Positions 1 through 30,619 of a DNA stretch of 30,619 bases are shown piece after piece (the first letter of the stretch is position 1; every line of letters begins with the position of its first letter). Under the pieces are notes generated by a model. The model was not told the DNA's origin, made no database searches, and saw only the letters and a list, made by a program, of their open reading frames with translations. The translations under genes and the position numbers were made by a program. The stretch comes from a virus, in IMG/VR virus record IMGVR_UViG_3300035698_011881, positions 1 to 30,619 of that record. The stretch is one strand, 5' to 3'.

Positions 1-552
1 AAAGCAAAAACATATAGGCCTGTGGCTAATGATAATGCTTATTTCAAACCTCCTGACTTCTTATTTGAATTAGCAAATGAAGTATTTCTTTTTGGTGCTG
101 AGTATTATTGTTGGGATTTATTGAAAAATGGTTCTTGGATTGTATGGGACAAAAGGGTTGATGAAAATTTTGATAGAATGATTGGTTCTGGTTTTGAAAT
201 GTGTTGGAGTAAACAAAAACACAAAAGGGAAATAATAAGGTGCAACAATACTCTTTTTTCTGGTGAAACAGACGCTAAGAATAAAGTACACCCAACACAA
301 AAACCGTTAAAGGTTTGCAATTGGTTTATTAATAAATATTCAAAAGAAAACAACCAGATTGTTGACATCTTCGGCGGCTCTGGCTCAACTTTAATCGCAT
401 GCGAAAAAACAAATAGAAAATGCTTCATGATGGAACTAGATCCAATGTATGTTGAAGTTATTATAAAACGCTATTGTGATTATGTTGGAAAAAAAGAGTT
501 CATATTAAATGATAACGCAGTGAATATTGACACGTTAAAGGAAAAGGGCTAA
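1..552 (+). CDS. DNA methyltransferase, C-terminal part (cut by window edge)
   Basis: This is the C-terminal part of an amino-DNA methyltransferase that transfers a methyl group from SAM to adenine or cytosine. The frame is open from base 1 with no stop, so the gene begins left of the window; a GTG at 22 is only an internal codon. Visible motifs are HPTQKP, then DIFGGSGST (the SAM-binding FxGxG motif I), then a conserved MELDP segment. Having motif I near the C-terminus fits the beta-class order, in which the DPPY catalytic motif comes first and here would lie off-window. It ends 8 nt before the small terminase gene, so it belongs to the packaging operon. It may protect phage DNA from host restriction. 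The target sequence cannot be read from this part. Confidence 0.88.
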   Translation, partial: KAKTYRPVANDNAYFKPPDFLFELANEVFLFGAEYYCWDLLKNGSWIVWDKRVDENFDRMIGSGFEMCWSKQKHKREIIRCNNTLFSGETDAKNKVHPTQKPLKVCNWFINKYSKENNQIVDIFGGSGSTLIACEKTNRKCFMMELDPMYVEVIIKRYCDYVGKKEFILNDNAVNIDTLKEKG

Positions 553-560
553 TATTAGTT

Positions 561-962
561 ATGGCAACACCAACGAAGTATAAAAAGGAATATTGCGAAA
601 TGCTTATCAAGCACATGAAACAAGGCTTGAGCTTTGAATCATTTGGCGGAGTTGTAAGTGTTTGGAAAGATACTTTGTATCAATGGACAAAAAAACACAA
701 AGAGTTTTCGGACGCCAAAAGAATAGGCACATCATTAAGTCAATTATTTTGGGAAAAGATTTATAACAATGCTGCGATGGGACATAACACTGTCATGATA
801 AATGAAAAAAAAGTGACGCTTAATCCTAGTGCGACGCTTTTAATATTCGGTATGAAAAACAGATTCGGATGGAGAGATAAAAAAGATATTGATCATTCTG
901 GAAACATAGGATTGACAATTGCTGAAATGGCAAAGGCAGCACTAGAAGACGATGAAGATTAA
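561..962 (+). CDS. Terminase small subunit (probable)
   Basis: A 133-aa protein with an N-terminal helix-turn-helix-like segment at about residues 8-60, including a DTLYQWTKKH recognition-helix-type stretch. This is the arrangement of phage small terminases, which bind the packaging site and load the large subunit onto DNA. The C-terminal part (NRFGWRDKKD followed by an acidic tail) resembles small terminases that end in a docking tail. It lies just after the methyltransferase and two genes before the large terminase, which supports the call. The identification rests on position, size and fold pattern rather than on a catalytic signature. Confidence 0.75.
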   Translation: MATPTKYKKEYCEMLIKHMKQGLSFESFGGVVSVWKDTLYQWTKKHKEFSDAKRIGTSLSQLFWEKIYNNAAMGHNTVMINEKKVTLNPSATLLIFGMKNRFGWRDKKDIDHSGNIGLTIAEMAKAALEDDED

Positions 963-980
963 CAATGGAGATTAAAAAAA

Positions 981-1178
981 ATGAAAGTAAAAATTAAAAC
1001 AATTAAAGATTTATTAGTTGAAACCATGGATAGCACTTTAGAATTCAAATATAATCTTGACGACGAAGTAGTTTTTTTTATTGGAAACAAAGAGTATAAA
1101 CTTGATTCGATTCAAGATAATAAAGTATATGGAAATGACAATAAAGCTTTAATTTTGAACTTAAAAGTCAAGAAATGA
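981..1178 (+). CDS. Small protein of unknown function between terminase genes
   Basis: A 65-aa lysine- and aspartate-rich protein with alternating beta-like segments, no cysteines and no membrane segment. I do not recognise a family. A GGAG sequence about ten bases upstream of the ATG can serve as the ribosome-binding site. It sits 18 nt after the small terminase and 4 nt before the large terminase, so it is co-translated with the packaging genes. It may be a packaging accessory or simply an insertion. Codon use matches its neighbours. Confidence 0.6.
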   Translation: MKVKIKTIKDLLVETMDSTLEFKYNLDDEVVFFIGNKEYKLDSIQDNKVYGNDNKALILNLKVKK

Positions 1179-1182
1179 TTAG

Positions 1183-2754
1183 ATGTTCACAAAAGAAAAT
1201 TTCAAGAAATTCAGACGAGATCCAGTAAACTATTTCAAGCATGTTCTTGGCTGTGTTTCACTAGAAGGTTTTCAAAAAATAATACTTCGAGCAATACCCA
1301 ATAATTCAAGAATAGCAATTCGAGCGACGCATGCCGTCGGCAAAACATTCATGATGGGACGAATCCCTTTATGGTTCTTATCTTGCTTTCCACGCTCAAT
1401 CGTAATTACGACCGCGCCAACACATAGGCAGGTCATAAAACTACTCTGGGGAGAGCTTAGAAGCGCGTACAATAAGAGTAAATGTCCCATCGGTGGACAT
1501 CTAACGACTAACGAATTAAAGTTTGATGATGATTGGTATGCGATTGGTTTTAGTCCTAAAAAAGAAGCTGAAAGTTCGGATCGTGATCAAAAAGGAAGCA
1601 CATTTCAAGGATTTCATGCTTTGAACATAATGATTATTTTTGATGAAAGCTGTGGAATACCGCCGGACATTTGGAAAATGGTCGAGGGAATGCTGACAAG
1701 TGGAAGCAAGATCATATTCATATGCATAGGAAATCCGACGTCTCGATCTAGTGAATTCTTCAAATGCTTCAAAAGCCCAAGTTGGAAAAAATTTCATTTA
1801 TCTTGTTTCGATTCTCCGAACATGAAAGCCAATGATTTTAACAACAAAGACGATGTTCAAAAAGAATTAAATCATTTAAAGACACTAAGCGACGATGAAA
1901 GAATAGGCAGAATTGAGGCATACAAAAAACCTGTTCCTTATTTACTCAGTGCTCAATGGGTTATCGCTAAATTATATGAATGGGGAATTGAACACCCATT
2001 AAGTAAAACAAAAATCTTTGGTGAATTTGCAGATGAAGAAGACAACGTCATTGTGAAGCAAAGCGATGTTGAAAACGCTATTGCAAGGGAATATGAATCA
2101 ACACCAGAAGACAAGCGATTCATTGGAATTGATGTTGCTCGTTTTGGAAAAGATAAAACAGTATTCACAGAAATAAACGGGAACAAAGTGACGCAAATTA
2201 AAACTATTGTCAAAAAAGATACCGATTTCGTTAGTGAAGAAGCGTGCGCATTTATATTAGAGAAAACAAAAAAGACATATGTCATTGTCGATGGAACTGG
2301 AATAGGAAGTGGAGTTGTTGATAACTTAAACAGAATGCGACGTGACAAGGTATTGCCTAAATTTGTAACAATCATCGAGGTCAATTATGCTGAGGCATGT
2401 AAAACCGAAACTGATAAAAAATATTACACTAACTTAAAGGGAAAAATGTTTTTCGAATTAGGTCAAGATCTTGCAACTATTTTAGACATCCCAAACGAAA
2501 GTATTTATCTTGAAGAACTTCCAACAATAAAATATGTTTTCAAAAAAGGCAAAATTCAAATGGAGTCAAAAGACGATTACAAAAAAAGAACTGGTAACGA
2601 TTCACCGGATCACTCCGACTCTTTAGCCATGGCAAACTACGCAAGAAGGAATTATGATTTCTCTTGGTTCCCAAAAGAAGAAGAAGAAAAGGAACCAAAA
2701 AGAAAAATGGAGAATGAAACATTTGCCGGAAGCGTTAATTCAACTCAATATTAA
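1183..2754 (+). CDS. terL: Terminase large subunit (ATPase and nuclease)
   Basis: The 523-aa motor of the DNA packaging machine. It docks on the portal, hydrolyses ATP to pump DNA and cuts the concatemer. The N-terminal ATPase shows a Walker A region (ATHAVGKTF, about residues 48-56), a Walker B motif ending in IIFDES (D154, E155) and a coupling-type IGNP motif near 183. The C-terminal RNase H-like nuclease shows GIDVARFGKD (D317), VIVDGTGIG (D370) and a late DHSDSLAMA acidic motif, which together supply the metal-binding aspartates. The length is typical for the family. It is followed by an 87-nt gap holding a promoter for the head genes. Confidence 0.95.
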   Translation: MFTKENFKKFRRDPVNYFKHVLGCVSLEGFQKIILRAIPNNSRIAIRATHAVGKTFMMGRIPLWFLSCFPRSIVITTAPTHRQVIKLLWGELRSAYNKSKCPIGGHLTTNELKFDDDWYAIGFSPKKEAESSDRDQKGSTFQGFHALNIMIIFDESCGIPPDIWKMVEGMLTSGSKIIFICIGNPTSRSSEFFKCFKSPSWKKFHLSCFDSPNMKANDFNNKDDVQKELNHLKTLSDDERIGRIEAYKKPVPYLLSAQWVIAKLYEWGIEHPLSKTKIFGEFADEEDNVIVKQSDVENAIAREYESTPEDKRFIGIDVARFGKDKTVFTEINGNKVTQIKTIVKKDTDFVSEEACAFILEKTKKTYVIVDGTGIGSGVVDNLNRMRRDKVLPKFVTIIEVNYAEACKTETDKKYYTNLKGKMFFELGQDLATILDIPNESIYLEELPTIKYVFKKGKIQMESKDDYKKRTGNDSPDHSDSLAMANYARRNYDFSWFPKEEEEKEPKRKMENETFAGSVNSTQY

Positions 2755-2779
2755 CATAAAGATACTACAAACAATCATG

Positions 2780-2808
2780 TTGACATAATCAAAATATCGT
2801 TGGATAAT
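2780..2808 (+). promoter_or_regulatory. Sigma70-type promoter for the head operon
   Basis: TTGACA at 2780-2785, a 17-base spacer, and GATAAT at 2803-2808 lie in the only sizeable gap before the portal gene. The predicted start near 2815 leaves a leader that contains the GGGGG ribosome-binding site at 2834-2838. The -35 is perfect and the -10 matches five of six positions. Prediction by sequence only. Confidence 0.7.
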
Positions 2809-2841
2809 TACAAATAGAATTTCCAAAGTTTCGGGGGAAAA

Positions 2842-5058
2842 ATGCCAAAATCAAAAAAACCTAAGAAATCCTTTTTGAATTTGTTCAATAAAACTCTTGC
2901 TGAAGACATAAAACCTGTAAAAGAAATAAACGTTGCTGAGTTCGGAGGTTCTGGAACTGAAATATACAGCGGTTTTTTCAGTGAAGAATATCTTGCTGAA
3001 TTAAGCAATTCCGATGCTGCAGACGTTTATGACAAAATGAGAAGAAGCGATACTCAAATAGCTTTGGCGCTATCAGCCGTTAACAACGCTATTCTAGGCG
3101 GTCGTTGGTCTATTGAGAAAGTTCAGAACGAAGACCTCACAGAAAAAGAAAATGAAGAACTTCAAATGCATGCTGATTTTATTAGTTATGTTTTATTTGA
3201 GGACATGGACAAACCCTGGAGTAAAAAACTAAAAGAAATTTTAACGTGTATCGCTTTTGGTCATAGTGTTTTTGAAATCGTTCATAAACTAGTTAAAGCT
3301 CATGAAATTTATGGCGATTATATTGGCATCAAGAAAATGGCCTTCAGATCTCAAAAAACTATTTATAAATGGAACTTTGACGAAAAAACAAAAGACTTTG
3401 TCGGCATAACACAAATGGCACATGGCGATATTGCTAAAAAAGACCTGATTGACATTCCAAAAGAGAACTTAACTATATTCTCGATTGATGATGAAGGCGA
3501 TAACCTGGAAGGCATCTCGATGCTTAGGCAATGTTATGGACCTTGGAAAAGAAAAAACTTATATCAGAAACTAATGGCAATCGGGATTGAAAAATCAGCC
3601 ATTGGAACACCTATCGGCAAATATCCAGCTGGTGAATATAACACTGGAGAATTCGAAGCATTCAGAAATTCATTAAAATATCTAACATCACATAATAGAA
3701 ATTATTTAATGCTTCCACAAAAAGAAGGTCAAGCATGGGACGTTGAGGTTCTAAACATAGACTTTAAGAGTGATAAAATAAAAGCGATTATTGATTATGA
3801 AGACAGTTCAATTGTAAGGCGATTTGTTGCTATGTTCTTAATGCTTGGATCTCAAAATTCCGGCAGTTGGGCGCTTTCAACAGATCAAAGTGATTTCTTT
3901 TTGAATGGACTTGTTTTTATAGCTGATATGATAGCTCAAGAATTTGATAAGATTATAAAAGTATTGATTGATGCTAACTTTGGTAAGCAAAAATATTATC
4001 CATATATGGCGCATTCTAGAATTAAAGACAAAGCAGGAAAAGAGCTTTCAGAAGTTCTTGGAAATCTGATTAATAGTGGAGCAATAACAAGCGACGAGAA
4101 ATTAGAAGATCATGTAAGAACTTTATATGACTTACCAGAAAAAGAGATCGTTGAAGAAGATCTAGAGAATCCAGAAGGTGAAGAGGATCCACCAGAAGAA
4201 GATATCGAAGATGACAAGGAATTAAGTGAAGCAATATTGTTAGCTGAAAAAAGCGTTAAGAAGCAAATGGCTAACGGTGCCGAAAAGCTTTCTGTCGTCT
4301 ACAACAGTGATCTAATCGCTATAGGCGACGATCTAGTTAATCAAGTTGTTAAGAACTTTGAAGACGCAAAAACAGATATTCAGCAAGTTTCTGCAGCGCG
4401 AAACATACAGCCTAGAAATGTTGCAAAATATAGAAAGGCTTTAGGCGGTGTTCTTAAAGATATCAATCAAGAAGCTATAACAGACGTTGAAAATCTTTTC
4501 AAATCAGAAGGTGCTTTGTCTGAAATCAAGTTAAAAGAAAAAGGGAAAAAAGGAAAAAAGAAAAGCGAGAAATATGTATCTGCTCAAAATGACGCTTTAG
4601 TAGAAACGCAAATCGGTGATTTAAAGAATGCAATCGTTTTGCAATTCGCGAATTCCGTTTCTGAAGATTCCCCGAAAGTTATCAGACAAGATCTAGATAA
4701 GAAAATGAATAAAAAATTAAGCCAAATTGATGCTGCAGCAATGACTGTTTCATCTCAAATGGTGAACAAGACAAGAGAATTTATGTTTTTTGATGAAGAG
4801 CTTGTTCAAGAAGTTGAATCATTTACTTTTATCAATCCTGGAGCTAAAGCTGCAATCTGTATTGAATTGCATGGCCAAACGTTTGCAACAACAGACGCAA
4901 GGGCTATGGAATACACTCCACCACTTCATTATAACTGCAATACAACACTAAGACCAAACTTCAGAGGTAAGAAAAACAATCCAGAAGCGAAAGATTTGAA
5001 GATAACTGATACGGCAAAGAAAAGTAAAAACTTACACGAGGGGTTGTCAGAAGAATAA
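2842..5058 (+). CDS. Portal protein fused to a MuF-like minor head domain
   Basis: A 738-aa protein that appears to join two head proteins normally encoded separately. Residues 1 to about 430 look like a DUF935 (Mu gp29-type) portal, the dodecameric ring through which DNA enters and leaves and to which the tail attaches. The pattern includes an ALSAVNNAILGGRW-type segment and a central EGISMLRQCYGPW segment. An acidic linker rich in Glu and Asp (about 433-460) leads to a second domain whose end carries the SPP1 gp7/Mu gpF hallmark: a cysteine-containing ICIELHGQTF and then PPLHYNCNT (about residue 693). MuF proteins are ejected or help start capsid assembly. A strong GGGGG ribosome-binding site precedes the ATG. 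No frameshift or stop lies between the halves, so the fusion appears genuine. Confidence 0.85.
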   Translation: MPKSKKPKKSFLNLFNKTLAEDIKPVKEINVAEFGGSGTEIYSGFFSEEYLAELSNSDAADVYDKMRRSDTQIALALSAVNNAILGGRWSIEKVQNEDLTEKENEELQMHADFISYVLFEDMDKPWSKKLKEILTCIAFGHSVFEIVHKLVKAHEIYGDYIGIKKMAFRSQKTIYKWNFDEKTKDFVGITQMAHGDIAKKDLIDIPKENLTIFSIDDEGDNLEGISMLRQCYGPWKRKNLYQKLMAIGIEKSAIGTPIGKYPAGEYNTGEFEAFRNSLKYLTSHNRNYLMLPQKEGQAWDVEVLNIDFKSDKIKAIIDYEDSSIVRRFVAMFLMLGSQNSGSWALSTDQSDFFLNGLVFIADMIAQEFDKIIKVLIDANFGKQKYYPYMAHSRIKDKAGKELSEVLGNLINSGAITSDEKLEDHVRTLYDLPEKEIVEEDLENPEGEEDPPEEDIEDDKELSEAILLAEKSVKKQMANGAEKLSVVYNSDLIAIGDDLVNQVVKNFEDAKTDIQQVSAARNIQPRNVAKYRKALGGVLKDINQEAITDVENLFKSEGALSEIKLKEKGKKGKKKSEKYVSAQNDALVETQIGDLKNAIVLQFANSVSEDSPKVIRQDLDKKMNKKLSQIDAAAMTVSSQMVNKTREFMFFDEELVQEVESFTFINPGAKAAICIELHGQTFATTDARAMEYTPPLHYNCNTTLRPNFRGKKNNPEAKDLKITDTAKKSKNLHEGLSEE

Positions 5059-5072
5059 AATTTGTGTATAAT
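5044..5072 (+). promoter_or_regulatory. Possible promoter for the protease/capsid genes
   Basis: TTGTCA at 5044-5049, a 17-base spacer, and TATAAT at 5067-5072 overlap the end of the portal gene. The same hexamer pair with the same spacing occurs on the minus strand at 27600-27628. A start about seven bases past the -10 would leave a leader of only about 8-10 nt and would clip the GAGGGGG ribosome-binding site at 5078. It may therefore be weak or produce near-leaderless transcripts. Confidence 0.45.
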
Positions 5073-5087
5073 TACTGAGGGGGAATT

Positions 5088-6029
5088 ATGGACGACAATA
5101 TTGTAAAGAGTAAACATGAAATAAAGCTTACTGAAATTAAACTTGCTGACGGATCTAAAGAATTTGCATGTCCAAAAGAGATACAACTTATAAGAACCGG
5201 AAAGTTTGAAGATTTTTGGAGCGGTGATTTTGATGTAACGCAGCAAATCTTAAATGAAATGGTAGCGAATTTTCAAAAGAATGTTCGCGGTGTTGACATA
5301 GCGGTCGATATCGCTCATCGCAGTGATCTAGACGCTGCAGCATGGATTCGAAACTTATATACAAAGAACAACGATAATGAACTTTGGGCAGAAATTGAAT
5401 GGACCATATTGGGCAAAGAGAAAATCGAAGGCAAACTTTTTCGATATCTTTCTGCGGAATATTCCACTCAATATATTGATAACGAAGGCGGACAAAAACA
5501 TGGGTACGTCCTTTTGGGAGCTGGACTGACTAATAGGCCTTTCGTAAAAAATATGGTGCCGACGACTAATTTAACGGAGGAAAAAGCAATGCAAGAAAAA
5601 ATTAAAACTCTTGAGGAATCTAATGTTAAATTGAGCGACGAGCTAAAAACCTTAACTGAAGACAGAGATTCTCTTTCTACAAAAGTTGATGCACTTGAAG
5701 CTGATAAAAAAGAATTAAGTGAGAAAATCATAGCAATTGAAAAAGAAAAAGAATTTGACAAAATGCTTTCAGAAGGCAAAGCGGTTCCAGCTCAAAAAGA
5801 GGCATGGATGAAAAGTGATCTAGTTGCTTTCGCAGAGAACGCAACAAAGGTTATTAGTTTTGACGAAAAGGGTTCTGGAAAAGCACCAAAAGAAGACGAA
5901 TCAAAAGAAAACAATGAAGATTCTTTGATTGAAGAAGCAACAAAACTTTCAGAAGAAACAAAGATTTCTGTGAAAGATGCAACAAGTCAACTTTTGGACA
6001 AACCAGAATATAAACATTTAAATAAGTAG
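5088..6029 (+). CDS. Prohead protease with C-terminal scaffold (Mu gpI-like)
   Basis: A 313-aa protein with the layout of Mu gpI. Residues 1 to about 165 form the protease domain, including DIAVDIAHR and AAAWIRNLY followed by a FRYLSAEYS segment, as in the phage I-like family. Residues from about 168 form a long charged coiled coil that would act as the internal scaffold around which capsid protein assembles. The protease later cuts the scaffold so that the head can mature. A GAGGGGGAA ribosome-binding site precedes the ATG. An in-frame start at 5589 probably also makes the scaffold alone (separate entry). Its position between portal and decoration/capsid genes is standard. Confidence 0.82.
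   Translation: MDDNIVKSKHEIKLTEIKLADGSKEFACPKEIQLIRTGKFEDFWSGDFDVTQQILNEMVANFQKNVRGVDIAVDIAHRSDLDAAAWIRNLYTKNNDNELWAEIEWTILGKEKIEGKLFRYLSAEYSTQYIDNEGGQKHGYVLLGAGLTNRPFVKNMVPTTNLTEEKAMQEKIKTLEESNVKLSDELKTLTEDRDSLSTKVDALEADKKELSEKIIAIEKEKEFDKMLSEGKAVPAQKEAWMKSDLVAFAENATKVISFDEKGSGKAPKEDESKENNEDSLIEEATKLSEETKISVKDATSQLLDKPEYKHLNK
5589..6029 (+). CDS. Scaffold protein from internal in-frame start (Mu Z-like)
   Basis: Within the protease gene a GGAGG at 5576-5580 sits 8 nt before an ATG at 5589 that is in frame (codon 168). It falls exactly where the protease domain ends and the coiled coil begins. Translation from here gives a 146-aa helical protein. In phage Mu the scaffold Z is made the same way from the 3' half of gene I. 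The ribosome-binding site is seen directly; its use is an inference. Confidence 0.7.
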   Translation: MQEKIKTLEESNVKLSDELKTLTEDRDSLSTKVDALEADKKELSEKIIAIEKEKEFDKMLSEGKAVPAQKEAWMKSDLVAFAENATKVISFDEKGSGKAPKEDESKENNEDSLIEEATKLSEETKISVKDATSQLLDKPEYKHLNK

Positions 6030-6040
6030 AGGGGAATATT

Positions 6041-6436
6041 ATGGGAACTGGAGCATATACACATGCACAAATAAGAGCATATAAAACTGCTGCCGATTAT
6101 TCTTCTACAGGTCAATATCTTTTTGTAAAACTTAGCGCTGACGACACAGTGACTACGTGCGATACAAAAGGTGAATCTGCAATAGGCGTTTTGAAAACAG
6201 CCTCAAGCTCTGGAAAAGTAGCTGAGGTTTTCATGGCGGCTGGTGGAGCACTTGTAGAATGTGGTGAAGCTATTTCAAGAAATGAGCAGATCACAACAAA
6301 TTCAAGCGGTCAAGCAATCAATCCTGATAGTTCAGGACAAGAAATTATGGGTATAGCATTGGAAGCTGGCGACAGCGGCGATGTTGTTGGCGTTCAACTT
6401 AATGTAGCAGGCGAAACGTTTGCTGCTGAAGCATAG
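6041..6436 (+). CDS. Head decoration protein (DUF2190-like)
   Basis: A 131-aa protein rich in Gly, Ala, Ser and Thr with short beta strands, resembling the capsid-cement proteins that bind the expanded shell and stabilise it. A GESAIGVL segment and a later GIALEAGDSGD segment follow the family's repeated-strand pattern. It lies between the protease/scaffold and the major capsid gene, the usual place for decoration proteins, and has a GGGG ribosome-binding site. There are no cysteines or acidic catalytic residues to suggest an enzyme except one Cys pair likely to be structural. Confidence 0.72.
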   Translation: MGTGAYTHAQIRAYKTAADYSSTGQYLFVKLSADDTVTTCDTKGESAIGVLKTASSSGKVAEVFMAAGGALVECGEAISRNEQITTNSSGQAINPDSSGQEIMGIALEAGDSGDVVGVQLNVAGETFAAEA

Positions 6437-6446
6437 GAGGCTATAA

Positions 6447-7382
6447 ATGGCACAATTAAACGCAATAGTTGACAAATTAGTCACCAACGCTTCTAGAGGA
6501 CTTTTTCAAGGCGATAGTTCTTATGTAAGCGAACTTATCTTTCCAAAAATCGTTGCTTTACAAGATTCAGGAAAAATCGGATCATACGGAAAATCTCATT
6601 TGAGAATTGTGAACACTTTAATGGGTGGAGAATCAGAAACACCCAGAGTACATGTTGATCTTGTTAGCTCTGACAGCTTTCAATTAGAAAAACATGGATT
6701 AAAGTCAATCATAACAGAAGAAGACAAAAGAAATTTCGAAAAACCTTTTAACGCTCGCGAAGATAGAATGCGTTATTTAATGTCAAGACTTTGGTTAGGC
6801 AAAGAATACGGCGTGGCATCACAGTTGACAAGCACAGGCACAATGACATTAAACACAACTCTTTCTGGAACAAGTCAATGGAGTGATCATGCAAATTCAA
6901 CTCCACTTGACGATCACAACACTGGCGTTCAAGCCATTCGTGACGCTCAAGGCGTAGTTCCGAATCGTGGAATCATGGATTTCAAGGTTTTCTCTAAATT
7001 AAGATATCATCCACAGATTCTTGAAAATTTAGGTTACACAAGAGCAAGAGCTGGCAAAATAACAGCTGCTGAAATGGCTCAAGCTTTTGATCTAGACGAA
7101 CTTTACATTCCAAAATGTGTTTATAATAGTTCTGATCAAGGTCAAGACAATTCAATTACACCAGTATGGGGAAAACATTTTGTTCTTTATTATGCACCAA
7201 AAACACCTTCATTGAGAGATCAATCACTAGGTTTTTATGTTGCAGGAAAAGAAACAAGAAAAGTTTATGTTAATCCTCAAGACGAGCCTCCAGAGAGTGA
7301 GAAAATCCAAGTAATAGATAAATATGATTATCTATTAACAGACGTTGAATGTGGATATTTAATCTATAACGCAATTGCATAG
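6447..7382 (+). CDS. Major capsid protein
   Basis: A 311-aa protein directly downstream of the decoration gene, preceded by an AGGAGG ribosome-binding site ten bases from the ATG. Its size, position and segments are typical of HK97-fold major capsid proteins of Mu-like heads: an N-terminal helix with a LIFPKIVALQDSGKIGSYGK stretch, a KSIITEEDKRNFEKPF region and a C-terminal YLLTDVECGYLIYNAIA strand. No large N-terminal delta domain is evident, in keeping with a separate scaffold. Hundreds of copies would form the shell. The family was judged from pattern and synteny only. Confidence 0.85.
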   Translation: MAQLNAIVDKLVTNASRGLFQGDSSYVSELIFPKIVALQDSGKIGSYGKSHLRIVNTLMGGESETPRVHVDLVSSDSFQLEKHGLKSIITEEDKRNFEKPFNAREDRMRYLMSRLWLGKEYGVASQLTSTGTMTLNTTLSGTSQWSDHANSTPLDDHNTGVQAIRDAQGVVPNRGIMDFKVFSKLRYHPQILENLGYTRARAGKITAAEMAQAFDLDELYIPKCVYNSSDQGQDNSITPVWGKHFVLYYAPKTPSLRDQSLGFYVAGKETRKVYVNPQDEPPESEKIQVIDKYDYLLTDVECGYLIYNAIA

Positions 7383-7392
7383 GGAGAATGTT

Positions 7393-8049
7393 ATGAAAAT
7401 TTTATTAATTTCGATTCTTCTTTTTTGTACTTTCAGTTATGGTGCTTACGATAGAAATTATGGACGTAATTTCAGACTTTCATCACAGGAAATGATTGAA
7501 ACACAGACAGTTAGCGCACCAGACACAGCATCAACAGCGTATGTGCTTGACACATATGTTGGCGATACCACTGGCGCCGCAATAACAATAACAACTGGTT
7601 TTACAAGTCCAGACGTTGCAAGGGTTTTAGTTGTATCACCTGGAGCAACCACAGCGGACATTGCAGCCGGATCAGTTATTGTTGTTGGAACTAATATCAA
7701 AGACGATGCGATAACAGAAACGTTCACGATTACTGCGAACATGGCAACAACTCTTGTTGGATCACTTGCTTTTAAAAGCATTACTTCAATAACTGTTCCT
7801 GCTGAAGATTCACCATATACCGCGGATTGGGATATAGGAATCACTGACGGTTTAGGTTTAGACAAATGCTTAGATCAAGAAGGCGATCTCGCGTGGGCTA
7901 TTGCAGACGGCACTTACGAAGGTACTAGGCCAACATGCACAGCGGATGCGGATGAAGTTGAAAAGAATGTTTGTGACCCGAACACTTCAGCAGACGCGTC
8001 AAAAGATTTTGAATTTAAATATATTCAAAACTTTAGATGCTTAGAATAG
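7393..8049 (+). CDS. Secreted beta-rich head-region protein, unknown role
   Basis: A 218-aa protein beginning with a clear Sec signal peptide: Met-Lys, about 15 hydrophobic residues, then cleavage probably after FSYG. I chose the ATG at 7393 over one 18 nt upstream because a GGGAG ribosome-binding site lies before it and the signal peptide starts there. The mature part is rich in Thr, Ala and Val, with a GTNIKDDAITETFTI segment followed by FKSITSITVPAEDS. I recall similar segments in unnamed proteins just after capsid genes in other phages. The end carries four cysteines that could form disulfides in the periplasm. A signal peptide on a head-cluster protein is unexpected. Confidence 0.75.
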   Translation: MKILLISILLFCTFSYGAYDRNYGRNFRLSSQEMIETQTVSAPDTASTAYVLDTYVGDTTGAAITITTGFTSPDVARVLVVSPGATTADIAAGSVIVVGTNIKDDAITETFTITANMATTLVGSLAFKSITSITVPAEDSPYTADWDIGITDGLGLDKCLDQEGDLAWAIADGTYEGTRPTCTADADEVEKNVCDPNTSADASKDFEFKYIQNFRCLE

Positions 8050-8057
8050 GAGTAATT

Positions 8058-8246
8058 ATGTTTAAGGCAATTAAAAATTTCAAACATAACGGAAAATTCT
8101 TTTTTGTTGGTGAAGAATACAAAGGCGACGACATCAAAATGTTATTAAACGAAAAGTTAATATCAGAAGTTGTTGAGAAAAAAGTTGAGAAAAAAGTTGA
8201 AGTTGTAGAGCCTAAAAAATCTTACAAACCATTTAAGAAGAAATAA
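8058..8246 (+). CDS. Small lysine-rich head-region protein
   Basis: A 62-aa protein. The start is set at 8058, where TAGGAG precedes the ATG; the upstream alternative lies inside the previous gene. Residues 1-35 (KNFKHNGKFFFVGEEYKGDD) match a small domain common between capsid and connector genes in many phages. The C-terminal half repeats VEKK-type units and ends in a basic KKSYKPFKKK tail, which could contact DNA or acidic capsid surfaces. No function is established. Confidence 0.68.
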   Translation: MFKAIKNFKHNGKFFFVGEEYKGDDIKMLLNEKLISEVVEKKVEKKVEVVEPKKSYKPFKKK

Positions 8247-8261
8247 GAAGAATAAACGAAT

Positions 8262-8287
8262 AGGGTGAGGGAGAAATCTCTCACCTT
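8262..8287 (+). terminator. Hairpin with GAAA tetraloop between head and connector genes
   Basis: An 11-bp stem (8262-8272 with 8277-8287, two G-U pairs) is closed by a GAAA tetraloop, one of the most stable RNA loops. It is followed by ACTTTT, a short U stretch, and then the GGGGG ribosome-binding site of the next gene. It may be a leaky terminator or an mRNA-processing/stability element that sets the ratio of capsid to connector products. Confidence 0.5.
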
Positions 8288-8303
8288 ACTTTTGGGGGAA
8301 GTT

Positions 8304-8771
8304 ATGGCCTATGCAGTTTATGGCGACATAGAAAATGAATTTAAGAATCAAACATTCGGCACATCGAATAGTGTAACAACAGCGGAAGTCACTGAAATAA
8401 TCGCTCAAACCGACAACACTGTAAACGCTCAACTGGCGCAGGTTTACGTCACTCCAATAACAGATTCAACAGACCTTTCGGTTATAAAAAGAATAGTAAT
8501 TTACTTTGTGAAACACAGAATCGAATATATTTTAAGATTAAAAAGCGGTGAAGAATTAGACGCTAAAAATGCCGATAACTTAGAAGAAAAAGCTCAAGAA
8601 ATGCTTGACAAAATAATTGAAAAAAAGCTGCTCCATAATTCAACAAGAGTTACAACTAATAATTATGGAATAGAAGATTATAATTCCAACAATGATATAC
8701 AGGCAGAGTTTGACCCAACAAATGGTCTTGTCAACCCTAATAACAGTATTAAAGATCGTGAACTTTGGTAA
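8304..8771 (+). CDS. Head-tail connector, Mu gp36-like (DUF1320)
   Basis: A 155-aa protein starting at 8304, where a GGGGGAA ribosome-binding site fits; a GTG further upstream lies inside the hairpin. The MAYAVYGDIENEF opening, the helical middle with repeated aliphatic residues, and the C-terminal EFDPTNGLVNPN segment match the gp36/DUF1320 connector family that extends the portal and receives the tail. Its stop overlaps the next start as TAATG, so the two are translationally coupled. Confidence 0.75.
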   Translation: MAYAVYGDIENEFKNQTFGTSNSVTTAEVTEIIAQTDNTVNAQLAQVYVTPITDSTDLSVIKRIVIYFVKHRIEYILRLKSGEELDAKNADNLEEKAQEMLDKIIEKKLLHNSTRVTTNNYGIEDYNSNNDIQAEFDPTNGLVNPNNSIKDRELW

Positions 8772-9334
8772 TGGCTGAAAATACCTTTTCCTTTACTATT
8801 GAGAATGACATTGAATTCAAAAGAGAAATCACAAAAGCTTTCAAGAAAGTTAAGAGCCTTAAAACACCTTTCAAACTTACAAGCAAAGATTTTTATAAAT
8901 CTCAAACAATGTTTTATTTAAAGGGAACAGGCCAATATCCCGATTTATCGACATCTCCATTTATTGCAAAATGGGATAACGTTAGAGGTTATGGTGCATT
9001 CTATAGGGGCGGTTATAAAGAATATAAAGCCGTAAATTATGGCTTGGTTTATCCTATACTTGTTAGATTTGGACGATTAAAAAGATCACTGACAAAGCCA
9101 AAAGGTAAGGATTCCATAAATATTATAACTGACACTGAACTAATAATAGGAACATCTGTTCCATATGGCATATATCACCAAAGCGACAGGCCTCGAAAAA
9201 AGATACCTTTAAGAAAGTTTTTATTCATTGGTCCAGAAGCTAAAAAGTTCGCAACCAGTGATCAGATGGGGCGTGTCAACCGCTGGACAGGATATATTAA
9301 GCAGCATGTTGACGCATCAATCGGGAGTAAATAA
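8771..9334 (+). CDS. Virion morphogenesis / tail completion protein, Mu gpG-like
   Basis: A 187-aa protein of the phage virion morphogenesis family. The C-terminal GTSVPYGIYHQSDRPRKKIP segment, then RKFLFIG, is the family's signature. Such proteins act at the head-tail interface as tail completion or neck proteins. The start is taken at the TAATG overlap with the preceding connector gene. The next gene begins directly after its stop. Confidence 0.78.
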   Translation: MAENTFSFTIENDIEFKREITKAFKKVKSLKTPFKLTSKDFYKSQTMFYLKGTGQYPDLSTSPFIAKWDNVRGYGAFYRGGYKEYKAVNYGLVYPILVRFGRLKRSLTKPKGKDSINIITDTELIIGTSVPYGIYHQSDRPRKKIPLRKFLFIGPEAKKFATSDQMGRVNRWTGYIKQHVDASIGSK

Positions 9335-9808
9335 ATGGCTTATTTTGATATTGAAACAGCACTAGACGCTTTAGAAACTTATATGAAAGCAAATTTAAAT
9401 ACTAAACTTGCAGCAATAAATACAAGAAAAGGTGATAGCATATTAACAGCGATTAATGATGATGCATATGTAAAACAATTCGTTGACGATATTCCTAATT
9501 TTGATCCATTCTTGGTTTTTGGTGTTTTAGATCCCGAAATAACAGATAATGTTTATGTGGATATTGCTCAAAATTATACTGTCGACGTAATAATATTTTT
9601 CTCAAAAACAAATGATACAACAAGTGATTATAAAAAAGCATTTAGATATCAAAGGGCACTCAAAGAATTGGTCTGCGAGGCGTTTAATGATATATTTAGA
9701 CAATCAAAGTTTAGTGTTAAAGGATTGACCCCTGTAACTGTGCAGATTACAAATGACTCCCATCAACACAGGGCTTCGGGCGTGAGTTTAGACATTACTT
9801 TGACTTAA
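9335..9808 (+). CDS. Tail terminator / neck protein (probable)
   Basis: A 157-aa alpha-beta protein placed between the morphogenesis protein and the major tail protein, the usual position of a tail terminator that caps the tail tube and joins it to the head. The N-terminal helix DIETALDALETYMKANL and a C-terminal strand VSLDITLT fit. There is no catalytic motif. A GGGAG just before the previous stop acts as ribosome-binding site, so translation is coupled. The assignment depends mostly on gene order. Confidence 0.65.
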   Translation: MAYFDIETALDALETYMKANLNTKLAAINTRKGDSILTAINDDAYVKQFVDDIPNFDPFLVFGVLDPEITDNVYVDIAQNYTVDVIIFFSKTNDTTSDYKKAFRYQRALKELVCEAFNDIFRQSKFSVKGLTPVTVQITNDSHQHRASGVSLDITLT

Positions 9809-9823
9809 TTTTAAGGAGGCGAA

Positions 9824-10964
9824 ATGGCTTTAAGTAGAGTACGTGGAATTTATGGAATCCATGAAACGACTTTTTATAACTTGAGCAATCGTTTACCGTA
9901 TGGAACATTAAAGGTTTTAGCCGGTTCACAGTTTACACTTTCGGGTGAAATTGTGAAATTAGAGGGTAAATAATGACTGCCCCTGTAAATGGTAACATTT
10001 ATAGCAAATCCTGTGAATTCAAGGGATCTCCCTATGGGACAATCTTGAGCCAAGCCCTTTTTACAGGGAAGGTGCAACGACTATCTATTTATAGAGTACA
10101 CTGTAAGCCAATGACAGTGGAAGCGCAGGACAACCTTAGGGTTGATGATATAGTCTAATCTCTTGTGTAAGCAGGAGCAGCGTGACAGCGGTTTAGATTT
10201 TGCGAGTCTAAGCGAATATAATGGGAAGCTACAATTATGCTTGGGCAGTAGAGGACGGCAAACAAACGGCTGAACTTACTTTCACAAGCAGAGAATATCC
10301 TCCTTTCCTTTATGAGCTTTTCTTAGGTAAAGCACCAACGGAAACAGCAGCAGATACAACTGGAACAATAACCACATTAACAGATGCTTCTGGATCTTCA
10401 GTTGCAGCAAATACTGGTATTGGTTCAATATCTGTAACAAGCGGTTCAGCTGGTGAATTAAAATTCACTAAGTACGTTGTTAAGGCAACAGCCGCTGACA
10501 CTGTAACGCTTTACGGCCTTAGTGATCAAGATTTTAATCGTGGAACTGATAAGGAATTTGTCGATGACGATCTAGAATTGTTATCTGCTGACCTTACAAT
10601 CACACAAAGCACAGTAACAGCTGTTGCTGGTTTTGGTTTAGATTTGAACGGAGGCAGCGGAGCGATTTCCATGGTTAGCGGAAATACGGCTGTATTCGAG
10701 GTTTTACCACCAAGCTCAAGAAGTTTCACAGTTACAATCGGCGCTCCAAATAACAGAACACCTGAATTCGGTTGTTATTTACAAGCTGAGGTTTTAAGTA
10801 ATCACAGAATGTATGCAATTGACTGTTTTAGGTGCAAAGCAATTGGAATGCCTATTGCATTACAAGAAAAAGCTTTCAGTGAAGCTGAAATAAAAGCAGA
10901 AGTTTTTTATGATGCTGCACGTAGCGGAATATGTTCTATTAGAGATATTACGGTGACGGATTAA
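9824..10964 (+). CDS. Major tail (tube) protein, split by a group I intron (exons 9824-9967 and 10224-10964)
   Basis: The tail tube gene, preceded by AAGGAGG. Exon 1 gives 48 codons ending in Gly (GGT). The genomic frame then meets TAA after one more codon. Removing 9968-10223 joins codon 48 to GGAAGCTAC in phase 0, giving a 294-aa protein that reads through LEG-GSYNYAWAVEDG and then SREYPPFLYELFLGKAP, a pattern I know from phage tail tube proteins. The rest is a Thr/Ser/Gly-rich beta protein of normal tube size. Exon 2 has no ribosome-binding site of its own, and the ATG at 10221 is the last three bases of the intron. Without splicing only a 49-aa stub is made, so tail production depends on the ribozyme. 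Confidence 0.88.
9968..10223 (+). ncRNA. Group I self-splicing intron, no homing endonuclease (IA-like)
   Basis: A 256-nt intron; all core helices can be drawn. P1 pairs exon GGGU (9964-9967) with GCCC (9979-9982), including the U-G pair at the 5' splice site. P2 is 9986-9991/9996-10001 with a GUAA loop; P3 is 10009-10015/10124-10130; P4 is 10019-10023/10044-10048. P5 is 10029-10032/10036-10039, and P6a is 10055-10058/10065-10068. P7 is GACUAU 10079-10084 with AUAGUC 10150-10155, the classic R and S elements. P7.2 is 10099-10104/10114-10119, P8 is 10131-10135/10140-10144, and P9 is 10160-10165/10172-10177. It ends in the required G at 10223. The extra helix between P7 and P3 suggests subgroup IA. 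The 60-codon frame inside is incidental. Confidence 0.93.
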
Positions 10965-10993
10965 ATTGTTTTAAAAATTGAATATGGTATCTG

Positions 10994-11027
10994 TAAGGCG
11001 AAGTGAAAGATCTTCGCCTTATCTTTT
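10994..11027 (+). terminator. Intrinsic terminator after the major tail protein gene
   Basis: A GC-rich stem of ten pairs (10994-11003 with 11012-11021, TAAGGCGAAG against its complement) and an 8-nt loop, followed by TCTTTT. It lies 30 nt after the tail tube stop and would end the plus-strand head transcript before the antisense cassette. It may also serve the minus-strand genes arriving from the right, though no T run follows on that side. Confidence 0.75.
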
Positions 11028-11033
11028 ACTCTT

Positions 11034-11109
11034 TAAATTATCAGCCAACACATTTAATTGTAAAGCCTTACTAAATTATCAGCCAACACATTTAATTGTA
11101 AAGCCTTAC
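11034..11109. repeat. Perfect 38-bp tandem duplication
   Basis: Bases 11034-11071 are repeated exactly at 11072-11109. The unit holds the 3' end of the minus-strand gene at 11054-11236. As 38 is not a multiple of three, the second copy is read in another frame and replaces the gene's last codons. Perfect identity implies a recent event. Confidence 0.95.
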
Positions 11110-11236
11110 CATTGAAACATGCGTCGTCAATATCGCATATTTCACCAAAGTTCATTTTTGCACTTTCAACAAGAACAAAAACTTCTTGATCAGGTTTTAA
11201 CTCTTGTAACTTTTTCATTAATTCTTTTACTTTCAT
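11054..11236 (-). CDS. Small protein, unknown, C-terminus altered by duplication
   Basis: A 60-aa protein whose MKVKELMKKLQELKPDQEVFV opening resembles a small domain often found in phage accessory regions, without known function. The last five residues, VRLYN, come from frame-shifted reading into the duplicated 38-bp unit. Without the duplication the protein would read ADNL then KSKR and stop. An AAGGAAGG ribosome-binding site lies inside the end of the upstream gene, one base away, so the pair is coupled. Confidence 0.65.
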   Translation of the reverse strand: MKVKELMKKLQELKPDQEVFVLVESAKMNFGEICDIDDACFNGKALQLNVLADNLVRLYN

Positions 11237-11237
11237 T

Positions 11238-11396
11238 TTAATTACCTTCCTTTAAAGATTTATATAATTCGTCTAACTCTTTTTTCATTTCTGGAATTGC
11301 TTGCACTGACATACTACCGATAACGTTTGAATTTACTAGTTTTGCAATTTCAAGTTCAAGGTCTTTTATTTGGTTTAGAGTAGTTAAAAAGTTCAT
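11238..11396 (-). CDS. Small helical protein, unknown
   Basis: A 52-aa, mostly helical, charged protein (MNFLTTLNQIKDLELEIAKL at the start, ending LYKSLKEGN). It is too short for most gene finders. It begins the leftmost two-gene unit of the minus-strand cassette, 35 bases downstream of a good promoter, and its stop is one base from the next ATG. The ribosome-binding site is weak. I do not recognise the family. Confidence 0.55.
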   Translation of the reverse strand: MNFLTTLNQIKDLELEIAKLVNSNVIGSMSVQAIPEMKKELDELYKSLKEGN

Positions 11397-11430
11397 CTTT
11401 AAGCTTCTTTGTTTGTCTGGTTAATTATAT

Positions 11431-11459
11431 AGTATTGCATATATTGTGCCATGCGTCAA
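11431..11459 (-). promoter_or_regulatory. Minus-strand promoter for the two small genes
   Basis: Read on the minus strand: TTGACG at 11459-11454, a 17-base spacer, and AATACT at 11436-11431. A TATAAT also occurs at 11429-11424 with longer spacing. It lies in the 211-nt gene-free stretch 11397-11607 upstream of the gene starting at 11396, next to a 15-base palindrome. Confidence 0.5.
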
Positions 11460-11476
11460 CATAAAACATTACAAGT

Positions 11477-11491
11477 AGTTATCCGATAACT
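11477..11491. promoter_or_regulatory. Perfect inverted repeat, operator-like
   Basis: AGTTATC-C-GATAACT is a perfect 7-bp inverted repeat around one base, 18 bp upstream of the -35 of the minus-strand promoter. Its size suits a dimeric regulator. A second TTGACG (11502-11497) lies just beyond it, but without a good -10. Confidence 0.4.
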
Positions 11492-11607
11492 CAAAACGTC
11501 AATATGACTAAAATGTATACAGTTTTAGCCCAAAATGACACTAGTATTATAATACCATATAGTTAACAAGGTGTATAAAGTTTGGTCAGTGTTTAAAAGT
11601 TAGACAG

Positions 11608-11811
11608 TTACATCGGTTCGTTTTCGTTAACGGGTTCAATGAACGCACATGTTCCATCTGCTTTAATGAATACATTTTTCAAATTGCATTGGTAGGAATG
11701 TGCTTCTCTGTGCATGCAACGAGCGCCGCATCCTGATATTCTAGTCTTGTTTAGTTCTTCTAAAATCTCAAATCCTTTTATTTTCAAATCTATTTCATTT
11801 TTATTGCTCAT
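11608..11811 (-). CDS. Small cysteine-rich protein, possible metal site
   Basis: A 67-aa protein. The middle holds a CGARC motif, then Cys after about ten residues and Cys again after about thirteen, with His between (CMHREAHSYQC). This layout resembles small metal-binding domains such as DUF1540, although the match is loose. It lies 9 nt after the methyltransferase-kinase gene, in the same minus-strand operon, and has an AGGAGG ribosome-binding site. Function unknown. Confidence 0.6.
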   Translation of the reverse strand: MSNKNEIDLKIKGFEILEELNKTRISGCGARCMHREAHSYQCNLKNVFIKADGTCAFIEPVNENEPM

Positions 11812-11820
11812 GATAACCTC

Positions 11821-12888
11821 CTATATCAAATTAAGTATCAAGTCAATTAAATGCTCTTGTTCTGAAAAACTTTTGTCTTCATCAAAATCAATCGGATGAA
11901 TATTTGAATCTATGTCAAGGATCCAGTTCCAAGGTGCCGCGTCTCTGTGCGTTTTGTTCATATGAGATTCAAAGCTATATCTCAAGTGTGTTTTATCATA
12001 AAAAGGAAGCATGCCGAATCTGAAAATGTCCGATAACAAAAAGCCCTCGATCTTTTTCGTTATTCTATATTTCCCCATTGTTTCTTTGATGAAATAATGA
12101 ACATTGTCTTTTTCAGCATACATATAAGTTTTCTTTCTAGGCATGACAATCGGTGCAAAGAAGTTCTTAACTCTAGGTGCTCCGAATTCCATGTAAGGAA
12201 CATTGAACTTGTCATATACATTGTAATTCATACCGTTCAGAACAAGCCTCTCGCTTATCTTTCGCTTGAGTTGATACAAAGGTCTTATCGTGTTCAAATG
12301 CGTTCGATGTACGCCAACTAAACGAATATTGTAATTATGATTTGTATATATGTCCAAAAGGTTTTTCCAGCCAACAAAAGGATTTACATTCATGGTGAGA
12401 TTCTTTGCAAAATAAGCATATTCTAGGTGCGTCGCTTGTTCGATGTAAATAACTTGAGCATGTTCTGAGATCTTATTCAGAAATTCTTTTCCAGCCTCAA
12501 GATCATGATGAAAAATACTTAAGCACAAATATGCTTGATAATTTATGTTGTCAACATCCTGATATTTGCAATTTAAGAAGCTGACATTTGTAATATCGTT
12601 TCGATGCTTTAAATATTCAGCAATATTAAAAGATTCCTTATCAAATTCTATTCCAAGCATTTTTCTTTTATTTATTTCAGAAAGCGTCAAGAGAAAATAG
12701 CCAAAACTAGAACCAACATCACAAATTGTTGATTGCTCAAGCTTACCATAATTGAATGATCTATCTGCTGTTAATATGGTCCTATACCGATCATAACAAT
12801 TTCTTTTTCCTGTGAATTGTGTCTTATAAACGTTTTGATATATCTCATTGACAGTGAATTTCTTATCCTTAAATCTTATTTCTGGCAT
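11821..12888 (-). CDS. Methyltransferase-kinase fusion, probable glycan modification
   Basis: A 355-aa protein with two enzyme-like halves. Residues 45-190 look like a class I SAM methyltransferase: motif I ICDVGSSFGYF (55-65), an acidic GIEFD, and a LSIFHHD segment after the fourth strand. Residues about 230-355 resemble a small-molecule or LPS kinase: a candidate Lys in YFIKE, a catalytic loop HRDAAPWNW (314-322) and a metal-binding DFD (334-336). AAPWN-type loops occur, as I recall, in sugar or LPS kinases. It overlaps the GT9 gene by 13 nt and has a GGAGG ribosome-binding site. The partnership suggests it decorates a sugar made or transferred by GT9. The substrate is unknown. Confidence 0.75.
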   Translation of the reverse strand: MPEIRFKDKKFTVNEIYQNVYKTQFTGKRNCYDRYRTILTADRSFNYGKLEQSTICDVGSSFGYFLLTLSEINKRKMLGIEFDKESFNIAEYLKHRNDITNVSFLNCKYQDVDNINYQAYLCLSIFHHDLEAGKEFLNKISEHAQVIYIEQATHLEYAYFAKNLTMNVNPFVGWKNLLDIYTNHNYNIRLVGVHRTHLNTIRPLYQLKRKISERLVLNGMNYNVYDKFNVPYMEFGAPRVKNFFAPIVMPRKKTYMYAEKDNVHYFIKETMGKYRITKKIEGFLLSDIFRFGMLPFYDKTHLRYSFESHMNKTHRDAAPWNWILDIDSNIHPIDFDEDKSFSEQEHLIDLILNLI

Positions 12889-13982
12889 TTTGCCTCCAGT
12901 GCTTTTTGAAGCTCATTCCATACTTTGTTAACTGTTGGCAAACATAATAATTCTGGATATTTTTTCGGACATGTTGTGATATTCAAGTTGTCAGTTAGAA
13001 ATTTCATGTCATATGCACATTGACATTCAGAATCAACATGCCAACAATCTTTGGCGAAAACACCGTCTCTGAATGGTAAGCGGTGACTACTGTCTACCAC
13101 TGTGAAGATGCAAAATATAGGACATTTAGTTGCTGCAGCGATGTGCATCGTTCCAGTGTCCATTGTGATCAACATTCTTGAATAGTCCATTAATGCAGCG
13201 GTTTCGAGAAGTGTCAATTTGTTATATAGATCAATTGTACCATTTAGGGGTACATAATTGTCCATTTTCGAACCACTTAGATTTTTTATGTCTCGATCTC
13301 CACCAACGCAGACAACTTTCAATTTCGAATACGTGGATTTTATTCGATCTAATATGTTTTGCCAATTTTCTTTGGCCCACGTTCTTGTTTTCCAAAAAGC
13401 TTTATGTGGATGCATCAAAACAACAGGTTCATTCTCGATGTTAATACCATTTTCATTACATATTTTTATAGCTCGATCTCTGTCGAAAACAGAGTAAAAA
13501 AGATCATAATGCTTATCTTGAGGTTTAAGGAATTTCTTGAATGTTATAAATGAAACGAAATCCACGCTATGAGTAAGGCTGTGTATCGGATAATTTGGAT
13601 TATTAACATCAAAGCCCTTTATTGTCGCATTATAATACTGAAAAATATTGTCTGTCGCATCATCGGTCCAAGGAATAATATTATTCATGTATGGATTAAG
13701 TTTAAATATTTCTGGCATTGGTGTTATTACGTCAATCAAAGCCTTTGGGTATATTCTCCGCATTTCTCTGAGAACAGGCGTGTGACTTAATGCATCTCCG
13801 ATTGATCTAGGTGTAATCATATATAAGATTTTCATTTTATCTTCTGGAACAACATTTAAATAACAATTAGTGTGATATATTTTCCCATGATCATTTACGA
13901 CCTGAATCGGATCGCCTTCTTTTTGAGCAACTTTCTTTCCACAATAACAACATTCGTTTTTGAATTCTCCTACTTTTTGCAT
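12876..13982 (-). CDS. GT9 heptosyltransferase-like glycosyltransferase with zinc knuckle
   Basis: A 368-aa protein. From residue 50 it is a GT9 (ADP-heptose:LPS heptosyltransferase family) GT-B fold. RSIGDALSHTP (59-69) is the N-terminal acceptor-side motif, HPHKAFWKTRTW (191-202) opens the donor half, and MDTGTMHIAAA (274-284) is the sugar-nucleotide motif. Before it lies a short domain with C11, C14, H37 and C40, a CxxC...HxxC knuckle likely to bind zinc, unusual for GT9. The start is chosen for a GAGGAG nine bases upstream. It overlaps the genes on both sides by 13 nt. It probably adds a sugar to host LPS or a capsule and thereby changes the phage receptor. Confidence 0.85.
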   Translation of the reverse strand: MQKVGEFKNECCYCGKKVAQKEGDPIQVVNDHGKIYHTNCYLNVVPEDKMKILYMITPRSIGDALSHTPVLREMRRIYPKALIDVITPMPEIFKLNPYMNNIIPWTDDATDNIFQYYNATIKGFDVNNPNYPIHSLTHSVDFVSFITFKKFLKPQDKHYDLFYSVFDRDRAIKICNENGINIENEPVVLMHPHKAFWKTRTWAKENWQNILDRIKSTYSKLKVVCVGGDRDIKNLSGSKMDNYVPLNGTIDLYNKLTLLETAALMDYSRMLITMDTGTMHIAAATKCPIFCIFTVVDSSHRLPFRDGVFAKDCWHVDSECQCAYDMKFLTDNLNITTCPKKYPELLCLPTVNKVWNELQKALEAKCQK

Positions 13983-14143
13983 CTTTTTTTACTCCTCTTT
14001 CTAGGGTTGTAATTTAACGCAGCATTCCGCATCCATTCACTGAAAGTATAACCGTAGAATTTGGCTAAATACTTAATCTCATTTCTTTGTTTTACACTTG
14101 TTCTAAAAGTGTTCATTAAACTAATTGAATCATTTTTTTTCAT
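13970..14143 (-). CDS. Ribbon-helix-helix-like small protein
   Basis: A 57-aa protein starting at 14143, where AGGAG lies seven bases upstream; a longer frame to 14218 has no ribosome-binding site. The segment FRTSVKQRNEIKYLAKFYGY followed by SEWMRNAALN fits the strand-helix-helix pattern of Arc/MetJ- or MobC-type DNA-binding proteins. The tail is strongly basic (KRSKKRCKK). It lies near the promoter side of the cassette, so it could regulate the interleaved promoters at 14323-14363. Regulation is inferred only. Confidence 0.65.
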   Translation of the reverse strand: MKKNDSISLMNTFRTSVKQRNEIKYLAKFYGYTFSEWMRNAALNYNPRKRSKKRCKK

Positions 14144-14294
14144 TCTTATACTCCTTTTTTGCATCCTGGTATAGCCTTCGATAGCCCGTACAAACAATCG
14201 TTGACTTTGTTCCAGCATAAAAATATTTTGTTGGTGCGTTCTTCGCTCTTATCCGAGCAAGACTTCTCAGCTTCTTACATGTTCGATTATTCAT
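14130..14294 (-). CDS. Small basic protein, first gene of the cassette
   Basis: A 54-aa basic protein beginning MNNRTCKKLRSLARIRAKN and ending with an RRLYQDAKKEYK stretch of a type I have seen in short phage proteins. AAAGGGGGAATA directly before the ATG is a strong ribosome-binding site. Its stop overlaps the start of the ribbon-helix-helix gene by 14 nt. It contains two cysteines. Function unknown; the basic charge would suit nucleic acid binding. Confidence 0.65.
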   Translation of the reverse strand: MNNRTCKKLRSLARIRAKNAPTKYFYAGTKSTIVCTGYRRLYQDAKKEYKNEKK

Positions 14295-14322
14295 TATTCC
14301 CCCTTTAATGTATTACATGTAT

Positions 14323-14351
14323 TTTATAATATGATTGATTTTTAATGTAAA
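14323..14351 (-). promoter_or_regulatory. Minus-strand promoter of the antisense cassette
   Basis: On the minus strand: TTTACA at 14351-14346, 17 bases, TATAAA at 14328-14323, each matching five of six consensus positions. It drives the gene starting at 14294 and onward to 11608. It overlaps the plus-strand promoter at 14335-14363. Confidence 0.62.
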
Positions 14352-14363
14352 GATTTTTATTAT
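14335..14363 (+). promoter_or_regulatory. Plus-strand promoter of the tail operon
   Basis: TTGATT at 14335-14340, 17 bases, TATTAT at 14358-14363. The terminator at 10994 and the antisense cassette cut the tail genes off from the head promoters, so a promoter is expected here. The -35 is imperfect, which may mean activation by a phage factor. Confidence 0.5.
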
Positions 14364-14395
14364 TTTGTTAAAATACTAATCAGGGAGAAAAATAA

Positions 14396-14806
14396 ATGAA
14401 AATCAGTGAAACAATTCCACAGTTACCAACATTCAAACTTAACTCAAAAGAATATACTTTGAAGCTTTTGAACATGGACGATTTTTCATATTTTGAAGAA
14501 AAATACGGATCACTTGAAAGTCTTATCGAGCACTTAACTGCCGATGGAAAATTTAAGTCTAAGTGCGAAATAATTTATTCACAACTTGTTGAAAAAGAAG
14601 ATTTTCCAGAAAAAGAAGTTGAAGAATTTGACCGCATGGGAAAGAAACAAAAGTTTGTTAAGAGCGGACCTGTTGTTTTCATGGAAAACATTTCACTATT
14701 AACAATCAGTGAACCAATAGGTGCTTTTTTAAAAGCTGTTGAATTAAGCACGCCTAAGCCGACCGGAGAAGTTGGTAAAAAAAAACAGCCAAAGCGAGTG
14801 AAATAG
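14396..14806 (+). CDS. Tail assembly chaperone, short form (lambda gpG-like)
   Basis: A 136-aa protein upstream of the tape measure gene, the usual site of tail assembly chaperones that coat the tape measure before tube polymerisation. It starts with GGGAG at the proper distance. The sequence (FKLNSKEYTLKLLNMDDFSY) is typical of the N-terminal chaperone domain. It ends with a lysine-rich stretch encoded by a run of nine A where a -1 shift leads into the next frame. Most ribosomes should terminate at 14806 and make this short form. Confidence 0.8.
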   Translation: MKISETIPQLPTFKLNSKEYTLKLLNMDDFSYFEEKYGSLESLIEHLTADGKFKSKCEIIYSQLVEKEDFPEKEVEEFDRMGKKQKFVKSGPVVFMENISLLTISEPIGAFLKAVELSTPKPTGEVGKKKQPKRVK

Positions 14807-15069
14807 ATTGGACAATTATTTTTCATTTATTATCTTTTTATTATGGCTATACAATAGAGGACATTAGAAAAATGACAATGCGAGAAATTGCTTTTTCAGT
14901 TGAGCACATACAAACACAAGCAAACAATGACAAGAAGTTTGACGCTGATTTACACGGCGCTAAAATAACTTTTCCAGAAGTAGATACGAAGACAGCTCAA
15001 AAAGAACTTAGTGCTAAACAGGTAGAAGCCATGAACAAGAATAAAGATAATTTTTTTAAGGGTGAATAA
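14396..15069 (+). CDS. Tail assembly chaperone, -1 frameshift fusion (lambda gpGT-like)
   Basis: The frame one base back is open from 14779, just after TAA at 14776, to the stop at 15067-15069. After slipping on A9 the product continues TAKASEIDWTIIFHLLSFYY and then GYTIEDIRKM, the hallmark of the T part of GT chaperones, for a total of about 224 aa. An ATG at 14872 inside the T part has no convincing ribosome-binding site and would lose this conserved segment, so it is probably not a real start. The stop overlaps the tape measure ATG (TAATG). The long form should bind both tape measure and tube protein. Confidence 0.85.
14777..14785 (+). promoter_or_regulatory. Slippery A9 run for -1 programmed frameshift
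   Basis: Nine A in a row follow GGT; the zero frame reads AAA AAA AAA CAG. The heptamer A-AAA-AAA lets both tRNA-Lys re-pair one base back. No clear pseudoknot could be drawn downstream, so the run itself may be enough. Confidence 0.8.
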
Positions 15070-17111
15070 TGGTACAAAAATCTGAATTAAAAATTAAAGT
15101 TACTGGCGACACCAAAGGCATACAAAAGAGCCTAAAAGAAACGCAAAAGAGAGCAGACAAATTAAAGAATTCTTTAGGCAAAGCCGCGAAAGCTTCTGGC
15201 GCTGCATTTCTCGCACTAAGTGCCGCAATAGGTGTTTCTCTTGCAGCTCACAGAAAGCAAGAACAAGTTGAAATAAAAACCATGCAAACAATCAAGGCCA
15301 CAGGAATGGCGGCTGGATTGACTGCTGAAGAAATTTTTAATATGGCTGGAGCACTTCAAGATGTAACAACATATGGCGATGAAGCAATTATCGCTGGACA
15401 AAATTTATTATTAACTTTTAGAAATATTGGAAAAGAAACATTTCCAGAAGCAACAGAAATAATGCTCGATATGTCCACCGCCATGGGAACAGATTTAAAG
15501 TCTTCAGCCATTCAATTAGGTAAGGCTTTGAACGATCCAATAACAGGCATTTCGGCCCTTTCTCGTGTAGGTATAACTTTCACTACTCAGCAAAAAGACA
15601 TGATTAAAACTCTTCAAAAAACTGGTGATATGGCTGGCGCTCAAGCTCTTATATTAAATGAATTGAAACAACAATTCGGCGGAATGGCGAAAGCCGCTGC
15701 GAATGGAACTGGTGCTTTTATTCAGCTTAGTAATGTTTTCGGTGATTTGATTGAAGATATCGGAAAAGAACTTGCTCCTTTATTTATAAGTTTAGCAAAA
15801 AAAATGAAAGAAGTTCTTACTTACGTTAGACAACATCCAGAGATTGCGAAATATGCCGCTAAATTTCTTCTCGTTGGAACTGCAATTGCAGGAGTTGTTT
15901 TCACAGTTACATCATTTGGTCTTGCAATCTTTGCAATGCAAACCGCTTGGTTGACACTGCTTCCTATACTTTCAGCGATTGCTATTCCTGTTTTTGTGGG
16001 TCTTAAGATTGCACTTATAGCTGTTGGAAAAGCAATGTGGGGACTTGTTATGAATCCTGTCGGTGCTATAATTGTTGGGATCGGCGCTGCAATTTTTGGT
16101 GTCTTATATATTTTAAAAGAGTTTGCTGGTGGATGGGATCAGCTGTGGTATGGAATGAAAGCGACTATTACGGTTATTGTCGAAGAATTTACAGCAAAGC
16201 TTGGTGCAATAGGAACTGTTTTCAAAGATTTATTAACAGGGAATTTCGGACATCTTAAAGAGAGCTTAGCGAATGTTTATAATGTTTACAAAGAACATGA
16301 AGATACAATTCAAAATATTAAGGATGAAAAAGCAAAACTTTCTTTAGAGGCAGACATTGAAAATGCTGAAGAAAAAAGAGTTCAAGATCTAGAATTAGAG
16401 GAGCAAAGAAGGCTTGAATTGTTACAACAAAAAGCCGAACATGATTTATCTGAAATAAAACTTCATGATAATAAATTAAAGACAATTGAAGTTAAAGAAG
16501 AAGGACACAAAGCAAAATTAAAAAAACAATATGAAGAAGATTTAAAAAATTCTGATAATTTATTTCAACAAAAAATGATAATGCTTCGAAGATATATGGA
16601 TTTTGAAAATTTGACAAACCAAGAAAGAGTGCAAGCGCAAGCTGACACAATAGGAAATTTGGCTCAACTTCAAAATTCTGGAAATGCTACAATGAAAGCC
16701 GTTGGAAAATCTGCAGCATTGGTTCAAATAGGAATTTCCACAAGTGAAGGTGCAATCAAAGCCTATGCTGCATTGGCTGGCATACCTTTTGTTGGTCCGG
16801 CTCTTGGTGTCGCTGCAGCTGGTTTATTAATAGCATATGGAGCTGAAAGAGCCGCAAATGTTGCTAGTCTTGCTAAGGGTGGAATTGTAATGCCTTCAAT
16901 CGGCGGAACACAAGCCGTTATCGGTGAAGGCGAAAGTCCAGAAGCCGTTATTCCTTTAGATAGTCCAGAAGCACAAAATTTCGGTCTAGGCGGCGGAGAT
17001 AATGAACCTATGAAATTAGAAATTAATTTCACTGGTGATATTGCACAATATATAGAAGAAAAACAAATTGAAAATGAGCGATTACATATAGCATTGAGGG
17101 CGACCGCATGA
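15069..17111 (+). CDS. Tail tape measure protein
   Basis: A 680-aa protein that sets tail length and is ejected with the DNA. At the roughly 0.15 nm per residue known for tape measures, it predicts a tail near 100 nm. Residues 1-60 are helical and basic. About 70-220 carry the typical region with LTAEEIFNMAGALQDVTTYG and LNDPITGISALSRVGI. About 262-350 is a strongly hydrophobic membrane-like stretch, and about 420-510 is a charged coiled coil. Gly/Pro-rich segments near the end (KGGIVMPSIGGTQAVIGEGE) are common in this family. It overlaps the chaperone stop and the next start (ATGA). Confidence 0.93.
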   Translation: MVQKSELKIKVTGDTKGIQKSLKETQKRADKLKNSLGKAAKASGAAFLALSAAIGVSLAAHRKQEQVEIKTMQTIKATGMAAGLTAEEIFNMAGALQDVTTYGDEAIIAGQNLLLTFRNIGKETFPEATEIMLDMSTAMGTDLKSSAIQLGKALNDPITGISALSRVGITFTTQQKDMIKTLQKTGDMAGAQALILNELKQQFGGMAKAAANGTGAFIQLSNVFGDLIEDIGKELAPLFISLAKKMKEVLTYVRQHPEIAKYAAKFLLVGTAIAGVVFTVTSFGLAIFAMQTAWLTLLPILSAIAIPVFVGLKIALIAVGKAMWGLVMNPVGAIIVGIGAAIFGVLYILKEFAGGWDQLWYGMKATITVIVEEFTAKLGAIGTVFKDLLTGNFGHLKESLANVYNVYKEHEDTIQNIKDEKAKLSLEADIENAEEKRVQDLELEEQRRLELLQQKAEHDLSEIKLHDNKLKTIEVKEEGHKAKLKKQYEEDLKNSDNLFQQKMIMLRRYMDFENLTNQERVQAQADTIGNLAQLQNSGNATMKAVGKSAALVQIGISTSEGAIKAYAALAGIPFVGPALGVAAAGLLIAYGAERAANVASLAKGGIVMPSIGGTQAVIGEGESPEAVIPLDSPEAQNFGLGGGDNEPMKLEINFTGDIAQYIEEKQIENERLHIALRATA

Positions 17112-17905
17112 GTGAACAAATAATATTTTTCAATAAGAATAAAGCAGATATCAGCGACCCAAATGTCACAACGACAGCAAGTCAAGGCGACACGTATGCT
17201 GATTATGTCTTAAATAGATCCAACAATAGCGCATGGGTGACAACTGGAAGCGTTGACTCTGACAACACAACTTTCGTTCTTGATTTTGTAGACGAAAGAG
17301 CTTTGACGAACATCCTTTTAGTAAAGCATAATTTTAAAGCATATACGCTTCAATATTGGGACGGCGCGGCCTATGTTGATTTTTCAACAGCAATAAGTGA
17401 AACAACAAATGCAGACGAAACAACGCATCACACATTTACTTCTGTTTCAACTACGAAAATAAAACTAACTATAACAGGAACTATTGTTGCGAATGCTGAC
17501 AAATTCTTATATCATTTTATTGCAACAACTCAACTTGGACAATTAGCGGCATGGCCCGAGATTAAAAGTCCTGTAATAAGCAGAAACAGAAAAACATCTA
17601 AGATGCTTTCGGGAAAATCGTTAGTTAAAGAATCAATCGGTTTTTTCAAATGCGATTTAGCTGTTAAAATATTATCTTCAGACGCCGACTTAACAATAAT
17701 TGAAAACATGTATGCTGCGAACGAGGGCTTCTTGCTTTGGCTTTGTGGAGGCGATGAAGATCAATTCAGATCCGAGCGCATAGGATATAGAAAGGAAGAT
17801 CTTTTTTTGGTGAAGTGTACAAACGAATGGAAACCACTGTTATATAAAGGTTTATATCAAGCAGGAATGGTCGTGACAATCAAGCTAAGTGAAGTTGTGG
17901 ATTAA
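17108..17905 (+). CDS. Distal-tail-like protein
   Basis: A 265-aa protein placed directly after the tape measure, where distal tail proteins that start the baseplate are found. Residues 1-140 are beta-rich and resemble a galactose-binding, discoidin-like fold (FVDERALTNILLVKHNFKAY and a later TTKIKLTIT strand). The second half, from PVISRNRKTSKML, looks like a tube-interacting domain. The four-base overlap ATGA with the tape measure gene couples translation. The exact family was not recognised. Confidence 0.6.
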   Translation: MSEQIIFFNKNKADISDPNVTTTASQGDTYADYVLNRSNNSAWVTTGSVDSDNTTFVLDFVDERALTNILLVKHNFKAYTLQYWDGAAYVDFSTAISETTNADETTHHTFTSVSTTKIKLTITGTIVANADKFLYHFIATTQLGQLAAWPEIKSPVISRNRKTSKMLSGKSLVKESIGFFKCDLAVKILSSDADLTIIENMYAANEGFLLWLCGGDEDQFRSERIGYRKEDLFLVKCTNEWKPLLYKGLYQAGMVVTIKLSEVVD

Positions 17906-17913
17906 GGAGAATA

Positions 17914-19140
17914 ATGAGTTTTGACGATTCAAACGTTTTTAAAGTATATATTCAGACATTCGACGATGCTGGTGCTTATACCGGAACATGGGTTGAAATA
18001 ACAAAGTATGTTTTAGGCCTTGGATCAACTAGTGTTCAAATTGATGACTCTGATTATGACATAGGAATCTTTAAAAACTCAAATATTTCTATTAAGTTAA
18101 ATAACAGAGAAGGAACTTTCAACGATACTTCTTTCACAGAATCAATTTTCAATTATAAAAGAAGGCAATCGCTTGTTAAAATAACATATCAAAGAAATTA
18201 TTTTCCAGAATGCGGAGTTGCGATTTTACCTTTTTATATCGGTGAAGAAGTTACGGTTTTTAAGGGCATATTGAACGATGAATCGTTTAGAACAAATGCG
18301 ACAAAAGAAGACGCATCTTTTAAGATCTTAGGTCTTGATTCTGTCTTTGATACCACTCTAGTAAATTATAGCGACATAGGAAGCGAATCAATTGAAGATT
18401 TATTATATTTAATATTGAATCAAACAACAATAACAAATTTATTGACTGTTTCAGCATCAAATATAAGTGTTGAAAACGATCAAACACCAGACGACTATGC
18501 TAGTTTTGAAGGAAAGACAGTCAGAGAAGCAGTTAACGAGCTTTTATTATTATCTAATAGCATCTTATATATAAATGACGACGACGAAATAATTGTTGAC
18601 TCTAGGGATGAATCAGCGGCAAGTCAAAAAACATTTTACGGTCAAGCTTCAAAAGATGGAGTTGAGGATATAATTAATATAACTGATTATAATAACGGCA
18701 TACATAGGGTTTTTAATTATTTTATTTGGACAGATACGACAACGATTAAACAAGACACGACATCCATAACTAATGAAGGATTATTAAAAAAAGAAATTGA
18801 TTCTGACCTATTCACGAATACAACGAAACGTGAAAACGTAATGACGAATCTTTTAGCAGAATTTAAGGATAAAAAAGTTGAATACAAAATGACCGTTCCA
18901 TTGGATTATGCTGTCATTGATCTTTCATTATTAGACAAAATTAACGTTGATTATCCTGTCCCAGTGACACCGACGATAGATGAAGACCTTCCAATTCTAG
19001 GAATAGCTGTTCTAGGTACCGCTGTGCTTCCTAAAGGGCTTTGGTCACTAGAAATAGATTCTACAACTGATTTTAAAATATTAAAAAAATCATATAATTT
19101 TAGTAAACACACAGTCACATTAAAATTGAGAGAGGTTTAA
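17914..19140 (+). CDS. Tail hub / baseplate protein
   Basis: A 408-aa protein with the features of a tail hub (gp27-like) protein: beta-barrel segments with long acidic loops, an ISIKLNNREGTFNDTSF stretch, a central FEGKTVREAVNELLLLSNS helix and a C-terminal strand HTVTLKLREV. Hub proteins form the tip ring beneath the tube and carry fibres. AAGGAG lies before the ATG. No lysin or protease domain is present, so it is not a tail-associated lysin. Based on position and fold impression. Confidence 0.6.
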   Translation: MSFDDSNVFKVYIQTFDDAGAYTGTWVEITKYVLGLGSTSVQIDDSDYDIGIFKNSNISIKLNNREGTFNDTSFTESIFNYKRRQSLVKITYQRNYFPECGVAILPFYIGEEVTVFKGILNDESFRTNATKEDASFKILGLDSVFDTTLVNYSDIGSESIEDLLYLILNQTTITNLLTVSASNISVENDQTPDDYASFEGKTVREAVNELLLLSNSILYINDDDEIIVDSRDESAASQKTFYGQASKDGVEDIINITDYNNGIHRVFNYFIWTDTTTIKQDTTSITNEGLLKKEIDSDLFTNTTKRENVMTNLLAEFKDKKVEYKMTVPLDYAVIDLSLLDKINVDYPVPVTPTIDEDLPILGIAVLGTAVLPKGLWSLEIDSTTDFKILKKSYNFSKHTVTLKLREV

Positions 19141-19142
19141 TC

Positions 19143-20048
19143 ATGGGCACTGACACAATACCAGACAGGACCAACGGACAAACGATGGTTCAAAGTTTCT
19201 TCAATCTTTTAAAAAGTGTTTTAAAAGGTGATTTTGTTCCAAGAAATTCAAACGGAATTGCTACAACATCAGGCGGTTCTTTGGGTTCAACATCATATCG
19301 CTGGTTATCTGCTTATCTTGCAACCGCTGGAAAAATATATATTGGAACTTCAGAAATATATCTAGACGGTAACAAGATCATGATCAAAGACCAAAGCGGA
19401 ACCGCAATTGCTTTAAGTGAAGTTAATGCGAATGCTGCAAATTTAATAATTTTAAGTGGAGTTGCAGAAAATGCAGTTAATTTTGGCGCTTTCACTGGAA
19501 CAGTTTTGCCAGATAATGCATTGGCAAAAGCAATATTTCAAGCTCTAGGAACTCAAATAGACACTAACACTGGTTCTATAAGCACCAATGCCGGAAATAT
19601 ATCAACTCTTGATAATCCAAGTGGTAGCGGCTTTCTTGAAAGTACAACAACATATGATTCACCAGCTGGCACATCCACATGGGCACAACCTGGAACGACT
19701 ACAACAACCGTCACTATAACAAAACATAGAGCTGATTCTAATGTTGAGATTAATTTTATAGATAACAGTTTATATCATGCTTCAGATTATAGTGATATCA
19801 GTTATAGAATTAAAAGAGCTGGTACTGTTATAAAAACATATGATACCCCTTTAAGAACAGCAGGATCAGGGGCTTATGCTGAGGGCGTAGTTAGTGGACC
19901 AGGAGATGAAACTTATCCTGGTTCTGTATGGGTAAAATTTGACTTTTTAGATACTGGTGCAGGAGCTGGGAGCATAGCGTATACAATAGAGTGGAGATAT
20001 AATAGTTATATATCCTATGCCAGATCATTAATGGTTAAGGAAATATAA
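19143..20048 (+). CDS. Tail fibre / adaptor protein with IPDRTNGQ motif
   Basis: A 301-aa protein. The N-terminal IPDRTNGQ motif and following helix (FFNLLKSVLKG) are shared with the next gene's IPERSNGQ, suggesting a common docking module on the hub. A fibre-like middle (SLGSTSYRWLSAYLATAGKI) precedes a heptad-like stretch (NTGSISTNAGNISTLDN) and a C-terminal beta-rich head, from about residue 175, likely to bind the receptor. A GAGG ribosome-binding site overlaps the previous stop. Confidence 0.65.
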   Translation: MGTDTIPDRTNGQTMVQSFFNLLKSVLKGDFVPRNSNGIATTSGGSLGSTSYRWLSAYLATAGKIYIGTSEIYLDGNKIMIKDQSGTAIALSEVNANAANLIILSGVAENAVNFGAFTGTVLPDNALAKAIFQALGTQIDTNTGSISTNAGNISTLDNPSGSGFLESTTTYDSPAGTSTWAQPGTTTTTVTITKHRADSNVEINFIDNSLYHASDYSDISYRIKRAGTVIKTYDTPLRTAGSGAYAEGVVSGPGDETYPGSVWVKFDFLDTGAGAGSIAYTIEWRYNSYISYARSLMVKEI

Positions 20049-20077
20049 ATGAATATATTGGTGAGTAGGAGTATAAG

Positions 20078-20521
20078 ATGAGTTTTTCAGATATACCGGA
20101 AAGATCGAACGGGCAGCAAGTTACATATGCTTGGTTTAATACCATTAGAACATATTTGATTAATATTTTTGGCGACAATATGATAAGTGAAACACAATTC
20201 ACAGTTGCCAATAATACAGGTCCAAGTGATGTCACTGCTTTATTATTTACAGGAACGGTGACAAAATCAGCAAAAATTGATTATCAGATTTATAGAAAAA
20301 CCGCTGATCTAGAATATGTTGAAGCCGGAACTTATTGGGCGACATATAAAACCGTTGACGCATCATGGGACATTGCTCATTTAGGAGCTGTTGGAAATTC
20401 AGACGTTGATATCACAATAACAAACGCTGGACAAGTTCAATATACATCTAGTAACATGAGCGGTGCGAGTTATAGCGGAACCATGAGATTTAAAGCTTTC
20501 ACAATAAGCGTGGAGTCATAA
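20078..20521 (+). CDS. Second adaptor/fibre protein with IPERSNGQ motif
   Basis: A 147-aa paralogue in its N-terminus of the preceding protein, with IPERSNGQ and an aromatic-rich helix (AWFNTIRTYLINIFG). The rest is a compact beta-rich domain, perhaps a small receptor-binding head or fibre cap. It starts after TAGGAG. It lacks the shaft-like middle of its neighbour, as if a duplicated module had received a different tip. Confidence 0.6.
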   Translation: MSFSDIPERSNGQQVTYAWFNTIRTYLINIFGDNMISETQFTVANNTGPSDVTALLFTGTVTKSAKIDYQIYRKTADLEYVEAGTYWATYKTVDASWDIAHLGAVGNSDVDITITNAGQVQYTSSNMSGASYSGTMRFKAFTISVES

Positions 20522-20523
20522 AA

Positions 20524-22815
20524 ATGAAAATTATTATTTTACTTTTATCTTTTTTTAGTTGTTATGTTTGTTTCGGTGCAAAACTAGTTAAATCAGATCA
20601 AATTTTTGATGGAAGTGTTTTGATCGGAGTTGCTGCTATAGGTTCGACAGCTTCAACGAGCGCAGCACTACAAATCAATAGTACAACAGAGGGATTTCTT
20701 ACATCAAGAATGACAGAAACGCAAAGAGATGCAATTTCAAGCCCTGCTGATGGATTAATTATTTATAATACTGATGATAATGAATTGAATTTTTATGATG
20801 GCGGTACTTCTGTTTGGTCTTCAATTACTCAAACAATTGGTCTAAGTAATGTAATAGATGCGACTCCTTCAAGAGCAATTGTTTCTGATGCTGGTGGAAG
20901 TTTAGCAGCATCAGGTGTCACTAGTACAATATTAGAATACGTAGATTTAACAAGTTCAGCACAAACTCAAATCAATACAAAATACGCAACTGCAACAGAT
21001 CCAATTATAATTGGAAGTGGTGCTGCAGCATCAACTATTAGTGGTGGAATAACTATAGGGAAAAATGCTCTAGGACTTACTTATAAAAATTTAGTAATTG
21101 GCGACAGTGCGAGTGCTTCAGGACTTGATGGGATTTCTATCGGAACTAATGCTGTTGCTCATGATACTCAAGACTTGGCGATTGGAGTTAGTGCTGATTC
21201 TGACGGACCTGGTGGTATTTGTATAGGTTGGCTTTGTGATGTTAATAATATTTCTGGTGTCGCACTGGGACAAGGTGCAACAGTTGATCATAATATTTCA
21301 GTTGCTCTTGGAAAAGATGCCACAACTACGGAAGCGAATCAAATTAGATTAGGAACTGCAACTGAATCTGTTAGTGTTCCTGGAACTTTAATTTTAGCAG
21401 CTGGATCTTCAGTTGCAGAATTTTCAATTGATGGAACTTTAGGCGGAAATAGTGATTCTGTTGTTCCAACAGAAAAGGCAGTTAAGACATATTCAGACAC
21501 ATTAATTTCAAGTATGGACCCCGTTATAATAGGTGATGGCGCAAGTGCTAATACATTATCAGGTGGTATTTCTATAGGTAAAACAGCTACAGGGACGGGG
21601 CAATATGGTATTTCTATAGGTTATACAGCATCAAGTGAGGGTGTAGGTGTTGCTTTAGGACAAAGCACAGTTGCAGGTTCAAGTGGTACAGCTATAGGTT
21701 CGAGTGCTAATGCAGGGGCGCAAGCAGTTGCTATAGGCGCATCCTCGGATGCAATAGCTGAATCAATTTCAATAGGTGAAAGTTCAAGTGCAGCATCTAA
21801 GGGTGTAGCTATTGGTACTAACTCCCATGTTTATGATACTGATGGAGTTGCTATAGGTGATCATGCATCAAGTACGCATTCGGGCTCAGTGGCTATAGGG
21901 CATGACTCTTTAACTACAGCTGTAAATCAAATTCGATTAGGTACTGCAAGTGAAACTATAAGTATCGTAGGCGCGTTTGAACTTTCAACGGGTACAACTG
22001 TTAATGAACTTTCAACTGATGGGCTTTTAGCAGGTGATAGTGATGATGTACTAGTGACTGAAAAAGCCATCAAAACATATGCAGATAGTTTAGCTGCAAC
22101 TTTAACTACTAGTATTGGCTTAAAACAAACTGATGTTATAACAGGCATAGGGGATTTAGTAATAGGTGATAATGCCAGTACAGCATCAAGGCTAGGTATA
22201 GGCACCGCTGATTATGTATTAACTTCTGATGGTGCAACGGCGGCATGGGCCGCTAATGCTGCTGGTTTTGCTAATCCACTTAGCATACAAGGTGACATTA
22301 TAATTCAAGGTGCTGCATCTACAGGTAGACTTGCATTAGGAGCTGCTGGTGAAGTATTAACAAGTGATGGAACGGATATTTCATATAATAATCCATTAGC
22401 TCTATCACTGAATGTAGATAATACGTTTAAAACTGCAACATACGGTGGTGCAGCTCAAGTAGTTGCTACGGGTTCTTTAACTGAAGGGACATACCTTGTA
22501 ACGTGGGTAGTTGCTGGAAGTTTTCTAGTCAGGCCAGATGCAGGAGCAGGTTCGGCAAAATTAACTTTAGAGGTAAATAGTGTAGAAATTGCTGAATTAC
22601 AATACTTTGCGTTCTTTTACCCAGCGGCGGCAACAACTGATGTACAACAATGGGGGCAAACTCTAATTGGCTATGTAGTTGTTCCTGCTGGTGCAACACA
22701 TACCGTTAATGCTAAGCTAGAGGCTGTATCTGCTAGTGGTACACCCACAAACTTAACAACCCGAACACAGGCATCAACTGGCAGATTAACAGCAATTAAA
22801 TTAGGAGAAAAATAA
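20524..22815 (+). CDS. Long fibre with YadA-like head repeats and signal peptide
   Basis: A 763-aa protein. Residues 1-18 are a Sec signal peptide (Met-Lys, hydrophobic core, CFGA cleavage region). About 50-100 is a collar-like segment (FLTSRMTETQRDAISSPADG). Residues 159-525 hold two cassettes of YadA/Hep_Hag head repeats, with many GVAIG, GISIG and SVAIG units, each ending in an NQIRLGTA stretch and a TEKA-KTY helix. About 526-645 continues with small repeats, and the C-terminal 120 residues form a beta-sandwich-like tip. There is no C-terminal beta-barrel anchor, so it is not a normal trimeric autotransporter. It lies last in the tail operon and should be a trimeric fibre. The signal peptide conflicts with assembly in the cytoplasm. 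Confidence 0.8.
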   Translation: MKIIILLLSFFSCYVCFGAKLVKSDQIFDGSVLIGVAAIGSTASTSAALQINSTTEGFLTSRMTETQRDAISSPADGLIIYNTDDNELNFYDGGTSVWSSITQTIGLSNVIDATPSRAIVSDAGGSLAASGVTSTILEYVDLTSSAQTQINTKYATATDPIIIGSGAAASTISGGITIGKNALGLTYKNLVIGDSASASGLDGISIGTNAVAHDTQDLAIGVSADSDGPGGICIGWLCDVNNISGVALGQGATVDHNISVALGKDATTTEANQIRLGTATESVSVPGTLILAAGSSVAEFSIDGTLGGNSDSVVPTEKAVKTYSDTLISSMDPVIIGDGASANTLSGGISIGKTATGTGQYGISIGYTASSEGVGVALGQSTVAGSSGTAIGSSANAGAQAVAIGASSDAIAESISIGESSSAASKGVAIGTNSHVYDTDGVAIGDHASSTHSGSVAIGHDSLTTAVNQIRLGTASETISIVGAFELSTGTTVNELSTDGLLAGDSDDVLVTEKAIKTYADSLAATLTTSIGLKQTDVITGIGDLVIGDNASTASRLGIGTADYVLTSDGATAAWAANAAGFANPLSIQGDIIIQGAASTGRLALGAAGEVLTSDGTDISYNNPLALSLNVDNTFKTATYGGAAQVVATGSLTEGTYLVTWVVAGSFLVRPDAGAGSAKLTLEVNSVEIAELQYFAFFYPAAATTDVQQWGQTLIGYVVVPAGATHTVNAKLEAVSASGTPTNLTTRTQASTGRLTAIKLGEK
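20998..22098 (+). repeat. Two tandem YadA-like cassettes within the fibre gene
   Basis: Cassette 1 covers about 20998-21516 and cassette 2 about 21517-22098. Both begin with Asp-Pro-x-Ile-Ile-Gly and SGGI-IGK, carry several 14-residue GVAIG-type units, and end with NQIRLGTA and a KTY-D-L helix. Protein-level similarity is clear. The DNA has diverged, with cassette 2 favouring ATAGGT codon pairs, so the duplication is old or the second cassette was acquired. Confidence 0.75.
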
Positions 22816-22816
22816 C

Positions 22817-23215
22817 ATGAAGTATTTAATAGTTTTACTTTTACCTTTATTATTTTGTGGTGGTTACATGAAAAAATCTGATGTTGCTTCATTCCATGAG
22901 CATCCAGAGTATACTAGACACACTTATAGAAATAAATGTGCTAATTGCATTTTAATTGATGGTAAAGATTTACAAACGCATAGACTTGTCGGTGACATAC
23001 TTGTTGAACATGCTGATTTAGTAGATGCTAAAGCTGCAAGTATTTTAGATAAGCTTGAAACTGAAAAAGCAAAAAGAGTTTTAGATTTACTTCTAATTAG
23101 AGTGGCTTGCGATGAGGTTATAGGACACGCTCAAGCATCACAGAAGTTAAAAAACAAGGCAACGACTTTAAAAGCAGAGGCTAACGCGGAGCTTGTAACT
23201 TTATTAAATTTGTAG
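22817..23215 (+). CDS. Putative lipoprotein
   Basis: A 132-aa protein starting one base after the fibre stop. The first 14 residues are hydrophobic and end in a lipobox-like LLFC-GG, so Cys14 may be lipidated. The mature part has a CANC motif and a C-terminal charged helix (LKNKATTLKAEANAELVTLLNL). It sits between the fibre and the lysin, where spanins or superinfection-exclusion lipoproteins may occur. No family was recognised. Confidence 0.6.
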   Translation: MKYLIVLLLPLLFCGGYMKKSDVASFHEHPEYTRHTYRNKCANCILIDGKDLQTHRLVGDILVEHADLVDAKAASILDKLETEKAKRVLDLLLIRVACDEVIGHAQASQKLKNKATTLKAEANAELVTLLNL

Positions 23216-23223
23216 GGTGATTT

Positions 23224-23580
23224 ATGATAACTATTAGACATTGGTCGAGTGCTGATTGGAAAATGTTCGGAAAAATAAAACCTACACTCGGAATTGTTTT
23301 TTACGATTTTGCAAATGAATTAAAAAATCTAGGTTTTAAGAATATAGTTATAACATCAATCAAAAGACCTAAAAAAAATGATTCTGGCGTTCATGCACTT
23401 GGGAGAGCAATTGATATAGCGTCTGATTTTGATGAAAAAATTGGTGAACAGGTTATGAACTATATTAATAATAAATATCACTATGACGACGCAAGACCTA
23501 ATCTTAAAACGATTATACATCACAAAACAAATGCTGCAAATGACTATGCGTTGCATTATCATATTCAGGTTTTAAATTGA
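23224..23580 (+). CDS. Endolysin, M15-like peptidase
   Basis: A 118-aa enzyme that cuts peptide bonds in peptidoglycan to free progeny phage. The zinc site of the M15/VanY-like family is visible: H57 in SGVHALGRAIDIA with D64 (HxxGxxxD), and H111/H113 in LHYHIQV. It has no signal peptide, so it needs a holin, and no cell-wall-binding domain, as usual for lysins against Gram-negative hosts. The stop overlaps the TTG of the next gene. Confidence 0.85.
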   Translation: MITIRHWSSADWKMFGKIKPTLGIVFYDFANELKNLGFKNIVITSIKRPKKNDSGVHALGRAIDIASDFDEKIGEQVMNYINNKYHYDDARPNLKTIIHHKTNAANDYALHYHIQVLN

Positions 23581-23789
23581 ACGATGAAGTCCAAGATATT
23601 ATTATTCAAGTAATAAGAGATGAAATAAAAGAACTCAAGACTTGTCAAAAAGAAACGAATACAGTTGTAAATAAAATACTTGTCAAAATAGGACAACTAG
23701 ATGTAAAATCCGGCATGTGGGGAGTTATCGGTGGTTCAATTCCAATTCTAATAACTCTAGTAATTTGGTATTTTAAAACAAAACTGTGA
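23577..23789 (+). CDS. Holin candidate (single C-terminal membrane segment)
   Basis: A 70-aa protein starting with TTG in a TTGA overlap with the lysin stop; no ATG lies before codon 47. Residues 1-45 are a charged helix (IRDEIKELKTCQKETNTVV) and residues 47-66 are a membrane segment, with a short basic tail. This resembles XhlA-type lysis proteins. Placement right after the endolysin supports a holin or holin partner. Confidence 0.65.
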   Translation: MNDEVQDIIIQVIRDEIKELKTCQKETNTVVNKILVKIGQLDVKSGMWGVIGGSIPILITLVIWYFKTKL

Positions 23790-23796
23790 GTTAAAA

Positions 23797-24963
23797 ATGA
23801 AAATCTTAATACTTTCTTTTTTTGTGTTCATATCTATTTTTACATATCATTATGGCGGAATGACTGATTATTGGTGGAGCCGCTGGACCATATACCTTGG
23901 ATTTTGTTCGTTCCTTTTAGCTCATTATATTTATAAAAAATATTCTTTGCTCAGTGCTATAACTTTTATGTGGGTATTGATAAGCTCATTATATACTTTC
24001 TCGTGGTATGACAATCATTACGCGCATGCAAACGGCGCTTCTATTCTCGCTTTGAGGCTGTATTGTTGTTATGCGTGTTTTTGTTTTGTCATGTCTGTTA
24101 TTGCTATTATCAGATTAGAAAATTTTTATAATTATATACTGAAAATTTTTAGGGTTATGTGTTTGGTGAATTCAGTTTATGTTTTAGTTCAATGGGCTAT
24201 CGGAAATAATTTTTTACATCGCGATGGTTTTTGGGGAAATGGATCAAACAATGGCAGCTTGATTGCTTTCACTTATCCTTTATTGTTTAATATTCCGATG
24301 AAGAACAAAATTGTTAAATCTATTATTTTGCTTATTCCTGTTGTTGCGATACTTTGCACATTAACGAGCGTTCCAGTGGGTGTTTTAGCCGTTGTTATTT
24401 CTGTTTATTTATTCTTTAAACTAAAATCATATAAACTGAAGATTGCAAGTGTTTGTTTGGTCTTTATGGTTTTATTCTTATTAGGATATTTTCTAGATGC
24501 AAAAAACTTCTTCAGCTCAAGTCATAGATTCGATTTATATATGATTACAATTATGGAATATATTGAAAAAGGAAATTACATATTCGGTCAAGGCATGGGA
24601 AACTTTCATTTATTTGGACCAATGTTTCAAGTAGACCATAATCATGATGTCGGCGCGTGGAATATTTGGCTTCATTCTGATTGGATTCAAATAACTTTTG
24701 AAACTGGCTGGTTTGGTTTGGTATTATATTTATTGCTTTCTTTGCAGATTTGTATACAATTTATTAAGAAAAGAAGCTATGAATTGCTTGCTTGTTTCTG
24801 TGGATTTTGTGCTTGTGGACTTTTCAATTTTCCTTTGCATTATCCGGTTCCAGCATTCTTTGGTTTGCTTCTTGTTGCTTTGGCTTTAACGAGGAGGAAT
24901 TATGGGAAAACCATGCGGAACGATGACCATGACCGAACGCGTCATGTTACAACGAGTTATTGA
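23797..24963 (+). CDS. O-antigen polymerase/ligase-like membrane protein (Wzy_C family)
   Basis: A 388-aa, very hydrophobic protein with about ten membrane segments. Between segments near residue 265 it has GQGMGNF and then HSDWIQITFETGWFG, the periplasmic loop pattern of Wzy/WaaL-type enzymes, which polymerise O-antigen units or attach them to lipid A core. An SHRFD arginine lies before it, as in the family. The last 20 or so residues are read out of frame over the start of the next gene, so the original C-terminus may have been shorter. Phages use such genes to alter host O-antigen and block superinfection. Its place behind lysis genes is odd for that role. Confidence 0.75.
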   Translation: MKILILSFFVFISIFTYHYGGMTDYWWSRWTIYLGFCSFLLAHYIYKKYSLLSAITFMWVLISSLYTFSWYDNHYAHANGASILALRLYCCYACFCFVMSVIAIIRLENFYNYILKIFRVMCLVNSVYVLVQWAIGNNFLHRDGFWGNGSNNGSLIAFTYPLLFNIPMKNKIVKSIILLIPVVAILCTLTSVPVGVLAVVISVYLFFKLKSYKLKIASVCLVFMVLFLLGYFLDAKNFFSSSHRFDLYMITIMEYIEKGNYIFGQGMGNFHLFGPMFQVDHNHDVGAWNIWLHSDWIQITFETGWFGLVLYLLLSLQICIQFIKKRSYELLACFCGFCACGLFNFPLHYPVPAFFGLLLVALALTRRNYGKTMRNDDHDRTRHVTTSY

Positions 24964-25162
24964 CGGTTATTTGGGTATCTGGACGGCTCTTGAATACATT
25001 TGGCATCAACCTCATTGTGATTTGATTTGTAAATACTTACTTGATAATGGAATAACTGGAGATAAATTTGCAGAGATTCTCTTAAGTGATTTCAATGGCA
25101 ATCTTGATAATATGATTAAATGGACTTTAAAGAGCAATCCTGAAAGAACATTTAAGCTCTAA
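24902..25162 (+). CDS. Unknown 86-aa protein
   Basis: An 86-aa, mostly helical protein (MTERVMLQRVIDGYLGIWTA, later IWHQPHCDLICKYLLD). A GAGGAGG ribosome-binding site lies seven bases before the ATG, within the end of the Wzy-like gene, which it overlaps by 62 nt. It is the last plus-strand gene and converges with the minus-strand operon, whose ancestral 3' end overlaps it by four bases. No family recognised. Confidence 0.65.
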   Translation: MGKPCGTMTMTERVMLQRVIDGYLGIWTALEYIWHQPHCDLICKYLLDNGITGDKFAEILLSDFNGNLDNMIKWTLKSNPERTFKL

Positions 25163-25765
25163 TTTTCGTATTCGTGGATTCCGACATAGAAATTTATAGT
25201 TTTAGCATCTTGTCCAAACCTTAGTCCCAGAATCAACCCGTCTTGACATTATGTCAACTATTCCAGAATCATTATTATTTGATGCCGAGATATACGCCAC
25301 CTCAGTATATGTTTCAGCAAGTACACTTGCGGTAATGCTTGTAGATTCACCAGTAATAAATTGAATTACAAAAGGTGATGTTGAATTGGTTGTTGTTACA
25401 AGATATCTATGAGCATCCATTTTGGCGCTTCCGGTAGCCACCGGAGTGTCTGTACTTCCTAGAACTTGTGTCCAAGATCCGAAAGCATTGTCTCCTGTCA
25501 AACAAGGAAATCCAACTATACTAGGACCGACACGATCTGCAACATGTGTTTCGCCGCTTGCAGAAGCAGCAGCACCAAACCATTTTTCGTGACCATGAAA
25601 ATGTCTTTCGATTTCATGAACCCTATATGATAATGAATTATGTACGCCATTCAATCCAAGCGTTGCTTGATTATCAATCTTGTTGTCACCTTCGCTTATT
25701 CTGCTTCCAACTTCAGCAAATGAAATTATGGAAAATAAAAATATTAAAAATAAAAGTTTCACCAT
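25159..25765 (-). CDS. Secreted appendage-like protein, C-terminus lost by a small deletion (intact frame 25202-25765)
   Basis: The frame gives 187 aa. A signal peptide (MVKLLFLIFLFSIISFA) is followed by DNKIDNQATLGLNGVHNSLS and a beta-rich domain with HRYLVTTTNSTSPFVIQFITG. It now ends at DSGTKVWTRC. Directly beyond the stop a different frame reads GQDAKTINFYVGIHEYEN and then stops at 25159, which I believe is the normal C-terminus of this phage family. A short deletion, perhaps between two copies of a TGGACAAGATGC-like repeat, would explain the loss. The start is the TAATG overlap with the upstream gene. It probably forms or decorates a virion appendage. Confidence 0.7.
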
Positions 25766-26256
25766 TATCTCCATCTTAAGATAAGATTTGCATCGTCAAT
25801 TTGGGCGGCTGTTGTTCCTACTGTTCCAACTTGGACTTGAAATTGAACAAAAGGAATTACTCGATCAAGGTCCCAAGATAAAATCATTTTTTGATCTTCA
25901 TCAACATTGAATTCTAGATATTCGTCTTCAACTGCTATAGAACTAGCACCAGTAGTTTTTATTGGAAGCAAATATGTTGCTCCACCTGTTGTGTGAAGTG
26001 CTAAGGCTCTTATTCTTGCATTTGCAGAATCGTTTATGTCGAGATTAAGATATAGTCCCATTGAAGAAAAGCCGCCAGTTGTTTGCTGTGATCCAAGGCT
26101 CGCCCACGAAGCAGTAAAGCTTTGAGCAGAACTAATAAGCGCAGTTGGAACAGGTGATTCTAGATTTTGTTTGTAAAGGATTTGACTTGCTGTTTTATAT
26201 GTAGCAAATGAATTGAACGAAAGCAATAAAGCTAAAACAAATAATAAATTTCTCAT
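25765..26256 (-). CDS. Secreted beta-rich appendage-like protein
   Basis: A 163-aa protein with a clear signal peptide (MRNLLFVLALLLSFNSFA, cleavage before TYK). The start at 26256 is favoured by GGGGGAAA directly upstream. The mature part is a beta sandwich (GGFSSMGLYLNLDINDSANA, later VQFQVQVGTVGTTAAQIDDA), similar in my memory to unnamed phage tail-associated proteins found next to the HEYE family. Its stop overlaps the next start, so both are made together, perhaps as one complex. Confidence 0.7.
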   Translation of the reverse strand: MRNLLFVLALLLSFNSFATYKTASQILYKQNLESPVPTALISSAQSFTASWASLGSQQTTGGFSSMGLYLNLDINDSANARIRALALHTTGGATYLLPIKTTGASSIAVEDEYLEFNVDEDQKMILSWDLDRVIPFVQFQVQVGTVGTTAAQIDDANLILRWR

Positions 26257-26280
26257 AATTTCCCCCATTAATGTGGATAT

Positions 26281-26309
26281 ATTTTATTACTATAATATAA
26301 TAAAAGCAA
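26281..26309 (-). promoter_or_regulatory. Weak internal promoter before the secreted pair
   Basis: On the minus strand: TTGCTT at 26309-26304, 17 bases, TAAAAT at 26286-26281, within an AT-rich gap. The -35 matches poorly. It could boost the two secreted appendage genes relative to the rest of the operon. Confidence 0.3.
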
Positions 26310-26534
26310 TTATTTTTTAATTAGTTTTTTTATTTTATTAAGATTTGCATCTCTTTGCGACATGTAAGATTTTCTAAGCTTCACGCATCCCTTACTATAT
26401 GTTCCAAGATTTTCAACAAACAGGAGATATGATTCTTTCATTTTCTTATCAGCTTTTTTATAATCAAGAAACCATCCTATGAATTTTAAAACGATTGGAA
26501 TTAATGCACCTATTAAAGTTATTATTGCACTCAT
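26310..26534 (-). CDS. Small membrane protein, possible inner spanin or holin
   Basis: A 74-aa protein with an N-terminal membrane segment (about 2-23) and a basic, helical remainder (DYKKADKKMKESYLLFVENL). The layout suits an inner-membrane spanin or a small holin accessory. It follows a lipoprotein gene in the same operon, which together recall an i-spanin/o-spanin pair, though the lipoprotein is long for that. AGGAG precedes the ATG. Confidence 0.5.
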   Translation of the reverse strand: MSAIITLIGALIPIVLKFIGWFLDYKKADKKMKESYLLFVENLGTYSKGCVKLRKSYMSQRDANLNKIKKLIKK

Positions 26535-26543
26535 GGTTTTCTC

Positions 26544-27230
26544 CTATGGCCTCACTAGCAAGATTTGCTCATAACCTATTGAATATAAACGATGTTTTCT
26601 ATATGGTGGTTTTATTTCTGTAAAGACATAAACACATTCTCGGTTTGGAGTGTTATATCTTAATCTTTTATCTAAATATAATTCATGTATTATGTTTTGA
26701 CATTCAGGTCTTTCCGATGCTTCTGGAGAAAAAACAACCTTGTCGTCAAATATCAATTCTTGGTGAAGACCTTCGCGAGATTGACAAATTGTCACGCCTT
26801 CAGAAACATATTCTTTTCCATTGCAACGAACGATTGCAGGAAGCGCGGCATCGGGCGTTAGCATCTCCATGAATGCAAAGCTATGCTTTCCTTTCAAATC
26901 GAAGCCAGCGACGTTAATAGGACACGCAAAGAGCGATTCTATTTCATTATGTGGTTCATATTCAACAGTGACCTTTTTCCCATTGAGAAAATTTCCGGCA
27001 TCTTCTTCAACTATTTCCCTGTGACATGTTGTGAAACTGAATAAATCCAGATCTCCTTTTGATTCAAATTTAATTTTAATCTTTTCTTTGTCTGGCAAAA
27101 TAGCGGTTCCGATATATTTGTCACCTTCAAATTCGATTTTCATGTCTCTGCGATAATAAACTTTAGGATCTCTTTCTTGAATCATTGTTGCACAAGAATT
27201 AAGCATGAATATTAATAATAAATATCTCAT
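26544..27230 (-). CDS. Lipoprotein, unknown
   Basis: A 228-aa protein starting at 27230 in an ATGA overlap with the holin-like gene. The signal peptide ends in FMLNSC, a lipobox with Cys12 the lipidated residue. The mature part is a mixed alpha-beta domain (YIGTAILPDKEKIKIKFESK) with several cysteines (TTCHRE, FACPIN, VRCNGK, TICQS) likely to pair in the periplasm. No family recognised. It might be a surface-exclusion lipoprotein or take part in lysis. Confidence 0.65.
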   Translation of the reverse strand: MRYLLLIFMLNSCATMIQERDPKVYYRRDMKIEFEGDKYIGTAILPDKEKIKIKFESKGDLDLFSFTTCHREIVEEDAGNFLNGKKVTVEYEPHNEIESLFACPINVAGFDLKGKHSFAFMEMLTPDAALPAIVRCNGKEYVSEGVTICQSREGLHQELIFDDKVVFSPEASERPECQNIIHELYLDKRLRYNTPNRECVYVFTEIKPPYRKHRLYSIGYEQILLVRP

Positions 27231-27403
27231 AATTTGACCTTTGTGTTTGTTACAATCCTTAAGACAATAAATGTAAATGAAACGCTGCATATAAACACAC
27301 TTGGATTATCAGTTGCGTATTTTTGAAGCAATGGGATGAATGAAAAAAGGGCCGCATTCAGAATGGCGACCCAAAATGTTTTCGACTTGAAAATACTTTT
27401 CAT
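27227..27403 (-). CDS. Holin-like protein (58 aa)
   Basis: A 58-aa protein with an amphipathic start (MKSIFKSKTFWVAILNAALF), two short membrane segments and a basic end (LRIVTNTKVKL). The SKTFW opening and RL/RI-VT end are common in small phage membrane proteins annotated as holins. It overlaps the lipoprotein start (ATGA) and lies three bases after the gene before it. With the candidate at 23577, the phage has two holin-like genes, perhaps holin and antiholin. Confidence 0.65.
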   Translation of the reverse strand: MKSIFKSKTFWVAILNAALFSFIPLLQKYATDNPSVFICSVSFTFIVLRIVTNTKVKL

Positions 27404-27406
27404 GAA

Positions 27407-27562
27407 TTATTCGCCTTTGATCTTGGCTAAAATTTCTTCAGGAATTTCTGTGAGATCTAATTCTATGCACACACTTGGTTGTCCATCTTTATTTAAATCA
27501 ACACAAATCTTTAGTTTTCCATTGTCGAAACGATAAGTGACCACTTCATTTTCTTCGCTCAT
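27407..27562 (-). CDS. Small acidic protein, first gene of the operon
   Basis: A 51-aa acidic protein (MSEENEVVTYRFDNGKLKIC and later LTEIPEEILAKIKGE). GGGAG precedes the ATG. It is the first gene after the promoter at 27600-27628. No family recognised; it has no signal peptide or membrane segment. Confidence 0.6.
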   Translation of the reverse strand: MSEENEVVTYRFDNGKLKICVDLNKDGQPSVCIELDLTEIPEEILAKIKGE

Positions 27563-27599
27563 AATAATCTCCCGTTAAATGTTTATATGTTCAATTTTT

Positions 27600-27628
27600 A
27601 TTATAGGTATTAAATTTATGATTGACAA
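27600..27628 (-). promoter_or_regulatory. Strong minus-strand promoter for the holin/appendage operon
   Basis: On the minus strand: TTGTCA at 27628-27623, 17 bases, and a perfect TATAAT at 27605-27600. It lies 38 bp before the first start of the operon 27562-25159. The same hexamers and spacing occur on the plus strand at 5044. Confidence 0.72.
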
Positions 27629-27680
27629 GAAAATTCTTATTGTTTATATTTAATTATACTGACTTACTATCCTTTCTTTT

Positions 27681-27720
27681 AAGCATCAACATTTATAGTG
27701 TTGGTGCTTTTATTTTATTA
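27681..27720. terminator. Hairpin with U-rich tail on the plus strand
   Basis: An 11-bp stem (27681-27691 with 27699-27709, one G-U pair) and a 7-nt loop directly follow the stop of the minus-strand micro-gene chain. On the minus strand it is not followed by T residues, whereas on the plus strand it is followed by TTATTTTATT. It may end the minus transcript weakly and block antisense plus transcription strongly. Confidence 0.6.
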
Positions 27721-27850
27721 TTGTTTCAACAACAGCGTTTCCAACTTCATAAAATACGGCCCACAACAGGATAATGATTATACATATTAAAAAAAATGGT
27801 CGTATGATTAAACCGATGATTGTCGCTAAAATGCTTTTATAAATAGTCAT
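27710..27850 (-). CDS. Micro-gene 4: 46-aa membrane protein
   Basis: A 46-aa protein, nearly all hydrophobic (LIIRPFFLICIIIILLWAVF), with one long membrane segment. The start at 27850 has GGGGTTGAT upstream. It ends directly at the hairpin. Unknown function. Confidence 0.5.
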   Translation of the reverse strand: MTIYKSILATIIGLIIRPFFLICIIIILLWAVFYEVGNAVVETIIK

Positions 27851-27851
27851 A

Positions 27852-27959
27852 TCAACCCCACTCGTTAAAAATAAACAGAAAAACAAATATCCAAAACGCA
27901 CATATTATAATACAAATGTTTAGAGATATAATAAAATGTTTTCCGTCAAAATTTTTCAT
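27852..27959 (-). CDS. Micro-gene 3: 35-aa membrane protein
   Basis: A 35-aa protein with one membrane segment (ISLNICIIICAFWIFVFLFI). The start overlaps the previous stop as ATGA, and GGTGAAGG lies ahead as ribosome-binding site. The stop is one base from the next ATG. Confidence 0.48.
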   Translation of the reverse strand: MKNFDGKHFIISLNICIIICAFWIFVFLFIFNEWG

Positions 27960-28060
27960 TCCTTCACCTCTATTGTCTCACAATCACACTCATATGATAG
28001 TATCTGATTTTCTGTATCAAGTGTCTCAACCATTTCTTTACCACATTTTTTGCACTTCAT
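27956..28060 (-). CDS. Micro-gene 2: 34-aa zinc-ribbon-like protein
   Basis: A 34-aa protein with CKKCGK at the start and YECDCE near the end: two pairs of cysteines that could hold one zinc, as in minimal zinc ribbons. The start overlaps the previous stop (TAATG) with GGGG a few bases earlier. Confidence 0.5.
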   Translation of the reverse strand: MKCKKCGKEMVETLDTENQILSYECDCETIEVKE

Positions 28061-28233
28061 TAATAACCCCTGTTATCTTTACACTCGCACTCACAAACAC
28101 ACTCACCGCAACTATGCTTGGGACAAGGTGTGTTAACTATCCAACTGTTCAATTCAACTATAGCCGTTAATATTGCTACAGCTAAGAAAACAAGTAATAC
28201 ACCTGCAAAGAATATTTCATTAATGTTTTTCAT
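28060..28233 (-). CDS. Micro-gene 1: 57-aa membrane protein with Cys cluster
   Basis: A 57-aa protein: an N-terminal membrane segment (about 7-27) followed by PCPKHSCGECVCECECK, a dense cysteine cluster with seven Cys in the last 22 residues that could bind metal. The start overlaps the coiled-coil gene stop as TGATG. Unknown function. Confidence 0.5.
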   Translation of the reverse strand: MKNINEIFFAGVLLVFLAVAILTAIVELNSWIVNTPCPKHSCGECVCECECKDNRGY

Positions 28234-28877
28234 CACGCACGCCCCCGTATACCTGTTTTTTGGAAAACACCTATTCCACCGATCATAGATTCTGCGTCTT
28301 TTCCCATAGACTTAACAATTGATCGGATTTTCTTTTCGTCTGCGATTAAGAATTTTCTATTTATTTTTGATGTGTCTTGAATAACAAATTCCCATGTTTT
28401 TACTGTTGATATGCCTTCGACTTTCGGTTCTATTTTTGGTGCGACGACAACGGGTCTTTCTTCAATTGCTTCTTGGATTATTTCTTCAGCTTCTTCTGTT
28501 GTTTCAGCGTGAGCAGCTTCTTGTAATGCTATTTCTTCTTGTTCTTTTCGTTCAATTTCTTCAAGTCTTCTTTGTTCTGCAAGTCTTTTTATTTCGCATT
28601 CATTTATGTATTTTGCTATTTTAGTTTTGAGAATTTGCTCTGCAACGTCAACTGGTACGCTATGTTTTTTAGACTGTGCAATTGCTTCTTTCCATGCTGC
28701 ATTTGCTTTTTGAATTATTGGTTTGAATGTTGCGTCGATTTCTTTTCTTAATTTTTTCATGTGAATTAAAAATGCGCCGCTCTTTACAAAACTTTCATTA
28801 TCTGTTATGAAAGTATCATCAGCAAGGGCTGGCAGCGTGTTCGTTTTTTCTTCGATCTTTTTAATAAGTTCCAACAT
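28233..28877 (-). CDS. Coiled-coil protein of the recombination region
   Basis: A 214-aa protein: a helical N-terminus, a long Glu/Arg/Lys coiled coil (about 80-140, containing EQRRLEEIERKEQEEIALQE), and a compact C-terminal domain with KTWEFVIQDTSKINRKFLIA. That C-terminal pattern is frequent in phage proteins encoded beside recombination genes; none has a settled function that I can name. An AGGAG ribosome-binding site lies before the ATG. Confidence 0.65.
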   Translation of the reverse strand: MLELIKKIEEKTNTLPALADDTFITDNESFVKSGAFLIHMKKLRKEIDATFKPIIQKANAAWKEAIAQSKKHSVPVDVAEQILKTKIAKYINECEIKRLAEQRRLEEIERKEQEEIALQEAAHAETTEEAEEIIQEAIEERPVVVAPKIEPKVEGISTVKTWEFVIQDTSKINRKFLIADEKKIRSIVKSMGKDAESMIGGIGVFQKTGIRGRA

Positions 28878-28887
28878 AGCATCTCCT

Positions 28888-29286
28888 TTAATTATTTAAT
28901 GGTAGTCTATCAAACGCTTTATATATAGATTTTAATATATAAATAATTTTTTCAAATACATCAACAAAAAATTGTTTTATATTAGACCATTGTTTCGACC
29001 AAAAACTTTTTTTAATAGGTTTTTCTTTTAGTTTTTTAATAATTTCAGCGTCTTTATAATCAATAGGAGCAAAAAAATAAGAAGAACCTTTGTGTTTGAA
29101 TGGTTTTTTAAATGTGGCGTCTAAAGGCACTTCAACACCGTTTATATAGGCGGTTGTGCTGACTGTTGCCATTGTCGATGCAGAATTAATTAATAACACT
29201 GTTGTTTCTATGTTTGAATCGCTAAAACAAATATTTAGATTTAAAAGAAACAATGTAAAAATAATTATTTTATTTAAATACCCCAT
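28888..29286 (-). CDS. Secreted or membrane-anchored small protein
   Basis: A 132-aa protein with an N-terminal signal peptide or anchor (NKIIIFTLFLLNLNICFS), a beta-rich middle (VSTTAYINGVEVPLDATFK) and an amphipathic C-terminal helix with many aromatic residues (FWSKQWSNIKQFFVDVFEKI). It overlaps the exonuclease gene by 17 nt. Unknown; its place among DNA-metabolism genes is odd for an exported protein. Confidence 0.6.
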   Translation of the reverse strand: MGYLNKIIIFTLFLLNLNICFSDSNIETTVLLINSASTMATVSTTAYINGVEVPLDATFKKPFKHKGSSYFFAPIDYKDAEIIKKLKEKPIKKSFWSKQWSNIKQFFVDVFEKIIYILKSIYKAFDRLPLNN

Positions 29287-29833
29287 TATTTACACCCCAA
29301 TTTAAAACATTTAATGCACTCTTGAACACTGGAAAATCGTCGTTCTCAAATTGTTTAAACTTGTATGATTCATCTTTGCTAAGTTGTAAACCATATTTTT
29401 TCACCCTTGGTTTTCCTAGTGCTTGTGCATATGCGCTCAATTGTATTGATGTTGTATTAAACAATATTCCACTTTTTATGTCAATCAATACTTCCTTATA
29501 ATTTATTGTGCCAAAACGGTCCAAACATCCGGCGTATTTATGCCTTCTGTCAGAAATTTTCTTCTCGATATATAACCATTCAGGACTGTAATCATTCAAG
29601 AATCGTTCATAGGCTTTGACGTATGGAACATATGAAGTGTCAAGGCTGTCATAGTCAAGCGTTCCATTGTCGAGAAGCTCACAAGCCTTGTGAACATGCT
29701 TTCCGCGTGTTCTTGATTCTTCTGTGAACCAAGTGTCGTCAATCAATCCAGCCTTTTTAATAACAGTTGTAACCGATGGATATATTTGACCGTCAACGCA
29801 ATACTCGTGTTTTTCTTCGTTAAATACTATCAT
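29270..29833 (-). CDS. PD-(D/E)XK exonuclease (RecB/Cas4-like)
   Basis: A 187-aa nuclease of the PD-(D/E)XK fold. Candidate active-site residues are H48 in RGKHVHKA, E90, D105 in YAGCLDRFG, D118 and K120 in VLIDIKSG, and the QxxxY motif (Q131, Y135). Such enzymes resect DNA ends and leave single strands for an annealing protein, here probably the product of the gene just upstream, with which it overlaps by four bases (ATGA). They would act together in phage recombination or replication. Confidence 0.83.
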   Translation of the reverse strand: MIVFNEEKHEYCVDGQIYPSVTTVIKKAGLIDDTWFTEESRTRGKHVHKACELLDNGTLDYDSLDTSYVPYVKAYERFLNDYSPEWLYIEKKISDRRHKYAGCLDRFGTINYKEVLIDIKSGILFNTTSIQLSAYAQALGKPRVKKYGLQLSKDESYKFKQFENDDFPVFKSALNVLNWGVNNGVFK

Positions 29834-30619
29834 TTTCTTTTGTCGTCCTCAATATTAGATTCTATTAATTTACATAACTGACTATATTGATTAAGTGTTA
29901 AATCATTGCTTGAATCAATATTATACATATCTTTTATATATAATTTCAAGTCTTCTTTTTCCCAATTACTCTCATTAATAAGAGCGAATAATCTTTTTCT
30001 TTGCTTGTCCGTTGGCCTGTCAGATTTCGTTTCTTTCGGTGGTTCTTTTGGAGCTTCTGGTTTTTTGTCATACGAAATGCTTTCGTCAAGATCTTGAGTG
30101 AATATGTCACTTGCAGCGGTAACATTCAGCACAGCCGCTAATAGGGCGCGTTTGCAAGCCATTTTATAAATAGTGTTTTGAACATCCCAAGGATTATTTT
30201 TGATTATATGACATAAATAAGTCCCTCTTTTTTCTGTTCTTATTGCGTCGTCCCTGTCTTCTTTAGTTGCTTTATTATCATAGACAGCTCTTGTTTTATA
30301 TTTGTTCTCATTGCTATTACAAGCGCCTAAACCGCTTCCCATGTATTCACCAGTTGTTCTGTGTGTTAATTTACATTCAATTCTATAAGATATTATTTGA
30401 TCATTTTCGGTGACTGACAATTCTTGATAGCTTGGAGAAAGTTTGAATGTCATTAATAACTTCTCTGCTCCTGCTTTGTAGAGAGTTGGTTTTTTACAGC
30501 CTGGAATTGTTCCATAGTGATCGTCTTTTATCATTATGTCTTTCATCACTTGTTGAATAAGATTAACCTGTTGTCTTATTTCTATTGCTGGAATTGAACT
30601 TTCTTGGGTCGTTAATTCA
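29830..30619 (-). CDS. Probable single-strand annealing / recombination protein (5' end cut)
   Basis: The frame stays open to the right window edge. The segment before the GTG at 30549 (IEIRQQVNLIQQVMKDIM) matches the rest of the protein, so the true start lies beyond 30619. The core HYGTIPGCKKPTLYKAGAEK and later GSGLGACNSNENKYKTRA belong to a phage family regularly paired with exonucleases, which I think are annealing or ssDNA-binding proteins. The C-terminal TDKQRKRLFALINESNWEKE helical domain also occurs at the ends of phage recombinases. A Pro/Lys/Glu linker (KPEAPKEPPKETK) joins the two. Confidence 0.7.
   Translation of the reverse strand, partial: ELTTQESSIPAIEIRQQVNLIQQVMKDIMIKDDHYGTIPGCKKPTLYKAGAEKLLMTFKLSPSYQELSVTENDQIISYRIECKLTHRTTGEYMGSGLGACNSNENKYKTRAVYDNKATKEDRDDAIRTEKRGTYLCHIIKNNPWDVQNTIYKMACKRALLAAVLNVTAASDIFTQDLDESISYDKKPEAPKEPPKETKSDRPTDKQRKRLFALINESNWEKEDLKLYIKDMYNIDSSNDLTLNQYSQLCKLIESNIEDDKRK

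What the first reader, a model, noticed from the sequence alone, without database searches (positions are those of the whole stretch)
9968..10223. Group I intron in the major tail protein gene
All core helices P1-P9 with the diagnostic P7 (GACUAU/AUAGUC), a U-G pair at the 5' splice site and a terminal G can be drawn by hand. Removing it joins the two reading frames in phase 0 at a Gly-Gly-Ser junction. Genome annotators would report two broken genes here. Phage introns are best known in DNA metabolism genes; one in a tail tube gene makes virion assembly depend on RNA splicing.
Basis: partly seen in the sequence, partly recalled or inferred. Interest (0 to 1): 0.9.

Follow-up and report, generated by a model that had tools for sequence, protein, structure and literature searches.

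The report
Self-splicing intron in phage tail gene
An uncultivated bacterial virus, probably infecting Bdellovibrio-like bacteria, has a standard self-splicing RNA intron in the gene for its tail tube; the call is sound, but introns in phage tail and capsid genes were already known.

Summary
Confirmed. The group I intron covariance model (Rfam RF00028) matches window 9958-10177 over its full length at 97.4 bits against a cutoff of 50, E = 3e-24. P1 to P9, the P7.1/P7.2 insert, the U-G splice pair and a terminal G are present. The intron is 9968-10223, 256 nt, with no homing endonuclease. Removing it joins 9824-9967 to 10224-10964 in phase 0, giving 294 residues. All 50 viral contigs found with an exon-2-only query, and two Bdellovibrionota/Oligoflexia genome contigs, encode the gene uninterrupted across this junction. 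Gene order and a fold search led by phage tail tubes support major tail protein. Splicing itself is inferred.

The novelty claim does not hold. Phage Twort orf142 encodes a tail tube protein (PMC11878797); I find three group I introns beside Twort's tail sheath gene. Mycobacteriophages BAKA and LittleE splice introns out of a minor tail and a capsid gene (PMC3706429). In a survey of related introns in viral contigs, at least 21 of 94 flanking segments match major head proteins. A new member of a known kind.

The parts
9824..9967 (+). Exon 1 of the major tail (tube) protein gene, 48 residues, ending GAGGGT (last base U9967)
   Evidence: ORF 9824-9973 with upstream AAGGAGG; aligns to residues 1-49 of intact homologue L001
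9968..10223 (+). Group I intron, 256 nt, subgroup IA-like, no homing endonuclease
   Evidence: RF00028 97.4 bits, E = 3e-24; absent from all intact homologues
9962..9984 (+). P1: exon GAGGGU with internal guide GCCCCU; U9967-G9979 at the 5' splice site
   Evidence: Pair check, 5 of 6
9984..10003 (+). P2 hairpin with GUAA tetraloop
   Evidence: 8 of 8 pairs
10009..10130 (+). P3 (10009-10015 with 10124-10130)
   Evidence: 7 of 7 pairs
10018..10073 (+). P4-P5-P6-P6a domain
   Evidence: P4 6/6, P5 4/4, P6 3/3, P6a 4/5 pairs
10079..10155 (+). P7, guanosine-binding helix, GACUAU (10079-10084) with AUAGUC (10150-10155)
   Evidence: 6 of 6 pairs; aligned to the model core
10084..10119 (+). P7.1 and P7.2 hairpins, the insert typical of subgroup IA
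   Evidence: 4/4 and 6/6 pairs; unaligned insert in the Rfam alignment
10131..10144 (+). P8
   Evidence: 5 of 5 pairs
10160..10177 (+). P9
   Evidence: 7 of 7 pairs
10180..10213 (+). P9.1 (weak) and P9.2 (10191-10213)
   Evidence: Local fold, -10.5 kcal/mol for 10178-10223
10223..10223 (+). Terminal guanosine (omega G)
   Evidence: Of the three Gs at 10223-10225, only this one leaves exon 2 in frame and matches the homologues
10224..10964 (+). Exon 2 of the major tail (tube) protein gene, 246 residues plus stop
   Evidence: 67% identical to L001 over residues 1-243

Best explanation
A group I (IA-type) ribozyme of 256 nt sits in a highly conserved stretch of a siphophage-type major tail protein gene. 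After transcription, a guanosine bound at P7 attacks after U9967, which is paired with G9979 in P1; the freed exon 1 then attacks after G10223, joining the exons in phase 0 to encode a 294-residue tail tube subunit. An in-frame UAA at 9971-9973, just inside the intron, stops ribosomes before they reach the ribozyme core. Shown from sequence: the ribozyme fold, exact boundaries, reading frame and intronless relatives. Inferred: that the RNA splices in the cell, and that the full-length protein is the one in the virion.
For: RF00028 over its full length at 97.4 bits, the same score as one of the three Twort introns. Near-complete P1-P9 pairing, splice-site U-G and terminal G. All 50 viral contigs found with an exon-2-only query have the two coding parts contiguous, nearly all with Gly-Ser after the junction, as do Bdellovibrionales L194 and Oligoflexia L195. 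Joined product 66% identical to L001 along its length, so both exons remain conserved. Tail tube identity: fold search leaders include YSD1 major tail protein and the Mystique tail tube (PDB, best E 5.7e-5) and a major tail protein at E 2.2e-7 in the viral library; head genes upstream and tape measure downstream, order repeated in L001 and L194.
Against: No RNA or protein data. P10 is only two pairs. The structural model used for the fold search has mean pLDDT 56.6 and low TM-scores (about 0.3-0.4), and no PHROGs or Pfam profile names the protein, so 'major tail protein' rests on fold and synteny.
Confidence: 0.95

Rival explanations
1. A decayed intron that no longer splices, so that the gene is broken and the contig is from a defective phage.
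For: P10 is weak and no transcript data exist.
Against: All catalytic helices are nearly fully paired, the model is matched end to end, and both exons are intact and conserved.
Confidence: 0.04
2. Two separate genes: a 49-residue peptide and a 247-residue protein starting at ATG 10221.
For: Both open reading frames exist and a gene caller would report them.
Against: More than 50 relatives encode one continuous protein; ATG 10221 has no evident ribosome-binding site and overlaps the splice site; a ribozyme lies exactly between.
Confidence: 0.02
3. The intron is real but the interrupted gene is a virion protein other than the tail tube.
For: No curated profile names it and the structural model is of low confidence.
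Against: Leading named fold matches are tail tube / major tail proteins and gene order fits.
Confidence: 0.07

Closest known systems
Staphylococcus phage Twort orf142 introns (tail tube gene)
   Same: Group I introns in a phage tail tube gene; PMC11878797 states that orf142 encodes a tail tube protein. I find three RF00028 hits (100.9, 97.4, 63.6 bits) between two ORFs annotated as virion structural proteins just after the tail sheath gene.
   Different: Twort is a myovirus with three introns, an intron-encoded nuclease and reported exon skipping; here one intron, no nuclease, in a siphophage-type gene cluster with no detectable protein relative among the isolated phages searched.
BAKA/Optimus 265-bp intron in a mycobacteriophage minor tail gene
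   Same: Small group I intron without homing endonuclease in a tail gene, U before and G at the end, intronless relatives; splicing shown by RT-PCR (PMC3706429).
   Different: Minor tail protein rather than tube; different phage lineage.
LittleE major capsid gene intron
   Same: Intron spliced out of a virion structural gene during late expression (PMC3706429).
   Different: Capsid gene, and carries a homing endonuclease reading frame.

Membership tests
Group I catalytic intron (RF00028) | Covariance model match above the gathering score | tested here: met
   97.4 bits against 50, model 1-253/253
Group I catalytic intron (RF00028) | P3-P8 and P4-P6 core with P7 guanosine site | tested here: met
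   P3 7/7, P4 6/6, P5 4/4, P6 3/3, P7 6/6, P8 5/5
Group I catalytic intron (RF00028) | U-G pair at the 5' splice site and terminal G | tested here: met
   U9967-G9979; G10223 fixed by homologues
Group I catalytic intron (RF00028) | P10 guide pairing with exon 2 | tested here: inconclusive
   Two pairs only
Group I catalytic intron (RF00028) | Self-splicing with a guanosine cofactor | not testable with these tools
   Needs in vitro transcription or RNA from infected cells
Subgroup IA | P7.1/P7.2 hairpins after the 5' strand of P7 | tested here: met
   P7.1 4/4, P7.2 6/6 at 10084-10119; no subgroup-specific model was available
Mobile (homing) group I intron | Homing endonuclease reading frame | tested here: not met
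   256 nt; the 61-aa ORF at 9973-10158 matches no PHROGs or Pfam family
Phage major tail (tube) protein | Tail tube fold | tested here: met
   Model of intact homologue L001; leading matches are tail tubes and major tail proteins, but model confidence is modest
Phage major tail (tube) protein | Position between tail terminator and tape measure genes | tested here: inconclusive
   Tape measure downstream is named by PHROGs; the upstream terminator is inferred from position; order repeated in L001 and L194
Phage major tail (tube) protein | Match to a curated family profile | tested here: not met
   No PHROGs or Pfam hit at 0.001 for the joined product; one weak hit to an unnamed PHROG among 15 homologues

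The most novel reading that the evidence does not exclude
In uncultivated phages this intron lineage lives chiefly in late virion genes (capsid, tail tube), and guanosine-dependent splicing helps time the production of structural proteins.
Probability: 0.08. Interest if true: 0.5.

Novelty: new member of a known kind. Interest (0 to 1): 0.25.

Why it matters
It fixes the annotation of a tail tube gene that pipelines would report as two broken genes, in a phage lineage linked to Bdellovibrionota that has no relative among the isolated phages searched. The survey around it suggests that group I introns in virion genes, especially capsid genes, are common among uncultivated phages, which qualifies the view that phage introns colonise mainly DNA metabolism genes.

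Tried and rejected
Free-energy folding alone: z = -1.71, not decisive. The first structure prediction, on the joined product with one homologue, failed (pLDDT 28.2) and is not used. A solved-structure sequence search found no relative. Protein searches against isolated phages found nothing for the window or two homologues. The earlier profile search for homologues used a peptide pattern spanning the splice site and so could have missed intron-bearing relatives; it was repeated with exon 2 only, and again none carries an intron at this site. Siphophage Silence was considered as a precedent, but its intron is in the terminase gene.

Full report
What is there. The Rfam group I intron model matches the window once, at 9958-10177, with 97.4 bits (cutoff 50), E = 3e-24, over all 253 model positions. 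A direct pair check gives P1 5/6, P2 8/8 closed by a GUAA tetraloop, P3 7/7, P4 6/6, P5 4/4, P6 3/3, P6a 4/5, P7 6/6, P7.1 4/4, P7.2 6/6, P8 5/5, P9 7/7, and a P9.2 hairpin at 10191-10213. The 5' splice site is marked by U9967 paired with G9979 and the intron ends in G10223. P10 is short, two pairs. P7.1/P7.2 point to subgroup IA; no subgroup-specific model was available to test that. The record, a 30,619-base virus contig, holds no second intron.

Boundaries and frame. Exon 1 (9824-9967) and exon 2 (10224-10964) join in phase 0 into 294 codons. The best relative, L001, encodes the same protein without interruption, 66% identical along its length, with ...VKLEG|GSFNYAW where the window has ...VKLEG|GSYNYAW. 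A homologue search with exon 2 only, which is not biased against intron-bearing genes, returned 50 viral contigs, and in all of them the upstream part is contiguous; one of them (L073) has its frame broken further downstream. Two bacterial genome contigs from Bdellovibrionales and Oligoflexia metagenome assemblies are also uninterrupted. The intron therefore sits in one of the most conserved spots of the protein (Gly50 and Ser51 of L001 are invariant in the 15-sequence alignment) and was found in no other member. Some of the 50 contigs are near-identical to one another, so they are not 50 independent lineages.

What the gene is. No curated profile names it. A structure model of L001 built from 15 homologous sequences has modest confidence (mean pLDDT 56.6), but its fold matches are led by tail tube and major tail proteins in both the solved and the viral libraries, for example YSD1 major tail protein and the Mystique tail tube. 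Gene order supports this: portal, head protease and major head protein upstream, tape measure protein downstream, with the same order in L001 and in the Bdellovibrionales contig L194. I take it to be the major tail (tube) protein of a siphophage-type virus of Bdellovibrionota; the host is an inference from the two genome contigs.

How it works. The ribozyme would remove itself by the usual two guanosine-initiated transesterifications. Unspliced RNA gives only a 49-residue peptide that stops at UAA 9971-9973, just inside the intron, which would keep ribosomes off the core; that such early stops help splicing is from general knowledge of the T4 td intron, not tested here. No homing endonuclease is present: the 61-codon frame in the intron (9973-10158) matches nothing. 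Splicing in cells is inferred.

Comparison with what is known. [quoted passage not shown] In the Twort record I find three RF00028 matches between two ORFs annotated as virion structural proteins, directly after the tail sheath gene; one scores 97.4 bits, equal to the window's. Mycobacteriophages BAKA and Optimus carry a 265-bp intron without endonuclease in a minor tail gene and LittleE one in its capsid gene, splicing shown by RT-PCR (PMC3706429). The kind is known.

How unusual is the host gene? Of 94 non-redundant segments, 21 match one major head protein family (phrog_1328), with further head families listed, and 14 match one DNA polymerase family (phrog_17). Among ten segments picked from the introns most similar to this one, nine match head protein or head protease families and one a single-strand annealing protein. 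The sample is selected by core sequence, so these are not frequencies for all phage introns, but virion genes are plainly ordinary hosts for this lineage. No tail family was among the 25 listed.

Verdict. Observation and interpretation hold; the implied novelty does not. Interest 0.25.

Noticed in passing
loci L075-L193: Group I introns with the same 18-base core often interrupt major head protein genes in uncultivated phages (at least 21 of 94 flanking segments match phrog_1328), more than any single DNA polymerase family.
   Followed up: partly
window 11821-13982, minus strand: Between the tail tube gene and the putative chaperone ORFs lies a block on the opposite strand with a family 9 glycosyltransferase (12876-13982) and a weakly matched methyltransferase-like protein (11821-12888); L001 has a similar-looking gene at the same place.
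   Followed up: partly
window 23797-24963: Protein matching the O-antigen ligase family Wzy_C, possibly a surface-modifying gene carried by the phage.
   Followed up: no
window 11034-11109: Perfect tandem duplication of a 38-base unit just downstream of the tail tube gene.
   Followed up: no
window 9973-10158: A 61-codon frame runs through the ribozyme core, its ATG overlapping the exon 1 stop (TAATG); no family match, probably chance.
   Followed up: partly
L073, from 4001: In this homologue the frame of exon 2 breaks after 79 residues though the match continues: a sequencing error, frameshift or another interruption.
   Followed up: no
window 14396-15069: Two ORFs (14396-14806, 14872-15069) ahead of the tape measure gene, also paired in L001 (5693-6124, 6211-6414), sit where tail assembly chaperones with programmed frameshift usually lie.
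   Followed up: no
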